From: Christensenella timonensis
GTDB taxonomy: Bacteria; Bacillota; Clostridia; Christensenellales; Christensenellaceae
Assembly: GCF_900087015.1 (NCBI RefSeq)
Contig: NZ_FLKP01000002.1
Location: 1,550,001-1,614,000, forward strand
Length of the DNA: 64,000 nucleotides
Direction of reading: 5' to 3'
Under the pieces are notes generated by a model. The model made no database searches. It worked only from the letters and a program-made list of their open reading frames with translations, and was not told the origin of the DNA. Both the position numbers and the translations under genes were made by a program. Each line of letters opens with the position of its first letter. The first letter of the stretch is position 1. Below are positions 1 through 64,000 of this stretch, piece after piece.

Positions 1-1
1 C

Positions 2-382
2 CCGTACGATACGGGGATCCGTATGCAGCTCAATTATGGCCACACGATCGGCCATGCGATCGAAACGGTAGCCGGGTATGGTACGTTTTTACACGGCGAG
101 GCTGTCGCTATCGGTATGGTATGCGCGGCCTACCTCGGAGAGCGGCTCGGCATTTCGCCCAAGGGCCTGATGCACGATACGATATCCCTGTTGCGAAAAT
201 ACGATTTGCCTGTTATGCTGAAACAGGAACTTTTGGAGCATGCGTTACAGATCTTGTTAAAAGACAAAAAGGCAGAGGGCAAGGATATCCGTTTTGTACT
301 GATCGATCAGATCGGACATGCGGTTCTGAAAAAACTGCCGGCAGAATGGATACAAAAAACAATAAAGGAAATGAAAGTATGA
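2..382 (+). CDS. aroB: 3-dehydroquinate synthase, C-terminal part (5' end outside window)
   Basis: Second step of the shikimate pathway: cyclises DAHP to 3-dehydroquinate using NAD+ and a divalent metal. Only about the last 127 residues are present; the reading frame is open to the window edge, so the gene begins upstream. The segment NYGHTIGHAIE is the conserved metal-binding helix of the family, with its histidine ligand, and a second conserved stretch HGEAVAIGM follows. The stop overlaps the aroA start (ATGA), so the two are probably translationally coupled. The identification is firm because the next genes are aroA, aroC, pheA and aroK. Confidence 0.95.
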   Translation, partial: PYDTGIRMQLNYGHTIGHAIETVAGYGTFLHGEAVAIGMVCAAYLGERLGISPKGLMHDTISLLRKYDLPVMLKQELLEHALQILLKDKKAEGKDIRFVLIDQIGHAVLKKLPAEWIQKTIKEMKV

Positions 383-1623
383 AGCAAATCACACCGTCGG
401 TATTATCCGGCAGCATCAAGGTGATCCCTTCCAAGAGCATATCTCACCGCGCGCTCATTTGTGCGGCGCTTGCCCCGGGGATATCCTCGTTGAAAAATAT
501 TGCTTTTTCCGACGATATCAAGGCAACTGCACAGGCCCTTTGCGACATGGGGTTTTGCGAATACGACGTGGTGGACAATATTTGTGTCGTTTCCGGCGGG
601 CTGCACAAGGAATGTAAAGAGGTGATCGACTGCGGGGAATCCGGATCGACGCTGCGTTTTTTACTGCCGTTGGCCCTCGATGGAAAAAAACACTGTTTTA
701 CCGGGCATGGCCGCCTTTTGCGGCGCCCAATGGACGGGTACGACAAGATTTTTGTGCGCAATCATGTGCTTTTTGAAAAAAATGAACAGAGGATCGAGAT
801 TTGCGGGGAATTATCGGGCGGGGAATATGCATTGCCGGGGGACGTATCCTCGCAGTTTGTTTCCGGCCTTTTGTTCAAGCTCCCGACCCTGTTCGATGAT
901 TCCGGGATTCATATTACGACCGAGCCGGAATCGCGGCCGTACATCGATATTACACAGGATGTACAGAGCAACTTCAAGATCCGAAGCCGTTGGGTGGGGA
1001 ACAGTATCGAGATATCGGGAAGGCAGGGTTATGTCCCCAATGACATGGAAATAGAAGGCGATTATTCCCATGCCGCTTTTTTCGCAGCGGCGGCAGCGAT
1101 TACCGGAAAAATAACAATCCGGGGACTCAAACAGGATTCCAAGCAGGGCGATAAAGCAATCATGGGAATACTGAAATGTATGGGAGCGGAAATTTCGGAG
1201 AATGAAGACGAGGTCACGATCGAAAAAGCCATGCTCAAGCCGATAGAAATCGATGTATCACAGATCCCGGACCTGGTGCCGGTGCTCGCGGTTTTAGGCT
1301 GCGCGATAGAGGGGAAAACAAGGATATACAATGCGGGCCGGCTTCGTTATAAGGAAAGCGACCGCCTGCATGCTATTACAACGGAGCTTGAGAAGCTGGG
1401 CGCGGACATTATCGAATACCAGGACAGCCTTGTCATCAACGGAAGCGGAAAGTTAAGCGGCGGCGAAGTGGACAGCCACAACGACCACAGGATCGCAATG
1501 GCGCTTACCGTGGCCTCTTGCATCGCGCGGGACGATATTATCCTCGGCGGTGCAGGCAGCGTCAGCAAATCGGCGCCGGATTTCTTTGAAGAATGGAAAA
1601 TCGTGGGGGGAAAAGTGCGATGA
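379..1623 (+). CDS. aroA: 5-enolpyruvylshikimate-3-phosphate synthase
   Basis: Transfers enolpyruvate from PEP to shikimate-3-phosphate. The protein has 414 residues, a usual length. Visible family signatures are KVIPSKSISHRAL near the N-terminus, GESGSTLRFLLPLA, RYKESDRL and HNDHRIAMAL towards the C-terminus. The frame is open further upstream, but the ATG at 379 overlaps the aroB stop by ATGA and gives the standard N-terminus, so it was chosen. The gene also overlaps aroC by ATGA. The first half lacks the class I LPGSKS form and reads IPSKS, which fits a divergent class II-like enzyme of Firmicutes; that is inference from motif wording only. Confidence 0.96.
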   Translation: MKQITPSVLSGSIKVIPSKSISHRALICAALAPGISSLKNIAFSDDIKATAQALCDMGFCEYDVVDNICVVSGGLHKECKEVIDCGESGSTLRFLLPLALDGKKHCFTGHGRLLRRPMDGYDKIFVRNHVLFEKNEQRIEICGELSGGEYALPGDVSSQFVSGLLFKLPTLFDDSGIHITTEPESRPYIDITQDVQSNFKIRSRWVGNSIEISGRQGYVPNDMEIEGDYSHAAFFAAAAAITGKITIRGLKQDSKQGDKAIMGILKCMGAEISENEDEVTIEKAMLKPIEIDVSQIPDLVPVLAVLGCAIEGKTRIYNAGRLRYKESDRLHAITTELEKLGADIIEYQDSLVINGSGKLSGGEVDSHNDHRIAMALTVASCIARDDIILGGAGSVSKSAPDFFEEWKIVGGKVR

Positions 1624-2696
1624 GTGCTACCTTTGGAAAGATATTAAAAACGACGGTCTTTGGCGAATCTCATTCTGCGGCGATCGGCGTGGTGATCGAC
1701 GGACTGCCGGCGGGGATGGAAATCGACGAGGCGCTTGTACGGGAAGGGATGAGACGGCGTGCACCCAATAAGAGCGACGCTTCGACTAAACGAAGCGAGC
1801 CGGATCTCTATGAGATCGTGAGCGGTTTTTTCAAGGGCAAAGCGACGGGAACGCCGCTGTGCGCGATCATCAGGAACAAGGATACGCGTTCGCAAGACTA
1901 TGAAAAGACCGCCGCCTTGCTGCGCCCGGGACACGCGGACTATACGGGAATCGTAAAATATAACGGCGCAAACGACTATCGCGGCGGCGGCCATTTTTCC
2001 GGCAGGCTGACTGCGCCGCTCGTTTTTGCAGGCAGCATCGCCCGGCAGTTTCTGGATCAAAAAGGGATCAAGGTGGGGGTGCGTATCCGTTCCATTGCGG
2101 ATGTAGCGGATCAAAAAGAATTTGCGCCCGGTTTGTTTGAACAAGTTGAAAAAAAAGATTTCCCGGTAGTGGACGACACGGCTGGAGAACGAATGCGTGA
2201 AGTGATCGCGCAGACGCGCCTTGAAGGCGACTCTGTTGGCGGCGTGCTTGAATGTGTGATCGGCGGCGTCCCGGCAGGACTGGGGGAACCGTTTTTTGAC
2301 AGTATGGAAAGCAGGATGGCGCACATGATGTTCTCCATTCCTGCAATCAAGGGAATTGAATTTGGCGATGGGTTTGCCATCACGGTCATGCGCGGCAGCA
2401 AGGCCAATGACGTTCCGGCCATGGAAGACGAAAAAGTTACCTTCCAAAGCAATCATAACGGCGGGATAAACGGCGGGATCAGTAACGGTATGCCCATCGT
2501 GTTCCGCGTGGCTGTAAAGCCGACCGCTTCTATCTTTAAACCGCAGGAAACCCTCAACATCAAAACGATGAAAAATGAAACATTGCAAATACATGGACGA
2601 CATGATACATGCATTGCACTGCGCGCGGTGGAAGCAGTCAAATGCGCGGCAGCCTTGGTGGCCGCCGACCTTTTTTTGGAGGCGCAGCATGACTGA
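1620..2696 (+). CDS. aroC: Chorismate synthase
   Basis: Converts EPSP to chorismate with reduced FMN, the last common step to aromatic amino acids. The 358-residue protein starts SATFGKILKTTVFGESHS, the typical N-terminal signature, and carries RPGHADYTG and the FMN-binding basic and glycine-rich stretches (for example DYRGGGHFSGR). The ATG at 1620 overlaps the aroA stop; a start at 1593 would add nine unrelated residues and lie inside aroA. The 3' end overlaps pheA by 8 bases. Confidence 0.96.
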   Translation: MSATFGKILKTTVFGESHSAAIGVVIDGLPAGMEIDEALVREGMRRRAPNKSDASTKRSEPDLYEIVSGFFKGKATGTPLCAIIRNKDTRSQDYEKTAALLRPGHADYTGIVKYNGANDYRGGGHFSGRLTAPLVFAGSIARQFLDQKGIKVGVRIRSIADVADQKEFAPGLFEQVEKKDFPVVDDTAGERMREVIAQTRLEGDSVGGVLECVIGGVPAGLGEPFFDSMESRMAHMMFSIPAIKGIEFGDGFAITVMRGSKANDVPAMEDEKVTFQSNHNGGINGGISNGMPIVFRVAVKPTASIFKPQETLNIKTMKNETLQIHGRHDTCIALRAVEAVKCAAALVAADLFLEAQHD

Positions 2697-3813
2697 ACTG
2701 GAAAAATTGCGTAAGCAGATCGATGCGGTAGATCAAAGGATCATTGACGCGTTCATAGAACGACTGGGCATTGCACAGGGGGTGGCGGAATACAAAATCA
2801 GGCAGGGCTTGCCCGTGCTTGACCGTTCACGCGAGCGGGACGTGCTCAAAAAAAGGCGTGAAATGGCGCACGGTGCGTCGCTTGATACGGATATTGACCG
2901 CTTGTTTGAGCTGCTGATGAAAATCAGCAGGGAACACCAGGCGAGACAGATGCAAAAGCAAAAACCTGCCCGATCCAAAGTGGATTGTAAAGGTATTGTC
3001 GGCTATCAGGGCGTTCGCGGGGCCTACTCCGATCTGGCGCAGCACCGCTACTTTGCGGATGGTGTGCGCAGCAGGAGCTTTCCTTCCTTTGAAGGCGTTT
3101 TTCAAGCGGTAACGGATGGAGAAATCGAATATGGCGTGCTGCCTATCGAAAATTCGTATGCGGGCAGCGTGCAGCAGGTTTACGACCTTCTGAACCAATA
3201 TGACGTAAAAATCGTTGGCGAGCAGATGATCCACATCGAAAATGCTTTGCTGGGCGTGCCGGGAGCGGCGATCGATGGGATCAGGGAAGTATATTCACAC
3301 GACCAGCCCTTTTTGCAGTGTGCGGAATATTTGAAACGCCACCCGGACTGGAAGCAGATACCCTATTATAATACCGCCGCAAGCGCAAGGTATGTAGCGG
3401 AATGCGGGGACAAGGCAAAAGCGGCGATTGCGAGCAAATATGCCGGGCAAATTTATGGGCTGGAGGTGTTGGAGCCCTCCATCAGTACGAGCGGGGAAAA
3501 TTCGACGCGTTTTATTGTGATCGGGGCACAGCTTCTGAAAGATGCCGCGGCAAACAAGGCGAGTATCGGTTTTGTATTGGAGCATAAGCCGGGCGCCCTT
3601 GCGCGCGTACTCAACGCATTTGCACATTTGCACCTCAATATGGTAAAGATCGAATCGCGACCACTGCGAGATAAGAATTTTGAATACCGTTTTTATGTTG
3701 ACTTTGCGGGCGCGGGGATCGCGCAGCAGCTCGACCATGCATTGGAGGAGATCAAGCCGTATTGCGCGCAGCTGCGGCTGCTCGGCGTCTATAAGAACGG
3801 GGAGCAGGAATGA
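2689..3813 (+). CDS. pheA: Bifunctional chorismate mutase / prephenate dehydratase (P-protein)
   Basis: Makes phenylpyruvate from chorismate in two steps. Domain order over 374 residues: AroQ-type chorismate mutase (about 1-85, starting ELEKLRKQIDAVDQRI), prephenate dehydratase (about 98-275, with GYQGVRGAYS and the catalytic-site STRF motif), and a C-terminal ACT domain (about 290-365) with the GAL and ESRP motifs that bind phenylalanine. This predicts feedback inhibition by Phe. The start at 2689 has a GGAG ribosome binding site inside the end of aroC; the open frame upstream encodes a Trp-rich out-of-family extension and was rejected. Overlaps aroK by ATGA. Confidence 0.96.
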   Translation: MTELEKLRKQIDAVDQRIIDAFIERLGIAQGVAEYKIRQGLPVLDRSRERDVLKKRREMAHGASLDTDIDRLFELLMKISREHQARQMQKQKPARSKVDCKGIVGYQGVRGAYSDLAQHRYFADGVRSRSFPSFEGVFQAVTDGEIEYGVLPIENSYAGSVQQVYDLLNQYDVKIVGEQMIHIENALLGVPGAAIDGIREVYSHDQPFLQCAEYLKRHPDWKQIPYYNTAASARYVAECGDKAKAAIASKYAGQIYGLEVLEPSISTSGENSTRFIVIGAQLLKDAAANKASIGFVLEHKPGALARVLNAFAHLHLNMVKIESRPLRDKNFEYRFYVDFAGAGIAQQLDHALEEIKPYCAQLRLLGVYKNGEQE

Positions 3814-4310
3814 TGGGAAATATCTACCTGACGGGAATGATGGGCTGCGGAAAAACAGCGATAGGGCGCAAAACAGCACGCAAGACCGGAAGAAAATTCC
3901 TAGATATTGACGCATGCATCGAAAAAGAAACGGGCAGTACGATCACGCATGTTTTTGAAACCCTGGGGGAAGCGGCGTTCCGTAAAATGGAAACGGATAT
4001 GCTGCGCAGGATCGCCGTGAAAGAAAAGGATGCCATTGTTTCGTGCGGCGGTGGGATCATATTATCGGATGAGAATATCGATTTGATGAAGCAAAGCGGC
4101 GTGATTATTTATATCGAGCGGGATATCGAAGAGATCGCGGGGAGCGTCAGCATCAAAAACAGGCCCGTTTTGCGGCAGGATAGGGATAATATAAAAAGGG
4201 TATTTGAATCAAGGCGGCAGCGCTATGAATCATCCTGCGACCGCAGTATCCTGAATAACGCATCGATAGAAGAGGCTGCGGATCTATTGATCGCGCAGCT
4301 CAAGCTGTGA
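3810..4310 (+). CDS. aroK: Shikimate kinase
   Basis: Phosphorylates shikimate with ATP. The protein has 166 residues, normal for the family. It has the P-loop GMMGCGKTAIG at residues 9-19, a D-rich shikimate-binding segment (FLDIDACIE), the CGGGI stretch, and the R-rich LID region (KNRPVL). Two ATG codons stand in tandem at 3810 and 3813; the first overlaps the pheA stop and was used. The last 27 bases overlap the 3' end of aroE, which runs on the other strand. Confidence 0.94.
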   Translation: MMGNIYLTGMMGCGKTAIGRKTARKTGRKFLDIDACIEKETGSTITHVFETLGEAAFRKMETDMLRRIAVKEKDAIVSCGGGIILSDENIDLMKQSGVIIYIERDIEEIAGSVSIKNRPVLRQDRDNIKRVFESRRQRYESSCDRSILNNASIEEAADLLIAQLKL

Positions 4311-5108
4311 GAGGACAGCCGCATAGTCTTTTTGTCCGGGCATGATCCCGCAAAATTTTTCAAAAGCATAGAATGCCTGCCAGATCAGCATGCCAAGGCC
4401 ATTCATTGTCTTTAAGCCGCGCGCGCCTGCATGTTTTAGCAACGTTGTTTGGGGAGGGCTGTAGATCAGGTCGCACACCACGGCGCAAGAGGGCAGCAGG
4501 TCAATAAAATCAAGCGTTTCAAAGTCATGGCCGGCGCCGCTCATACCGAGCGGCGTCGTGTTGACGAGCAGGCCGCATTGTGGCATATACTCGCTGATGT
4601 TGCTAAGGGAGTCGGAAGCAGCGCCGTAAGGGCGTGCCATAGCTTGTGCCTTTTCAAGGGTGCGGTTTACCACACAAATACTTTTTGCGTTTTTTTGCAC
4701 AGCGTCTGCACACAGCAAGCCTGTCACAGCGCCCGCACCGATGAAAACGATGTTTTGGCCACTATAGCCTGCACCCAGCTGTTGCAGGGAGGAATAAAAC
4801 CCTTGTGCATCCGTAGAGTATCCGGAAAGGCCGTTTTCTCCTACGACGACGGTATTCACGCCGGTACGCGCTTCCGGTGAGACATATGCCAAATGGGGCA
4901 GGATGTCCTGCTTTAATGGCATGGTGATATTAAAACCGCAGATGCCGCGCTCCTGGATTTGTGAAAGGAACCCGGAAAGGCCGTTATGGTCGACGGGGTA
5001 GGCGTCATATTTGCAGTCCAGGCCGTAACGCTCATACAATGCGTTATGGATTGCGGGCGATAAACTGTGTGCGATCGGTTGGCCGATGACGCAGTATTTT
5101 TTTGTCAT
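4284..5108 (-). CDS. aroE: Shikimate dehydrogenase
   Basis: Reduces 3-dehydroshikimate to shikimate with NADPH. 274 residues. The substrate-binding domain shows IGQPIAHSLSP and the NITMPLK motif with the catalytic lysine; the nucleotide-binding domain shows a GAGAVTGLLCADA Rossmann turn. The start at 5108 gives the standard N-terminus and has AAAGGA upstream; an ATG 45 bases earlier adds a non-family extension. It is the only member of this aro cluster on the minus strand. It converges on aroK with a 27-base overlap and diverges from aroQ. Confidence 0.95.
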   Translation of the reverse strand: MTKKYCVIGQPIAHSLSPAIHNALYERYGLDCKYDAYPVDHNGLSGFLSQIQERGICGFNITMPLKQDILPHLAYVSPEARTGVNTVVVGENGLSGYSTDAQGFYSSLQQLGAGYSGQNIVFIGAGAVTGLLCADAVQKNAKSICVVNRTLEKAQAMARPYGAASDSLSNISEYMPQCGLLVNTTPLGMSGAGHDFETLDFIDLLPSCAVVCDLIYSPPQTTLLKHAGARGLKTMNGLGMLIWQAFYAFEKFCGIMPGQKDYAAVLSQLELRDQ

Positions 5109-5131
5109 ACTATCAATGATCCTTTCAGTTA

Positions 5132-5140
5132 TGCTATAAT
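5132..5140 (+). promoter_or_regulatory. Probable extended -10 promoter for aroQ
   Basis: TGCTATAAT is a perfect extended -10 (TGnTATAAT) 50 bases before the aroQ start. No good -35 is visible, which is usual for extended -10 promoters. It lies in the 81-base divergent gap between aroE and aroQ. Confidence 0.6.
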
Positions 5141-5157
5141 GAAAACGATTCAAAAAA

Positions 5158-5186
5158 ATTATAACACAATTTTGAAGTCAGGTAAA
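5158..5186 (-). promoter_or_regulatory. Candidate promoter for aroE
   Basis: On the minus strand TTTACC, a 17-base spacer and TATAAT (5163-5158) point towards aroE. The -35 is a partial match, so this is only a candidate. Confidence 0.4.
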
Positions 5187-5189
5187 AAG

Positions 5190-5630
5190 ATGAAAAAGAT
5201 ATTGATCATGAACGGGCCGAACCTGAATATGCTGGGCATCAGGGAACCGGGCGTATATGGAAGCATGTCCCTTGGGGATATGAACGATTTTATCCAGGCG
5301 CAAGCGAAGGAGCAGGCGTATAATGTTGAGCTGGAATTTTTCCAGTCCAACCATGAAGGGGTAATGATCGACAAGCTGCATGAATGTTATGGCAGGAAAG
5401 ACGGTATCGTATTGAATGCCGGAGCCTACACCCATTACAGCTATGCGATCCGGGACGCGATTTCATCGATCGGGATCCCGTGCGTGGAGGTGCACCTTTC
5501 CGATATCCACGCCAGGGAAGGATTTCGTCACGTTTCCGTCATCCAAGAAGTTTGTTTGGCGCAAATCTGCGGTATGGGCGTAAAAGGGTATATCGAAGCC
5601 TTAAAAATCCTGTTGGAGGAAGAAAAATGA
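5190..5630 (+). CDS. aroQ: 3-dehydroquinate dehydratase, type II
   Basis: Dehydrates 3-dehydroquinate to 3-dehydroshikimate. 146 residues, the usual size of the dodecameric type II enzyme. The N-terminus KILIMNGPNLNMLG is the family signature, the catalytic tyrosine lies in the EPGVYG loop, the FQSNHEG motif is present, and the catalytic histidine falls in VEVHLSDIHARE. The start at 5190 gives this N-terminus; longer in-frame starts lie across the aroE start region. The stop overlaps the next gene by ATGA. Confidence 0.96.
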   Translation: MKKILIMNGPNLNMLGIREPGVYGSMSLGDMNDFIQAQAKEQAYNVELEFFQSNHEGVMIDKLHECYGRKDGIVLNAGAYTHYSYAIRDAISSIGIPCVEVHLSDIHAREGFRHVSVIQEVCLAQICGMGVKGYIEALKILLEEEK

Positions 5631-6484
5631 TACATGATTTGGCAGAAAAGGTAAGGATGAACAATGGACAGGGCATCCCCGGGTTTGGGCTGGGGGTATT
5701 CAATGCGGCAGGGGAGGAAGTTTATCGCGCCGTTCGCTATGCGCTTGACGCGGGCTACCGCCATATCGACACAGCCACGCTTTATGGAAACGAACAGGAT
5801 GTGGGCCGTGCGATACGCGACTGCGGCCTGCCGCGTGAGGAGATATTTTTGACGACAAAGTTATGGCCGACAGATTTTGACGACCCGCAGCAGGCCTTCG
5901 ATTTGAGCATGCGCAAGCTGGACTGCGGCTACCTTGACCTGTATTTGCTGCACTGGCCGGGCAAAGAAGAAACGCGGCGTTTAAAGGCATGGGACTTTAT
6001 CCAGGGTCAGGTGGAGAAGCAAAATATCCGGTCGGCAGGGGTATCTAATTTCCTTGTCCCGCATCTTAAGGGCCTGGAGGAAAAAACAGGGACGGTACCC
6101 GCGAACAACCAGATCGAATTTCACCCGTGGCATCAGCAGCGGGAGGTGTGCGGTTATTGTAAGGAGCGGGGGATCGTCGTGACGGCATGGGGGCCTATGT
6201 TCCACGGGCATTTGAGCGAAGAACCGCTCATGGCGGAGATCGGCGAAAAGTATGGCAAAAGCGCGGCACAGGCAACGCTGCGCTGGGCGCTGCAAAAGGA
6301 TATCGTCATCATCCCAAAATCGGTCAAAAGGGAGCGGATCATCCAAAACGCGGATATTTTTGATTTCACGATTTCTGATGAAGATATGCGCGCTATCGAC
6401 GCGCTGGACGGAAAGGGAAGCTATTCTTTTGACGCTACATCCTTTGACGGCGATGTAGACGCGGAACGTTCAAAACAAAACTAA
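5627..6484 (+). CDS. Aldo/keto reductase
   Basis: NAD(P)H-dependent reductase of carbonyl compounds, substrate unknown. 285 residues forming the expected TIM barrel. The family tetrad can be read: Asp and Tyr in HIDTATLYGNE, Lys in TTKLWP, His in LLHWPG. The cofactor-binding end shows IIPKSVKRERI. It overlaps aroQ by ATGA and has TTGGAGG upstream, so it is cotranslated with a shikimate gene, though nothing in the sequence ties it to that pathway. Similar proteins are annotated as 2,5-diketo-gluconate or methylglyoxal reductases, but that level is not supported here. Confidence 0.9.
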   Translation: MIHDLAEKVRMNNGQGIPGFGLGVFNAAGEEVYRAVRYALDAGYRHIDTATLYGNEQDVGRAIRDCGLPREEIFLTTKLWPTDFDDPQQAFDLSMRKLDCGYLDLYLLHWPGKEETRRLKAWDFIQGQVEKQNIRSAGVSNFLVPHLKGLEEKTGTVPANNQIEFHPWHQQREVCGYCKERGIVVTAWGPMFHGHLSEEPLMAEIGEKYGKSAAQATLRWALQKDIVIIPKSVKRERIIQNADIFDFTISDEDMRAIDALDGKGSYSFDATSFDGDVDAERSKQN

Positions 6485-6491
6485 TCGATAA

Positions 6492-6523
6492 AAAAACTGC
6501 GGTGCTCATGCACCGCAGTTTTT
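6492..6523. terminator. Bidirectional intrinsic terminator between the aldo/keto reductase gene and groL
   Basis: A perfect 14-base-pair stem (AAAAACTGCGGTGC and its complement) with a TCAT loop. The stem ends in A5 on one side and T5 on the other, so it can serve both converging transcripts. Confidence 0.9.
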
Positions 6524-6544
6524 GTTTTGCGTCTGGGAATGGAA

Positions 6545-8500
<1,956 letters not shown>

Positions 8501-8521
8501 TCATATTTTTTAAAATTCTTG

Positions 8522-8548
8522 TTAGCACTCGAAATTGGTGAGTGCTAA
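8522..8548 (-). promoter_or_regulatory. CIRCE operator of groESL
   Basis: TTAGCACTC, nine bases, GAGTGCTAA: a perfect inverted repeat identical to the CIRCE consensus bound by the heat-shock repressor HrcA. It lies just downstream of the predicted groES promoter. The hrcA gene itself is not in the window. Confidence 0.97.
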
Positions 8549-8561
8549 TATTGCTATCCTT

Positions 8562-8590
8562 ATGATATATATAATCATGAAATAAATCAA
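8562..8590 (-). promoter_or_regulatory. groESL promoter (sigma-A type)
   Basis: On the minus strand TTGATT (8590-8585), 17-base spacer, TATCAT (8567-8562), reading towards groES. The CIRCE begins 13 bases after the -10, as expected for repressor occlusion. Confidence 0.75.
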
Positions 8591-8786
8591 ATAACGAAAT
8601 TAAAACAAAAATACCATAATTTAATGTTATTGAAGAATAATGATGTATATCTCTTGAATACTGCTAAAATCTCTTTATTTCTTATGAAAATGCTTTCGAC
8701 GTTAAAAGATGAAACCATGTAAAATAATGTATAACGGCAAATCATATCGACTATTATTTTTATCATGTAATATGAAGGGGATTAAT
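8591..8786. other. AT-rich intergenic region before the dCMP deaminase gene
   Basis: About 200 bases, much richer in A and T than the surrounding genes. It must carry the start of transcription for the deaminase gene, but no -35/-10 pair with good spacing stands out. I see no open frame with a ribosome binding site and no strong hairpin. Confidence 0.5.
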
Positions 8787-9236
8787 ATGGATAAGTGGGA
8801 TAAACGTTTTATGGATCTCGCGGGAGAGATCGCACACTGGTCTAGCTGCTATAAGCCGAACCGCAGCGTAGGGGCGGTCATCGTGAAGAATAAGCGGATC
8901 GTTACGACAGGGTACAATGGTGCGCCTGCGGGAATCGACAGCTGTAAGGAACGCGGCGAATGCCTGCGCAACAACCTGGGGATCGCCTCCGGTGAGCGTC
9001 ACGAGCTTTGCTATGCGATCCATGCGGAGCAGAACGCGATCATCCAGGCAGCGAAGCTGGGCGTTGCGATCGACGGCGCGACCATGTATTGTACACACCA
9101 GCCGTGTTCGATTTGCGCCAAGATGATCGTCAATGCGGGAATCCTCCGTGTCGTTTATAAATATCCCTATCCGGACGACTTCGCAAAGAAAATATTTGAA
9201 CTGGTGGATATGCAGATCGAGCAATATCAGGATTAG
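8787..9236 (+). CDS. dCMP deaminase family protein (ComEB-like)
   Basis: Zinc-dependent deaminase, most likely dCMP to dUMP for thymidylate supply. 149 residues. The zinc and catalytic motifs are HAEQNAII (His ligand and catalytic Glu) and PCSICAKMI (two Cys ligands). A second cysteine pair (CKERGEC) is near residues 52-58, as in ComEB/dCMP deaminases with an extra zinc site. The ATG at 8787 has GAAGGGG six bases upstream; earlier in-frame ATGs have no ribosome binding site. The next gene starts 19 bases later, so cotranscription with the hydrogenase-associated genes is possible. Confidence 0.88.
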   Translation: MDKWDKRFMDLAGEIAHWSSCYKPNRSVGAVIVKNKRIVTTGYNGAPAGIDSCKERGECLRNNLGIASGERHELCYAIHAEQNAIIQAAKLGVAIDGATMYCTHQPCSICAKMIVNAGILRVVYKYPYPDDFAKKIFELVDMQIEQYQD

Positions 9237-9255
9237 GGGATATAGGGAGGTTTTT

Positions 9256-9609
9256 ATGGTCGTAAAAGAAATTGCTGGCTTATTGGATGCTGAATTCCTT
9301 TGTGGGGAAGATAAAGCTGGAATGGAGATCATATGCGCGTGCGGGGCGGATATGATGAGCGATGTGCTTGCTTTTACAAAGCACGATGCTATTTTGCTGA
9401 CGGGCCTCGTCAACAACCATGTGATCAGGACAGCGGAAATGATGGATATCCAATGCGTCCTGTTTGTACGCGGAAAGCGACCGCCGGAGGAGATCATAGA
9501 TATGGCAAAGGATCGTGATATGGTTCTTCTGGCCACAGAGAAGCCGATGTTTTCGGCCTGCGGGGTACTTTATTCAAGCGGTATCAAGGGCGGGATGCGG
9601 GAGGTATAA
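9256..9609 (+). CDS. DRTGG-domain-like protein, hydrogenase-associated
   Basis: 117 residues, no membrane segment. The fold resembles the DRTGG domain found beside HPr kinase and in pyrophosphatase and CBS proteins; this is judged from overall pattern (VKEIAGLLDAE start, ADMMSDVLAF core, RGKRPPEEIIDMA end), so it is family-level only. A Cys-rich CACG lies near residue 30. No function is known to me for this family. It begins the gene run that contains a HydS-like hydrogenase, and a second DRTGG-like gene lies at 11381. GGGAGG stands six bases before the ATG. Confidence 0.65.
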   Translation: MVVKEIAGLLDAEFLCGEDKAGMEIICACGADMMSDVLAFTKHDAILLTGLVNNHVIRTAEMMDIQCVLFVRGKRPPEEIIDMAKDRDMVLLATEKPMFSACGVLYSSGIKGGMREV

Positions 9610-9611
9610 TT

Positions 9612-10025
9612 ATGATCTACTCCCAGGAATACGATGTGGCAAAAGATGATTTTGTCGCAGCGGGCGAGGTGTCCGCGGGGATCAAGAGCAAGCTGAAAAA
9701 AATGGGCATCGATCCCATGCTGATCCGCAAAATAGCGATCGCCTGTTATGAAGCGGAGATCAATATGATCATACACAGCTATGGCGGGCAGATGAAGTTG
9801 AACATCGACGACGATGGAATTGAGATCATATGCGAGGACACAGGCCCGGGCATCCCGGACATCGAGCTTGCGATGAAGGAAGGCTATTCCACGGCGTCGG
9901 ATACGGTGCGTGAGATGGGTTTTGGCGCAGGTATGGGGCTCTCGAACATCAACAAGAACAGCGACCATATGAACATCGAGTCGAGCCCGGCAGGGACAAA
10001 GCTGACGCTCAAGTTCCTGATGTAG
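9612..10025 (+). CDS. Small GHKL ATPase, anti-sigma-factor-kinase-like (RsbW/RsbT type)
   Basis: 137 residues consisting of only a HATPase_c domain. N box: YEAEINMIIHS. G1 box: DTGPGI. G2 box: GFGAGMGLSNI. A C-terminal GTK threonine follows. There is no histidine-containing dimerisation domain, so it resembles the RsbW/SpoIIAB/RsbT serine kinases rather than a sensor kinase. The start lies two bases after the preceding gene. Its likely role is signalling tied to the neighbouring HydS-like protein; no partner (STAS protein or sigma factor) is seen nearby. Confidence 0.82.
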   Translation: MIYSQEYDVAKDDFVAAGEVSAGIKSKLKKMGIDPMLIRKIAIACYEAEINMIIHSYGGQMKLNIDDDGIEIICEDTGPGIPDIELAMKEGYSTASDTVREMGFGAGMGLSNINKNSDHMNIESSPAGTKLTLKFLM

Positions 10026-10055
10026 CTTGCACATACTCTGAAGAAGAGGGTTGTT

Positions 10056-11384
10056 ATGGAAAAATATTTTCATTCGGTGCGTCTGGAAAAAGAAAAGTGC
10101 TCCGGATGTACCAATTGTATCAAAAGGTGCCCGACGGAAGCGATCAGGGTACAAAAAGGAAAGGCAAAGATATTGGCCGAGCGCTGCATCGACTGTGGCG
10201 AATGTATCCGCGTTTGTCCTTACCATGCTAAAAATGCGGTGACGGATCCGCTTTCCAGTATCAATAATTACAAATATAAAATTGCGCTGCCCGCTCCTGC
10301 TCTGTATGCGCAGTTCAAGCTGCTCGATAACAGAGACCGGGTCGAGCGCATCCTGACGGCCTTAAAATCAATGGGCTTTGACGATGTGTTTGAAGTGGCG
10401 CGCGGGGCGGAAATCTGCTCCAAGGCGATTGCGGAAGAATTGAGGACGCGGAACAAACGGCCGCTGATCTCGTCCGCCTGTCCCGCCGTGGTGCGCTTGA
10501 TACAAGTCAATTTTCCGGAGCTTCTTGACAATGTCGTCAACGTGGACGCGCCTGTGGAAGTAGCCGCTAAGGTCGCAAAACGTGAATTTGCCGAAAAGAA
10601 TAATGTGGATATTTCGGAGATCGGGGCTTATTTCATTACGCCGTGTCCGGCAAAGATGACAAGTATTAAATCACCCTTGGCAAAGGAAAAAAGCGACGTC
10701 GACGGCGCGATCTCCATCCTTGAAGTATATGGTTTGCTGGCGGGACAGCTCAAAACCGTTGAAACCAAACGCTTTGAGGGCGAAAAAGCCTCCGCCAAAG
10801 GTATCGGATGGGCAAATAGCGGCGGGGAGGCGTTCGCGATCGGCGAAAAGAACGCGCTTTCCGTGGACGGCATCGCAAATGTCGCGCGTGCCCTTGAGGA
10901 TATCGAGAACGACAAACTGAAAGACCTGGATTATTTTGAAGGGCTGGCGTGCATCGGCGGCTGCGTCGGCGGCCCGCTGGTATTTGAAAGTTCATTTGTC
11001 GCACAATCCCGCGTCAATACGATATGCGATATCGTAGGGCTTGACCAGGGGGTGGAAAACCATGCCGAAGAGTATGCAAAAGAAGGCGTTGCTTCAACGG
11101 TCAAGACGATCGAGCCGCTGGATGTTATGAAGCTGGACGACGACAGGATGGTCGCACTCAAAAAAATACAGCAGATCGACGAACTGCTGGAAAAGCTGCC
11201 GGGTATGGATTGCGGGAGCTGCGGCGCGCCGAGCTGCCGGGCGCTTGCGGAAGATATCGTAAGGGGACATGCAACGGAGATGGATTGCGTCTTCATGCTC
11301 AAAGAAAAGGTGCGTTACCTGGCGGAGGAAATGGTGGATCTCGCCAGTAAGGATAAAGTAAGAGGGGACGGAGAAGAGGAATGA
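10056..11384 (+). CDS. Putative sensory [FeFe]-hydrogenase (HydS-like, group C/D type)
   Basis: 442 residues. Order: two [4Fe-4S] ferredoxin motifs (C15, C18, C21, C25 and C44, C47, C50, C54), an H-cluster-like domain (about 75-310), and a C-terminal RnfB-like Fe-S motif (C386, C389, C394, C411). The three H-cluster loops are altered. L1 reads SSACPAV (C142 kept, alanine where catalytic enzymes have the proton-transfer Cys). L2 reads TPCPAK with no glutamate after it. L3 reads LACIGGCVGG. All four ligand cysteines are present. The L1 Cys-to-Ala change is known from sensory HydS proteins. There is no PAS domain, which fits group D better than group C. It overlaps the next gene by ATGA. Confidence 0.82.
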   Translation: MEKYFHSVRLEKEKCSGCTNCIKRCPTEAIRVQKGKAKILAERCIDCGECIRVCPYHAKNAVTDPLSSINNYKYKIALPAPALYAQFKLLDNRDRVERILTALKSMGFDDVFEVARGAEICSKAIAEELRTRNKRPLISSACPAVVRLIQVNFPELLDNVVNVDAPVEVAAKVAKREFAEKNNVDISEIGAYFITPCPAKMTSIKSPLAKEKSDVDGAISILEVYGLLAGQLKTVETKRFEGEKASAKGIGWANSGGEAFAIGEKNALSVDGIANVARALEDIENDKLKDLDYFEGLACIGGCVGGPLVFESSFVAQSRVNTICDIVGLDQGVENHAEEYAKEGVASTVKTIEPLDVMKLDDDRMVALKKIQQIDELLEKLPGMDCGSCGAPSCRALAEDIVRGHATEMDCVFMLKEKVRYLAEEMVDLASKDKVRGDGEEE

Positions 11385-11719
11385 CAAATGCGCAATTGGC
11401 ACAGGAATTGGGACTGAAACTGCTTACGGCAGGGGTGGACGAAAAGGCAGAAGTGACTGACGGTTGCGTGTGCGACCTGCTTAGCTGGGTGATGGCGCGC
11501 GGCGAAGCCGGTATGGCATGGATCACCGTGCAAACGCACCTGAATGTCGTCGCCGTCGCCTGCCTGCATGATTTTGCATGTGTGATCATCCCGGAAGGGA
11601 TCGAGGTGCCGCAAGCGACGGTCGATAAGGCGGCGGAGGAAGGGATCGCGATCTATTCTTCGGCGAAAACGGCGTATGACTTGTGCTGCGGGCTGTGTAA
11701 GCTTGGGATAGGACAATAG
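11381..11719 (+). CDS. Second DRTGG-domain-like protein, hydrogenase-associated
   Basis: 112 residues, soluble. It is related in layout to the protein at 9256 (N-terminal helix QLAQELGLKLL, then a Cys motif and a DLLSWVM core), but has more cysteines: CVC near residue 30 and DLCCGLCK near the C-terminus. Four clustered C-terminal cysteines could hold a metal or sense redox, which is inference. It starts inside the stop of the HydS-like gene, so coupled translation and partnership are likely. Function unknown. Confidence 0.65.
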   Translation: MTNAQLAQELGLKLLTAGVDEKAEVTDGCVCDLLSWVMARGEAGMAWITVQTHLNVVAVACLHDFACVIIPEGIEVPQATVDKAAEEGIAIYSSAKTAYDLCCGLCKLGIGQ

Positions 11720-11723
11720 CTTT

Positions 11724-12416
11724 ATGCGGCTTGCCTACGATTTCCATATCCATTCTGCGCTCTCGCCATGTGCGGAAAACGATATGACCCCCAACAACAT
11801 TGTCAACATGGCAAAGCTGAAGGGGCTTGATGCGATCGCGGTATGCGACCATAACAGCACGAAGAACCTGCCTGCGGTGGCCAAAGTCGCCGAGGCAGCC
11901 GGTATCACCCTTTTGCCGGCAATGGAAATGACGACGGCAGAGGAAGTACATGTGCTGGCTCTTTTTGAAGATGTTCCTGCGGCGCTCGCCTTTGGCGATA
12001 TGGTTTATGAAGCACTCCCTGACATCCCCAACAAACCGGATTTTTTCGGGGAACAGCTGCTGATGGATGAAAATGACGAGGTGACGGGACGCCTGGATAA
12101 GCTGCTCATTTCCGCGCTGCCGTTCGGTATGGACGAATGTTGCGCGTTGATTGCGCAATACGGCGGCTATTCTGTTCCGGCGCATATCAACAAAGGGGCA
12201 AATTCCATACTTGCAAACCTTGGCTTTTTTCCACCCCAACTGAGCTTTAAAACCATTGAAGTCACCAAAGGGCTTGCAATCATAAACGATATATCAGGAT
12301 TCCAGCAGATCCACTCATCAGACGCGCATAACCTGTGGCAAATATCAGAGGCGGAGAATACGATCGAGGCGGAAGGAAATTCCGTCCGGGCGATCCTGAA
12401 AAAATTATGTGTATAA
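11724..12416 (+). CDS. PHP-domain protein (predicted metal-dependent phosphoesterase)
   Basis: 230 residues. The PHP motifs are DFHIHSALSPC at the N-terminus, CDHNS near residue 46, a glutamate near residue 73 (AMEMTTAEEVH), HINKG near residue 154, and SSDAHN near residue 200. These are the metal ligands of the family. The substrate is unknown; relatives hydrolyse nucleoside 3'-phosphates or histidinol phosphate. PHP genes recur in hydrogenase neighbourhoods of Clostridia, as far as I recall. It starts four bases after the preceding stop. Confidence 0.85.
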   Translation: MRLAYDFHIHSALSPCAENDMTPNNIVNMAKLKGLDAIAVCDHNSTKNLPAVAKVAEAAGITLLPAMEMTTAEEVHVLALFEDVPAALAFGDMVYEALPDIPNKPDFFGEQLLMDENDEVTGRLDKLLISALPFGMDECCALIAQYGGYSVPAHINKGANSILANLGFFPPQLSFKTIEVTKGLAIINDISGFQQIHSSDAHNLWQISEAENTIEAEGNSVRAILKKLCV

Positions 12417-12439
12417 ATTCACAAAAGGCGTGCATTGCG

Positions 12440-12453
12440 ATTGATAATATGGT
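12440..12453 (+). repeat. 14-base repeat ATTGATAATATGGT, copy 1
   Basis: An exact copy lies at 13630-13643. Both precede hydrogenase-subunit genes. It contains TGATAATAT, which could act as an extended -10, or it could be a regulator site. Confidence 0.6.
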
Positions 12454-12518
12454 AAAATATTTTTTGTGTGAAGAACAACCAATAAATTAAGGGTATGGAT
12501 GAAGGAGGCACTTTTTTG

Positions 12519-13004
12519 ATGACCAACACAGCAGAGAACCAGGTAAAATATGACGAACTGAAGGTTTATATCAGTGAAATGATGGAAAAACCGGGCCCGC
12601 TGATGCCGATCATGCAGAAAGCACAGGATATTTTCGGCGCTTTGTCGTTCGATGTCCAGCGTTTTATCTCGGAAGAAATGGGCATCCCAATGACGGACGT
12701 ATACGGCGTGGCGACTTTTTACTCGCAGTTCGCACTTGAACCGAAAGGCAAGCATGTGATCGGCGTATGCATGGGTACGGCTTGCTATGTTAAGAAAGCG
12801 GAAGGCGTTCTCAATGCACTGGCAGACGATTTACAGACCGCGCCCGGCAATACGACGCCGGACGGACTGTTTACGCTGGAAGCTACACGCTGCCTGGGAT
12901 GCTGCGGGTTAGCGCCGGTCATCATGATCGACGACCAGGTGTATGGCAGGCTGAAACCGGAAGATATCCCGGGGATATTGGACATTTACAGAAAGAAGCA
13001 ATAA
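12519..13004 (+). CDS. hndA: NAD(P)-dependent hydrogenase subunit, NuoE-like [2Fe-2S] protein
   Basis: 161 residues with the thioredoxin-like [2Fe-2S] fold of NuoE/HndA/HydC. The cluster cysteines are in GVCMGTACYVK (Cx4C) and RCLGCCGLAPV (Cx3C, with one extra Cys). It passes electrons between the flavin subunit (hndC, 14280) and the rest of the enzyme. AGGAGG lies ten bases before ATG 12519; a TTG at 12516 and an ATG at 12495 are alternatives. It is separated from hndBCD by a GHKL ATPase gene, a terminator and a promoter, an unusual split for subunits of one complex. Confidence 0.9.
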   Translation: MTNTAENQVKYDELKVYISEMMEKPGPLMPIMQKAQDIFGALSFDVQRFISEEMGIPMTDVYGVATFYSQFALEPKGKHVIGVCMGTACYVKKAEGVLNALADDLQTAPGNTTPDGLFTLEATRCLGCCGLAPVIMIDDQVYGRLKPEDIPGILDIYRKKQ

Positions 13005-13025
13005 TACTTTTTTGCGGGCGCGGCA

Positions 13026-13577
13026 ATGAAAGAGATTTCACTGCATATCATGGATATCGTCCAGAATTCGATCACGGCCAATGCAACGCTAGTCGAAGTC
13101 CGTTTGGATATCCAATATGCAAAAAATACAGTTTCGGTGACGATCAGGGACAATGGACGCGGCATGAGCAAAGAAATGCTCGAGCATGTGACCAGCCCGT
13201 TTGTCACGACGCGCACCACCCGCAGGGTAGGCTTGGGGATATCCCTTTTCCAGGCGGGGGCACAGGCAACCGGCGGGGAGTTCAGTATCGATTCTACGGA
13301 AGGCGTGGGAACGGTTGTCCGCGCCGTGTATGCTCTTGACCATCTGGACAGGCCGCCGATCGGCGATTTTGCGGGCACGCTGCACACTTTGATCGTCAGC
13401 AACCCTGACATTGATTTTTTGGTGGCGGTCGTGGTGGATGAATCGGAGGATGTGCTCGATACGCGGGAAGTAAAGCAGGTGCTTGGCGCAGATGTCCCGC
13501 TGGACACGCCGGATATATCGATCTGGCTGAAGGAAAACCTGGATGAAATGTTCAAACCGGAATATATCGATTTTTGA
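13026..13577 (+). CDS. GHKL-type ATPase (HATPase_c) with C-terminal extension
   Basis: 183 residues. The N-terminal 100 residues form a HATPase_c domain: N box DIVQNSITANA, G1 DNGRGM, G2 GLGISL. The remaining 80 residues show no domain I recognise. No phospho-accepting histidine domain or membrane segment is present. It follows hndA by 21 bases with no clear ribosome binding site, and a terminator comes directly after it. The position inside a hydrogenase gene set suggests a signalling role with the HydS-like protein, but this is inference. Confidence 0.8.
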   Translation: MKEISLHIMDIVQNSITANATLVEVRLDIQYAKNTVSVTIRDNGRGMSKEMLEHVTSPFVTTRTTRRVGLGISLFQAGAQATGGEFSIDSTEGVGTVVRAVYALDHLDRPPIGDFAGTLHTLIVSNPDIDFLVAVVVDESEDVLDTREVKQVLGADVPLDTPDISIWLKENLDEMFKPEYIDF

Positions 13578-13580
13578 ATG

Positions 13581-13616
13581 GCAATAAAAACAGGCTCTTG
13601 GCCTGTTTTTTATTGC
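13581..13616 (+). terminator. Intrinsic terminator ending the hndA/ATPase transcript
   Basis: GCAATAAAAACAGGC, loop TCTTG, then the complement with one extra T and a T6 run inside the stem. It separates the regulatory half of the hydrogenase region from hndBCD. Confidence 0.85.
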
Positions 13617-13629
13617 TTGGTTTTTCGGA

Positions 13630-13643
13630 ATTGATAATATGGT
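13630..13643 (+). repeat. 14-base repeat ATTGATAATATGGT, copy 2
   Basis: Identical to 12440-12453. Here it lies 20 bases upstream of the -35 of the hndBCD promoter. Confidence 0.6.
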
Positions 13644-13662
13644 TAATTTTTCACAAAAGCAG

Positions 13663-13691
13663 TTGCGCTGGCCTTATTATGTTGATATAAT
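13663..13691 (+). promoter_or_regulatory. Promoter of hndBCD
   Basis: TTGCGC, 17-base spacer, TATAAT: a strong sigma-A match. Transcription would begin near 13698 and leave a leader of about 170 bases before hndB. Confidence 0.8.
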
Positions 13692-13697
13692 AAAGAA

Positions 13698-13870
13698 GTA
13701 TAATTTGTGTTTTTTTTCACTATGTGAGAAGGAAAGCGCTTAAAAAGCCGCGCAAGCGGCTTATGTTTTGAATTATTACGGTACGCCGTTCACCGAAAAA
13801 AGAAGCGGCAGCCGGAAAATATGCCGGCATATCCATCCGGGCATAAAGAGGCTACTAAAGGGGAGAGGTA
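13698..13870 (+). promoter_or_regulatory. Long structured 5' leader of hndBCD
   Basis: About 170 untranslated bases. They contain an imperfect inverted repeat TTTTCAC-TAT-GTGAGAA (13714-13730), a hairpin with stem AAGCCGC and GCAA loop (13745-13762), and further GC-rich arms with CCGG and GCCGGC pairing potential (about 13805-13845). The first hairpin is not followed by a T run, so it is not a plain terminator. I do not match it to a riboswitch class I know. GGGGAGAGG precedes the hndB ATG. Confidence 0.5.
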
Positions 13871-14248
13871 ATGAAATCACTTCAGGAATTGGAAGCAATC
13901 AGGAAGAAAATGCAGGACAAGGTCGACGTCCGTAAAAATGATGCGGATAAACGTATCGTCGTCGGTATGGCGACATGCGGGATCGCGGCGGGTGCGCGCC
14001 CGGTACTGCAGGCGTTTGTTGATGAAGTCGCGACGCGCGGCCTAAACGACGTATCCGTATCGCAGACAGGCTGTATCGGCGTATGCCGTTTGGAGCCGAT
14101 CGCGGAGGTTTTCCTGCCGGGACAGGAGAAAGTGACCTATGTAAAAATGACGCCGGAAAAAGCCAAGAAAGTCATTGCAGAGCATATCGTTAACGGCAGG
14201 ATCGTTACGGAATATACGATTGGGTATGCGGAACAGAACAACGCTTAA
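13871..14248 (+). CDS. hndB: HndB-like thioredoxin-fold [2Fe-2S] protein of the hydrogenase
   Basis: 125 residues. Ferredoxin-like [2Fe-2S] domain with cysteines in MATCGIAAGA and in TGCIGVCRLEP; one Cx4C partner is replaced, since the first motif has a single Cys followed by GIAAG. It corresponds to HndB of the tetrameric NADP-reducing hydrogenase described in Desulfovibrio. It is the first gene of hndBCD, behind its own promoter. With three rather than four cysteines in the usual places, cluster binding needs checking. Confidence 0.85.
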   Translation: MKSLQELEAIRKKMQDKVDVRKNDADKRIVVGMATCGIAAGARPVLQAFVDEVATRGLNDVSVSQTGCIGVCRLEPIAEVFLPGQEKVTYVKMTPEKAKKVIAEHIVNGRIVTEYTIGYAEQNNA

Positions 14249-14279
14249 GCGACAGAATTTTGGGGAGGTTAACAGGTAA

Positions 14280-16070
14280 ATGGATTTTTATCGCTCACAT
14301 GTACTCGTGTGCGGAGGTACCGGATGTACTTCTTCCGGATCGGGGGAGATCATTGACAGGTTTGAAAATGGTCTGAAAGCACACGGATTGGAAAAGGAAG
14401 TCAAAGTAGTCAGAACCGGTTGTTTTGGGCTGTGCGAGGCAGGCCCGATTGTGATCGTTTATCCGGAAGGCTCTTTTTACAGCAGGGTAAAGCCTGACGA
14501 CGTGGAAGAGATCGTTGAGGAGCACCTTTTAAAAGGGCGCATCGTAGAACGTCTTTTGCATAAAGAAGAAGATGAGAGCGGCGTGGCAACGACGCTTGAC
14601 GATATCGAGTTCTATAAAAAACAAAATCGTGTGGCCCTTAGGAATTGCGGTGTGATCGATCCGGAGGTGATCGACGAATACATCGCTTTTGACGGTTATA
14701 AGGCCTTAGGCATCTGCCTGACCGAAAAGAAACCGCAGGAAGTCATCGACATCATCAAACAGTCCGGGCTGCGCGGCCGTGGGGGCGGCGGGTTCCCGAC
14801 CGGCCTCAAATGGCAGTTTGGCGCCGATGCGAAGGGGGATAAGAAGTACGTTATCTGTAATGCGGACGAGGGCGACCCGGGCGCGTTTATGGATCGTTCC
14901 GTTTTGGAGGGCGACCCGCATGCCGTTATTGAAGCGATGGCGATCGCAGGATATGCCATCGGAGCGGATACCGGTTATGTGTATGTGCGTGCAGAATATC
15001 CGATCGCTGTAAAGCGTTTACAGATTGCGATCGACCAGGCGAAAGAATATGGCCTGCTCGGAGAAAAGATTTTTGATACGGATTTCAGTTTTGATATTGA
15101 GATTCGCTTGGGCGCAGGCGCGTTCGTATGCGGGGAAGAAACGGCGTTGATGGAATCCATCGAAGGCCGCCGCGGCGAACCGAGGCCCAAACCGCCGTTT
15201 CCGGCAAACAAGGGCTTGTTTGGCAAACCGACGATCATCAATAACGTGGAAACACTGGCAAATATCCCGCAGATCATCTTAAAGGGTGCGGAATGGTTTG
15301 CTTCGATGGGGACGGAAAAATCCAAAGGGACGAAAGTATTTGCGCTAGGAGGCAAGATCAACAATACAGGCCTTGTGGAGATCCCGATGGGGACGACGCT
15401 GCGCGAGGTCATCTACGAGATCGGCGGCGGTATTCCGGACGGCAAGAAGTTCAAGGCGGCGCAGACAGGCGGCCCTTCGGGCGGCTGTATCCCGGCGGAG
15501 CACCTCGACCTGAAAATCGATTATGATACGCTGATGTCCATCGGCTCTATGATGGGCTCGGGCGGGTTGATCGTCATGGACGAAGATAACTGTATGGTAG
15601 ACGTCGCGAAATTCTTCCTGGATTTCACTGTCGATGAATCGTGCGGGAAATGCCCGCCGTGCCGGATCGGTACGAAGCGCATGCTGGAGATCCTCGAGCG
15701 CATCACGGATGGCAAGGGGAAACCGGGCGACATCGAAAAGCTGATCGAGCTTGGCGAAAGTATCAAGGCAGGCGCATTGTGCGGCCTTGGCAAGACGGCG
15801 CCGAACCCGGTTCTTTCCACGATCAAATATTTCAGGGATGAATATGAAGCGCATATTTATGATAAGCGTTGTCCTGCGGGCCAGTGCCAGCAGTTGCTCG
15901 TATACGAGATCATTCCTGAAAAATGTATCGGCTGCGGAATGTGCGCGAGGGTATGCCCCGCAGACGCTATCACAGGAGAAAAGAAGCAGCCGTATCACAT
16001 CGATCCGGATAAGTGCATCAAATGCGGCGCGTGCGTGGAAAAATGTAAGTTTGCCGCGATCAAGAGATAA
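14280..16070 (+). CDS. hndC: NAD(P)-dependent hydrogenase flavin subunit (NuoF/HydB/HndC type)
   Basis: 596 residues. Order: N-terminal thioredoxin-like [2Fe-2S] domain (C11, C16, then CFGLC), the NuoF core with the glycine-rich NAD/FMN motifs GRGGGGFPTGLKW and NADEGDPGAFMDR, an SLBB region, the [4Fe-4S] motif SCGKCPPCRIGT plus a later Cys, and a C-terminal pair of ferredoxin motifs (CIGCGMCARVC, CIKCGACVEKC). This is the NAD(P)H-oxidising, FMN-containing subunit and the proposed seat of electron bifurcation in HydABC-type enzymes. GGGGAGG lies 11 bases before the ATG. hndD follows after 18 bases. Confidence 0.95.
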   Translation: MDFYRSHVLVCGGTGCTSSGSGEIIDRFENGLKAHGLEKEVKVVRTGCFGLCEAGPIVIVYPEGSFYSRVKPDDVEEIVEEHLLKGRIVERLLHKEEDESGVATTLDDIEFYKKQNRVALRNCGVIDPEVIDEYIAFDGYKALGICLTEKKPQEVIDIIKQSGLRGRGGGGFPTGLKWQFGADAKGDKKYVICNADEGDPGAFMDRSVLEGDPHAVIEAMAIAGYAIGADTGYVYVRAEYPIAVKRLQIAIDQAKEYGLLGEKIFDTDFSFDIEIRLGAGAFVCGEETALMESIEGRRGEPRPKPPFPANKGLFGKPTIINNVETLANIPQIILKGAEWFASMGTEKSKGTKVFALGGKINNTGLVEIPMGTTLREVIYEIGGGIPDGKKFKAAQTGGPSGGCIPAEHLDLKIDYDTLMSIGSMMGSGGLIVMDEDNCMVDVAKFFLDFTVDESCGKCPPCRIGTKRMLEILERITDGKGKPGDIEKLIELGESIKAGALCGLGKTAPNPVLSTIKYFRDEYEAHIYDKRCPAGQCQQLLVYEIIPEKCIGCGMCARVCPADAITGEKKQPYHIDPDKCIKCGACVEKCKFAAIKR

Positions 16071-16088
16071 GAAAGGGGATAATGTGAT

Positions 16089-17831
16089 ATGGTTTCATTG
16101 ACAATAGATGGCATTAAAGTGGAAGCGCCGGACAATACGTCCGTGCTTGACGCTGCCAGAAAAGCAAATATTGATATTCCGACGCTTTGTTATTTGAAAG
16201 GCGTAAATGCGATCGGCGCATGCCGTATCTGCCTTGTTGAGGTAGTAGGCAACCCGAACCTGCAGGCGGCTTGCGTGCTGCCCGTTTCGGAAGGCATGGA
16301 GGTGCTGACTTCGTCGGAAAAGGTATTGAAAGCAAGGAAGGTCAGCCTTGACCTGTTGCTTTCCAACCATGACCGCGAATGCCTGACCTGCGCGCGTAAC
16401 GGAAATTGTGAATTGCAGACGCTGGCGGAAGAATTCAACATGCGCACCATTCGCTATGAAGGCGAAAAGATCAAAAAAGACGTGGACGAGGAATCTGTGT
16501 CCGTCGTGCGCAATCCGAATAAATGCGTGATCTGTAAGCGCTGCGTCGCCGCTTGTGCAAAGCAGCAGGGCGTTGGCGTGATCAGCGCTACAAACCGTGG
16601 CTTTAAGACGATGATAGAGCCTGTATGGGGCAAATCCTTAGTGGACGTACCGTGTATCAATTGCGGACAATGCATCGTTTCATGCCCGGTGGGGGCGCTT
16701 ACGGAAAAAAGCGAGATCGACAATGTGTGGGCTGCGCTGCATAACCCCAATTTGCACGTTGTAGTACAGCCGGCTCCGGCGGTTCGCGTGGCGATCGGCG
16801 AGGAATTCGGTATGCCGATGGGCACGCGCGTAACGGGCAAGCTGGCCGCTGCGCTGCGTAAGATCGGTTTTGACAAAGTATTCGATACCGATTTCGGCGC
16901 AGACCTTACGATCATGGAAGAGGGGTACGAGTTTATCAACCGTGTGAAAAACGGCGGGACGCTGCCGATGATCACGTCCTGTTCGCCGGGATGGATCAAG
17001 TATGCGGAATATTTCTTCCCGGACATGCTGGATAACCTTTCCACATGTAAATCGCCCCACCAGATGCTGGGCGCGATCATCAAATCCTACTATGCGGAGC
17101 AGAACGGGATCGATCCGGCGAAGATCTTCACGGTTTCCGTCATGCCGTGTACGGCGAAAAAATATGAAAAAGACCGTGCGGGCGAGGCAGGCACAGGCTA
17201 CCAGGATGTCGACGCCGTGCTGACGACGCGTGAAATGGCGCAGATGATCAAGGAAGCGAATATCGATTTTGCCAACTTGCCGGACGAGGATTTTGACGAG
17301 GTGCTTGGGACTTCTACCGGCGCCGGCGTTATCTTCGGCGCAACGGGCGGCGTTATGGAAGCTGCGCTGCGTACCGTAGCGGAGGTACTGACGGGCGAAG
17401 AGCTCCAGAATGTTGATTTCTGTGATGTGCGCGGTATTTCCGGTATCAAGGAAGCGGAAGTAAAGATCGGCGACCTGGCGGTGAAAGTAGCGATCGCAAG
17501 CGGTACAGCCAATGCGAAGAAGCTTTTGGAAGCGGTTCGCCGCGGCGAAAAGGAATACCACTTCATCGAGATCATGGCTTGTCCGGGCGGCTGCGTGAAT
17601 GGCGGCGGACAGCCTATCGTATCGGCGCGTATCAAGAACGTGTTGGATCCGCGCGTAGTGCGGGCGCAGGGCCTGTACGACGAAGATTGCGATAAGCCAT
17701 TGCGGAAATCGCATGAAAACCCGGATATCCAGATGCTTTATAAGGATTTCTTAGGGGAGCCGAACAGCCATAAGGCGCATACGCTTTTGCACACGTTCTA
17801 TGAACAGAAGCCCAAATACAGGGAACAATAA
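16089..17831 (+). CDS. hndD: [FeFe]-hydrogenase catalytic subunit (HndD/HydA)
   Basis: 580 residues. Order: [2Fe-2S] domain (C34, C45, C48, C62), His-Cys3 [4Fe-4S] site (H94, C98, C101, C107), two [4Fe-4S] motifs (C146-C156, C189-C199), H-cluster domain, and a C-terminal small-subunit domain (about 515-575). H-cluster loops: L1 TSCSPGW (C298, S299), L2 MPCTAKKYE (C354), L3 IMACPGGCVNGGG (C498, C502). L1 has serine where the classical motif TSCCPxW has its second cysteine; see findings. With hndA-C it should form a soluble NAD(P)H- and ferredoxin-linked, probably electron-bifurcating hydrogenase that makes H2 during fermentation. Confidence 0.96.
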   Translation: MVSLTIDGIKVEAPDNTSVLDAARKANIDIPTLCYLKGVNAIGACRICLVEVVGNPNLQAACVLPVSEGMEVLTSSEKVLKARKVSLDLLLSNHDRECLTCARNGNCELQTLAEEFNMRTIRYEGEKIKKDVDEESVSVVRNPNKCVICKRCVAACAKQQGVGVISATNRGFKTMIEPVWGKSLVDVPCINCGQCIVSCPVGALTEKSEIDNVWAALHNPNLHVVVQPAPAVRVAIGEEFGMPMGTRVTGKLAAALRKIGFDKVFDTDFGADLTIMEEGYEFINRVKNGGTLPMITSCSPGWIKYAEYFFPDMLDNLSTCKSPHQMLGAIIKSYYAEQNGIDPAKIFTVSVMPCTAKKYEKDRAGEAGTGYQDVDAVLTTREMAQMIKEANIDFANLPDEDFDEVLGTSTGAGVIFGATGGVMEAALRTVAEVLTGEELQNVDFCDVRGISGIKEAEVKIGDLAVKVAIASGTANAKKLLEAVRRGEKEYHFIEIMACPGGCVNGGGQPIVSARIKNVLDPRVVRAQGLYDEDCDKPLRKSHENPDIQMLYKDFLGEPNSHKAHTLLHTFYEQKPKYREQ

Positions 17832-17836
17832 TCAGG

Positions 17837-17873
17837 AAAAACGAGGCGGTTGCTTATGGCAGCCGCCTTTTTC
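17837..17873 (+). terminator. Intrinsic terminator after hndD
   Basis: AGGCGGTTGC, loop TTATG, GCAGCCGCCT (one wobble pair), then T5. It closes the hydrogenase operon. Confidence 0.85.
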
Positions 17874-17892
17874 ATCTTCGGATAAAAGGATT

Positions 17893-17922
17893 TTGAGGCT
17901 GGCGTGTGTAATATTATATATA
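17893..17922 (+). promoter_or_regulatory. Candidate promoter of dnaG-rpoD
   Basis: TTGAGG, spacer of 18, TATATA; a 16-base spacing to an overlapping TATATA is also possible. It lies between the hydrogenase terminator and dnaG. Confidence 0.5.
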
Positions 17923-17947
17923 AGAAAGTTTTTACGAGGGGTTCTGA

Positions 17948-19723
17948 ATGCCTTATTTTTCGGAGGAATGGATACAGGAGTTACTGCAAAAAGTAAATCT
18001 TGTGGATTTGATCGGTGAATATGTGACATTGCAAAACAAGTCCGGCAGGTGGTGGGCTTGTTGTCCTTTTCATAACGAAAAAACGCCCAGTTTTTCTGTG
18101 ACGCCCGAAAAAGGCTTTTTCCATTGCTTTGGCTGCGGAAAGGGCGGTAATGCGATCCATTTTGTCATGGAACAGGAGAAGATGACCTTCCCGGAAGCGT
18201 GCCGCTACCTAGCGGATAAGGTCAAGCTGCCTGTGCCTGATATAAAAGATGATTCCAATTATGAAAAGCGTAAGCAGCAGCGGGAAAAGATCTTTGCCAT
18301 GAATAAAATCACGGCGCAGTTTTTCCATAAGTGCCTGTATGAACCGCAAGGCAAGGATGCCCTTGCATACCTGCATGGCAGGGGCCTTGACGACCGGATC
18401 ATCAAAATATTCGGGATGGGGTACGCGCCGGACAAGTGGGACAGCCTTTTAAACCTTCTGGGCAAGGAAGGCTTTACCAAGCAGGATATGCAGCTGGCAG
18501 GACTTGTAAAGATCAACGACGGAAAGTGCTACGATATGTTTCGTAACCGCGTCATGATGCCCATCATCAATACGTTTTCAAACGTGATCGGTTTTGGCGG
18601 CCGGGTGATGGACGACAGCTTGCCCAAATATTTGAATTCACCGGAAACGGCGGCTTTTAATAAGAGTAAGAACTTGTACAACCTGAACATGATCCGTAAG
18701 CAGAAAAACCTCAAGCGCCTGATTTTGGTGGAGGGGTATATGGACGTGATCGCGATGCATGCTTATGGGATCCCCGAATGTGTGGCTACGCTTGGGACAG
18801 CTCTCACGCAGGACCAGGCACGGCTTTTGAAACGTTATGTAAACAATGTGTACGTCTCTTATGATGGCGATGGCGCAGGTAAAAAAGCGACGCTGCGCGC
18901 ACTCGATATCCTCGCGCGTGAAGGGATCGAATCCCGTGTGGTCAGCATCCCCGGAGGGCAGGATCCGGATGAGTTTTTAAAGCAATATGGGAAAGACGGA
19001 TATATCAAGCTGATGAAAGCGTCGCTGCCGCTGATGGACTATAAATTCAGGGTGACGGCAGAGCAATATGATTTAAACGACAGTTACCAGAAAGAGAAGT
19101 TTGCAAAAGAATGTGTCCATCTCTTAAAAGGGGTTACCAGCGCGATGGTGCGGGAAAAGTATATGAAAAAGCTTTCCGAGCTGACCGGCTTTTCCGTCAA
19201 TGCGATCGCTCAGGACGCGGGCGCGCAGCAGGGACAGGAGATTTCCTGGAAACTGCCTGCGAGGGAGACGGAAACGGAGAGCGCCGACCTCAAGACAGAA
19301 AATTGCCTGATACGCCTGCTCGCGACCAATCCGCAGACCGCGCTCAAGCTGGATGGTAAGCTGGATGAAGGGGATTTCAGGCACCCGGCAAACAAAAAAA
19401 TATTTTCATATACTTTACTGTGTGCAAAAAAAGGGTTTTCGCCCACCAATGCCGAAATATTATCCGTACTGCAAAGTGAAGAGGATTTACGGCATGCGAC
19501 CGAGCTGTTCAGTATGCCGGAAGAGGTGCTGGGAGAACTAAAGAATTTTGACGACTTCTTTGACGATTGCGTGCACCGTATCCAGCTGGGCAGGCTGGAA
19601 GCGGATCTCAAAATCGCAAATGTGAAATATGAAAGCGAGACAGACCCGGAAGAAAAGAAGGCGCTGGTGACAAAGATCAGTGCGCTTACGAAAGAGATAC
19701 ATAAACTCAAGACCAGTTTTTAA
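17948..19723 (+). CDS. dnaG: DNA primase
   Basis: Synthesises RNA primers at the replication fork. 591 residues. The CHC2 zinc-binding domain is at the N-terminus (C39, H42, C60, C63; [11 protein letters not shown]), the TOPRIM domain is in the middle ([15 protein letters not shown] and YDGDGAG), and the DnaB-interacting helical region is C-terminal. It is followed after 25 bases by rpoD, the classical macromolecular-synthesis pairing, but without rpsU in front. Confidence 0.97.
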
Positions 19724-19748
19724 AAATTATATAGTAGGTGAAGTTGAT

Positions 19749-20876
19749 TTGGCAGACAAAAAAGAAATCATAGCGTCGAATGACGTGACACAGGCACAGG
19801 CAAAACAGGCGGACGAGCGTATTGCAAAGATCGTCGAGATGGGCAAGGCGAAGGGCATGGTGAAATACCAGGACATCATGGGCTCTTTGGACGATGTGCA
19901 ATTACGCCCGGATCAGATCGAAAAGCTGTACGAAACGCTGGAAGAACAGAATATCGACGTTATAGACGAAGAAGTAGAAACGGAAAAAGAAACGGAAAAA
20001 GCGGAAGAGGAAGTCAGCGATTTTGATATTTCCATGCCGGAAAACATCAACATCGACGACCCAGTCCGTATGTATTTGAAAGAGATCGGCAAGGTTCCGC
20101 TGCTGTCGGCGGCAGAGGAAGTCGAGCTTGCAAAGCGCATGGGCGAGGGAGACCAGGAGGCGAAGCGCAAACTTGCGGAAGCCAACCTGCGCCTTGTTGT
20201 CAGCATTGCCAAGCGTTATGTCGGGCGCGGTATGCTTTTCCTCGATTTGATCCAGGAAGGGAACCTGGGATTGATCAAGGCTGTTGAAAAGTTTGATTAT
20301 GAAAAAGGGTATAAGTTCAGTACTTATGCGACATGGTGGATCAGGCAGGCGATCACGCGTGCCATTGCAGACCAGGCGCGGACGATCCGGATACCCGTGC
20401 ATATGGTGGAAACGATCAACAAGCTGATCCGTGTGTCCCGCCAGTTGTTGCAGCAGTATGGACGCGATCCGCTGCCGGAGGAATTGGCCAAGGAAATGGA
20501 CATTCCCGAAGAAAAAGTGAGGGAAATATTGAAGATCGCACAGGAGCCGGTGTCTTTGGAAACGCCGATCGGCGAAGAAGAAGACAGCCACCTCGGCGAT
20601 TTTATCCCGGATGACGATGCTCCCGCCCCGGCGGAGGCTGCGGCGTTTACTCTTTTAAAAGAACAATTGATCGACGTGCTCGATACCTTGACGCCGCGGG
20701 AAGAAAAGGTTTTGAAGCTTCGCTTCGGCCTGGAAGACGGCCGTGCGAGAACTTTGGAAGAAGTGGGTAAGGAATTCCAGGTGACGCGCGAGCGCATCAG
20801 GCAGATCGAGGCAAAGGCGCTTCGTAAACTGCGCCACCCCAGCAGAAGTAAAAAGCTGAGGGATTTTCTCGAATAG
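19749..20876 (+). CDS. rpoD: RNA polymerase primary sigma factor (sigma-70/SigA)
   Basis: Directs RNA polymerase to housekeeping promoters. 375 residues with a short region 1.1, an acidic stretch near residues 75-95, then sigma-70 regions 1.2 to 4. Region 2 has [20 protein letters not shown] and [10 protein letters not shown]; region 4 has [17 protein letters not shown] and the helix-turn-helix [18 protein letters not shown]. The start is a TTG at 19749, seven bases after AGGTGA. The open frame extends back into dnaG but has no suitable start with a ribosome binding site. Confidence 0.96.
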
Positions 20877-20888
20877 ATAACTGGATTT

Positions 20889-20929
20889 CAAAAATAGCAG
20901 CATGCCAAAAAGGGGTGCTGCTATTTTAT
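20889..20929 (+). terminator. Intrinsic terminator after rpoD
   Basis: AAAATAGCAGCA and its perfect complement (12 pairs) around a 13-base loop, ending in a T-rich run. Confidence 0.85.
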
Positions 20930-21009
20930 TGCGAAAGGGACAAACAGCATGCAAATAAGGCTGAAAAATGATATTATGGTAATGATATATGAAAAAGGAA
21001 GGTTGACGT

Positions 21010-21837
21010 ATGCCTGAATTGCCGGAAGTTGAAACCATAAGGCGTGTGCTTGCGCCGCAAATCAAAGGGCAAAAAATAATGGGGATCGGTATCGCCCATA
21101 AGCAGGTGATCGCGCATCCGTCTGCAGAATTATTTTGTGACCGGATCATAGGACAGGCTTTTAGTCATATGGAACGCCGTGGAAAGTTTTTGATTTTCTG
21201 TTTTGCCGGCGGAGACTCTATGGTCGTTCATTTGCGGATGACGGGTTCGTTGCTTGTCACGCCGCCGGAATATCCGCAGGAGAAGCATACGCATGTCGTG
21301 TTTTCGCTGGGGGATGGCAAAGAGCTCCGATACATCGACGCCAGAAGATTCGGCAGGCTTTGGCTGCTGGAAAAGGGGGAAGAGGACAACGTTACAGGAA
21401 TGGACAAACTGGGGCTGGAGCCTTTTGATGAGGCGCTGACTGCAGAATATCTGCGGGAACGTTTGTTAAAAAGAAAAAAACCGATCAAGGAATGCCTGCT
21501 CGATCAGAGTATAGTCTCTGGTATCGGCAATATTTATGGCGATGAAATTTTGTTTGCGGCAGGGATACATCCAGCGCGCCCCGCAGGAGACCTGACGATG
21601 TGTGAATATGAAAGATTGGTAAAACAAATACACGAAACGATGGAATATTTTATTGAGAAAAACGTTATCCCGGCGGAGGATTATTTGGCCGGGAAAGGTA
21701 AAACCTATCGTAACACCCCATATCTCAGGGTTTATGGGAAGGAAAAGAAGCCGTGCCCGATATGCGGGAGGGAGCTCCAAAAAATTGTACTTGCAGGAAG
21801 AAGCAGTGTCTTCTGTGCACATTGCCAAGATAAATAA
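21010..21837 (+). CDS. mutM: Formamidopyrimidine-DNA glycosylase (MutM/Fpg)
   Basis: Removes 8-oxoguanine and formamidopyrimidines and nicks the strand. 275 residues. The catalytic N-terminus is PELPEVETIRR (Pro2 nucleophile, Glu3). The H2TH region contains QSIVSGIGNIYGDEILF. The zinc finger near the C-terminus is CPICGRELQK...CAHCQ. GGAAGG precedes the ATG. Same-strand spacing suggests its own transcript, but no strong promoter was seen. Confidence 0.96.
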   Translation: MPELPEVETIRRVLAPQIKGQKIMGIGIAHKQVIAHPSAELFCDRIIGQAFSHMERRGKFLIFCFAGGDSMVVHLRMTGSLLVTPPEYPQEKHTHVVFSLGDGKELRYIDARRFGRLWLLEKGEEDNVTGMDKLGLEPFDEALTAEYLRERLLKRKKPIKECLLDQSIVSGIGNIYGDEILFAAGIHPARPAGDLTMCEYERLVKQIHETMEYFIEKNVIPAEDYLAGKGKTYRNTPYLRVYGKEKKPCPICGRELQKIVLAGRSSVFCAHCQDK

Positions 21838-21860
21838 AATCATAAAAGTCAGGTATTGTA

Positions 21861-21889
21861 TTGTGGCTAAAAATAAAATTTGCTATAAT
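21861..21889 (+). promoter_or_regulatory. Promoter of the Cache-GGDEF gene
   Basis: TTGTGG, 17-base spacer, TATAAT, with TGC in front of the -10 making it an extended -10. Among the best promoter matches in the window. Confidence 0.8.
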
Positions 21890-21939
21890 GATGTAGTAGA
21901 AGGTAACCATTGGATACATCTGAGGAAGAGTGGAAGGAA

Positions 21940-21970
21940 AGCCGGATTAAAGGAAACGGCTGTTTTTTAT
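21940..21970 (+). terminator. Terminator-like hairpin in the leader of the GGDEF gene
   Basis: AGCCG, 12-base loop, CGGCT, then GTTTTTT. It lies between the predicted promoter (21861-21889) and the start codon at 21987, so it may be an attenuator. The stem is only five pairs, so the call is tentative. Confidence 0.4.
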
Positions 21971-21986
21971 AACGCGGTGAAATAGA

Positions 21987-23933
21987 ATGAAAGAGCGGAT
22001 TCTGCTAAAAACAAATTTATTGGTGTGTTTGGTTATTGTAGCCGGCTTCCTGATGACTGCAGTCCTTAGTTACCGGGCGAATTACAGTGCATCCATCGAA
22101 AATATAGAGCAGGTATCCGCCCTCACGTCGGAAGACATCTATTACCAGATCAACTCCATTCTGACAAAGCCGGTCAACATTTCCCTTACCATGGCAAACG
22201 ACAGTCTGCTCAAGGACTTCCTGATTGGGGAGAACTCCCATCTGGACGATCAGGAATATACGCAGACGCTTCAGGAATATTTGAATACCTATAAGGAAAA
22301 ATACCAATACGATTCGGTTTTTTTGGTTTCTGCCGCTACGAGCAGGTATTATAATTTCAATGGACTGGATCGGGTGCTTGAGCAAGGTGACCCTGAAAAT
22401 TTCTGGTATTATGACGGGATGCTGAAATCCGCGGAAGAATGTAGTATGAATGTGGACAATGACGAAGTGGACGGCGCGCAAAACGCCATCACCGTCTTTG
22501 TGAACTGCAAAATAAAGGACGACGGCGGAAGCCTGCTGGGCGTCGTCGGTGTGGGGGTTCGGCTTACGACACTGCAGGATATCTTGCAAACCTACCAGGA
22601 TGATTTCAATATGAGTGCTTACCTGATCGACAGCACGGGAATAATCGAGGTTTCTCCTGACTATTCCGGATATGAGCAGGTCAATTTGTTTGAAATAGGC
22701 TGTGACGAACAAGGGCAAAAGCAGCAGATATTGAGCTGGAAGGAAGAAGGATCCGCCCTTAGCTTTTGGAATTCAGGACAAGGTGGACAGGAGCAGGAAT
22801 ATATTGTCGCACGCTATCTGCCGGAGCTTCAGTGGCATTTGGTGGTGGAGCGGGATACGGGCGCATTGATAGAAAGCCTGAACAAACAGTTAGCCATCAC
22901 GGTAGCGATCATCATAGTGATCCTTGCCCTGATCTTGCTGTTGATCACCCGCGTGATCCGCAGATTCAATATGCGGGTCGTTCAATTAGCGAAATCCGTT
23001 GAACAGGAACGCCAGAGTATTTTTGAGAAAGCGACCGGACAGCTTTTTGAAGATATCTATGAGCTGGATATTACCCACAATCGTCCGGCCAACCGCGCTA
23101 CGGAGGAATACTTTGAAAAACTCGGCGCGCCTCCCGGAACCTTCTACGATAAGGCTCTACGCATTATCGCGGAAAAGCAGATCAAGGAAGAATTCCGTCA
23201 GGGGTACATTGATACTTTCCTGCCGGAAAAGGTGCTGCAAGCGTATGAACAAGGCAAGGAGAGCCTGCAGTATGAGTTCCAGATCACGCGTGACGGAAAA
23301 CATTATTACTGGATGCGCATCACTGCGCGGCTTGTAAAATGGGAATCGGACCAGACGCTTCATATGCTGGTCTATCGACAGAATATAGATGCAGAAAAGC
23401 GGCAGGAGCAGAAAATGCTTCAACTTGCCCAAACGGATGAAATGACAGGTTTGCTGACGAAAACAGCGACCCAACGCCGCATTGAAAGGATGCTGGCGGA
23501 CGAGCCGGGAGAATCCTTCGCCTTCTTTATCTTCGATATCGATCATTTTAAGCAGGCGAACGATTTATATGGACATATTTATGGCGATTCGGTGATTCAG
23601 GCGTTTGCAAAAACACTGCAGGAACATTTCCGCAACGGGGATATTGTCGGCAGGATCGGCGGCGACGAATTCGCGGCCTTTATGCAAATCAGGGAGTATG
23701 CGTTCGTGGAAAAGAAAGCGCGTGAATTGTGCGCTGCCCTTAGTCATACCCATACTTGGAACGGCACGGGCTGGCATGTATCAGCCAGCATTGGCATTGC
23801 GCTTGCGCCCCGTGACGGGGCTGATTTCGATACGCTTTACCGGCACGCGGATACCGCGCTATATGAGACAAAGAAGCGCAGCAGGGGTGGTTTTACGCTG
23901 TATCATGACGATATGGAAGAAGGGAAACACTGA
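21987..23933 (+). CDS. Membrane diguanylate cyclase with extracellular Cache-like sensor
   Basis: 648 residues. A membrane helix near residues 9-29, an extracellular region (about 35-295) with dCache-like character, a second membrane helix (about 300-323), a PAS-like segment (about 345-475) and a GGDEF domain (about 480-640). The active-site motif GGDEF is at residues 558-562, and RNGD five residues before it is an intact RxxD inhibitory I-site. It should make c-di-GMP in response to an external ligand, with product inhibition. No EAL or HD-GYP domain is present. It sits alone between housekeeping genes, with its own promoter. Confidence 0.9.
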   Translation: MKERILLKTNLLVCLVIVAGFLMTAVLSYRANYSASIENIEQVSALTSEDIYYQINSILTKPVNISLTMANDSLLKDFLIGENSHLDDQEYTQTLQEYLNTYKEKYQYDSVFLVSAATSRYYNFNGLDRVLEQGDPENFWYYDGMLKSAEECSMNVDNDEVDGAQNAITVFVNCKIKDDGGSLLGVVGVGVRLTTLQDILQTYQDDFNMSAYLIDSTGIIEVSPDYSGYEQVNLFEIGCDEQGQKQQILSWKEEGSALSFWNSGQGGQEQEYIVARYLPELQWHLVVERDTGALIESLNKQLAITVAIIIVILALILLLITRVIRRFNMRVVQLAKSVEQERQSIFEKATGQLFEDIYELDITHNRPANRATEEYFEKLGAPPGTFYDKALRIIAEKQIKEEFRQGYIDTFLPEKVLQAYEQGKESLQYEFQITRDGKHYYWMRITARLVKWESDQTLHMLVYRQNIDAEKRQEQKMLQLAQTDEMTGLLTKTATQRRIERMLADEPGESFAFFIFDIDHFKQANDLYGHIYGDSVIQAFAKTLQEHFRNGDIVGRIGGDEFAAFMQIREYAFVEKKARELCAALSHTHTWNGTGWHVSASIGIALAPRDGADFDTLYRHADTALYETKKRSRGGFTLYHDDMEEGKH

Positions 23934-23961
23934 CGAAACAAGATGAGAAAGTAAAATCATG

Positions 23962-23990
23962 TTGAAAGGAAAATAGCAATTTGATATAAT
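23962..23990 (+). promoter_or_regulatory. Promoter of trmK
   Basis: TTGAAA, 17-base spacer, TATAAT: a near-consensus sigma-A promoter. The transcript would begin near 23997. Confidence 0.85.
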
Positions 23991-24036
23991 AGCACAAACA
24001 AAGCAATAGATAGAAATCAAGTACTGGAGATATGGT

Positions 24037-24058
24037 CAAGGCGGCGCATGCCGCCTTG
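24037..24058 (+). promoter_or_regulatory. GC-rich hairpin in the trmK leader
   Basis: CAAGGCGGC, loop GCAT, GCCGCCTTG: nine perfect pairs. It ends 14 bases before the trmK ATG and has no T run, so it may affect translation or mRNA stability. Confidence 0.55.
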
Positions 24059-24072
24059 TCTGGTTTAAGGTT

Positions 24073-24765
24073 ATGAAAGAGAAACTGTCGCAGCGGATGC
24101 GCGCGATCATTGAGATGGCTGGCAAAGGGAAAACGGCAGCTGATATTGGCTGTGACCACGGCATGGTTGCACAGGCCCTGATCCGGGAGGGGTTGGCAGA
24201 CCGGGTGATCGCCTGCGATATCAGCGAAAAATCGCTGCAAAAAACGATCGACCTTGCGCGGCAAAACGGTTGGAGCGATCAACTGGATGCCCGCTGTGGG
24301 GACGGCCTATCCCGCCTTACCGAGGACGAAGCGGATGTGATCATCATTGCGGGTATGGGCGGCTTATTGATCCGGCAAATCCTTGCGCAAAATATCAGGG
24401 TGGCGCAATCTGCAAAAAAACTGGTATTGGTTCCCCATGGCAGCGAATACGAGCTTCGGAGCTTTCTTTTCGGCAATGGTTTTACGATCGTGGATGAGGA
24501 TATCGTCAGGGAAGGCGATCATTATTATCAATTGATCTGCGCGGCAAAGGGAAGGGAATACTGTGGTGATGAATTACAGCTCATGTTTGGCAGGCGATTG
24601 CTTGAAAAAAATGAACCATTGTTCAGGCAATACCTCAAAAACAGGGATAGCGAATTCAAAAATATCATTGAAAATGCGCGGCAAGGTAAAAACACGGAAG
24701 CATACAGGAAAGAGCTCAGCGTTTTGCGTGAGAGGATCAGGGAGGTGCTTATATGCCGGAATTAA
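24073..24765 (+). CDS. trmK: tRNA (adenine-N1)-methyltransferase TrmK
   Basis: Methylates N1 of adenine 22 in tRNA using S-adenosylmethionine. 230 residues. The Rossmann SAM-binding motif is AADIGCDHGMVAQAL; the motif IIIAGMGGLLI is characteristic of the TrmK family. The C-terminal part is helical, consistent with the coiled-coil tail of the family. It overlaps the next gene by 13 bases, an arrangement with a Nif3 gene that is common in Firmicutes. Confidence 0.93.
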   Translation: MKEKLSQRMRAIIEMAGKGKTAADIGCDHGMVAQALIREGLADRVIACDISEKSLQKTIDLARQNGWSDQLDARCGDGLSRLTEDEADVIIIAGMGGLLIRQILAQNIRVAQSAKKLVLVPHGSEYELRSFLFGNGFTIVDEDIVREGDHYYQLICAAKGREYCGDELQLMFGRRLLEKNEPLFRQYLKNRDSEFKNIIENARQGKNTEAYRKELSVLRERIREVLICRN

Positions 24766-25862
24766 AAGAAATAGGAAAACTTCTGGAGCAGTTGTCGCCC
24801 ACGGAATATGCTTACGATTGGGACAACAGCGGTTTTAATGTAAAGCTGGACAATCAAGAAGTCAGAGGGATCATGGTATGCCTCGATGTAACAGGCGAAG
24901 TGATCGGCGAGGCGATAAAGAAGGATTGCAACCTGATCATTTCCCATCACCCCTTGCTGTTTCATGCGGTAAAATGCATCGATGCAGGTACCTACCAGGG
25001 GCAATGTTTAAGTGGCCTTATCAAGCACGGCATTTCCCTTTATTGCGCGCATACCAGTATGGATACGGCGCCGCAAGGCATCAACAGGTATCTGGCGGAT
25101 ATGCTTGGGCTTAGGAACCAGGAATATTTGGAAGAGACGAACGTCGGGCGTTATTTCGAGGTAGCGGTGCACGTACCCGAAAGCCATGTGGGCAAGATAA
25201 GGAGTGCAATGTCGAAGGCAGGCGCCGGAAATATTGGGGATTACAGCGAATGTACTTATAATATTGCAGGCAAAGGAACCTTTCGGCCAAACGATCAGGC
25301 AAACCCTTATATTGGCAGCAGCGGTAGTTTAGAAATCGTGGATGAAGTGCGCGTGAGCGCCGTATGTCCGGAATACCGGCTTGCGGCGGTTCTTAAGGAA
25401 ATACGCAACGTACACCCTTATGAGGAACCGGCCATCAGCGCACTTGTTGCTGCGGAGCCGAGGTCGGTAAATGCAGGATTGGGGATCGTAGGCGATCTGG
25501 AAGAAACGATGGCCGCTTCCGACGTAATCCTCAAAATCAAAGAGAAGCTGGATTTAGATTGTGTGCGGGCTGCGGGAGATTTAAGACGCAAGATCAGCAG
25601 GGCAGCAGTATGCGGCGGCGCTGCGGGAGATATGGAAGGACTCGCCAAAGAAAAAGGCGCGCAGCTTTACCTGACAGGCGAAATCAAGCATAATTTTTAT
25701 ATGGAAGCGCAGGACATGGTGCTTATAGAAGCAGGGCATTACGACACCGAAAAGTGCTTTTGCAAACTATATGCGGAAGGTTTACAAAAATTGCTTGATG
25801 ATGTAAACTATAATGTAGCTGTTTATATTGCGAGTTTACATAGACCGTATGTAAACATTTGA
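24753..25862 (+). CDS. Nif3-like dinuclear metal-centre protein (YqfO type)
   Basis: 369 residues. Nif3/DUF34 halves flank an inserted PII-like domain (about residues 125-230, with EVAVHVPESHV). Metal-ligand motifs include ISHHPLLFH near residue 69, HTSMD near residue 107 and the C-terminal EAGHYDTE. Members form hexamers; a role as GTP cyclohydrolase I type 2 has been suggested, but function is not settled. GGGAGG lies within trmK before the ATG. Confidence 0.9.
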   Translation: MPELKEIGKLLEQLSPTEYAYDWDNSGFNVKLDNQEVRGIMVCLDVTGEVIGEAIKKDCNLIISHHPLLFHAVKCIDAGTYQGQCLSGLIKHGISLYCAHTSMDTAPQGINRYLADMLGLRNQEYLEETNVGRYFEVAVHVPESHVGKIRSAMSKAGAGNIGDYSECTYNIAGKGTFRPNDQANPYIGSSGSLEIVDEVRVSAVCPEYRLAAVLKEIRNVHPYEEPAISALVAAEPRSVNAGLGIVGDLEETMAASDVILKIKEKLDLDCVRAAGDLRRKISRAAVCGGAAGDMEGLAKEKGAQLYLTGEIKHNFYMEAQDMVLIEAGHYDTEKCFCKLYAEGLQKLLDDVNYNVAVYIASLHRPYVNI

Positions 25863-25874
25863 GGAGGATTATTG

Positions 25875-26603
25875 TTGAGTAATTTAAAAGCTTTATGGGA
25901 TTACCAAGGCGCGGAGATAGAATTGGAAAACTACGAGAAAGCGCTTAGGAATACGGAAACAAGGAAAAAATTGGTACAGCAGCAGCAGATTTTCCAAAAC
26001 AACCAGCACAAGCTGAAGCAATTGGAGCAGGAGTCTGTGCTGTTGCAGAATAAGCTTTCGGAAGCAGCAGGGCAGGTTGAAATCCTGAAAAAGCAGATGA
26101 AATCCAAAAAGGAAGAGATCGCCGAGATCGCGGATTATGATTTGGAAGACCTGTTTTTGGAAGACGTCCGCGAAATGATCAAGGAATGTGAAAACATCAA
26201 ATCCGCCGTGGAGCTCAATAAGCGCAAGGTTGTGGAAGTGATGCATCGGCTTGAAAAGTCCGAGGGAGAAATTAAGGAAACCCTCGTAAAAATGAGCAAC
26301 GCAAAGAAGCTTTTCGACCAGTTGAAGGAAGCGCATACCAAGGAGCTGGAAGCAGGCAAGGACGATCTGGAAAAACTGCGTGCCAATGTAGCGAAGGCTG
26401 CCAAAGGTGTTGACGCCGCATTGATGGAAAAATATAAGCAGATCAAGCAGCACAGGCCGAACCCGATGGCAAAACTCGTAGGAGACCGCTGCGAAGGATG
26501 TAAGATGCAGCTGCCTTCCGGCGTGCTGCAAAGCCTGAAAGTGGAGGGCAATGTCGTGGAATGTGAAAACTGCGGCAGGATACTTTACGTGGTGGAAGAA
26601 TAA
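25875..26603 (+). CDS. Coiled-coil protein with C-terminal zinc ribbon (CT398-like)
   Basis: 242 residues. The first 190 residues are almost entirely charged and helical, giving a long coiled coil. The end carries a zinc ribbon, CEGCKMQLPSG...CENCGRILYV. Similar proteins are found beside nif3 and rnpB in many Firmicutes; function is not established (nucleic-acid binding and flagellar or secretion roles have been proposed for relatives). Start chosen at the second of two TTG codons (25872, 25875), seven bases after AGGAGG. Confidence 0.85.
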   Translation: MSNLKALWDYQGAEIELENYEKALRNTETRKKLVQQQQIFQNNQHKLKQLEQESVLLQNKLSEAAGQVEILKKQMKSKKEEIAEIADYDLEDLFLEDVREMIKECENIKSAVELNKRKVVEVMHRLEKSEGEIKETLVKMSNAKKLFDQLKEAHTKELEAGKDDLEKLRANVAKAAKGVDAALMEKYKQIKQHRPNPMAKLVGDRCEGCKMQLPSGVLQSLKVEGNVVECENCGRILYVVEE

Positions 26604-26609
26604 TTTTTT

Positions 26610-26939
26610 GAGCAGGCTGGATGGTTGCGCGCCTGAAAGGGCGTGAGGAAAGTCCGGGCTCCACAGGGCAGGGCGCCGGGTAACACCCGGTGGAGGCGAC
26701 TCCAAGGAAAGTGCAACAGAAATATACCGCGCCTTCTGGCGTAAGGGTGAAAAGGCGAGGCAAGAGCTCACCGGCGGTAGGGTAACTTACCGTGCAATGT
26801 AAACCCCGTCTGGTGCAAGATTGATATGGGGACATTTAATGGCGGCCCGTCAAGTCCTCTGTAATCGCATGAGCCATGCGGTAACGTATGGCCTAGATAG
26901 ATGACCATCAAGACAGAACCCGGCTTACAGGCCTGTCTC
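26610..26939 (+). ncRNA. rnpB: RNase P RNA, bacterial type A
   Basis: Catalytic RNA that matures tRNA 5' ends. The universally conserved core GAGGAAAGTCCGGGCTCC is at about 26644-26661, GGTAACACCCGG follows, and the 3' conserved ACAGAACCCGGCTTACAG is at about 26912-26929. P1 forms between GAG..AGGC at the start and GCCTGTCTC at the end. Boundaries are accurate to a few bases. The RNA follows the zinc-ribbon gene directly. Confidence 0.97.
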
Positions 26940-26951
26940 AAAAACGTTTCG

Positions 26952-26980
26952 GAAAAGCCTCTTTTCAGGAGGCTTTTCTC
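26952..26980 (+). terminator. Intrinsic terminator after rnpB
   Basis: GAAAAGCCTC, short loop, GAGGCTTTTC, then TC. Located 12 bases after the RNA 3' end. Confidence 0.8.
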
Positions 26981-27002
26981 ATAATACCGTATAAGGAGCA
27001 AT

Positions 27003-28766
27003 ATGGAAGGTTTTCTGCCCATCAATAAGGGCGATATGAAAAAAGCGGGAATCGCGCAGTTGGATTTTGTGCTGGTGACGGGCGACGCCTATGTGGACCA
27101 TCCTTCTTTTGCCCATGCGATTATTTCACGCTACCTTGTTGCACATGGCTATTCCGTAGGTATTATCGCACAGCCTGACTGGCGAAAAACGACGGCTTTT
27201 GAGGTGCTGGGGCGGCCACGGCTCGGCTTTTTGATCAGCGCCGGAAACATGGACAGTATGGTCAACCTGTATACGGTGAACAAGCGGCGGAGGAAACAGG
27301 ATCTATATACGCCCGGCGGCAAGACGGGTAAACGCCCGGAGCGTTCAACGATCGTGTATACAAGGAAGATACGCGAGGCTTACGGGGATATCCCGGTCAT
27401 CGTGGGAGGTATCGAAGCCAGCCTGCGCCGGTTTGCGCATTATGATTATTGGGATAATCATGTAAAACCGTCGCTGCTCATGGAAAGCGGAGCGGATATC
27501 CTCGTTTATGGAATGGGGGAACGTGCGATCGTAGAGATTGCAGAGGCGCTAGACGGCGGACTTGCCGCAGGGGATATCACTTATGTGGAAGGAACGATGT
27601 ACCGTGCCCCCAGCCTTTCACGCGTCTATGAATATGAAGCATTGCCTTCCTATCGTCAGGTAAAAGGAGATAAGGAAGCGTATGCGAAGGCCTTTTTAAA
27701 ACAGATGCACGACAGGAAGCACGTGCTTGTGCAACGGCACGGAGAAGAATACGTGGTGCAAAACATCCCGGCGCGCCCGCTTGGGCAGCAGGAGCTTGAC
27801 TTTGTGTATTCACTGCCATATACAAGGAAGGCGCATCCGGTGTATACGCAGGCGATCCCCGCCTTATCTGAAGTGGAATACAGCATTACCGCCACACGCG
27901 GATGCGCGGGGGCCTGCGCCTTTTGCGCGCTTTATTACCACCAGGGCAAGGATGTTGCATGGCGCAGCGAAAAAAGTATCGTGCGCGAGGCGGAAAGCTT
28001 CCTGCACGATAAGAACTTCAAGGGGTATATTCATGACGTAGGCGGGCCGACTGCGAATTTCTATGGACTTACGTGCACCAATCCCAAAGGCCGGTGCGAC
28101 ACCCGTCGCTGCCTGACGCCCGAAAAATGCCGCTTCTTAAAGGAAGACCATACAAAGTACCTGCATCTTTTACGGCGGCTACGTTCGTTAAAGGGCATCA
28201 AAAGGGTATTTATCCGCTCGGGGATCCGTCACGATTACGCCTTGCTCGATAAAAGCGGTGAATTCATACGGGAGCTGGCGGCTTACCATGTGAGCGGGCA
28301 GCTGAAGCTTGCGCCCGAGCACGTCAGCCCCGACGTGTTGAAATGTATGGGAAAACCCGATATCGAAAAATATACGCGCTTCTGCCAAAAGTTTGAAGCG
28401 GCGTCAAGGCGCGCGGGAAAAAAGCAGTATATCCTTCCTTATTTTATGTCGTCCCACCCGGGGAGTACGCTTATGGATGCGGTAAAGCTTGCGGAATTCA
28501 TACGGGATACGGGTTTTATGCCGGAGCAGGCGCAGGATTTTTATCCAACGCCGGGCACGCTTGCGACTTGTATGTACTACACGGGCTTTGATCCGGTCAC
28601 AGGGAAAAAAGTATATATTCCGAAATCACCGGCGGAAAAGGAAATGCAGAGGGCGCTTATCCAATATAAGAGCCCGAAAAACAGGGCGGCCGTAAAGAGG
28701 GCTTTGCGCCAGGCGGAACGCGATGATTTGATTGGAAACTCCAGGAATTCCCTGGTGCGGGAATAA
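27003..28766 (+). CDS. YgiQ-family radical SAM protein (UPF0313)
   Basis: 587 residues. N-terminal B12-binding-like region, then a radical SAM core with cluster motif C301-x3-C305-x2-C308 (GCAGACAFC), and a C-terminal DUF3362-type region. Conserved YgiQ segments include FVLVTGDAYVDHPSF at the N-terminus and APEHVSPDVLKCMGKP. Function in the cell is unknown; no substrate can be named. AAGGAG is just before the ATG. Confidence 0.92.
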   Translation: MEGFLPINKGDMKKAGIAQLDFVLVTGDAYVDHPSFAHAIISRYLVAHGYSVGIIAQPDWRKTTAFEVLGRPRLGFLISAGNMDSMVNLYTVNKRRRKQDLYTPGGKTGKRPERSTIVYTRKIREAYGDIPVIVGGIEASLRRFAHYDYWDNHVKPSLLMESGADILVYGMGERAIVEIAEALDGGLAAGDITYVEGTMYRAPSLSRVYEYEALPSYRQVKGDKEAYAKAFLKQMHDRKHVLVQRHGEEYVVQNIPARPLGQQELDFVYSLPYTRKAHPVYTQAIPALSEVEYSITATRGCAGACAFCALYYHQGKDVAWRSEKSIVREAESFLHDKNFKGYIHDVGGPTANFYGLTCTNPKGRCDTRRCLTPEKCRFLKEDHTKYLHLLRRLRSLKGIKRVFIRSGIRHDYALLDKSGEFIRELAAYHVSGQLKLAPEHVSPDVLKCMGKPDIEKYTRFCQKFEAASRRAGKKQYILPYFMSSHPGSTLMDAVKLAEFIRDTGFMPEQAQDFYPTPGTLATCMYYTGFDPVTGKKVYIPKSPAEKEMQRALIQYKSPKNRAAVKRALRQAERDDLIGNSRNSLVRE

Positions 28767-28788
28767 TTGCGGAATGTGTTAATAATGG

Positions 28789-28817
28789 TTGCGTGCGGGG
28801 TATAAATATAGTATACT
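28789..28817 (+). promoter_or_regulatory. Promoter of tig-clpP-clpX
   Basis: TTGCGT, 17-base spacer, TATACT, about 50 bases before the tig start. Confidence 0.75.
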
Positions 28818-28873
28818 GTTTCCTGTATTGTTCTACGAATTTGTAAGTATTGTAGCAATTTAGGAGGAAAGAT

Positions 28874-30349
28874 ATGACTGCAAAACTGGAGAAGCTGGAT
28901 GGCAATAAAGTAAAACTGGAAATCACCGTTTCTGGGGATCAGTTTGAAGAAGGTATTCAGAAGGCGTATCAGAAATTGAAGGGGAAGTTCAACATCCCTG
29001 GATTCAGAAAAGGAAAGGCTCCGCGGGGGATCGTTGAAAACTTCTACGGGCCGCAGGTGTTCTACGAAGATGCGCTTGATGAGATCATCCCGGAAGCTTA
29101 CCGTGCAGCGGTCGAAGAGAATAAACTGGACGTGGTTTCAAGACCGGAATATGACGTATTGAGCATCGACAAGAAAGATGGCGTCGTGCTAACGGCGGAG
29201 GTTTTTGTAAAACCGGAAGTAAAGCTTGGTAAATATGAAGGCTTAAAGGTCAAAAAGCCGGTGGAGAAGATCGCGGCGAAGGATGTGGACGCGGAAGTTG
29301 AGAAGACACGCGAACAGAATGCAAGATGGGTCGAAGTCGATCGTGCGGCCAAAGACGGCGATACAGTTATCGTGGACTTTTTAGGCTCGGTTGACGGCGT
29401 TCCGTTTGAAGGCGGCGAGGCAAAAGAACAGTCGCTTGTTTTGGGGGAAGGACGTTTCATCCCCGGGTTTGAAGAACAGATCGTCGGCATGAAAGCCGGC
29501 GAGCAGCGTGATATCAATGTGAAGTTCCCGGAAGGTTATACGCCGGAGCTTGCAGGGAAAGACGCAGTGTTTGCGATCACGATGCATACGGTAAAGGAAA
29601 AAGAACTGCCGGAATTGGATGATGATTTTGCACAGGACGTATCGGAATTCGATACGCTGGCAGAATATAAAAAGGATATCAAGAAAAAGATGCAGGAGCG
29701 CGCCGATATGAAGGCGAAAGCTGAAATGGAAAACCAGCTGCTGACGGCGATCGCAGACGACATCAAAGCGGATATCCCGGACGTCATGATCGAAAACCAG
29801 ATCGATTACCAGGTTCAGCAGATGTCTTACCAGCTGATGTACCAGGGGATGAAGCTGGAAGATTACCTCCAGTATATCGGCATGACGATGGATGATTTGC
29901 GCAACGAGTATCGCGAAGGTTCCGCACAGCAGGTGAAAATGCGCCTTGCGGTGGAAGCCCTGCTCGATAAGCTGAAGATCGACCCGACGGAAAAAGACAT
30001 CGAAGCAAAGTACGAAGAGCTTGCAAAAGCGGAGAATAAGACAGTCCAGGAATATAAGGACATGATGGGCGCGCAGGAACTTGATTACTTCAAAGACCGC
30101 GTTGCTATGGAGCAGTTGTTTGATTATCTGGTTTCCAAGGCCGAAGTGCAGGAAGTAGATGCGAAGGCATGGGAAAAAGAACAGGCTGAAAAAGCGAAAA
30201 AGGAATCCGAAAAAAAGGAGACCAAAAAAGCGACGGCCAAAAAACCTGCTGCCAAAAAGGAAACAGCAAAGACTGCTGAAAAAACAGCGGAAAAGAAGCC
30301 CGCTGCTAAAAAGACGGCGGCAAAGAAAGAAACTACAAAAAAAGCATAA
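28874..30349 (+). CDS. tig: Trigger factor with Lys/Ala-rich C-terminal tail
   Basis: Ribosome-bound chaperone with peptidyl-prolyl isomerase activity. 491 residues. Ribosome-binding domain with the signature FNIPGFRKGKAP near residues 38-49, FKBP-type PPIase domain (about 160-245), then the helical chaperone arms. The family is usually about 430 residues; here residues about 432-491 are an added tail of Lys, Ala, Glu and Thr, with repeated AAKK/ETKK units that look like histone H1-type tails. clpP and clpX follow, the usual order. Confidence 0.96.
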   Translation: MTAKLEKLDGNKVKLEITVSGDQFEEGIQKAYQKLKGKFNIPGFRKGKAPRGIVENFYGPQVFYEDALDEIIPEAYRAAVEENKLDVVSRPEYDVLSIDKKDGVVLTAEVFVKPEVKLGKYEGLKVKKPVEKIAAKDVDAEVEKTREQNARWVEVDRAAKDGDTVIVDFLGSVDGVPFEGGEAKEQSLVLGEGRFIPGFEEQIVGMKAGEQRDINVKFPEGYTPELAGKDAVFAITMHTVKEKELPELDDDFAQDVSEFDTLAEYKKDIKKKMQERADMKAKAEMENQLLTAIADDIKADIPDVMIENQIDYQVQQMSYQLMYQGMKLEDYLQYIGMTMDDLRNEYREGSAQQVKMRLAVEALLDKLKIDPTEKDIEAKYEELAKAENKTVQEYKDMMGAQELDYFKDRVAMEQLFDYLVSKAEVQEVDAKAWEKEQAEKAKKESEKKETKKATAKKPAAKKETAKTAEKTAEKKPAAKKTAAKKETTKKA

Positions 30350-30396
30350 TGTGAAGTATGCAAAAGGGTGCATGCTTTACGAAGGGAGGATCCTTT

Positions 30397-30981
30397 ATGA
30401 GTTTAGTACCTATGGTTATAGAACAGACAAACAGGGGAGAAAGGTCGTATGACATTTTTTCCAGGTTGCTGAAAGATAGAATTATATTTTTGACGGGCGA
30501 GATCGACGACGTTACCGCAAACCTTGTGGTGGCGCAAATGATCTTTTTGGAAGCGGAAGACCCTGACAAGGATATTTACCTTTACATCAACAGCCCCGGT
30601 GGTTCCATTACGGCCGGTATGGCAATTTATGATACGATGCAGTACATCAAGTGCGACGTCAGCACGATCTGCATTGGGATGGCGGCGTCCATGGGCGCAT
30701 TTTTGATGGCGGCCGGCGCCAAAGGCAAGCGTAAATCCCTGCCGAACAGCGAGATCATGATCCATCAGCCCCTTGGCGGTACGCAGGGCCAGGCGACGGA
30801 TATTGCCATCCATGCGCAGCGGATTTTGGACATCAAAGACAAGATGAACAAGATCTTAAGCGAAAGGACAGGCCAGTCTCTGAAAAAAGTCCAGAAGGAC
30901 GTGGAGCGTGATTACTTTATGGGGGCGGATGAAGCGCTCGCATACGGTATCATCGACGAGATCATACCTGCGAAACGATAA
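30397..30981 (+). CDS. clpP: ATP-dependent Clp protease proteolytic subunit
   Basis: Serine protease forming the tetradecameric barrel used with ClpX. 194 residues. The catalytic serine is in [10 protein letters not shown], the histidine in [10 protein letters not shown] and the aspartate is about 50 residues later. The ATG at 30397 has GGGAGGA six bases upstream; an in-frame ATG 39 bases earlier has none. There is no promoter in the 47 bases after tig, so it is probably in the tig transcript. Confidence 0.97.
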
Positions 30982-30997
30982 GGTTTAGAGGTGAAAC

Positions 30998-32296
30998 ATG
31001 TACGATAATTTTAATGACGATGATAAGAAGCAGATCAAATGCTCTTTCTGCGGCAAGCCGCAGGACGAGGTAAAGCGTTTGGTCGCAGGGCCCGGCGTGT
31101 TCATCTGCGATGAGTGTGTGGAGCTCTGCCGCGAGATCATTGACGAAGAATTCAAAGAAGCGGCAAAATTTGAACTGAAAGACGTTCCGAAGCCGCCGGA
31201 AATCGTCAGGATGCTCGACGATTATGTCATCGGACAGGAAAAAGCAAAAAAGTACCTCGCTGTGGCGGTGTATAACCACTACAAGAGGATCAATGCGGAT
31301 ACGCAGGAAGACGGTACGGAGATACAAAAGAGCAACATCCTGATGCTCGGGCCGACCGGAAGCGGCAAAACGCTGCTTGCGCAGACGCTGGCGCGTATCC
31401 TCGACGTACCGTTTGCCATGGCGGACGCGACGTCGCTGACGGAAGCCGGTTATGTGGGCGAGGATGTGGAAAATATCCTTTTGAAGCTTATCCAGGCAGC
31501 GGATTTCGATATCGAGCGCGCGCAAAAAGGGATTATCTATGTCGACGAGATCGACAAGATCGCCCGTAAGAGCGATAACCCGTCTATCACGCGCGATGTT
31601 TCGGGCGAGGGCGTGCAGCAGGCGCTGCTTAAGATCCTGGAGGGGACGGTTGCCAGCGTGCCGCCGCAAGGAGGCAGAAAGCATCCGCATCAGGATTTCC
31701 TGCAGATCGATACGACGAACATCCTGTTTATCTGCGGGGGCGCATTTGACGGCCTTGACAGCGTGATCGAACGCAGGACAGGCAAGAAATCGATGGGCTT
31801 TGGCGCGGACATACAGAGCAAGGTAAATAAGAATGTCGGGCAATTGTTCGAGCTGATCGAGTCGGAAGACCTGCTCAACTACGGCCTGATTCCGGAGTTC
31901 GTAGGGCGGCTGCCGGTGGTAGTCAACCTGCATTCACTCGACCAGAAAGCGCTTGTGGATATTCTGAAAAAGCCCAAAAACGCTTTGACCAAGCAGTTTA
32001 AGAAGCTGTTTGCGATCGACGGCGTAGAGCTTGAGTTTGACGATGAAGCGCTGGAGGAGGTTGCGAAGCTGGCAATCGAAAGAAAGACGGGTGCGCGCGG
32101 GCTGCGGACGATCATCGAAAGTTCGATGATGGATATTATGTACGATATCCCATCGCGCAACGATATCCTGAAATGTGTCATTACCAAGGACACGATAGAC
32201 AATAAAAAACCGATGCTCGTGGTGGGCGACAAACCGGAACCAAACAAACTCGGGCCCATGACCAATACGGACAGCGAGCACGAATCGGTTTCCTAA
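30998..32296 (+). CDS. clpX: ATP-dependent Clp protease ATPase subunit ClpX
   Basis: Hexameric unfoldase that feeds ClpP. 432 residues. N-terminal C4 zinc-binding domain (CSFCGKP...CDECVELC), Walker A GPTGSGKT, Walker [10 protein letters not shown], sensor and pore segments (GYVGEDV), and the ClpP-binding IGF-like loop ([10 protein letters not shown]). Starts 16 bases after clpP with GAGGTG upstream. Confidence 0.97.
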
Positions 32297-32300
32297 GCCA

Positions 32301-32338
32301 AAAACAAAGGGCGGATCAAGTATCCGCTCTTTTTGTTT
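32301..32338 (+). terminator. Intrinsic terminator after clpX
   Basis: ACAAAGGGCGGAT, loop CAAGT, then ATCCGCTCTTTTTGT (one wobble pair) ending in T5. Confidence 0.85.
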
Positions 32339-32365
32339 GCTATATTTTGTGGTTTGATATATAAT
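32337..32365 (+). promoter_or_regulatory. Promoter of the topoisomerase operon
   Basis: TTGCTA, 17-base spacer, TATAAT, placed directly after the clpX terminator and 46 bases before the next start codon. Confidence 0.75.
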
Positions 32366-32410
32366 TATACAGGATTTATTACAGAATATAGTGCTTTCGG
32401 AGGATGGGAC

Positions 32411-34375
32411 ATGTCAAAATCATATACCGCCGGAGATATACAGGTCTTAGAGGGGCTGGACGCGGTACGCCGGCGTCCGGGTATGTATATCGGTACGACG
32501 AGTATCAAGGGATTGCATCACTTATTATGGGAGATCGTGGACAACGGGATCGACGAAGCCGCAAACGGTTTTGCGGACAAGCTGACGGTCACGATCCATC
32601 CTGATAATTCGATATCGGTAGAGGATAACGGCCGCGGGATTCCGACTGGCCTGCATCCGGAGCTCAAAATTTCCGGCGTTGAAGTCGTGTTCACACAATT
32701 GCATGCAGGCGGCAAATTCAACAATGAGAACTATGCCTATTCGGGAGGGCTGCACGGCGTGGGCGCTTCGGTCGTGAACGCGCTTTCCAAGTGGCTGGAG
32801 GTCGAGGTCTACCAGAATGGGAAAATATATTTCCAACGCTACGTGACCGAGGTGGACGCGAAGGGCAAGCTGCACACCGGGCAGGCTGTCTCGCCTTTGA
32901 AGGAAATCGGCGAATCCAGGAAACACGGTTCAAAGATTACCTTCCTGCCGGATGATACGATTTTTGACGAAGTAAATTTCAGCTATGATACGGTCCGGCG
33001 CAGGCTGCGCGAGTTGGCTTTTTTGACTAAGGGGCTCAAGATCATCCTGGTCGACGAGCGCGAGCTCACAGGCGGCCGCCCCAAAAAGGAAACATTTGAA
33101 TATACGGGCGGCATCGTGGACTTTGTCCTCTACCTGAACAGGGACAGGACGCCGCTGCACGCTGCGCCCATCCTTTTGGAGGGGCAGCGCGGGGATATCC
33201 TTGTCAGCATTGCGATGCAGTACAATTCGAGTTACACGGAGAGCATTTTTTCCTATGTAAACAACATACCTACCACCGAAGGCGGGATGCACGAAACGGG
33301 ATTCAAGACAGCGATCACAAAGGTGATGAACGACTATGCCCGTACCAATAACCTGCTCAAGGAAAAAGAAGCGAACCTCACGGGGGACGATTTTCGTGAG
33401 GGGCTTTGCGCCGTCGTCAATATTAAAATGAAAGACGTACAGTTTGAGGGACAGACAAAAACAAAGCTGGGCAACGCAGAGGCGCGTGTGGCGGTGGAGT
33501 CGGTGGTAACGGAAAAATTGTCCGCATTCATGTCGGATCTCAATAATACGCAAATGTGTACGAAGATACTGGAAAAAGCGATCTCCGCTGCAAAGGTGCG
33601 CGACGCCGCGCGTAAAGCCAAGAAAATGGAACGCGCAAAGAACAAGCTGGAAAGCGCGCCGCTGGTAGGGAAGCTTTCCGCTTGCACAGGCAGGAAAGCA
33701 GAGCTCAACGAGCTGTTTATCGTGGAGGGCGACAGCGCGGGCGGCAGCGCAAAGCAAGGACGAGACCGGCGTTTCCAGGCGATCCTGCCACTGCGCGGCA
33801 AGCCGCTCAACGTAGAAAAGAAGCGTGTTGACCAGGTGCTGGCGAATGAAGAATTCCGCTCGATCATTACAGCCCTTGGCGCAGGCTTTGACGACAGCTT
33901 TGTGCTCGAAAACATGAAATACAATAAAATTATTATTCTGGCCGACGCAGACCAGGACGGCGGACACATCCGCACGATCCTGATTACTTTCTTCTACCGC
34001 TATTTCAAAGACCTGATCACGGACGGACACCTGTATATCGGGCGCCCGCCGCTCTATAAGATCGCAAAGGGCAATAAAGTCCTTTATGCCTATAATGAGG
34101 AACAACTGGAAAAGGCCAAGACAAAAATCGGCCGGGGCTACACGGTACAGCGTTACAAAGGGCTCGGCGAGATGAATCCCGAGCAGTTGTGGGATACGAC
34201 GATGGATCCTGAAAAGCGCTCGCTGATCCGCGTAACGATCGAAGACCTTGCGGACGTGGAAAATATCGTTACCACTCTGATGGGGGACAATGTCGAGCCG
34301 CGCAAGCAATATATCGCGGAATATGCGAATTTCAATAAACAGGATAATTTTGAGGTAGCGCAATATGAAGACTAA
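32411..34375 (+). CDS. Type IIA DNA topoisomerase subunit B (ParE/GyrB family)
   Basis: ATPase subunit of a gyrase or topoisomerase IV. 654 residues. GHKL ATPase motifs [18 protein letters not shown] and [19 protein letters not shown] motifs [11 protein letters not shown] and the metal-binding [10 protein letters not shown] (most family members read DADVDGAHI). The protein is closer to ParE in length and lacks extra insertions, but motifs alone do not separate GyrB from ParE. GGAGGA precedes the ATG at 32411. It overlaps the subunit A gene by 11 bases. Confidence 0.9.
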
Positions 34376-36806
34376 GCAAATTGTATTCAACGAGGAGATC
34401 ATAGAAGAAGCGCTGGAAGAGGTGATGCACACCTCCTTTATGACGTATGCGGAGTATGTCACGATGGAACGCGCCCTGCCGCGTGTGGAGGATGGTTTAA
34501 AGCCGGTACAGCGCCGTATTTTGTATACGATGTACGACCTTGGCATCTTGCCGGACAAGCCGTATAAAAAATCGGCACGGATCGTTGGGGAGGCGCTTGG
34601 CAAGTACCATCCGCATGGCGATACCAGCGTATACGACGCAATGGTGAGGCTGGCGCAGCCATATGCGATGCGCATGCCCCTTGTTGACGGCCACGGGAAT
34701 TTTGGTTCGATGGACGGCGACAGCGCCGCCGCTATGCGTTATACGGAAGCACGGCTTTCTCCGCTTGCCCTCGAAATGCTGCGCGATTTGAATAAGGATA
34801 CGGTACCGTTCCGGCCGAACTTTGACGATACGGAACGCGAGCCGGATATGCTTCCTGCACGCTACCCGAACCTTCTTGTAAACGGTGCCTCCGGGATCGC
34901 GGTCGGCATTGCGACAAATGTACCGCCGCATAATTTAGGAGAGGTCATCAAAGGCGTTGTGACGCGTATCGATCATCCGGAATGCAGCCTAAAGGATGTG
35001 ATGAAGCATATCAAAGCGCCCGATTTTCCGACAGGCGGCTCGCTTGTGGGCGGGGAAGGACTCCAGCAGGCTTATGAGACAGGCCGCGGGAAGATATTGA
35101 TCCGCGCGAAAACACATATCGAAAAAACCAATTCCGGCAAGAGTTTGATCGTAGTGACGGAAATACCGTACGAGGTCAAGAAATCCGCAATGCTGGAGAA
35201 AATATTATCGGTCAGCGAAAACAAAAAGGAATTGTTTGCGGGAATCGACGATATCCGTGACGAATCCGACAGGGAGGGCATCCGGGCGGTCATCGAGATC
35301 AAAAAGGGACACGATCCCGAAAAGATACTGAACCTGCTTTATAAATACACGGACCTGCAAACGACTTTCGGTATCAATATGATGGTCATTGCAGACGGTT
35401 CGCCAAGGCAGCTCGGGCTTTTGCCGATCATCGACTACTATATCAAACACCAGAAAAATGTGGTCACGCGACGTACGCAGTTTGATTTGGAAAAAGCCGA
35501 AAAACGCGAGCATATCCTTCTCGGCCTGATCATTGCCGTGAAAAACATCGATCGCGTGATTAAGATCATCCGCGCCTCAAAAAATACGGAGGAAGCGAAA
35601 AAGTCCCTGATGCAGGAATTCAACCTCACCGGGATCCAGGCACAGGCCATCCTCGATATGCGTCTTGCGCGCCTTACCAATCTTGAAGTGGAGCTTTTGG
35701 AAAACGAATACAAGGAAGTGGTCGCGCTCATCAAGTACCTGCGTTCCATCCTCGGCTCCGAGGCAAAGCTTCTGGAGGTCATCAAGGACGAGCTCGTTGC
35801 GATCGGCGATAAATATGCCGATAAGCGCCGTACGCAGCTGATGAACGAGGAACATGCGAATATCGAGGTGGATGAAAGCGAATTCATGGTCGTGGAGGAC
35901 TGTGCGATCGTTTTGACGCGCGGCGGGAACCTGAAGCGTATGTCTCCCAAAGCCCTGCAAAAGGGGATCGAAGCGGGAGAGTTGGAAGAGAAGCTGCAGC
36001 CCGTCACGCTGCTGCAAACGGATACGGCAAGCAAACTGTATATCTTTACCAACAAGGGCAATATGATGATGATGCCAACGGTAAGCGTGCCGGAGGCGCG
36101 TATGAAGGAAGCGGGCAAATCTTTGAATGCGCTGATGAGCGGCATCGATGCAGGCGAAGAGATTTTGAATATCATCACCAAAACTGATTTTGAGAAGAAG
36201 CTGATGTACTTTGCAACGTCGGGAGGATTGGTCAAAGCGACGGATATGAACGAATTTGACGTGAAAAAATCCAAGATCATGGCCTGTGGCTTAAAGGACG
36301 GGGATGAGCTGATCTATGCAAAGCCGGATGATCCGTCGGCGCGCAATATGCTGTTCATCACCTCGGACGGGATGTCCATCAATATCAAAAAGGATGAGAT
36401 TTCCACGATGGGCCGCAGCGGGAAAGGCGTGGGAGCGATCAAGCTGGGCAAAAACGCTAAAGTCATTTTTACAGAACAAATTGAAAACGGACAGGATGGC
36501 GAAGTGCTGCTGATGACGGACAAGGGCTACGCAAAGCGTACGCCGGTCAGCGAATTTGACGAGCAGGGCAGGAACGGGAAAGGTTTGAAAGCCTACCTGC
36601 TCAACGACAGTACCGGAAGGGCGGTCGTCGGGGCTTTGATTTTGAACAATATCGCGACGGTGACGGTGCTGCAAAAATCCGGAGATATGCACAAGCTGCA
36701 GACTGACAGCATACCGCAGGACGCGCGCAACACCAAGGGCGAACAGGTCGTACTGGCGATCATGGGCAACGATGCGGTGAAGCTTTACAGGAATATATTT
36801 GAATAA
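34365..36806 (+). CDS. Type IIA DNA topoisomerase subunit A (ParC/GyrA family)
   Basis: DNA-cleaving subunit. 813 residues. The catalytic tyrosine is in MRYTEARLS; the surrounding helix-turn-helix reads [20 protein letters not shown], with Thr where E. coli GyrA has Ser83 and Asp at position 87. The C-terminal beta-pinwheel follows. The GyrA-box place reads QGRNGKG instead of QRRGGKG, a degenerate form that argues for ParC or a weakly supercoiling enzyme. Partner gene directly upstream with an 11-base overlap. Confidence 0.88.
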
Positions 36807-36854
36807 CAGTTGCGGGATAGTTTTTTTTCGCGTAGTAATGTGTTAAAATGTAGG

Positions 36855-36860
36855 TATAAT
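36855..36860 (+). promoter_or_regulatory. Candidate -10 for the yerC-pcrA-ligA transcript
   Basis: TATAAT 38 bases before the yerC start. No good -35 is placed at 16-18 bases. Confidence 0.45.
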
Positions 36861-36898
36861 TACAATACCTGCATTTTTGCATTGAGAGGTGTTTATTG

Positions 36899-37198
36899 AT
36901 GTATGAATCGAAATTGAAATCAAGGGAACTGGATACGCTCTTCAAGGCGGTTTTATCGCTCAAAAGCGAGGAAGAATGTTACATGTTTTTTGAGGATCTG
37001 TGCACGGTGGCCGAGCTTTCAGCGATCGGGCAGCGTTATAAGGTTGCCCAGATGCTGCGCGACAAAACGACATGCCACGCGATCGCGGAAAAAACAGGAG
37101 CATCGACCGCGACGATCTCGCGCGTCAACCGCAGCCTCAACTATGGGACGGGCGGTTATGACCTGGTACTGGAAAGAGACAAAAAACGGGGAGAATGA
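36899..37198 (+). CDS. YerC/YecD-family TrpR-like DNA-binding protein
   Basis: 99 residues. Trp-repressor-like helix-turn-helix with ELSAIGQRYKVAQML and the recognition helix TGASTATISRVNRSL. Members are small regulators found upstream of pcrA in many Firmicutes; the ligand and targets are unknown. Tandem TTG-ATG at 36896-36901; ATG 36899 has GAGAGG at a good distance. It overlaps pcrA by four bases (ATGA). Confidence 0.88.
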   Translation: MYESKLKSRELDTLFKAVLSLKSEEECYMFFEDLCTVAELSAIGQRYKVAQMLRDKTTCHAIAEKTGASTATISRVNRSLNYGTGGYDLVLERDKKRGE

Positions 37199-39381
37199 TT
37201 TTGCAGGGATTAAACGATAAGCAGCTTAAGGCAGTCAATACAACAGAGGGTGCAGTCCTGGTACTTGCGGGGGCGGGCAGCGGAAAAACAAGGGTACTTA
37301 CGGAGCGCGTCGCTCATTTGATCAATGAAAAACGCGTTGCGCCATGGCAGATTTTAGCGATCACCTTTACCAACAAAGCTGCGCAGGAGATGAAAGACCG
37401 GATCGCGGGTATCATTGTTGCGGATATGCGCGATATGTGGATCAGCACGTTCCATGCGATGTGTATGCGTATGCTGCGCAAATATGCGGACAGGATCGGT
37501 TATACGAGCAGTTTTTTGATCTATGACACGGACGATTCGCTGCGCATTATCAAAAAGATACTGGAAAACATGGGGCTCAAGGAAGACAAGATGTATTCCG
37601 ACCGCTACATGAAGAACCTGATCAGCAAATATAAGAACGACAGTACGACGCTGGATTTTGATACTTACGCGGAAATGAAAAATCCCTTTATCGCGGAACA
37701 TGCAGGGGAAATATATGAAAAATACCATAGCGAGCTGAAAAAGCAGAACGCGATGGATTTTGACGATTTGCTTTTGAATACATTGACGCTGCTCGAAACG
37801 GATGAGGAAGCGCGTACGTTTTACCAGAACAAGTTCCGTTACATTTTGGTAGACGAATACCAGGATACGAATATGGTGCAGTATAAACTGGTCAAGATAT
37901 TATCGGAAGGTTATGGCAATATCTTTGTTGTAGGTGACGACGACCAGTCCATCTATGCTTTTCGCGGTGCGAATATCCGCAACATCTTGGAGTTTGAAAA
38001 GGATTTTCCGGGGGCGACGGTCATACGCCTCGAGCAGAATTACCGTTCGGATAAAAAAATCCTCGATGTAGCGAACTGCGTGATCAAGAACAACGAGGGG
38101 CGCAAGGGGAAGACACTGTGGAGCGAGATAACGAGCGGGGATAAGCCCGTTCTTTATACGGCGAACAGCGAATTTGAGGAAGCGGAAACCATCGCCCGCG
38201 AGATACAGCGTTTATCGGACGAGGGCGTCCGTTATGCGGATATGGCGATACTGTACCGCATCCATACGCTTTCGAGGATATTGGAAGAAAAGCTGCGCAT
38301 GTACGCTGTCCCATACCGCATTTATGGCGGCATCAGCTTTTACGAGCGCAAAGAAATCAAGGATATGGTGGCCTATCTCAATATCATCGCCAACCCGGCG
38401 GCGGACTTGCAGCTTATGCGCATCATCAATACGCCCAAACGTGCGATCGGCGAGGCCAAGGTAACGGCAATCGCGCAAGCGGCGGCGTATAACGGTATTT
38501 CCATGCTGGAAGCGATACAAAATGCCAATGTGCTGCTGACGGATAAGGCGCTCAATAAAAAAGCGAATGAGTTTTATGAAATGTACGAGCAAATCAGCGA
38601 AGGTTATGCCGATTTGCCGGTGCACGAGGTTTTGGAGCGCGCATACGACCTCTCCGGGTATAAAGCGATGCTGGAAGACGACCAGTCGCCCGAAAGCGAA
38701 GCGCGGATGGAGAATATCGCCGAACTGATCAACTCGGCCTATACCTACGGCCAGGAAGAAGGGGCGAGCCTCGAAGGGTTCTTGCAGAACATCGCCCTGA
38801 TCACCGACCTTGACAGCATGGACGATAAGGGCGGCGTAACGCTGATGACCATGCATGCGGCCAAGGGACTGGAATTTGACGTGGTCTTTGTGGCGGGCAT
38901 GGACGAAAGCATATTTCCCAGCCAGCGTGCGATCGACGAGGATAATATCGAAGAGGAGCGCCGGCTATGCTATGTTGCGGTGACGCGCGCCAAAAAGAAC
39001 CTTTACCTGACACATGCGCAAATGCGTACGTTGTACGGCCGTACGCAGCCCTCCGTACCTTCGCGCTTCCTAGACGAGATCGATGAAGAAATGATCAACC
39101 ACGTCAATAAGGGGAGAAGGCCTGTGATCGCGGAGCATAAACAGGAACGTTCCCCTGTAAAACCACTTTTCAGCGGTATCCTTCCGGGTAAAAAGCAGGC
39201 GCCGCAAAAGGTGAGTGGGGATTACCGGGTCGGCACGGTCGTGGAGCATAAAACGTTTGGACGCGGGAAAATCAAATCCATTGCAGGCGCAGGGCAGGCG
39301 CAGGTCGCGGTCGTTGATTTTTACGAGGTAGGCGAAAAAAAGATGTTCCTTGCCTTTGCTTCCCTTAAAATTTTGAAATAG
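37195..39381 (+). CDS. pcrA: ATP-dependent DNA helicase PcrA/UvrD
   Basis: Superfamily 1A 3'-5' helicase for repair and plasmid replication. 728 residues. Motif I GAGSGKT, Ia TFTNKAA, II VDEYQDTN, III GDDDQSIYAFRGA, IV RLEQNYRSD, V MTMHAAKGLEFDVVF, VI AVTRAKKNL. The C-terminal tail (about 650-728) ends in a Tudor-like VEHKTFGRGKI segment that contacts RNA polymerase in relatives. ligA follows after nine bases. Confidence 0.96.
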   Translation: MILQGLNDKQLKAVNTTEGAVLVLAGAGSGKTRVLTERVAHLINEKRVAPWQILAITFTNKAAQEMKDRIAGIIVADMRDMWISTFHAMCMRMLRKYADRIGYTSSFLIYDTDDSLRIIKKILENMGLKEDKMYSDRYMKNLISKYKNDSTTLDFDTYAEMKNPFIAEHAGEIYEKYHSELKKQNAMDFDDLLLNTLTLLETDEEARTFYQNKFRYILVDEYQDTNMVQYKLVKILSEGYGNIFVVGDDDQSIYAFRGANIRNILEFEKDFPGATVIRLEQNYRSDKKILDVANCVIKNNEGRKGKTLWSEITSGDKPVLYTANSEFEEAETIAREIQRLSDEGVRYADMAILYRIHTLSRILEEKLRMYAVPYRIYGGISFYERKEIKDMVAYLNIIANPAADLQLMRIINTPKRAIGEAKVTAIAQAAAYNGISMLEAIQNANVLLTDKALNKKANEFYEMYEQISEGYADLPVHEVLERAYDLSGYKAMLEDDQSPESEARMENIAELINSAYTYGQEEGASLEGFLQNIALITDLDSMDDKGGVTLMTMHAAKGLEFDVVFVAGMDESIFPSQRAIDEDNIEEERRLCYVAVTRAKKNLYLTHAQMRTLYGRTQPSVPSRFLDEIDEEMINHVNKGRRPVIAEHKQERSPVKPLFSGILPGKKQAPQKVSGDYRVGTVVEHKTFGRGKIKSIAGAGQAQVAVVDFYEVGEKKMFLAFASLKILK

Positions 39382-39390
39382 GTGTCTTGT

Positions 39391-41358
39391 ATGGAACGCA
39401 TGAGAGAATTGATCGACCAACTGAATGATTATGCCTACCGCTACTATGTACTGGACGATCCCGCTGTTGCGGACGCGGAGTATGACAGGCTGTATGACGA
39501 GCTAGTGCAGCTGGAAAAGGAAAGCGGGCACATCGAGCCGGATTCGCCGACGCAGCGTGTGGGCGGAAAGCTGCTGGAAGGGTTTACGAAGCATGTGCAC
39601 CTCGCGCCGCTGTGGAGCCTGGATAAGGCGCAGAGCCTGGAAGAAGTGACTTTGTGGCAGCAGCGTACCAATAAACAGATCGAGCAGCTCGGGCTCAAGC
39701 CGGCAAGTTATTCGTTGGAATACAAATTTGACGGCCTCACCATCAACCTGACGTATGACGGCGGGCTGTTTGTAGGCGCGGCAACGCGCGGAAATGGTGA
39801 AGTGGGGGAAGATGTCACAGAACAAGTCAGAACGATACAGTCTATCCCACTTAAAATTGATTTTAAGGGCAAAATGGAAGTGCAGGGAGAAGCGATCATG
39901 CATCTCTCCACTTTGGAGGAGTATAACAAAACGGCGGAAGAACCGCTGAAAAATGCGCGGAATGCCGCCGCGGGCGCCATACGCAACTTAGATCCGGCAC
40001 AGACGGCAAAACGCAGGCTGGACGCCTTTATTTACAATGTCGGTTATATTGAAGGCAGGGAGTTTGCCGATCATATGGAAATGATCTCCTTTTTGCGGGA
40101 GAACAAATTCCATGTGAGCGACTATGAAAAAGTATTCCGGGATGTGACGGAAATCCAGGCCGCGCTTGACGAGGTCGAGGAAACGCGCAGTAAGCTCGAT
40201 TTCCTGATCGACGGGATGGTGATCAAGATCACGGATTTTGCGACGCGCGAGGCGCTTTCGTATACGCAGAAATTCCCGCGCTGGGCGATCGCCTATAAAT
40301 TTGCCGCGGAGGAAATGACAACGGAAATATTGGACGTAACGTGGGACGTCGGCAGGACGGGCAAACTGACGCCGCTTGCGCACGTAGAGCCGGTGGAGCT
40401 TGCTGGCGCGACGATCCGCCGCGCGACGCTCAATAATTTTGAGGATATCCAGCGCAAAAATGTTGCGCTGCACGCAACGGTGTTCATTCGACGTTCCAAC
40501 GATGTGATCCCTGAAATATTGGGGGCGTCGCCGCTGCAGGAGAAGGAATTGATCCCGATCGAAAAGCCGGAATTTTGCCCGGCGTGCGGCACGAAGCTCG
40601 AAGAAATCGGCCCCAATCTGTTTTGCCCCAATTCCTTGAGCTGCAAGCCGCAGCTTACCTCGCGCATGGTGCATTTTACGTCGCGCGACGCGATGGATAT
40701 CGAGCACCTGAGCGACAAGACGATTGAGCTTCTGTTCGAGAAGCTGGATATCAAGGATGTTGCAGGCATCTACACGGTGACGCGCGAGCAGCTTTTGGAG
40801 CAGGAGGGCTTCAAGGACAAACGTGCGGATAATATTTTGGCTGCGATCGAGGCGAGTAAAAAACCGCCGCTTAACCATTTTATTTATGCGCTGGGGATCG
40901 AAAATGTGGGGAAGAAAACGGCGAAGGACTTATCACGTACCTTCCGCACGTACGAAGGAATCAAGAACGCGACCTATGACGAGCTGGTTGCCATAGACGA
41001 TATCGGCGGTGTGGTCGCGCAGGATATCATCGATTTCTTCCACAACGAGGCATATATGCGGGTGGTGCAGGAGCTGTTCGACGCGGGTGTCGTGCCTATG
41101 GATGACGAAGGTATGCCGCAGGGCGGTATCTTTGAAGGCAAGACTTTTGTGCTCACGGGAACGCTCACACGGTTTACGAGAAAGCAGGCGCAGGAGCTGA
41201 TCGAAAAGCTGGGCGGGCGCGCAAATTCATCTGTCAGCGCGAAAACAGACTATGTGATCGCAGGTGACAACGCGGGGAGCAAGCTCGTTAAGGCCCAAAA
41301 GCTGGGTGTAACGATATTGACGGAAGAAGAATTCGAGAAAATGACTTCCGAAAATTGA
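39391..41358 (+). CDS. ligA: NAD-dependent DNA ligase
   Basis: Seals nicks at replication and repair. 655 residues. Adenylation domain with catalytic lysine K112 (EYKFDG), OB fold, four-cysteine zinc finger (CPACGTKLEE...CPNSLSC), HhH repeats, and C-terminal BRCT domain (about 575-655, GKTFVLTGTLTRFTRKQ). The ATG at 39391 follows AGGTG by six bases; a GTG three codons earlier is less likely. Confidence 0.97.
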   Translation: MERMRELIDQLNDYAYRYYVLDDPAVADAEYDRLYDELVQLEKESGHIEPDSPTQRVGGKLLEGFTKHVHLAPLWSLDKAQSLEEVTLWQQRTNKQIEQLGLKPASYSLEYKFDGLTINLTYDGGLFVGAATRGNGEVGEDVTEQVRTIQSIPLKIDFKGKMEVQGEAIMHLSTLEEYNKTAEEPLKNARNAAAGAIRNLDPAQTAKRRLDAFIYNVGYIEGREFADHMEMISFLRENKFHVSDYEKVFRDVTEIQAALDEVEETRSKLDFLIDGMVIKITDFATREALSYTQKFPRWAIAYKFAAEEMTTEILDVTWDVGRTGKLTPLAHVEPVELAGATIRRATLNNFEDIQRKNVALHATVFIRRSNDVIPEILGASPLQEKELIPIEKPEFCPACGTKLEEIGPNLFCPNSLSCKPQLTSRMVHFTSRDAMDIEHLSDKTIELLFEKLDIKDVAGIYTVTREQLLEQEGFKDKRADNILAAIEASKKPPLNHFIYALGIENVGKKTAKDLSRTFRTYEGIKNATYDELVAIDDIGGVVAQDIIDFFHNEAYMRVVQELFDAGVVPMDDEGMPQGGIFEGKTFVLTGTLTRFTRKQAQELIEKLGGRANSSVSAKTDYVIAGDNAGSKLVKAQKLGVTILTEEEFEKMTSEN

Positions 41359-41387
41359 TGGAGGATACCCAGAAAAGACCTGTTTTA

Positions 41388-41396
41388 TGATATAAT
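41388..41396 (+). promoter_or_regulatory. Probable extended -10 promoter of gatCAB
   Basis: TGATATAAT, a perfect extended -10, 40 bases before gatC. No clear -35. Confidence 0.55.
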
Positions 41397-41436
41397 GAAT
41401 TATTCATAATTTTAAAACGGACATGGAGGATTGCAT

Positions 41437-41724
41437 ATGCGTGTAACGATGGAAGAAGTGGAAAAAATCGCATCGCTTTCGATGCTGAGTTTAGACGATG
41501 ACAAAAAGAAAATGCTGCAAAAGAATTTAGACGATATCCTGGAGCATGCGGAAAAATTGAATGAGCTCGATACAAAGGACGTCGAACCGACGAGTTATAT
41601 TTTGAAACAGCAAAACGTCATGCGCGAGGATGTGCCCGGCAAGGTTTGGGATCGGGACGATATGCTGAAAAACGCAGCGGAAACAGACGAAGGGTGCTTC
41701 GTTGTACCCAAAGTCATGGACTGA
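41437..41724 (+). CDS. gatC: Aspartyl/glutamyl-tRNA amidotransferase subunit C
   Basis: Small linker subunit of GatCAB that makes Gln-tRNA(Gln) and Asn-tRNA(Asn) by transamidation. 95 residues. The N-terminal MEEVEKIASLSMLSL helix and the C-terminal V..DVP...D..L..A pattern are those of the family. ATG 41437 is seven bases after GGAGG; a TTG two codons before is too close. Confidence 0.94.
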   Translation: MRVTMEEVEKIASLSMLSLDDDKKKMLQKNLDDILEHAEKLNELDTKDVEPTSYILKQQNVMREDVPGKVWDRDDMLKNAAETDEGCFVVPKVMD

Positions 41725-41734
41725 GGAGGAAGCC

Positions 41735-43189
41735 ATGGAACTGAATTCATTAAGCATCAGGCAGGCATCAGAGCTGCTTGAAACAAAGGAAGCCTCCTCG
41801 CAAGAGCTCACCCAGGCGTGTATCGACAGGATCGAGGCAGTAGAACCGAAGATCAACGCGCTGGTGACCGTGTGTGCGGACGAAGCGCTGGCGGCAGCAA
41901 AAAAAGTGGACGAAAAGCGTGCAAAAGGTGAGAAGCTCGGCAGGCTGGCAGGAATCCCCGCGATCATCAAAGATAATATGTGTACGAAAGGCGTGCTATC
42001 GACGGCTTCCTCGAAAATGCTTTACAATTACAAGCCCGTTTACGACGCGACTGTAATAGAAAAGCTTAAGGCAGAAGATTATGTCATGGTGGCCAAGGCG
42101 AACATGGATGAATTTGCCATGGGTTCTTCTACGGAAACGTCGTACTTTGGCGTGACAAAAAATCCATGGGATACGAGCCGCGTGCCCGGCGGTTCTTCGG
42201 GCGGCAGCGCGGCGTGCGTTGCGGCAGATGAGGCGATATTCTCTTTGGGATCCGATACGGGCGGCAGCGTGCGCCAGCCGGCGGCCTTTTGCGGCGTGGT
42301 GGGTTTAAAGCCCACATACGGGACGGTTTCGCGTTATGGCCTGATGGCTTTTGCTTCTTCGCTTGACCAGATCGGCCCGCTTACAAAGAATGTCGAAGAT
42401 TCGGCTTTTGTGATGGATATCATCGCAGGAAACGATCAACGGGATTCCACATCGGCGATCATGGGCTACCCGCACTATGGCGAGGGTATGAAAGAGGATA
42501 TCAAGGGGATGAAAGTGGGTATCCCCAAGGAGTATTTGGCGCAGGATATCGATCCTGAGGTAAAACAGTCCTACTTGGATGCGATCAAAACCTTTGAAAA
42601 GATGGGTGCGATCGTGGAGGAAACTTCGCTGCCTACGTTCGATTATGCGCTTTCCGCGTATTATGTGATCGCGTCCGCGGAGGTAGCCTCCAACCTGTCG
42701 CGCTTTGACGGCATCCGCTATGGGTATCGCAGCGAGCACTGCGGCGATTTGAAGCAAATGTACAAAAATACGCGCAGCGAGGGCTTCGGAGACGAAACAA
42801 AACGCCGCATCATGCTGGGAAATTATGTGCTTAGCTCCGGCTATTACGACGCTTATTATCTGAAAGCCCTCAAGGTCAAGACACTGATCAAAAACGATTT
42901 TGACCGCCTGTTTGAAAAATATGATGTTTTATTGTCTCCCACGGCGCCGACGCCGGCCTTTACGATCGGCGCAAAGGCTACGCCGCTGGAAATGTATGTG
43001 AACGACTTGTTTACGGTTCCGGTCAATATCGCGGGCATGGCGGCAATTTCCGTGCCGTCGGGCACAACGAAGGAAGGGCTTCCGGTTTCCGTGCAGATGA
43101 TCGCAAAAGCGTTTGACGAAAACACGATGTTCCGCGCGGCCTGGAACTACGAGCAGGCAGTGAAATTTGATAAAAAACCGACGTTATGA
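41735..43189 (+). CDS. gatA: Aspartyl/glutamyl-tRNA amidotransferase subunit A
   Basis: Amidase subunit that releases ammonia from glutamine. 484 residues. Amidase signature GGSSGGSAA with the catalytic serine, and the lysine in PAIIKDNM. The Ser-cisSer-Lys triad is complete (SDTGGSVRQPA). Start 41735 has GAGGAGG upstream and gives the standard N-terminus. gatB follows 13 bases later. Confidence 0.97.
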   Translation: MELNSLSIRQASELLETKEASSQELTQACIDRIEAVEPKINALVTVCADEALAAAKKVDEKRAKGEKLGRLAGIPAIIKDNMCTKGVLSTASSKMLYNYKPVYDATVIEKLKAEDYVMVAKANMDEFAMGSSTETSYFGVTKNPWDTSRVPGGSSGGSAACVAADEAIFSLGSDTGGSVRQPAAFCGVVGLKPTYGTVSRYGLMAFASSLDQIGPLTKNVEDSAFVMDIIAGNDQRDSTSAIMGYPHYGEGMKEDIKGMKVGIPKEYLAQDIDPEVKQSYLDAIKTFEKMGAIVEETSLPTFDYALSAYYVIASAEVASNLSRFDGIRYGYRSEHCGDLKQMYKNTRSEGFGDETKRRIMLGNYVLSSGYYDAYYLKALKVKTLIKNDFDRLFEKYDVLLSPTAPTPAFTIGAKATPLEMYVNDLFTVPVNIAGMAAISVPSGTTKEGLPVSVQMIAKAFDENTMFRAAWNYEQAVKFDKKPTL

Positions 43190-43202
43190 TGAGAGGAAAA
43201 CG

Positions 43203-44630
43203 ATGAGATACGAAACAGTCATTGGCCTTGAAGTCCATGTTGAAATGGCTACCAAAACAAAAATATTTTGTTCATGCAAGAATGAATTCGGCAGTGCGCC
43301 CAACACAAACGTATGCCCGGTATGCCTTTCCATGCCGGGGACGCTGCCCGTATTGAATGAGGAAGCGGTGGAATACGGCGTGCGCGCGGGGCTTTCGCTC
43401 AATTGCGAGATCCCCAATTTTTCCAAGCTTGACAGGAAAGGCTATTTTTATCCCGACCTTGCCAAGGCATACCAGATTTCGCAGTTTGACTATCCGCTTT
43501 GCTCACACGGGGAGGTGGAGCTTGACGTCGACGGGGAAAAGCACAAGATCGGCATCACGCGTATCCATATTGAAGAGGATGCGGGCAAGCTTGTACACCA
43601 GGGATCGGAGAGCCTTGTCGATTATAACCGCGGCGGGGTTCCGCTGATGGAGATCGTTACGGAGCCGGATTTCCGCAACGCTGCACAGGTCAAAGCCTTT
43701 TTGGATACGGTACGCGCCAACATGGAGTATATCGGCGTTTCGGATTGCAAGATGGAAGAGGGTTCCATGCGCTGTGACATCAATATTTCCGTGCGTCCGG
43801 AAGGCTCTGCAGAATATGGTACGCGCAGCGAGCTTAAAAACATCAACAGTATTTCCGCGGCGCAGCGGGCGATCGAGTATGAGTCTAGGCGTCACATCGA
43901 AGTGATTGAGGACGGCGGCAGTATCGTACAGGAAACACGCCGCTGGGACGATGGCAAAGGAAAAACGTTCCCTATGCGTGATAAGGAAGAAGCGCATGAT
44001 TACCGCTATTTTCCTGATCCTGACCTGGTACCCGTCTATCTGACAGATGAGCGGATCGCGCGAATTAAGGATTCCTTGCCGGAGCTTCCGGCCGCCAAGC
44101 GCGAAAGGTATGTGACGGAATTTGGTTTGCCGGAGTATGATGCGGGCGTGTTGACAATGTCCAAATATACGGCGAAGCTCTTTGAAGATTGTGTGGCGAT
44201 CTATCCGGAAGCCAAGGCGGTCAGTAATTATATCATGGTCGACCTCGCGCGGCTTTTGAAGGAAAACAATGTGGACGCCAAGGATATCCCGGTATCCCCG
44301 CAGGATCTCACAGACCTTTTGAAGCTGGTAAGCGAGGGCGTGATCAATTCGAGCGTGGGTAAGCAGGTCTTTGAAGAAATGTTCAAAACAGGCAAAAAGC
44401 CTGCACAGATCGTGGAAGAAAAGGATTTGAAGCAGACCGATAATGCAGATGAGATCCTTTCAATTGTCCAGCAGATCATTCAGGACAATCCAAAACCGGT
44501 AGCGGATTATAAAGGCGGCAACGCAAAGGCAATGACCTTCTTTGTAGGACAGGTCATGAAAGCGACCAAAGGGAAAGCAAATCCCAAAACGGTAAACGAG
44601 CTGGTAAAGGCAGAACTGGAAAAGGCATGA
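43203..44630 (+). CDS. gatB: Aspartyl/glutamyl-tRNA amidotransferase subunit B
   Basis: Activates Glu- or Asp-tRNA and transfers ammonia from GatA. 475 residues. N-terminal YETVIGLEVHVEM, FCSC...CPVCLSMPG zinc-site cysteines, and GVPLMEIVTEPD are family signatures; the C-terminal YqeY-like tail is present. Overlaps the next gene by ATGA. Confidence 0.97.
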   Translation: MRYETVIGLEVHVEMATKTKIFCSCKNEFGSAPNTNVCPVCLSMPGTLPVLNEEAVEYGVRAGLSLNCEIPNFSKLDRKGYFYPDLAKAYQISQFDYPLCSHGEVELDVDGEKHKIGITRIHIEEDAGKLVHQGSESLVDYNRGGVPLMEIVTEPDFRNAAQVKAFLDTVRANMEYIGVSDCKMEEGSMRCDINISVRPEGSAEYGTRSELKNINSISAAQRAIEYESRRHIEVIEDGGSIVQETRRWDDGKGKTFPMRDKEEAHDYRYFPDPDLVPVYLTDERIARIKDSLPELPAAKRERYVTEFGLPEYDAGVLTMSKYTAKLFEDCVAIYPEAKAVSNYIMVDLARLLKENNVDAKDIPVSPQDLTDLLKLVSEGVINSSVGKQVFEEMFKTGKKPAQIVEEKDLKQTDNADEILSIVQQIIQDNPKPVADYKGGNAKAMTFFVGQVMKATKGKANPKTVNELVKAELEKA

Positions 44631-45625
44631 AGCAGGGAAAATTGACCAACGAGAAACTGCAGGAATTCATCATCGATCAAATTACGCCCAGGAACGCAGA
44701 AACCGTAGTTGGTGCAGGCGTGGGCGAAGATTGCTGTGCGGTGCGCCTGGAAGGCGGGTTGTGTATCGTATCGACCGACCCGATCACTGCTGCGAGTGAG
44801 CAAACAGGAACGCTGGCGATCCATATCAACGCAAACGATATCGCTGCCGCAGGGGCGAGACCCCTTGCGGCGTTGGTAACGCTGCTGATCCCGCCGTCAG
44901 CGACAGAAGAACGTGTTTCCAAGGTAATGCAGCAACTGATCCAGACGGCCGAGGGGCTCGGGATCGATATCATCGGCGGGCATACGGAGGTAACGGACAG
45001 CGTAAACCGCCTGATCGTTTCCGTCACGATGATCGGTAAGCCGGTGGCGCCAGGCAGGATATTCAAAACCGCAGATATGAAGATGGGGGAAGATATTATC
45101 CTGACCAAGTACGCGGGGCTGGAGGGAACGAGCATCATTGCCAGTGATTTTGCCAGCGAGCTGGATGGGCTCCTGACACAGGAAGATCAAGAGCAGCTTG
45201 CGCAGATCAAGGATTCCTTAAGCGTTGTCACGGATGGGACAGTTGCGGCGAGCGTCGCAGGGGTTTCTGCGATGCACGATGTGACCGAGGGGGGCGTGAT
45301 CGGTGCGCTGTGCGAAATGTGCGGCGCCTCTGGTACGGGTGCGGACGTTGATTTTGGGAAGATTCCTATATACCCTGTGACACGTAAAATATGCGGACAC
45401 TACGGGATCGACGTCTTTGGGCTGATATCGAGCGGCAGTATGCTGATCACTGCCCAAAACGGCGAAGAAGTCGTGAAAGCGCTTGCAAAAGCGGGCGTAG
45501 GAGCGGCTGTGATCGGCAAGGTGACCACGCGAGGGGTTTTCGATATATCCGGCGGGAAACGCAGGGAACTCACCCCTTACCGGGCGGACGAATTATATGA
45601 GGTCTTGAAAAGACGGGCTTTTTAA
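44627..45625 (+). CDS. HypE-like AIR-synthase-family protein
   Basis: 332 residues. The AIR synthase fold shows in GVGEDCCAVRL, the HINANDIAAAGARPL segment (cf. PurM/HypE) and HDVTEGGVIGALCEM. True HypE proteins end in a PRxC motif whose Cys is carbamoylated; this one ends LKRRAF with no cysteine, so it should not act in NiFe cofactor assembly. An ATP-dependent enzyme on an unknown amide or formyl substrate is the most that can be said. It is translationally coupled to gatB. Confidence 0.8.
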   Translation: MKQGKLTNEKLQEFIIDQITPRNAETVVGAGVGEDCCAVRLEGGLCIVSTDPITAASEQTGTLAIHINANDIAAAGARPLAALVTLLIPPSATEERVSKVMQQLIQTAEGLGIDIIGGHTEVTDSVNRLIVSVTMIGKPVAPGRIFKTADMKMGEDIILTKYAGLEGTSIIASDFASELDGLLTQEDQEQLAQIKDSLSVVTDGTVAASVAGVSAMHDVTEGGVIGALCEMCGASGTGADVDFGKIPIYPVTRKICGHYGIDVFGLISSGSMLITAQNGEEVVKALAKAGVGAAVIGKVTTRGVFDISGGKRRELTPYRADELYEVLKRRAF

Positions 45626-45682
45626 ACGGGCCGTTTTATGATATACTATAGGGCAGCGATTTAGGGAAGAGGGATTATCATT

Positions 45683-46558
45683 TTGAAAAGCATGACAGGC
45701 TTTGGAAAAAGCGAAATTGCGATCGATGGCAGAAGGATGCGTGTGGAGATCAAGACGGTGAACCACCGTTTTCTGGATATCAACATCCGCCAGCCGCGCT
45801 TCATGATGTTTTTGGAAGAGGATGCCCGCAAATTTTTGAAGCAATCCTTGAGCCGCGGCCGGGTGGAGGTGTTCATCAATTATTCGTCGGAGCGCCTGGA
45901 TGCTAAAAAAGTGATCGCGGATATGCCGCTGCTGCACGCTTACCTCAATGCGGCCAGGGAAATCTGCGCCAAAACGGGCGTTGCGGACGACCTTACGGTT
46001 TCGCAGCTGATGAGGCTGCCGGACGCGGTCACCTATGAAGATGAGAATTCCGATCAGGATGCATTGCGTGAACTGTTGTTCACAAACCTCGAAGCGGCGC
46101 TCAGGGAATTATCAGCGGCACGCGAAAAAGAAGGCGCGCAGTTGAAAAAGGATATCGATGCAAGGCTGGATATGATCCTTTCTTATGTGGAAACGATTGC
46201 GGGAAAAGAACATGTGATCGTTGAAGAATATAAGAAAAAGCTGCAAGACAGGATCGAGGATATTTTGGACGGCGCGGAGGTCGACGAGCAAAAGCTCGCG
46301 CAGGAAGTTGCTTTTTACGCCGACCGCTGCAACATCACGGAGGAACTGGTGCGCCTTAAAAGCCATGTCAAGCAGATGAAGGCAAGCGGGGAGGAAACGA
46401 CGCCGCAGGGGCGCAATATGGATTTCATCGTACAGGAATTGAACCGCGAATTTAACACGATCGGCTCCAAAACACAGGATGGCGAGATACTGAAAATGGT
46501 GATTGCCGGAAAAGGTGAAGTGGAAAAGATACGGGAGCAGATACAGAACATCGAATAA
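45683..46558 (+). CDS. YicC/YloC-family endoribonuclease
   Basis: 291 residues. Begins [10 protein letters not shown], the diagnostic start of the YicC family, and ends with the conserved region [26 protein letters not shown] (a DUF1732-type end). Members have been reported to be RNases. The start is a TTG at 45683, supported by the family N-terminus and by GAGGG upstream; the next ATG would cut the motif. remA follows 13 bases later. Confidence 0.92.
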
Positions 46559-46571
46559 ACAGGAGGAAAGA

Positions 46572-46835
46572 ATGGCTATCAAATTGATCAATATTGGTTT
46601 TGGTAATATTGTTTCAGCCAACAGGCTGATCGCGATCGTCAGTCCGGAATCTGCGCCCATCAAGCGTATTATTTCGGAAGCGCGTGCAAAGGGCATGCTG
46701 ATCGACGCAACTTACGGACGCCGTACGCGTGCCGTGGTCATTATGGACAGCGATCACGTGATTTTGTCGGCAGTGCAGCCGGAAACGGTAGCGCACAGGA
46801 TCGTATCCAAGGATAACGACGAACAGGACGACTAA
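46572..46835 (+). CDS. remA: RemA-family regulator (DUF370)
   Basis: 87 residues. N-terminal [16 protein letters not shown] and the [14 protein letters not shown] centre are typical. In Bacillus, RemA is a DNA-binding activator of matrix genes; here the target is unknown. AGGAGG precedes the ATG. Between yicC and gmk, the common Firmicutes order. Confidence 0.92.
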
Positions 46836-46870
46836 GATAAAAATAGCCAGTGGGGGTAAAAATAAGGCGC

Positions 46871-47431
46871 ATGGACACAAAAGGAAAATTAATCGTTATT
46901 TCAGGCCCTTCCGGGTGCGGTAAAGGTACGATCGTCGATAAGCTGCTCCAGCAGGACGGCTCGCTGCAGCTATCCATCTCGGCCACGACGCGTATGCCGC
47001 GCGGCACGGAGGAAAACGGTGTGAACTACTTCTTCAAATCGGAGGAAGAGTTTGAACAGATGATACGAGACCAGGCCTTTTTGGAATATGCGGATGTATT
47101 TGGGAAATATTACGGAACGCCCAAAGAGTATGTGCTCGGCAAGCTTAAGCAGGGCAAAAATGTTATCCTTGAGATTGACGTACAGGGCGCTATGCAGGTG
47201 ATCAAAAATTATCCGGAGGCAGTGACGATCTTCATCCTGCCGCCTTCGGAGGAAGTCTTGCTCGGCCGACTCAAAGGCCGCGGCACCGAAACGGAAGAAC
47301 AGATCATGAAACGCTTTGGCAAAGCGAAAGCGGAAATGGAATATGCGCAGCAGTATGGTTACAGGGTCGTGAACGACGATCTTGACACGGCTGTTGCGGA
47401 AGTGAAAAATATTATAGACCACGCATCATAA
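46871..47431 (+). CDS. gmk: Guanylate kinase
   Basis: Phosphorylates GMP to GDP. 186 residues. P-loop SGPSGCGKGT near residues 11-20, GMP-binding STTRMPR-like segment (ATTRMPRGTEENGVNY) and the LID. The chosen ATG has only a weak ribosome binding site; an in-frame GTG seven codons earlier (46850) is an alternative. Confidence 0.95.
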   Translation: MDTKGKLIVISGPSGCGKGTIVDKLLQQDGSLQLSISATTRMPRGTEENGVNYFFKSEEEFEQMIRDQAFLEYADVFGKYYGTPKEYVLGKLKQGKNVILEIDVQGAMQVIKNYPEAVTIFILPPSEEVLLGRLKGRGTETEEQIMKRFGKAKAEMEYAQQYGYRVVNDDLDTAVAEVKNIIDHAS

Positions 47432-47464
47432 TGAATAACGCCCAATGGGCGCAGGAGGAAGCAA

Positions 47465-47671
47465 ATGATACATTTGGAATTGAATGATCTATTGAAAAAA
47501 GTCGACTGCAGATATACGCTGATCGTGGAAACGGCGAAGCGTGCAAGGCAGCTGATCGACGGGGCGCAGCCGCTGACGGAAAAGGTCGACCCCAACCCTG
47601 TTTCGCAGGCTGTAAACGAAGTGCTGAACGACAAAGTAACATACATCAGGGTGACAGACGGTATCAAATAA
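47465..47671 (+). CDS. rpoZ: RNA polymerase omega subunit
   Basis: 68 residues, of normal size for Firmicutes. Conserved R(Y)TLIVETAKRARQL helix (compare the family RY.LV...AKRAR) and downstream VNEVLNDKVTY. AGGAGG upstream. Its stop shares one base with the coaBC start. Confidence 0.93.
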   Translation: MIHLELNDLLKKVDCRYTLIVETAKRARQLIDGAQPLTEKVDPNPVSQAVNEVLNDKVTYIRVTDGIK

Positions 47672-48861
47672 TGCTGAACGGGAAAAATGTACTGCTTGGT
47701 GTAACGGGCGGGATTGCCGCATATAAAAGCGCATATCTTGCAAGCGGCCTCAAAAAAGCCGGCGCTGCGGTGGATGTGGTCATGACACAAGCCGCCGCAA
47801 AATTTGTTACGCCCCTGACGTTTGAAACGTTGAGCGCGGCTCCGGTAACGACAGATATGTTTTCGCGCGAAAAACCGTGGGAAGTGGAACACATTGCCTT
47901 GGCACAAAAAGCTGACCTGGCGGTGATCGCCCCGGCAACGGCGAATACGATCGCCAAACTTGCCTGCGGTATTGCGGACAATATGCTCGCCACGACCATT
48001 CTCGCGTGTACATGCCCGGTTGTGGTCGTTCCGGCAATGAATACGGCGATGTACGAAAATATCGCGACACAGGTCAACCTGCAAATTTTGAAGGATCGGG
48101 GATTCATCGTAATGAACCCGGCGGAAGGGGCGCTTGCTTGCGGGACATCGGGTGCGGGGCGCATGCGCGAACCGCAGGAGATCATTGATTTTTTGCAGGA
48201 GCTCCCAATGGAAAAGGGGAACGGCCTTGCAGGTAAAAAAGTCCTGATCACGGCGGGCCCTACGCGTGAAGCCATCGATCCGGTACGCTATATCACGAAC
48301 CGTTCGTCCGGTAAGATGGGCTATGCGCTTGCGGCGGGTGCGCTGGGCGAAGGGGCAGAGGTCATGCTTGTGAGCGGGCCGGTGAGTATCTCGCCTCCGC
48401 AGGGTGCCAGTTTGTACCCTGTGGAAAGCGCGCATCAGATGTATAAGCAGGTCATGGAGCTCAAAGACAGCGCGGATATTATCATCATGTGCGCGGCGGT
48501 GGCAGATTACAGCCCGAAGCTGCGTGAAGAGCACAAGATGAAAAAACAGGATACCCTTAGCTTGGAGCTGGTGAAAACGCACGATATCCTGTCGGAAGTG
48601 GGCAAAGAAAAAAAGGCGTATCTGGTCGGTTTTGCCGCGGAAACGCAGAACATAGAGCAATATGCAAAGGGGAAGCTTGAAAAAAAGAACCTGGATATGA
48701 TCGTCGCCAATGACGTATCCGGGACAGAAACGGGCTTTGACAGCGACTACAATGCGGTTTCCGTATACCGGCGCGACGGCAGCGTGGTGCACCTTCCAAA
48801 AGGGCGCAAAGCCGATATCGCGGTATCGATCATACGGGAAATCATCAAAAGCATCGGCTAA
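47671..48861 (+). CDS. coaBC: Bifunctional phosphopantothenoylcysteine decarboxylase / phosphopantothenate-cysteine ligase
   Basis: Two steps of coenzyme A synthesis. 396 residues. CoaC half (about 1-185): flavin-binding VTGGIAAYKS, active-site His in VEHIALAQKA, PATANTIAKLACG, PAMNTAMY and the ACGTSGAGRM flap. CoaB half (about 186-396): ITAGPTREAIDPVRYITNRSSGKMG. Start overlaps the rpoZ stop by one base. Confidence 0.96.
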   Translation: MLNGKNVLLGVTGGIAAYKSAYLASGLKKAGAAVDVVMTQAAAKFVTPLTFETLSAAPVTTDMFSREKPWEVEHIALAQKADLAVIAPATANTIAKLACGIADNMLATTILACTCPVVVVPAMNTAMYENIATQVNLQILKDRGFIVMNPAEGALACGTSGAGRMREPQEIIDFLQELPMEKGNGLAGKKVLITAGPTREAIDPVRYITNRSSGKMGYALAAGALGEGAEVMLVSGPVSISPPQGASLYPVESAHQMYKQVMELKDSADIIIMCAAVADYSPKLREEHKMKKQDTLSLELVKTHDILSEVGKEKKAYLVGFAAETQNIEQYAKGKLEKKNLDMIVANDVSGTETGFDSDYNAVSVYRRDGSVVHLPKGRKADIAVSIIREIIKSIG

Positions 48862-48885
48862 AAGCGTACATAGTACGCTTTTTTC
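48860..48885 (+). terminator. Intrinsic terminator overlapping the coaBC stop
   Basis: AAAAGCGTAC, loop ATA, GTACGCTTTT and two further T. Its left arm begins within the coaBC stop codon. priA starts 20 bases later, so read-through is plausible. Confidence 0.7.
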
Positions 48886-48904
48886 TTAGAACACGGAGGT
48901 TCAT

Positions 48905-51112
48905 TTGTACGCAAAAGTGATCGTGGATATCACACATACCCAGGTCGACCGGGTGTTTGAGTACCGTATCCCACAGGAACTGCATATCGAGCCCGGTATG
49001 CGCGTCAGCGTACCTTTTGGCAAAAGCAAAGAGACGGAAGGTATCGTGATCGGCCTGGCGCAGACGCCTGAATTCCCGCCGGAGAAGATTAAGCCTATCC
49101 TCTCGGCGCTGGAAGATTTTTGTGCGCTTACGCAGGAACAGATCGACCTTGCGTGCTTCATCAAGGAGAAATACAATACAACGCTTGCCTCTGCCTTGCG
49201 ATTCATGATCCCCGCGCAGCTTAGGGGGGGCAAAGTTGGGGCAAAAACGCAAAGCATAGTGCGGCTTGCCGTTTCCGGCAGAGCGCTGTGTGAAGCGAAA
49301 AAAGCGATGCTTAAGCAAAACGGGGAAGTCAGGTTCCACAGGCAGCTGGAAGTTATTGAAAGGCTGGAAAAGGAAGGAGCGCTTCCCGCAAGCGCGCTCA
49401 ATGCATCTGCCGTAAAGTCTCTGCAGCGCAAGGGGATTGTTTCAACGGGAAAAGAAGAAGTATCGCGCATCCCTTTTAAGCAGCCTGTCGGAAAGATCGA
49501 AGATTATACACTCACGGATACACAGCAAAAGATACTGGATACGATCCGCACTTCGGATCAAAGGTCTTTCCTGCTGCATGGCGTGACGGGCAGCGGAAAA
49601 ACAGAAATCTATATCCGCGTGATCCGCGATGCATTGGAACAAGGAAGAACGGCATTGATGCTTGTTCCGGAAATTTCCCTGACGCCGCAGACATACCTGT
49701 TCTTAAAGCAGAGGTTTACAGAAGAAATCGCCGTTTTCCATTCAGGGCTTTCGGCCGGCGAGCGTTACGACGAATGGATGAAGGTGAAGCGTGGACAGGC
49801 AAAGATCGTCTTAGGGGCGCGCAGCGCCGTATTTGCGCCGCTTGAAAACCTTGGCGTCGTCATCATTGACGAAGAACACGAAACGAGCTACAAGGCGGAT
49901 AATTACCCTAAATACACTGCGCATGAAATTGCAAAAAAGCGATGTGAATTAAGCGGCGCGATATTGATCCTCGGCAGCGCTACCCCGCAGGTCGAAACGT
50001 ATTACAAGGCGCGGCAGGGGGAAATGCAGATATTGAAAATGCCGCAGCGGCTGTTTGGCCTCTCCCTTCCGACTGTGGAGGTTGTCGACCTGCGCGCCGA
50101 ATTGAGCAAAGGGAACCGCAGCGCCATCAGCGGAAGCCTTTACGAAGCACTGGACGATACGCTTGCGCGGGGCAAGCAGGCTATGCTCTTTTTGAACCGC
50201 AGGGGATATTCGACCTTTGTCATGTGCCGTTCGTGCGGATATGTGGTCAAATGCGACAGCTGCGACGTGACGATGACCTACCATAAATCGCAGGATATGC
50301 TGAAATGCCACTATTGCGGCCGTACAAAGACGCCCGAGCATATCTGCCCGGAGTGCGGCAAGCCGCATCTGAAGTATTTTGGCGTAGGTACGCAGCAGAT
50401 CGAGGAACAGCTCCGGGACTTGTTCCCGCAGGCGCGGATATTGCGGATGGATCTGGATACGACAGGAACGAAGGATGCACATTTGAAGATATTCAGGCAG
50501 TTTGCCGCGCATGAAGCGGATATCCTGATCGGTACGCAGATGATCACCAAGGGACTGGATTTTGAGGGCGTAACGCTGTCGGCGGTTCTGGCGGCGGACA
50601 CGATGCTCAACATCCCGGATTACCGCAGTGCGGAGCGCACCTTTTCGCATATTACACAGATCGCCGGGCGCGCGGGGCGCAAAGAAGCCGGAAAGGTGAT
50701 CCTGCAGACATATAATCCGGAGCATTACGCCGTACAATACGCGAGCAGGCATGATTATGACGGCTTTTATGAATATGAGATCAGGATGCGGGAGATGGCC
50801 ATGCTCCCACCTTTTTCCACTTATGTGCAGATACAGTTTTCAGGAGAGGAAAACGGGCAGGTCGTATTGGCGGTAAAAGAATTTATCAGGCGATTAAAAA
50901 CCGTGTTATTGCCGCATAAACATGATATAATAAGTATACGGGCGGCGGAAGCCGCGATCAGGCGGATCAGGAATATGGAACGTTATAACATACTGATCCA
51001 TCTGAAAAATGGGGAAGATGGACTGATCTATTCGATCTATCAGGTATTCAACCAATTCCATTATCAAAATGTACTGACCGGTATCGACATCAATCCGGTC
51101 AATATGGCTTAA
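48905..51112 (+). CDS. priA: Primosomal protein N' (replication restart helicase)
   Basis: Reloads DnaB at stalled forks. 735 residues. N-terminal 3' DNA-binding domain, helicase motif I GVTGSGKTEIY, DEEH box in VIIDEEHETSY, zinc region with four cysteine pairs (CRSCGYVVKCDSC and CHYCGRTKTPEHICPECG), then QMITKGLDFEG and the QIAGRAGR motif VI. TTG start at 48905, five bases after GGAGG. Confidence 0.96.
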   Translation: MYAKVIVDITHTQVDRVFEYRIPQELHIEPGMRVSVPFGKSKETEGIVIGLAQTPEFPPEKIKPILSALEDFCALTQEQIDLACFIKEKYNTTLASALRFMIPAQLRGGKVGAKTQSIVRLAVSGRALCEAKKAMLKQNGEVRFHRQLEVIERLEKEGALPASALNASAVKSLQRKGIVSTGKEEVSRIPFKQPVGKIEDYTLTDTQQKILDTIRTSDQRSFLLHGVTGSGKTEIYIRVIRDALEQGRTALMLVPEISLTPQTYLFLKQRFTEEIAVFHSGLSAGERYDEWMKVKRGQAKIVLGARSAVFAPLENLGVVIIDEEHETSYKADNYPKYTAHEIAKKRCELSGAILILGSATPQVETYYKARQGEMQILKMPQRLFGLSLPTVEVVDLRAELSKGNRSAISGSLYEALDDTLARGKQAMLFLNRRGYSTFVMCRSCGYVVKCDSCDVTMTYHKSQDMLKCHYCGRTKTPEHICPECGKPHLKYFGVGTQQIEEQLRDLFPQARILRMDLDTTGTKDAHLKIFRQFAAHEADILIGTQMITKGLDFEGVTLSAVLAADTMLNIPDYRSAERTFSHITQIAGRAGRKEAGKVILQTYNPEHYAVQYASRHDYDGFYEYEIRMREMAMLPPFSTYVQIQFSGEENGQVVLAVKEFIRRLKTVLLPHKHDIISIRAAEAAIRRIRNMERYNILIHLKNGEDGLIYSIYQVFNQFHYQNVLTGIDINPVNMA

Positions 51113-51125
51113 ACGGAGGACAAAC

Positions 51126-51620
51126 GTGGCTACAAGGACAATATTAGAGGGGGATAATCCCAGGTTACGGAAAATTTCAAGGCCGGTCGGGGCGATCAAC
51201 AAGAGAATCATCGACCTGCTCGACGATATGGCGCAGACGATGTATGAGGCGCGCGGCGTGGGACTTGCGGCGCCGCAGGTAGGCGTTTTGAGGCGCGTAG
51301 TCGTGATCGACGTAGGCGACGGTCTTGTGGAGCTCATCAACCCGGAGATCATAAAAACCGAGGGGACGCAGCGGGAAGAGGAAGGCTGTCTTTCGCTGCC
51401 GGAGGACAATGGATATGTGATCCGTCCGGCAAAAGTCGTCGTGCGCGCACTCGACCGCAATGGCGATACGCAGGAATACACAGGCGAAGGTCTTTTGGCG
51501 CGCGCATTCGCCCATGAGATCGACCATTTGGACGGCGTTTTATTTACGGACAAAATGGTGGAACGTATCACGGACGACGACCATGACGGGGAACAGGACG
51601 AACATGAAACGGAACTTTAA
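51126..51620 (+). CDS. def: Peptide deformylase
   Basis: Removes the N-formyl group from nascent proteins. 164 residues. Motif 1 GVGLAAPQVG, motif 2 EGCLSLP (metal-binding Cys), motif 3 AHEIDHLDG (two metal His and catalytic Glu; the usual first residue is Gln). GTG start at 51126 with GGAGG five bases before. Overlaps fmt by 17 bases. The C-terminal 15 residues are very acidic. Confidence 0.96.
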   Translation: MATRTILEGDNPRLRKISRPVGAINKRIIDLLDDMAQTMYEARGVGLAAPQVGVLRRVVVIDVGDGLVELINPEIIKTEGTQREEEGCLSLPEDNGYVIRPAKVVVRALDRNGDTQEYTGEGLLARAFAHEIDHLDGVLFTDKMVERITDDDHDGEQDEHETEL

Positions 51621-52569
51621 GATCGTATTTATGGGAACGCCGGATTTCGCCGTTCCCGTTCTTAAGATGCTGATTGATGAGAAATATGATGTTGCGGCAG
51701 TGTTCACGCAGCCCGACCGGAAGGCCGGCAGAGGGCATAAGGAATCCCCGCCGCCTGTCAAGGTCCTGGCGGAGCAATACGGGATCCCGGTTTTTCAGTT
51801 TGAAAAGGTAAGCAAACCCGACGGGGTGGCTGCCTTGAAGGAATTGGAGCCGGATCTTATGGTTACGGCGGCATATGGGCATATCTTGTCGGAGGAGGTA
51901 CTGGCTATCCCGCAGTATGGGTGTATCAACGTACATGCGTCGCTGCTTCCCAGGCTGCGCGGCGCGGCGCCCATCCAGTGGGCGATCATCAATGGCGAGA
52001 AAAGAACAGGCGTAACGACGATGTACACGGTGCGCGCTCTTGACGCCGGCGATATTTTGGAACAGGAGGAAACAGGTATCCCTGCCGATATGACGGCGGG
52101 GGAGCTATATAATGTGTTGAGTGAAATGGGCGCCCGGGTACTAAAGCGCACGCTGGAAAAGCTGGCGGACGGGACGCTCAGGCGCAAGCCGCAAAACGAA
52201 GAAGAAGCGACCTATTTTCCGATGTTCAAGAAAGGATTTGGCGAAATCGATTTTTGCAAGCCATCCCATACTATCGTGGATTTTGTCCGGGGAACAAATC
52301 CTGCGCCCGGGGCATATATGCGTTACCACGGCGAAAAAATCAAGGTGTTCCGTGTATGTGCCGACGAATACCGAGGAGAGGAACCCTGCGGCAGCGTTGT
52401 TGTCGCCAACGACAGGCAGGGATTGGGCATCAAAACGAAAGACGGATTGGTCTGGGTCGAGGAGATGCAGCGGCAGGGCGCTAAGCGTATGCCCGCTAAA
52501 GACAGCTTGCGCGGGAAAAAGATCGATGCAGGATACATTTTCCAAAAAGAAGAAGAGGGCGTTAATTGA
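51604..52569 (+). CDS. fmt: Methionyl-tRNA formyltransferase
   Basis: Formylates initiator Met-tRNA. 321 residues. N-terminal VFMGTPDFAVPVLKML, and the SLLPRLRGAAPIQWAI catalytic segment with the N...H..D triad (INVHASLLP). The start inside def gives the family N-terminus. The last bases form ATTGA, with a TTG that starts rsmB. def and fmt together complete the formyl cycle. Confidence 0.96.
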   Translation: MKRNFKIVFMGTPDFAVPVLKMLIDEKYDVAAVFTQPDRKAGRGHKESPPPVKVLAEQYGIPVFQFEKVSKPDGVAALKELEPDLMVTAAYGHILSEEVLAIPQYGCINVHASLLPRLRGAAPIQWAIINGEKRTGVTTMYTVRALDAGDILEQEETGIPADMTAGELYNVLSEMGARVLKRTLEKLADGTLRRKPQNEEEATYFPMFKKGFGEIDFCKPSHTIVDFVRGTNPAPGAYMRYHGEKIKVFRVCADEYRGEEPCGSVVVANDRQGLGIKTKDGLVWVEEMQRQGAKRMPAKDSLRGKKIDAGYIFQKEEEGVN

Positions 52570-53861
52570 ATGCACGGCAGGTTTCACTGGATATCCTATC
52601 CAATGTACTGAAAAACCAAAGTTATCTGAATCTGGAATTAAAACACACTTTAAAACCGTCATGGACGATCGAGGACAGGCGGTTTATTACTGCGCTCGTC
52701 AATACGACGATCGAGAACCTATACCGCATCGATTACATTTTGCAGCAGTTTACGCAGGGAAAACGCCTGCATACGGTGATCCGTAATATTTTGCGGCTGG
52801 GCGTGTGCCAGCTCGCGTTTTTTGAATCAGTACCCGTTTCGGCGGCGGTGAACGAGAGCGTCAAGCTGGTTAAAAGGAGCAGTAAACCGCAGCTTAAAGG
52901 CTTTGTCAATGCGGTGCTGCGCAATATATCCAAAAATCTCGGCAAGATCGATTATCCGGACAGGAAAAAAGACCCGGCTGGGTTCCTGCATGTATTCTAC
53001 AGCTACCCTAAATGGCTGTGCGAAAAATATATGAACGAATATGGCGTCGATTTCACGGAACAGATGCTTTCTTACCGCGCGGACAATTCTCTTACCTGTA
53101 TTCGCGTACAGGAGCGGGAAAGCTTTGCAGTGACGGATCAATATCTGCCGGGCAGGTATTGCGACGATGCCTATTATATCAAAAACGCTTCTAACATCGA
53201 AAATATGCCTATGTTTTTGGACGGCATTATCACTGTACAGGGAGAGGCTTCCATGTTATGCGTGCGCGCGGCAGGGATCGCGCAGCAGGATCGGGTACTC
53301 GATACGTGCGCTGCGCCGGGCGGAAAGAGCGCCTATGCGGCAAAGATCGCTTCGGACGGACATGTCAGCGCGCTGGATATCCATGAACACCGGGCGCAGC
53401 TGATCGGCAAGACGTTTGCGCGGCTGCATACGGAAAACGCCGATATCCGCGTTGCCGACGCTTCCAGGTACGATCGTTCGTTGGGCGAATACGACGTGGT
53501 GCTTGTGGATGCGCCGTGTTCTGCGCTGGGCCTTTTGTACCGTAAAGCGGATATCAAAATATCCAAGAATGAAGATGACATTGAAACCCTTGTGGTTTTG
53601 CAGCGGAAAATCCTGAAAGCGTGCGCAAAGTATGTGAAAAGCGGCGGCGTCCTCCTATACTCCACCTGCACGATCGATCAAAACGAAAATGAAGATAATA
53701 TCCGTTGGTTCCTGAAAGAAAATAAGGAATTCCGTGAGGCGGATTTAAAATCATACCTGCCTGGAAAACTGGCGCAGTATGCTAAGGGATGCACCTTGCA
53801 GCTTTTCCCGCACCGGGATGGGATCGACGGCTTTTTTATGGCAAGAATGGAAAGAATATGA
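52566..53861 (+). CDS. rsmB: 16S rRNA m5C967 methyltransferase RsmB
   Basis: 431 residues. N-terminal NusB-like domain (about 1-140), then a SAM methyltransferase domain with DTCAAPGGKSAYAA (motif I), VDAPCSALGLL (the PC motif) and STCTIDQNENE (the TC nucleophile motif). Starts with a TTG inside the fmt stop region, behind GAGGG. Overlaps rlmN by ATGA. Confidence 0.94.
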   Translation: MNARQVSLDILSNVLKNQSYLNLELKHTLKPSWTIEDRRFITALVNTTIENLYRIDYILQQFTQGKRLHTVIRNILRLGVCQLAFFESVPVSAAVNESVKLVKRSSKPQLKGFVNAVLRNISKNLGKIDYPDRKKDPAGFLHVFYSYPKWLCEKYMNEYGVDFTEQMLSYRADNSLTCIRVQERESFAVTDQYLPGRYCDDAYYIKNASNIENMPMFLDGIITVQGEASMLCVRAAGIAQQDRVLDTCAAPGGKSAYAAKIASDGHVSALDIHEHRAQLIGKTFARLHTENADIRVADASRYDRSLGEYDVVLVDAPCSALGLLYRKADIKISKNEDDIETLVVLQRKILKACAKYVKSGGVLLYSTCTIDQNENEDNIRWFLKENKEFREADLKSYLPGKLAQYAKGCTLQLFPHRDGIDGFFMARMERI

Positions 53862-54886
53862 GAAAACTGCTTGATTACAGCCTTGACGAGCTAAAAACGT
53901 TACTGGAAGATACCGGCGAAAAACCATTTCGCGCCAAGCAGGTGATGCAGTGGCTTGTGCAGGGGAAACGTTTTGACGAAATGACAAACCTGTCTTTATC
54001 GCTGCGCCGGAAATTGAAAGGGCGTTATACGGAGGGGTATGCGGAAATTGTCAGGGTGTTGGCCTCAAAGGACGGTACCAAGAAGTATTTATTTGCTTTT
54101 GAAGATGGGTGCATGGTTGAAAGCGTCTTTATGCAAAAGGATTATGGAAATACCATTTGCGTATCTACACAGGTCGGCTGCCGTATGGGCTGTGTGTTTT
54201 GCGCCTCCGGCGCAAACGGGTTTGTCAGGAATTTGACTGCGGGCGAGATCCTGGCACAGGTAATTGCTGTCAATGCGGATAATGGAGAAGGCCGCGCCAT
54301 CACTAATATCGTGCTCATGGGTATGGGGGAACCGCTCGATAATTACGACAATGTCGTAAAATTCCTGCGTCTTGTAAACGCCAGGGACGGGCTTAATATC
54401 GGTATGCGCAATATATCGCTTTCCACCTGCGGCCTGGCAGGAAAAATCGATCGGTTCGCACAGGAGGGACTTCCCGTTACGCTGTCCATCTCGTTGCATG
54501 CGGCAAGCGATGGGAAGCGCGCGCAGGTTATGCCTGTTGCCAACCGATATTCCCTGCGGGAAATCATCTCTGCGGCAAATAACTACTTTTTAAAAAGCGG
54601 CAGACGTATTATAATAGAATACGCAGTGATCGATGGGTTTAACGACGGGACAGAAGATGTGGAGCTGCTCAGGGAACTTCTTTTGGGGCTCAATTGCCAC
54701 GTCAACCTGATTCCGCTCAACGATAACAGCGGCGTCGCCCTGAAAGCGCCCGCTAAGCGCAGGGTATATGCCTTTTGCGATATGCTTTCAAAAGCGGGAC
54801 TGTCTGCAACAGTACGCAAATCCATGGGCAGCGATATCGCAGGCGCATGCGGTCAGTTAAAGCAGCAATATCAATCGGAAAAATAA
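53858..54886 (+). CDS. rlmN: Dual-specificity RNA methyltransferase RlmN
   Basis: Radical SAM enzyme methylating C2 of A2503 in 23S rRNA and A37 in tRNA. 342 residues. Cluster cysteines C108, C112, C115 (CRMGCVFC), the mechanism-related cysteine near the C-terminus (GACGQL), and the MGMGEPLDNY segment. Start overlaps the rsmB stop. The PP2C gene follows after nine bases. Confidence 0.96.
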   Translation: MRKLLDYSLDELKTLLEDTGEKPFRAKQVMQWLVQGKRFDEMTNLSLSLRRKLKGRYTEGYAEIVRVLASKDGTKKYLFAFEDGCMVESVFMQKDYGNTICVSTQVGCRMGCVFCASGANGFVRNLTAGEILAQVIAVNADNGEGRAITNIVLMGMGEPLDNYDNVVKFLRLVNARDGLNIGMRNISLSTCGLAGKIDRFAQEGLPVTLSISLHAASDGKRAQVMPVANRYSLREIISAANNYFLKSGRRIIIEYAVIDGFNDGTEDVELLRELLLGLNCHVNLIPLNDNSGVALKAPAKRRVYAFCDMLSKAGLSATVRKSMGSDIAGACGQLKQQYQSEK

Positions 54887-54895
54887 GGAGTATCC

Positions 54896-55633
54896 ATGAA
54901 AACGGCAGCAAAAAGCCATGTTGGTAAAGTCAGGACGGTCAACGAAGATACGCTATTTGTACATACGGATCAGAAGCCGTGTTATATGATGGTAGCAGAC
55001 GGAATGGGCGGCCACGCGGCAGGCGAGGTCGCCAGCAGGATCACGTGTGATTCGATCCGCCGCTATATTGACGAGCGCCATCTGGAAGAACTTGGCAAGG
55101 ACGATATCCTGCGTGCAATCGACTTTGCCAATGCATCCCTGCGTGCAGAGATGGAAAAAGACGAGCTGCTCAAAGGAATGGGTACGACGCTTACATTCGC
55201 TGCGGTAAAAGACGAGGAAATCATTATCGCGCAGGTTGGGGATTCCCGCGCCTATCATTTCAATGGCAATGCAGTCCGTAAAGTAACGGACGACCATACC
55301 TATGTGCAGTACCTGATCGACAGCGGCGTGATCAAGGGCAAGGCAGCTTCCGAATATCCTTTTAAGAACATCATCACCCGCGCGGTCGGCATGAAGGATT
55401 TAAAGGTCGACTTCTTTGAATTCAAATGGAAGAGCGGCGACATGCTGTTGCTTTGCTCCGACGGCCTTTCAAATTATACGGACGAAACGATCTTAAAACA
55501 AGTTCTTTCCGCAAACACCACGCTTGCGCATAAAACGGATAACCTTGTAGATCTTGCGCTGGACGGCGGTGGGAAGGATAATATTTCCGTCATTATCGCG
55601 CAATATACCAACGAAGGGGCGGATGCGGTATGA
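54896..55633 (+). CDS. prpC: PP2C-family serine/threonine phosphatase (PrpC/Stp)
   Basis: Reverses phosphorylation by the kinase encoded next. 245 residues. PP2C motifs: VRTVNEDTLF with metal Asp/Glu, ADGMGGHAAGEVAS, VGDSRAYHF and the C-terminal GGGKDNISVI. AAGGAG is in front. Overlaps the kinase gene by ATGA, so enzyme and antagonist are coupled. Confidence 0.95.
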   Translation: MKTAAKSHVGKVRTVNEDTLFVHTDQKPCYMMVADGMGGHAAGEVASRITCDSIRRYIDERHLEELGKDDILRAIDFANASLRAEMEKDELLKGMGTTLTFAAVKDEEIIIAQVGDSRAYHFNGNAVRKVTDDHTYVQYLIDSGVIKGKAASEYPFKNIITRAVGMKDLKVDFFEFKWKSGDMLLLCSDGLSNYTDETILKQVLSANTTLAHKTDNLVDLALDGGGKDNISVIIAQYTNEGADAV

Positions 55634-57534
55634 TTGAACCGAACATGCTACTTGCGGGCAGGTACCGCCTGATCCAGCAGATCGATGCAGGCGGCTCCGC
55701 TTATATATATAAGGCGTTCGATGAAAAGACAAAGCAAACGGTTGCGGTCAAGGTTTTGAAGCCGGAGCTCACGGACAACGAAGAATTCATCCAGCGTTTT
55801 AAAAAAGAAGTGCAAGCTTCCTTGAAATTGAGACATGCCAATATTATCCGTGCGTATGACGCGGGATACGATCAGGGTACTTATTATATCGTCATGGATC
55901 TGATCGAAGGCAAAACCTTGAAGCACCTGATCAATATCAATGGCCCGCTGCCTTTGAAGTATGTAATCAGTGTGGCAAAAAAGCTTTGCCTGGCGCTGGA
56001 ATATGCCCACGTCAAAGGATTTGTGCATCGTGATATTAAGCCGCATAATGTGATGATCGATATGACTGGCGAACCGTATATCGCGGATTTTGGCATTGCA
56101 AAAAACCTTGCCCAGAATACGATTACCGTAGAAGACAACAGCGTAATGGGTTCCGTGCACTATTTTTCGCCGGAGCAGGCGCGCGGGGAACGTGCCGACA
56201 AGCGTTCGGACATCTATTCGCTCGGTATATTGATCTACGAAATGCTGTGCGGGAAAGTCCCGTTCGACGCGGACAGCTCTGTCGCGATCGCATTAAAGCA
56301 TATCAACGACGAGATGCCTGATGTGACCAAAATGGTGCAGGGAGTTCCGGAGAGCGTTAATAAGATCATCCAGAAGGCGACGCAAAAGGATAAGCATTTC
56401 CGCTATAAATCCGCTTTTAACATGTATGAGGATTTGCAGCGCTGTTTAAGTGAGCCGGATGGTGCATACATCAAATATACTGAAAGCAAGCGTACCCAAC
56501 AACACATGGAGGAGATGCACGCACGCCGTTCCAAGAAAAGCCTCAAAAAGCTGGTGATCACCTATGGAATCGCTGCAGCGATTGTGGTGGCGATCATTTT
56601 TGCGGTGAGCGGCCTGATCAATATGAACAGCTCAAAACCGCAGCCGCTGCCCGATTTTGTAGGCATGACACAGAAAAATGCTTTGGAAGCTGCGCGTAAC
56701 TTTGATATCACACCCACCTTTACTTACGAATATTCCTCAGAAGCTGAAAAAGATATCGTGATTCGTCAGGATCCGGTAGCGGGAGCCGAGGTCGAAAAAG
56801 GCGATCCCGTGACGTTGATTGTCAGCAACGGGACAGGCGCTGATGTCATGCCGGATGTCCTTACAATGGATATCGAACAGGCAAAAAAAGCGCTTGCAGA
56901 ACAGGGGATTACGGTAAAACAGATATTGGAGCAAACGGATGGCGACGCCCCGATCAACGCTGTAGTAAGCCAGGAACCAAAAGCCGGGGAGTCTGTTTCA
57001 CAAAGTAACGGGGTGGTATTGACAGTTAAAAAAGCCCCGGACACGCTAAAGATCATACTGCCGGACGTACAGGGCGCAGCGGCCGACGATGCGCTCACAC
57101 AGCTGAAGGCGGAAGGACTGGAAAAATTTTTTATCTATGACGAACAAAGCGAAACGGAAGCCGGAACCGTCCTCACGCAAAATCCACAGCCGGGAACAGA
57201 GCAGGTTGTCAGCCGCCCTGTAAGCCTTGCGATATCGCGTTTTGATTACGCGATGTATTCATACCAGGGAATGATAGATGTGAATGTGCCCAGCGACGAT
57301 ACTTCCGTAAAAATAGGAATCCAGGGTTCGATCAACGATATTTCGGTTTATTATATTGTATACGACCAGACGCTTCCGGCAGGGATGCAGTCAATTGCTC
57401 TCGATATAACGAAAGCTTTTGATTCCAAGGATAATACGCTGAACAAGAACCTGGTCGTATTCATAAACGATACGCTGGATACCAAGGCGACAGCCCAAAG
57501 CGTGACGTTTAACAGGGCCGAGGGAGGCAATTGA
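55630..57534 (+). CDS. prkC: Membrane Ser/Thr protein kinase with PASTA domains (PrkC/Stk1 type)
   Basis: 634 residues. Kinase domain (about 12-275): Gly loop IDAGGSAYIY, K41, HRDIKPHN (133-140), DFG (153-155). One membrane helix (about 309-331). Outside the cell are three PASTA repeats (about 338-545) and a C-terminal domain of about 85 residues I do not recognise. PASTA domains bind muropeptides or lipid II in relatives, linking cell-wall state to growth or germination. Coupled to prpC upstream and rsgA downstream. Confidence 0.95.
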   Translation: MIEPNMLLAGRYRLIQQIDAGGSAYIYKAFDEKTKQTVAVKVLKPELTDNEEFIQRFKKEVQASLKLRHANIIRAYDAGYDQGTYYIVMDLIEGKTLKHLININGPLPLKYVISVAKKLCLALEYAHVKGFVHRDIKPHNVMIDMTGEPYIADFGIAKNLAQNTITVEDNSVMGSVHYFSPEQARGERADKRSDIYSLGILIYEMLCGKVPFDADSSVAIALKHINDEMPDVTKMVQGVPESVNKIIQKATQKDKHFRYKSAFNMYEDLQRCLSEPDGAYIKYTESKRTQQHMEEMHARRSKKSLKKLVITYGIAAAIVVAIIFAVSGLINMNSSKPQPLPDFVGMTQKNALEAARNFDITPTFTYEYSSEAEKDIVIRQDPVAGAEVEKGDPVTLIVSNGTGADVMPDVLTMDIEQAKKALAEQGITVKQILEQTDGDAPINAVVSQEPKAGESVSQSNGVVLTVKKAPDTLKIILPDVQGAAADDALTQLKAEGLEKFFIYDEQSETEAGTVLTQNPQPGTEQVVSRPVSLAISRFDYAMYSYQGMIDVNVPSDDTSVKIGIQGSINDISVYYIVYDQTLPAGMQSIALDITKAFDSKDNTLNKNLVVFINDTLDTKATAQSVTFNRAEGGN

Positions 57535-58400
57535 TCATTCAGGGCAGGATTGTAAAAGGAATCGGCGGATTCTATTATGTCAGCGACGCAAAAGGCAACG
57601 TATACGAATGTAAGGCGCGCGGCCGTTTCCGCAAGCAGGGGATCGTTCCCTGTGTGGGAGACTATGTGGAATTTGAGCCGCAGTCCGAAAGTTACGGGGC
57701 GATCGAAGAGATATTGCCGCGCAAAAACCAGCTGGTTCGTCCGGCTGTCGCAAACATCGACAGTGTGATCCTCGTGGTATCTGCCGACAAGCCGGATATC
57801 GATTTCCTTTTGTGCGATAAATTGCTGATCCAGGCGGACAGGCTGGGCATCAGGCCTGTGATCGCGATCAATAAGACAGACCTCAACAAGCAGAACGCGT
57901 ATGCGATCAATGAACAGTATTCCTATTATGACACCGTTTATGTATCCGCCCTGGAGCTGCACGGGATCGAGGACTTGAAAGATGTGATCCGGGGCAGGTG
58001 CGTGTGCCTTGCGGGACAGTCCGCCGTCGGGAAATCGTCGTTGGTGAATGCGCTTTGCAAAGAGCTTCGGCTCGAAACGGGCGGCCTTAGCAAAAAGACG
58101 GAGCGGGGAAAGCATACGACCCGGCAGGCGGAGCTTCTTTACTTAAAAGACCTGAATGCGTATGTAGTCGATACGCCGGGCTTTTCCATGTTTGATATAG
58201 GCGGCCTGAAGAAAGAGGAATTGGGTCAGTATTACCGTGAGATCGCGGAATATGCGGGCGAATGTAAGTTCGCGTCCTGCATGCATGACCGCGAACCCGA
58301 TTGCGCTGTCAAAATCGCCTTGGCAGAAGGCGAAATCAGCGCAGAACGCTACGATAGGTATTTAAAATTATTGAACTTGATAGGAGAGAAAAAAGAATGA
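57531..58400 (+). CDS. rsgA: Ribosome small-subunit-dependent GTPase RsgA
   Basis: Late 30S assembly GTPase with circularly permuted motifs. 289 residues: OB fold (1-70), G4 NKTD before G1 GQSAVGKSSLVN, G3 DTPGF, and a C-terminal zinc site CKFASCMHDREPDC. The start is uncertain. TTG 57531 overlaps the prkC stop but is only three bases from GGGAGG; an ATT codon at 57537 would be better spaced but is a rare start. Confidence 0.93.
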   Translation: MIIQGRIVKGIGGFYYVSDAKGNVYECKARGRFRKQGIVPCVGDYVEFEPQSESYGAIEEILPRKNQLVRPAVANIDSVILVVSADKPDIDFLLCDKLLIQADRLGIRPVIAINKTDLNKQNAYAINEQYSYYDTVYVSALELHGIEDLKDVIRGRCVCLAGQSAVGKSSLVNALCKELRLETGGLSKKTERGKHTTRQAELLYLKDLNAYVVDTPGFSMFDIGGLKKEELGQYYREIAEYAGECKFASCMHDREPDCAVKIALAEGEISAERYDRYLKLLNLIGEKKE

Positions 58401-59041
58401 TCAAGATTGCACCTTCAATTTTATCGGCGGACTTCGGCAATATGGCGCGGGACATTGAAATGCTCAACAGGGCTGGTGTGGACTATATCCATTGCGACGT
58501 GATGGACGGTATGTTCGTACCCAATATGACCTTTGGTTTCCAGATGATCAGCGCAGTCAAAAAAGTGGCGGAGGCGCCTCTTGACGTACATCTGATGATC
58601 CAGCAGCCCGAGCGTTATGTTGAGCGTTTCGCGGAGGCGGGTTCGGATATCATCTCCGTGCACGCGGAAGCGACGAACCATTTGCAGCGGGTCTTAAAGC
58701 AGATCAGCGGCTGCGGCGTCAAAGCGGCGGCAGTACTCAATCCTGCGACGCCACTGGATATGCTGAACTATGTAATGGACGATGTCGACCTGATCCTGCT
58801 GATGTCCGTCAATCCCGGGTATGGCGGCCAGAGCTTTATTCCGGCTGTATTGGGTAAAATTGCGGAGCTGCGCAAGATGATCGACGCTACCGGTAAAGAG
58901 ATCGAACTCGAAGTGGATGGCGGTGTTACGGTCGGCAATTGCAAGACGATCATTGACGCGGGAGCTAATGTCCTGGTAGCCGGAAGCGCCGTTTTCAATG
59001 CAGACGACCCGGCAGGCGCTGTAAAGCTTTTGAGGGGTTAA
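58397..59041 (+). CDS. rpe: Ribulose-phosphate 3-epimerase
   Basis: Pentose phosphate pathway enzyme interconverting ribulose-5-P and xylulose-5-P. 214 residues, TIM barrel. KIAPSILSADFGNMARDI, the metal site DVMDGMFVPNMTFG and DVHLMI, and VNPGYGGQSF are standard. Start overlaps the rsgA stop by ATGA. Confidence 0.97.
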   Translation: MIKIAPSILSADFGNMARDIEMLNRAGVDYIHCDVMDGMFVPNMTFGFQMISAVKKVAEAPLDVHLMIQQPERYVERFAEAGSDIISVHAEATNHLQRVLKQISGCGVKAAAVLNPATPLDMLNYVMDDVDLILLMSVNPGYGGQSFIPAVLGKIAELRKMIDATGKEIELEVDGGVTVGNCKTIIDAGANVLVAGSAVFNADDPAGAVKLLRG

Positions 59042-59047
59042 GGGCTA

Positions 59048-59680
59048 ATGCATGCAGTATTGGTTGCCGCCGGCGAAAAGCCGCCGAAAGATTTTGCCCT
59101 TGGTTTGCTGCAGTCTGCAGATTTGAAAATTGCCGTAGATGGCGGGCTGGCCGTATTTGAAGAATGTGGCGTGATTCCCGACCTGATGATCGGCGACATG
59201 GATTCAGTCGACGCATCGTTGCTTCAGGGCTATTCTTTCATGCAGGTTCCGCTGTATCAAGCTTCATCCGAAAAAGATGAAACGGACGGGATGCTGGCCC
59301 TAGACGAGGCAATCGCGCGTGGGGCAAAAAGGATCGTACTGCTCGGGGCAACGGGTGGCCGGATCGATCACCTGCTCTCCAATTTGATGCTGCTGCGGCG
59401 CGCCCATGAAAAGGATGTCAAGCTTGTGATCTGCGATGCCTTGCAGGAAATTGTGATCGAAAAGGGCGGTTTTGAAATTTGCGGAAGCGTTGGGCAGACG
59501 GTCTCCATACTGCCGGTGAATGAGCAGGCGTGCGTGCACTGCTTTGACGGCTTATATTATCCGCTCGATCATCTTGTGCTGAGAAACGACGAGCCGCGGG
59601 GCGTGAGCAATGTGCTGACAAAGGAATGTGCCGTCCTTCACAGCGACGACTATGTACTTGTCATCAAAAATGCGGTATAA
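59048..59680 (+). CDS. thiN: Thiamine diphosphokinase
   Basis: Transfers pyrophosphate from ATP to thiamine. 210 residues. Motifs IAVDGGLAVFEECGVIPDLMIGDMDS and LLGATGGRIDHLLSN are diagnostic. The C-terminal small domain begins near residue 145. Last plus-strand gene before convergent rpmB. Confidence 0.93.
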   Translation: MHAVLVAAGEKPPKDFALGLLQSADLKIAVDGGLAVFEECGVIPDLMIGDMDSVDASLLQGYSFMQVPLYQASSEKDETDGMLALDEAIARGAKRIVLLGATGGRIDHLLSNLMLLRRAHEKDVKLVICDALQEIVIEKGGFEICGSVGQTVSILPVNEQACVHCFDGLYYPLDHLVLRNDEPRGVSNVLTKECAVLHSDDYVLVIKNAV

Positions 59681-59687
59681 CAGGAAA

Positions 59688-59725
59688 TAAAAACAGGGCA
59701 GACGATTGATTATCTGCCCTGCATT
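59688..59725 (-). terminator. Intrinsic terminator of rpmB
   Basis: CAGGGCAGA and its perfect complement (9 pairs) around a 10-base loop. On the minus strand it is followed by TTTTTATTT. The tail on the plus strand is weaker (CATTT), so it may end thiN less well. Confidence 0.75.
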
Positions 59726-59737
59726 TGGCTTCAGCTT

Positions 59738-59929
59738 TTAAACGTAGCGTTCGACTTTCCCTGAACGCAGGCAACGCGTGCAAACATACTTCCTTGTAGG
59801 AGTACCGTTCTCGATTACTCTTACGCGCTGTACATTGGGGGCCCAAATTCTCTTGGATGTCCTGTGCGAATGACTGACTTTGTTGCCGGAAGAAACACCC
59901 TTAGAACAGATTTCACAATATTTTGCCAT
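59738..59929 (-). CDS. rpmB: 50S ribosomal protein L28
   Basis: 63 residues. AKYCEICSKGVSSGNKVSHSHRTS at the N-terminus and the second cysteine pair CTRCLRSGKVERYV give the zinc-binding (C+) form of L28. GGAGG lies ahead of the ATG; the frame is open upstream but the first family residue is at 59929. Confidence 0.97.
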   Translation of the reverse strand: MAKYCEICSKGVSSGNKVSHSHRTSKRIWAPNVQRVRVIENGTPTRKYVCTRCLRSGKVERYV

Positions 59930-59973
59930 CAGAAAACACCTCCCTCTTGGTGTATACATTTCAAACAGCGTTA

Positions 59974-60002
59974 ATTTTATCATTTATACAAGGGTTTTGC
60001 AA
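59974..60002 (-). promoter_or_regulatory. Promoter of rpmB
   Basis: On the minus strand TTGCAA (60002-59997), 17-base spacer, TGA-TAAAAT (-10 at 59979-59974, extended). Confidence 0.75.
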
Positions 60003-60029
60003 GTATTTTTGGCAAATAAATTTCTTTCG

Positions 60030-60047
60030 GGGCGCAAAAAAGCGCCC
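60030..60047. other. GC-rich hairpin between the rpmB and gls24 promoters
   Basis: GGGCGC, loop A6, GCGCCC. No T run on either strand in the right place, so its role is unclear. Confidence 0.5.
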
Positions 60048-60055
60048 GCAAGCGT

Positions 60056-60084
60056 TTGATATTGCAGGAAAGATGGTATATAAT
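60056..60084 (+). promoter_or_regulatory. Promoter of the Gls24-fakA genes
   Basis: TTGATA, 17-base spacer, TATAAT, 33 bases before the start codon. Confidence 0.8.
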
Positions 60085-60116
60085 ATGAAATAATAAACCA
60101 ATGGGAGGTTTTACCT

Positions 60117-60470
60117 ATGAGCGCAGCATTAAAAAATGATTTGGGAACGATCACTTATACAGAAGACTATATTGCTTCTATTGCCGGGATCAGTGCGATG
60201 GAATGTTATGGCCTGGTCGGGATGTCCCAGAAAAATATTACAGAAGCGATCACAAATCTTTTTAAGGGAGACAACCTGAAAAAGGGCGTTAAAGTTAAAA
60301 CAGACGGTTCTGAAAATGTGATCGTTGAATTATATATCACCGTTAAGTACGGCGTTTCCTTATCGGCCGTGGCGGAAAATATCATCGACAAAGTAAAATA
60401 TTCGATCGAAAAAGAAACGGGGCTGAATGTCAGCAGCGTAGACATCATCGTTCAGGGAATTCAGTTCTAA
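60117..60470 (+). CDS. Asp23/Gls24-family protein
   Basis: 117 residues of the DUF322 family. GLNVSSVDIIVQGIQF at the end and YTEDYIASIAGISAMECYG near the start fit the pattern. Related to alkaline-shock and envelope-stress proteins, and to the YloU protein that precedes the dak-type gene in Bacillus. It is soluble; its exact function is unknown. GGGAGG precedes the ATG. Confidence 0.9.
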   Translation: MSAALKNDLGTITYTEDYIASIAGISAMECYGLVGMSQKNITEAITNLFKGDNLKKGVKVKTDGSENVIVELYITVKYGVSLSAVAENIIDKVKYSIEKETGLNVSSVDIIVQGIQF

Positions 60471-60483
60471 GGGGGAGCTTAGG

Positions 60484-62130
60484 TTGATAAAAACGCTTGA
60501 CGGCAAGCGCCTGAAGGAAATGATTTTGGGGGCAGCTGCAGTACTTGAAAAGAACAAGGAAACTTTGGATTCCTTGAATGTATTTCCTGTACCGGATGGA
60601 GACACCGGTACAAATATGTCGCTTACCATGATCTCCGCTGCCAAGGAAGTCGCGGCGGTCGAGCAGGAAAACGACGTCATAAAAATCGTCCAGGCTATGA
60701 GCTTGGGGGCGTTAAAGGGTGCGCGGGGTAATTCCGGCGTTATTTTATCGCAGATTTTTGCGGGCTTCGCGGATGCGATCGTAAAACAGCCGCAGGAACT
60801 TACGACCCAGCTGATGGCGGCAGCGCTTCGTAACGGCGTTGATTTTGCCTATAAGGCTGTTATGAAACCGAAGGAAGGGACAATCCTCACTGTGACGGCA
60901 AGTATTGCTGCCGCGGCAGAAGAAATCTCGCAAAAAACGGACGATTTGTATGAACAACTCGAATACAGCATCAAAGAAGGCGAAAAAACATTAAAGCAAA
61001 CGCCTGAAATGCTTCCGGTGCTAAAGGAAGCGGGGGTGGTCGATGCCGGCGGCGCAGGTTTCCTCGTCATTATGATGGGCTTCAAATCCGTTCTGGATGG
61101 CGAAGACATTGATAGCGGGGAGCTGCTTGCAAATGGCGAATCTCTTGTAGATTTTTCCAATTTGGCGGAAGAGGACGACGATATCCAATACGGATATTGC
61201 ACGGAATTTTTCATCAAGAACCTTTTCCCTGATACCAAAGAGCGGGACATCGATACTTACCGGAATAATTTATCAAAAATTGGGGATTGCGTGCTCGTGG
61301 TGGGAGACCTGAATCTGGTTAAAACGCATGTGCATACCAATGAACCCGGACTTGCGCTGCAATATGCGCAGATCCTCGGTGAATTGAGTAAAATCAAGAT
61401 CGATAATATGCGCGAACAGCACAGGGAGCTTTCGGATTTGACCGAAGTCCCCGAACTAAAGGAACGTCCGCAAAAGGAAATTGCCGTTGTGACGGTGATT
61501 GCCGGAAAAGGGATACAGACGATCTTTGAAGATTGCCAGATCGATATGTTTGTGCAGGGAGGACAATCCATGAATCCTTCCACCGAAGATATCCTGCGCG
61601 CGATCGAGAGTGCGCCTTCCGACAATATCATTGTCCTGCCCAACAACAAAAATATCATTCTCGCTGCCGACCAGGCAGCGGATTTGTGTGAAAAAAATGT
61701 CGTGGTCTTAAAATCGAAAACGATCCCCCAGGGGATCGCCGCCGCTATCGCTTATGATCCGGAAGCGGATATCGATACCAACACGAAGCGCATGCAGCGG
61801 GCGATCGATTCCATCAAAACGGGCTCGATCACAAGCGCAGTACGCGATACGAAAATCGGCGGGACTGATATCAAGCTTGGCGAGCTGTTGGGCATCGAGG
61901 AGAATACCATTGTATCCAACGGCCCCGTTTTGAGCGAGGTTTACGGCGGTTTGATGAATAAAATGATCGACGGCGATTCGGAGTTGATCAGTATTTATTA
62001 TGGCGAAGGCGTTGACGAAGTCACTGCGGATGAACTGCGGGAGCTGACGGAAAAGGAATTCCCGCAATGCGATGTGGAGCTTCACTACGGAGGGCAACCG
62101 GTTTATCCTTACATCATCTCCGTGGAATAA
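60484..62130 (+). CDS. DAK2-domain protein, fatty-acid-kinase-like (FakA/YloV)
   Basis: 548 residues. N-terminal DhaL/DAK2 ATP-binding domain: FPVPDGDTGTNMSLT with the metal aspartates, LKGARGNSGVILSQIF, and GVVDAGGAGF near residue 185. A central linker and a C-terminal domain follow, as in FakA, which phosphorylates fatty acids held by FakB; no fakB is in the window. The start is a TTG at 60484 behind GGGGGAG. Pairing with a Gls24 gene before it and recG after it is typical of Firmicutes. Confidence 0.88.
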   Translation: MIKTLDGKRLKEMILGAAAVLEKNKETLDSLNVFPVPDGDTGTNMSLTMISAAKEVAAVEQENDVIKIVQAMSLGALKGARGNSGVILSQIFAGFADAIVKQPQELTTQLMAAALRNGVDFAYKAVMKPKEGTILTVTASIAAAAEEISQKTDDLYEQLEYSIKEGEKTLKQTPEMLPVLKEAGVVDAGGAGFLVIMMGFKSVLDGEDIDSGELLANGESLVDFSNLAEEDDDIQYGYCTEFFIKNLFPDTKERDIDTYRNNLSKIGDCVLVVGDLNLVKTHVHTNEPGLALQYAQILGELSKIKIDNMREQHRELSDLTEVPELKERPQKEIAVVTVIAGKGIQTIFEDCQIDMFVQGGQSMNPSTEDILRAIESAPSDNIIVLPNNKNIILAADQAADLCEKNVVVLKSKTIPQGIAAAIAYDPEADIDTNTKRMQRAIDSIKTGSITSAVRDTKIGGTDIKLGELLGIEENTIVSNGPVLSEVYGGLMNKMIDGDSELISIYYGEGVDEVTADELRELTEKEFPQCDVELHYGGQPVYPYIISVE

Positions 62131-62145
62131 TTTGGCAATATCAGG

Positions 62146-62176
62146 AAACCGGCATGAAAGAGTGTCGGTTTTTTCG
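62146..62176 (+). terminator. Intrinsic terminator between the fakA-like gene and recG
   Basis: AAACCGGCA, 8-base loop, TGTCGGTTT (one wobble pair), then TTT. A spacing of only 30 bases to recG suggests partial read-through. Confidence 0.75.
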
Positions 62177-62205
62177 TACATGCCAACGCTTAAAGGAAAG
62201 TATTT

Positions 62206-64000
62206 ATGGAATATGCCACCTCCGTTACGCAAATCGGCGGTATAGGAGAAAAAACGGCGAAAACGCTGCATAAGATCGAAGTCGATACGGTAAAGGATTT
62301 GCTGTATTATTTGCCGCGCTCCTATAAAGACCTTTCCACCGTCAAAAGGATCAGCGAGGTAAAATTTGGCGAAATCGCGTTTCTGGAGGTTAAGGTGTTT
62401 ACACAGCCGCAGGTAAAGCGCATTCGCCGGGGACTGGAAATCACTTCTTTCCAGGTCACGGATGCGACCGGAATTGCCAATGTGGATATCTTCAACCAGA
62501 TTTATATCAAAAATAATATCACGGTCGGGCAGACGATCTATTTATATGGCAAGCTGGAATATAAATTTGGAAAAATGACGATATCCTCACCTGAAATTTA
62601 CTTCAAGAAGCCAGAAGATCCATTCCTGCCCATCTATCCGCTAACTGCGGGCCTCAACCAGAACATGATGCGTAAATTTATCAAGGAAGCGCTGTACAAA
62701 ACGGAAATGCAGGAATACTATTCGACGGGTTTTTTACAGGAATTCCATTTGCCGGACATCAAAAAAGCGCTGCACGACGTTCATTTCCCACAGGATATGG
62801 AGCAAGCGGCGACCGCACGTGCCCGCATCGTTTTTGACGAGCTTTTGGTGTTCAACCGTATAATGGAGATGCTGGGCGATGAAAAGCGCCAAAAGAGCGC
62901 CGCGCGGCTGCTCCATGCGCAGGATAACAGGGATGCCTTTTTATCCAAATTGCACTTTACCCCGACCGGGGCGCAGCTGCGGGTCATGCGGGAGATGGAA
63001 ACGGATTTTGCAAAAGATATGGCAATGAACCGCCTTGTCCAGGGGGATGTGGGCAGCGGTAAAACGGCGCTCGCATTTTATGCGATGCATTGCATGTATG
63101 AAGCGGGTTACCAGAGCGTATTGATGGCCCCCACAGAGATCCTCGCCCGGCAGCATTATGAGACGGCTAAGGAATTGTTTGACGAAACGCAGATCGCTTG
63201 CGTGACAGGCGTACTGGGTGCAAAAGCCCGTAAGGAAATCAACCGCAGGATAGCGGGGGGGGAAATTAAGATCATCATCGGCACACATGCCCTGCTATAC
63301 GGCGATATACATTTTTGTAAGCTCGGCCTCATCATCACAGACGAGCAGCACCGGTTTGGCGTGAAGCAGCGCGCCGCCCTTTCGGGCGATCAAAACGACG
63401 TCCATACGCTCATTATGTCCGCGACGCCCATTCCGCGTTCGCTGCAGCTGGTATTGTTCGGCAATACGGATATCTCAATCGTGGACGAGCTGCCTCCCGG
63501 CCGCAAGCCGGTCAAAACGTACCTGATCCATCAAAATAAATATCAGGATATGATTACTTTTATCAAAAACGAGCTGCATCGCAAGCATCAGGCATATATC
63601 GTGTGCCCGCTGATCGAAGACAGCGAGAATATGGAGGCGAAATCCGCCAAACAGATGTTTGGCGAAATGGAACAATACTATGCCGGATTCCGAATGGCCC
63701 TGATCCATGGAAAAATGAAAAATGCGGAAAAACAGGAAGTTATGGAAGCGTATGCCGCCGGGGAGATCGACGTGCTTGTTTCGACCACAGTGATTGAAGT
63801 CGGTATCAACGTCCCCAATGCGACCTGTATGGTGATTATCAACGCGGAACGCTTTGGCCTTGCGCAGTTGCATCAGCTTCGTGGCCGTGTGGGGCGGGGA
63901 AGCACACAATCGTATTGTTTCCTGGTATCCGACAACCAGGCCGCCTATGAACGCTTGCGCGTTCTGGTAAACACGAACGACGGCTTTGAGATCGCGGAGC
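62206..64000 (+). CDS. recG: ATP-dependent DNA helicase RecG (3' end outside window)
   Basis: Branch-migration helicase for Holliday junctions and stalled forks. 598 complete codons are present; the frame is open at the window edge. N-terminal wedge/OB domain, motif I GDVGSGKTALAF, motif Ia APTEILARQH, motif II DEQHRFGVKQR, motif III SATPIPRSL, and QLHQLRGRVGRG (motif VI). AAAGGAAAG precedes the ATG. Most RecG proteins are about 680 residues, so roughly 80 are missing. Confidence 0.96.
   Translation, partial: MEYATSVTQIGGIGEKTAKTLHKIEVDTVKDLLYYLPRSYKDLSTVKRISEVKFGEIAFLEVKVFTQPQVKRIRRGLEITSFQVTDATGIANVDIFNQIYIKNNITVGQTIYLYGKLEYKFGKMTISSPEIYFKKPEDPFLPIYPLTAGLNQNMMRKFIKEALYKTEMQEYYSTGFLQEFHLPDIKKALHDVHFPQDMEQAATARARIVFDELLVFNRIMEMLGDEKRQKSAARLLHAQDNRDAFLSKLHFTPTGAQLRVMREMETDFAKDMAMNRLVQGDVGSGKTALAFYAMHCMYEAGYQSVLMAPTEILARQHYETAKELFDETQIACVTGVLGAKARKEINRRIAGGEIKIIIGTHALLYGDIHFCKLGLIITDEQHRFGVKQRAALSGDQNDVHTLIMSATPIPRSLQLVLFGNTDISIVDELPPGRKPVKTYLIHQNKYQDMITFIKNELHRKHQAYIVCPLIEDSENMEAKSAKQMFGEMEQYYAGFRMALIHGKMKNAEKQEVMEAYAAGEIDVLVSTTVIEVGINVPNATCMVIINAERFGLAQLHQLRGRVGRGSTQSYCFLVSDNQAAYERLRVLVNTNDGFEIAE

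Follow-up and report, generated by a model that had tools for sequence, protein, structure and literature searches.

The window analysed here, a 64,000-nucleotide stretch of the Christensenella timonensis genome, contains within positions 9256-13577 seven ORFs, all on the + strand, whose products were assigned domains using Pfam and NCBIfam. The first gene encodes DR1 (9256-9609, 117 aa), a DRTGG-domain protein (Pfam DRTGG, 29.2 bits against a cut-off of 25.2), followed by ATP1 (9612-10025, 137 aa), a small SpoIIAB/RsbW-like GHKL ATPase matching HATPase_c and HATPase_c_2, and by HydS (10056-11384), a [FeFe]-hydrogenase assigned to group D (M2e), with Fe_hyd_lg_C and a C-terminal Fe-S motif. 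These are followed by DR2 (11381-11719, 112 aa), a second protein of the DRTGG fold, a PHP-family phosphoesterase (11724-12416, 230 aa; Pfam PHP, 33.4 bits against a cut-off of 26.4), the NuoE-like HndA (12495-13004; 2Fe-2S_thioredx, 160 bits), and ATP2 (13026-13577, 183 aa), a GHKL ATPase of the histidine-kinase type (HATPase_c, 60 bits). The intergenic gaps are, in order, 2, 30, -4, 4, 78 (102 if hndA starts at 12519), and 21 bases, and the start of DR2 overlaps the end of HydS by ATGA. An earlier, sequence-only reading had described seven genes in one direction, with short gaps or ATGA overlaps and without a conventional histidine kinase, response regulator, or sigma factor. The ORFs lie where that reading had placed them, and among the seven proteins Pfam matched neither a histidine-kinase phospho-acceptor domain nor a receiver or a sigma factor. 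The seven genes thus do not encode the phospho-acceptor His domain and receiver of a two-component system, nor do they include a STAS partner or a transcription factor, and no RNA family scored above threshold in the cassette. A defence-system reading, for which four of the proteins were checked, was rejected, the matches being weak and limited to PHP and ATP2.

The assignment of HydS to group D (M2e) is based on sequence motif marks given in PMC8163306 and PMC13104023. The cysteines of two N-terminal [4Fe-4S] sites (C15, C18, C21, C25, C44, C47, C50, and C54) are present in 131/131 distinct homologues, and the H-cluster ligands, which are also supported by alignment to solved enzymes, are nearly invariant (C142 and C197 in 131/131, C299 and C303 in 130/131). 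The proton-transfer cysteine (C299 of CpI) is lost, being replaced by A141 in the window HydS, by Ala in 115/131 homologues, and by Ser in 14/131. A C-terminal Cx2Cx4Cx16C site (C386, C389, C394, C411) was found in 24/24 sequences of a first alignment and in 130/131 of a larger one. Only 31 residues follow C411, and none of the 14 Pfam matches is a PAS domain, so the window HydS does not show the PAS domain after the C-terminal cluster that distinguishes group C. The earlier proposal of a sensory-type HydS is supported; its reference to groups C and D has to be narrowed to group D (M2e).

The presence of two DRTGG proteins was also confirmed, in the case of DR2 by an indirect route. The window's DR2 gave no Pfam DRTGG match, and its identification as a DRTGG protein follows from its homology to DR1 in a profile comparison (hhalign, probability 99.7%, E=1.9e-25), from the fold of its structure model (pLDDT 97.4), whose top PDB match (TM 0.81) is 2ioj, a DRTGG protein, and from the DR2 portion of a natural fusion protein at locus L102, which scores 30.1 with Pfam DRTGG against the cut-off of 25.2. 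DR2 stands after the C-terminal Fe-S domain of HydS, the position where group C carries PAS. Both proteins contain a D-x-x-S motif: in DR1, S35 is present in 136/136 and D32 in 135/136 distinct homologues, and in DR2, D32 and S35 are both present in 138/138. The motif is absent from the DRTGG domain of the one pyrophosphatase compared (L159), and because of this absence and its conservation in the cassette, the serine is a candidate phospho-acceptor.

The gene order DR1-ATP1-HydS-DR2-PHP is complete in 76/80 HydS loci; three of the other four run off the contig end (L073, L084, L086), and L068 is without DR2 or PHP downstream. Nine loci had first appeared to be missing a partner, which a six-frame search recovered in five of them (L015, L031, L034, L054, and L075). 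Searches for five families (all but DR2), one of which scored at most five candidates per genome, detected HydS in 125 (including five partial matches of 259-370 bits), DR1 in 122, ATP1 in 132, PHP in 122, and ATP2 in 132 of 319 genomes; 103 genomes hold all five families and 179 hold none. Pairwise Fisher tests across the 319 genomes, which ignore relatedness, gave p values from 1e-52 to 1e-77, and in a repeat at the level of 128 families, ATP1 was present in 48/48 HydS families (p=6e-31). ATP1 lies within 8 kb of 123/132 HydS copies. Among the 125 HydS genomes, 22 are without one or more of the remaining four families, contig breaks included; in 11 of these only DR1 is missing, and seven of the 11 belong to one family (f27); in the genomes of L125-L128, HydS and ATP1 are together and the remaining cassette genes are on another contig. 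This gene-neighbourhood check, which the sequence-only reading had suggested, demonstrates that the arrangement is far beyond chance, excluding the chance-level co-occurrence that the reading had named as a refuting outcome, and that the conserved unit is DR1-ATP1-HydS-DR2-PHP, usually plus ATP2.

Four kinds of natural fusion, one example of each being confirmed by Pfam, connect members of the cassette. DR1 is fused to ATP1 in four loci (L103, L108, L111, L145), and possibly in five more genomes in which both matches have open frames of equal length; HydS is fused to DR2 in L102 and L115, PHP to ATP2 in L144, and ATP1 to HydS in L136, in a single genome (G233) in which DR1 and PHP were not found. 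Two further DR1-ATP1 fusions suspected from ORF length (L075, L084) were discarded, as the N-terminal part is out-of-frame and DR1 has its own frame. HydS is not obligatory for the cassette. In four HydS-free cassettes (L121, by Pfam, and L123, L124, and L129), a CBS pair is fused to ATP1, and CBS pairs elsewhere are ligand sensors. CBS is not a strict substitute for HydS, since L117-L120 have neither and L100 and L143 have both.

ATP1 most closely resembles SpoIIAB, matching SpoIIAB structures by profile (E=1.6e-11), and E47 and N51, which we take to be the catalytic residues of Ser kinases, are present in 137/137 homologues. It thus shares with the SpoIIAB/RsbW family both the GHKL fold and the Glu and Asn of the kinase, and is a putative Ser/Thr kinase; the cognate STAS antagonist and sigma factor were not found among the seven genes. 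The idea that ATP1 is an ordinary anti-sigma kinase, tuned by HydS and acting on STAS and sigma partners encoded elsewhere, could draw on this likeness and on the genome's one STAS match (C2:1860227-1860487), 300 kb from the cassette. We consider it highly doubtful, as STAS and sigma families are missing from the window's seven genes and it is DRTGG proteins and HydS that travel with ATP1 or are fused to it. The system would still resemble SpoIIAB/RsbW partner switching, in which a small partner is likewise encoded next door and sometimes fused, with the difference that DRTGG proteins occupy the place of the STAS antagonist and sigma factor. The sequence-only reading had called both small ATPases RsbW-like, which is true of ATP1 and not of ATP2, whose PDB profile matches are mostly histidine kinases.

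HndA, which that reading had placed within the regulatory cassette, is a structural subunit of the NADH-dependent hydrogenase and lies outside the signalling unit. An alternative in-frame ATG at 12519, just 3' of a good ribosome site and common to relatives, is a likelier hndA start than 12495. Further downstream on the + strand are hndB (13871-14248), hndC (14280-16070), and hndD (16089-17831), the last encoding a group A6 [FeFe]-hydrogenase (NF040763, 910 bits against a cut-off of 765), so that all subunits, HndA to HndD, of an Hnd-type NADH-dependent [FeFe]-hydrogenase are present, with bifurcation as a prediction only. A strong predicted intrinsic terminator at the ATP2/hndB boundary (13586-13610, + strand; the segment 13580-13620 folds with -19.6 kcal/mol, z -5.5) would cut hndBCD off from the cassette. 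A likely hndBCD promoter, TTGCGC-17-TATAAT (13663-13691, + strand), was picked out by eye and is absent from the list of the promoter scan; its -35 box reads TTGATT in L008 and L009, two further loci from Christensenella. A shared cis-element precedes hndA (GATTGATAATATGGTAAAATATTT, 12439-12462, + strand) and hndB (AATTGATAATATGGTTAATTTTTC, 13629-13652, + strand, conserved in the same two loci), and a pattern built from both sites retrieved, at up to 3 mismatches, these two only in the 2.65-Mb genome. Its core was found before 7/113 hndA and 3/83 hndB genes, nearly all from Christensenella, and before 0/137 DR1 genes, and thus no general link between the element and hnd transcription was found. 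Rex operators before hnd were sought by eye, and the shared element does not have the spacing of a Rex operator.

The enzyme encoded by hndBCD is a neighbour probably regulated by the cassette, but as the sole output, which the sequence-only reading had proposed, it is too narrow. HndC and HndD are missing from 9/48 well-flanked loci, eight of which contain the five genes and no hnd gene and the ninth the five genes with HndA and ATP2 only; some cassettes adjoin Rnf or Rex or stand alone, and others are HydS-free. Rex lies within 5 kb of the cassette in at least 20/140 cassette genomes, a lower bound; the match tables of the other families extend below the score gaps. ATP2 follows PHP directly in L121 and L123-L129, and in most loci with hnd genes it stands between HndA and HndB. 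It has no phospho-acceptor domain and carries a conserved C-terminal extension, and a fold search with its model (pLDDT 90) gave general GHKL matches only, including MutL, topoisomerase, gyrase, and GRP94. Both the placement and the fold neighbours of ATP2, together with the occurrence of the cassette beside Hnd as well as Rnf and the lack of a visible output regulator in it, would suit an explanation without a signal chain, in which DR1, ATP1, DR2, PHP, and ATP2 serve as assembly or activity factors for Hnd, Rnf, and HydS, as chaperone-like ATPases or in nucleotide handling. We regard this as rather unlikely, given that ATP1 is closest to SpoIIAB, that the five genes lack a nearby hnd gene in those 8/48 loci, and that the part added to ATP1 is the CBS pair, a ligand sensor in other proteins.

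In the PHP protein, H8, H10, D42, H43, E68, H76, H154, and D200 are present in 130/130 homologues and H202 in 129/130; these nine positions are presumably metal ligands, completing the His/Asp/Glu set of a PHP phosphoesterase. Its nearest solved relatives are nucleases, with an exoribonuclease on top, and unassigned phosphoesterases, not protein phosphatases, and weak family matches, among them 3',5'-nucleoside bisphosphate phosphatase and RNase RNM, score far under the cut-offs. Such relatives raise the question of a small-molecule relay, in which PHP would make or destroy a nucleotide bound by the DRTGG and CBS domains, the GHKL proteins being switches rather than kinases. The CBS pair of several HydS-free cassettes would fit, as would the clostridial pyrophosphatase 3l2b, a regulated enzyme in which a DRTGG fold is paired with CBS domains, although there both are in one enzyme chain and in the cassette they are on separate proteins. 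A relay of this kind appears improbable to us, as ATP1 retains the Ser-kinase Glu and Asn in 137/137 homologues and nothing in the cassette was recognised as a nucleotide synthase or effector (loci other than the window's were labelled for cassette and hnd families only).

We think it moderately probable that DR1-ATP1-HydS-DR2-PHP, usually with ATP2, forms a cytoplasmic redox/H2 signalling module for NADH/ferredoxin/H2 electron-transfer enzymes. From the observed anatomy, co-inheritance, fusions, and intact catalytic residues, we infer kinase and phosphatase activities, a signal direction, and a target. HydS would read H2 or the redox state and pass the signal to its natural fusion partners, ATP1 upstream and DR2 downstream; ATP1 would phosphorylate or bind DR1 and DR2, possibly at the D-x-x-S serine, and PHP, which one family carries as a fusion with ATP2, would act as a phosphoesterase that resets the state. 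For several HydS-free cassettes the input would instead be the CBS pair on ATP1. What the module controls may be the neighbouring Hnd or Rnf complex, through its expression or its activity, alongside Rex. More tentatively, and with less confidence than doubt, DR1-ATP1-DR2-PHP-ATP2 could represent an undescribed class of bacterial signalling system, in which DRTGG phospho-carriers take the role of STAS proteins or receivers and are the substrates of a GHKL Ser/Thr kinase and a PHP phosphoesterase. Its inputs would be exchangeable, either a sensory [FeFe]-hydrogenase or a CBS pair, and it would be devoted to how anaerobes manage their NADH/ferredoxin/H2 electron economy. Separately from the cassette, the C. 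timonensis genome encodes a group-C-like sensor; a SpoIIE-type phosphatase lies next to it, as does a second trimeric hydrogenase. In genomes of this kind, two sensors might feed a kinase arm and a phosphatase arm. Fermenters change their yields of ethanol, acetate, and lactate with the H2 level. The cassette accompanies sensory-type HydS in many anaerobes, including gut lineages (Christensenella and Lachnospiraceae, for example), and looks like an electron-flow switch.

A hydrogenase that acts as H2 sensor and hands on to an ATP-dependent kinase is known from the regulatory [NiFe]-hydrogenase HoxBC-HoxJ, which differs in its unrelated hydrogenase and in using the histidine kinase HoxJ and the regulator HoxA, neither of which is in the cassette. 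Both are mentioned in PMC5707799, which, with PMC11837493, describes the group C HydS/HfsB, likewise a sensor-like hydrogenase sharing an operon with a working hydrogenase; deletion of hfsB alters hydrogenase activity and the product spectrum. Group C combines PAS with a serine phosphatase (HfsC) as partner; in the cassette, DR2 takes the PAS position and the accompanying proteins are a SpoIIAB-like ATPase and PHP. A search of an open-access library found neither the cassette nor its fusions or its HydS-free form described; the sole match for DRTGG with hydrogenase (PMC10102598) is unrelated, and the words kinase, PHP, sensory, and gene cluster do not occur in PMC5626996. The classing of group D hydrogenases as sensors goes back at least to 2012 (PMC3561251), and work from 2012 and 2020 has already reported that M2e hydrogenases are linked to kinases and to bifurcating hydrogenases.

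A close counterpart is TamHydS, a putative sensory [FeFe]-hydrogenase of group D (M2e), which, as described in PMC8163306 and PMC13104023, shares with the window HydS two N-terminal [4Fe-4S] sites, the absence of the proton-transfer Cys from the H-domain, the C-terminal Cx2Cx4Cx16C motif, the absence of PAS, and a gene neighbourhood that includes a bifurcating hydrogenase of group A and a histidine-kinase-like ATPase. An H2-induced change of secondary structure has been reported for TamHydS, and the 2026 paper closes by asking for interaction partners (PMC13104023). The fusions name ATP1 and DR2 as candidate partners of HydS. The 2020 paper (PMC8163306) places one ATPase and an 'AraC' regulator beside TamHydS, whereas ATP1 and DR2 are present almost throughout the 80 loci studied here; our guess is that the 'AraC' gene encodes a mislabelled DRTGG protein.

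The run of seven genes in one direction proposed in the sequence-only reading, with its spacing and ATGA overlap, was borne out by the open frames at 9256-13577, which encode, in order, DR1, ATP1, HydS, DR2, PHP, HndA and ATP2. A deaminase-like gene, presumably ComEB, ends 19 bases upstream of DR1, and the cassette transcript may begin with it. The genome measures 2.65 Mb, and a scan for HydS relatives placed the closest HydS loci in Christensenella species (75-86% identical). The window's DR2 received no DRTGG call in the Pfam search; however, hhalign shows it to be a homologue of DR1 (99.7%), its model (pLDDT 97.4) has the DRTGG structure 2ioj as best match (TM 0.81), and the DR2 portion of a protein fused to HydS in locus L102 lies above the Pfam DRTGG cut-off.

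Alignments show that HydS has the Cys ligands for two N-terminal [4Fe-4S] clusters and the H-cluster. The altered active site claimed for this HydS-like hydrogenase is seen in the same alignments: the proton-transfer Cys gives way to an alanine (A141), M497 of CpI ('LACIGGC') to leucine and M353 ('TPCPAKM') to threonine, in the CpI numbering of an excerpt of PMC8163306. A C-terminal Cx2Cx4Cx16C site was found, and a Pfam search matched no PAS domain in HydS. These features are the group D/M2e marks published in the excerpted texts of PMC8163306 and PMC13104023, and by these marks, as read from its sequence, the window's HydS is a group D/M2e enzyme. Group C enzymes carry a PAS domain after the C-terminal Fe-S domain; in the cassette, DR2 takes that place behind HydS, either as the next gene (with an ATGA overlap in the window) or in the same chain.

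The HydS-relative scan kept 80 of 215 loci, and the unit DR1-ATP1-HydS-DR2-PHP was complete and ordered in 76 of them, counting L022, in which HydS lies in two frames (10000-11280; a pseudogene or an assembly error) within an otherwise complete cassette. Three of the incomplete loci are cut by contig ends; L068 starts at HydS, and DR2 and PHP were not found downstream of it. In the 48 loci flanked on either side by 7 kb or more, HndC/HndD lie downstream on the same strand in 18, upstream and divergent in 21, and are absent from 9, so that the five genes keep together as their position relative to hnd changes.

To assess co-occurrence, profile searches for HydS, DR1, PHP, ATP2 and ATP1 were made in 319 genomes drawn evenly over the phylum. 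Scores were separated by wide gaps; for HydS, full-length proteins reached at least 425 bits, five partial matches 259-370 and other hydrogenases at most 216. HydS was found in 125 genomes (132 copies, partial matches included), DR1 and PHP in 122 each, and ATP1 and ATP2 in 132 each. Co-occurrence of the families above chance, which the sequence-only reading had named as a check, was found: all five occur together in 103 of the 319 genomes, any in 140 and none in 179, with Fisher p values of 1e-52 to 1e-77 for the ten family pairs. By the search tool's labels, 53 of 128 taxonomic families contain any of the five and 42 include one or more genomes with the full set; ATP1 is present in 48 of 48 families with HydS (p=6e-31, 128 families). 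Within 8 kb of the 132 HydS copies lie ATP1 in 123 cases, PHP in 110, ATP2 in 108 and DR1 in 107. At least one of the other four families is missing from 22 of the 125 HydS genomes, 11 of which lack DR1 only.

Fusions were read from domain maps of open frames, one example of each kind being checked by Pfam. DR1 is fused to ATP1 in four loci (L103, L108, L111, L145), and DR1 and ATP1 matches fall in equal-length open frames of 270-280 aa in G079, G115, G149, G226 and G250. ATP1 is fused to HydS, with kinase residues retained, in L136 (genome G233), where profile searches found neither DR1 nor PHP. HydS is fused to DR2 in L102 (G111) and L115 (G033), from two genera of one family. PHP is fused to ATP2 in L144 (G211) and shares one open frame with it, without an inner stop, in G186 and G284; a stop lies inside the ATP2 match in G011, G097 and G131.

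Cassette genes occur without HydS in 15 genomes; no group D HydS was matched in G090, G117 or G150 despite their cassette genes, and in G304 a second cassette lacks HydS. HydS is not obligatory for the cassette. The HydS-free loci of these four genomes (L124, L121, Pfam-checked, L123 and L129) have the order DR1, CBS pair fused to ATP1, DR2, PHP, ATP2. The CBS-ATP1 fusion also occurs together with HydS (L100, L143), and the HydS-free sets of L117-L120 lack the CBS pair as well; one input therefore does not strictly replace the other. At L125-L128 the genes DR1-DR2-PHP-ATP2 make up the locus, with ATP1 and HydS together elsewhere, on a different contig. The shortened sets of L117-L120 consist of DR1 and ATP1, plus DR2 and ATP2 in L118-L120, without PHP; Rex is nearby, and HndA (L118-L120) and HndD (L118, L119) lie within about 4-7 kb. 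A lone DR1, the second of G211, whose full cassette sits elsewhere, directly follows a small c-type cytochrome-like gene (L130, 8323-8727; CxxCH motifs, by eye).

Residue conservation was counted over distinct sequences of the fetched loci. ATP1 residues E47, N51, H55, D76, G78 and G80 are present in 137/137, DR1 S35 in 136/136, DR2 D32 and S35 in 138/138, and nine PHP positions, which we take to be metal ligands, in 129-130 of 130. D-x-x-S is not retained in the pyrophosphatase DRTGG domain of L159 (one comparison). Both small ATPases had been read as RsbW-like; this suits ATP1, whose profile matches SpoIIAB (E=1.6e-11) and, weakly, RsbW, but not ATP2, whose matches are mostly histidine kinases.

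At least 20 of the 140 genomes have Rex no more than 5 kb from the cassette, where rough arithmetic predicts about one, and at least 16 of these have it directly upstream of DR1 (ten counted from the PF06971 matches listed, the rest from our own Rex profile; L117 and L128 Pfam-confirmed). RnfC is next after the cassette in L122 (Pfam-checked; other rnf genes by eye), L142 and L143, some 4 kb away in L123, and somewhere in the sequence fetched for L117-L119, L132 and L150. The shared theme of the cassette's neighbours is NADH, ferredoxin and H2.

ATP2 and hndB are set apart in the window by a strong terminator (13586-13610; -19.6 kcal/mol, z -5.5), and the 14-mer ATTGATAATATGGT precedes both hndA (12440) and hndB (13630). 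A longer pattern around it, built from both sites, occurs genome-wide only before hndA and hndB when up to 3 mismatches are allowed (0 for the reversed control). L008 and L009 also keep the element upstream of hndB (too little of L007 was taken for a comparison), and a related form precedes hndA in L007-L009. The core of the element is rare elsewhere, lying upstream of 7/113 hndA, 3/83 hndB and 0/137 DR1 genes, in loci including L019 and L021, which are not Christensenella, and L088, which is the window's own genome again. The shared element suggests one common regulator for both hnd transcripts and, given the counts, no link to the promoter of the cassette itself. L010 (9230-13444, Christensenella sp. 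UBA5399), one of the nine loci without HndC/HndD, retains HndA and ATP2 with hndBCD not found within 7 kb, consistent with a separate promoter before hndB. Elsewhere in the window, a perfect CIRCE-type operator (TTAGCACTC-N9-GAGTGCTAA), the HrcA heat-shock site, lies upstream of groES-groEL (8522-8548; 1 match, 0 in shuffles), and class A RNase P RNA (26609-26944, 285 bits) is the sole Rfam family above threshold.

Our best explanation, held with confidence a little above even, is a redox/H2 signalling module in which HydS or CBS acts through ATP1 on the DRTGG proteins, with PHP reset and Hnd/Rnf output; confidence was slightly lowered on weighing two findings, that some HydS-free sets also lack CBS and that 22 HydS genomes lack other cassette families. 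HydS would sense H2 or redox state; its relative TamHydS is reported to change secondary structure when exposed to H2 (PMC13104023, excerpt). TamHydS comes from T. mathranii, for which transformation has been achieved (PMC5707799). HydS would then signal to ATP1 and DR2, as fusions and adjacency suggest, and ATP1, by likeness and intact residues, would be a Ser/Thr kinase. At the weakest step, phosphate would be carried on S35 of DR1 and DR2. PHP would reset the state, and the neighbourhood points to an output that may act on Hnd/Rnf. The physiology in excerpted reports is consistent with this mechanism: in 'Ta. tencongensis', the hydrogenase activity that depends on NAD(H) drops fourfold at high H2 (cited in PMC3492117; cf. 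PMC3561251), and deletion of hfsB, a group C relative, gives higher ethanol yield and hydrogenase activity (PMC5707799). Passages of PMC3561251 (2012) assigned M2e hydrogenases a sensory role on the ground of their proximity to protein kinases and to bifurcating hydrogenases, citing a 2010 review for a kinase between the two, and the excerpted PMC13104023 (2026) closes on the question of HydS interaction partners. No report connecting hydrogenases with DRTGG or PHP proteins, with the fusions or with the CBS form was found in the open-licence literature, a scope that leaves absence unproven.

The same genome encodes, on contig C2 (1991.6-1993.3 kb), a 572-aa group-C-like hydrogenase whose gene overlaps that of a SpoIIE-type phosphatase by 17 bases and adjoins a second HydA/B/C-type hydrogenase. 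A PAS search of this protein gave no hit at E below 1e-5, which makes the group C assignment only a likeness. On the boldest reading, the kinase with group D and the phosphatase with group C would be two halves of a putative switch. The fetched locus (L175 3890-12827; C2, 1988.9-1997.8 kb) holds the second trimeric hydrogenase set, the sensor-like [FeFe]-hydrogenase and the phosphatase; beside them lies a protein bearing a Cas12f1-like TNB domain.
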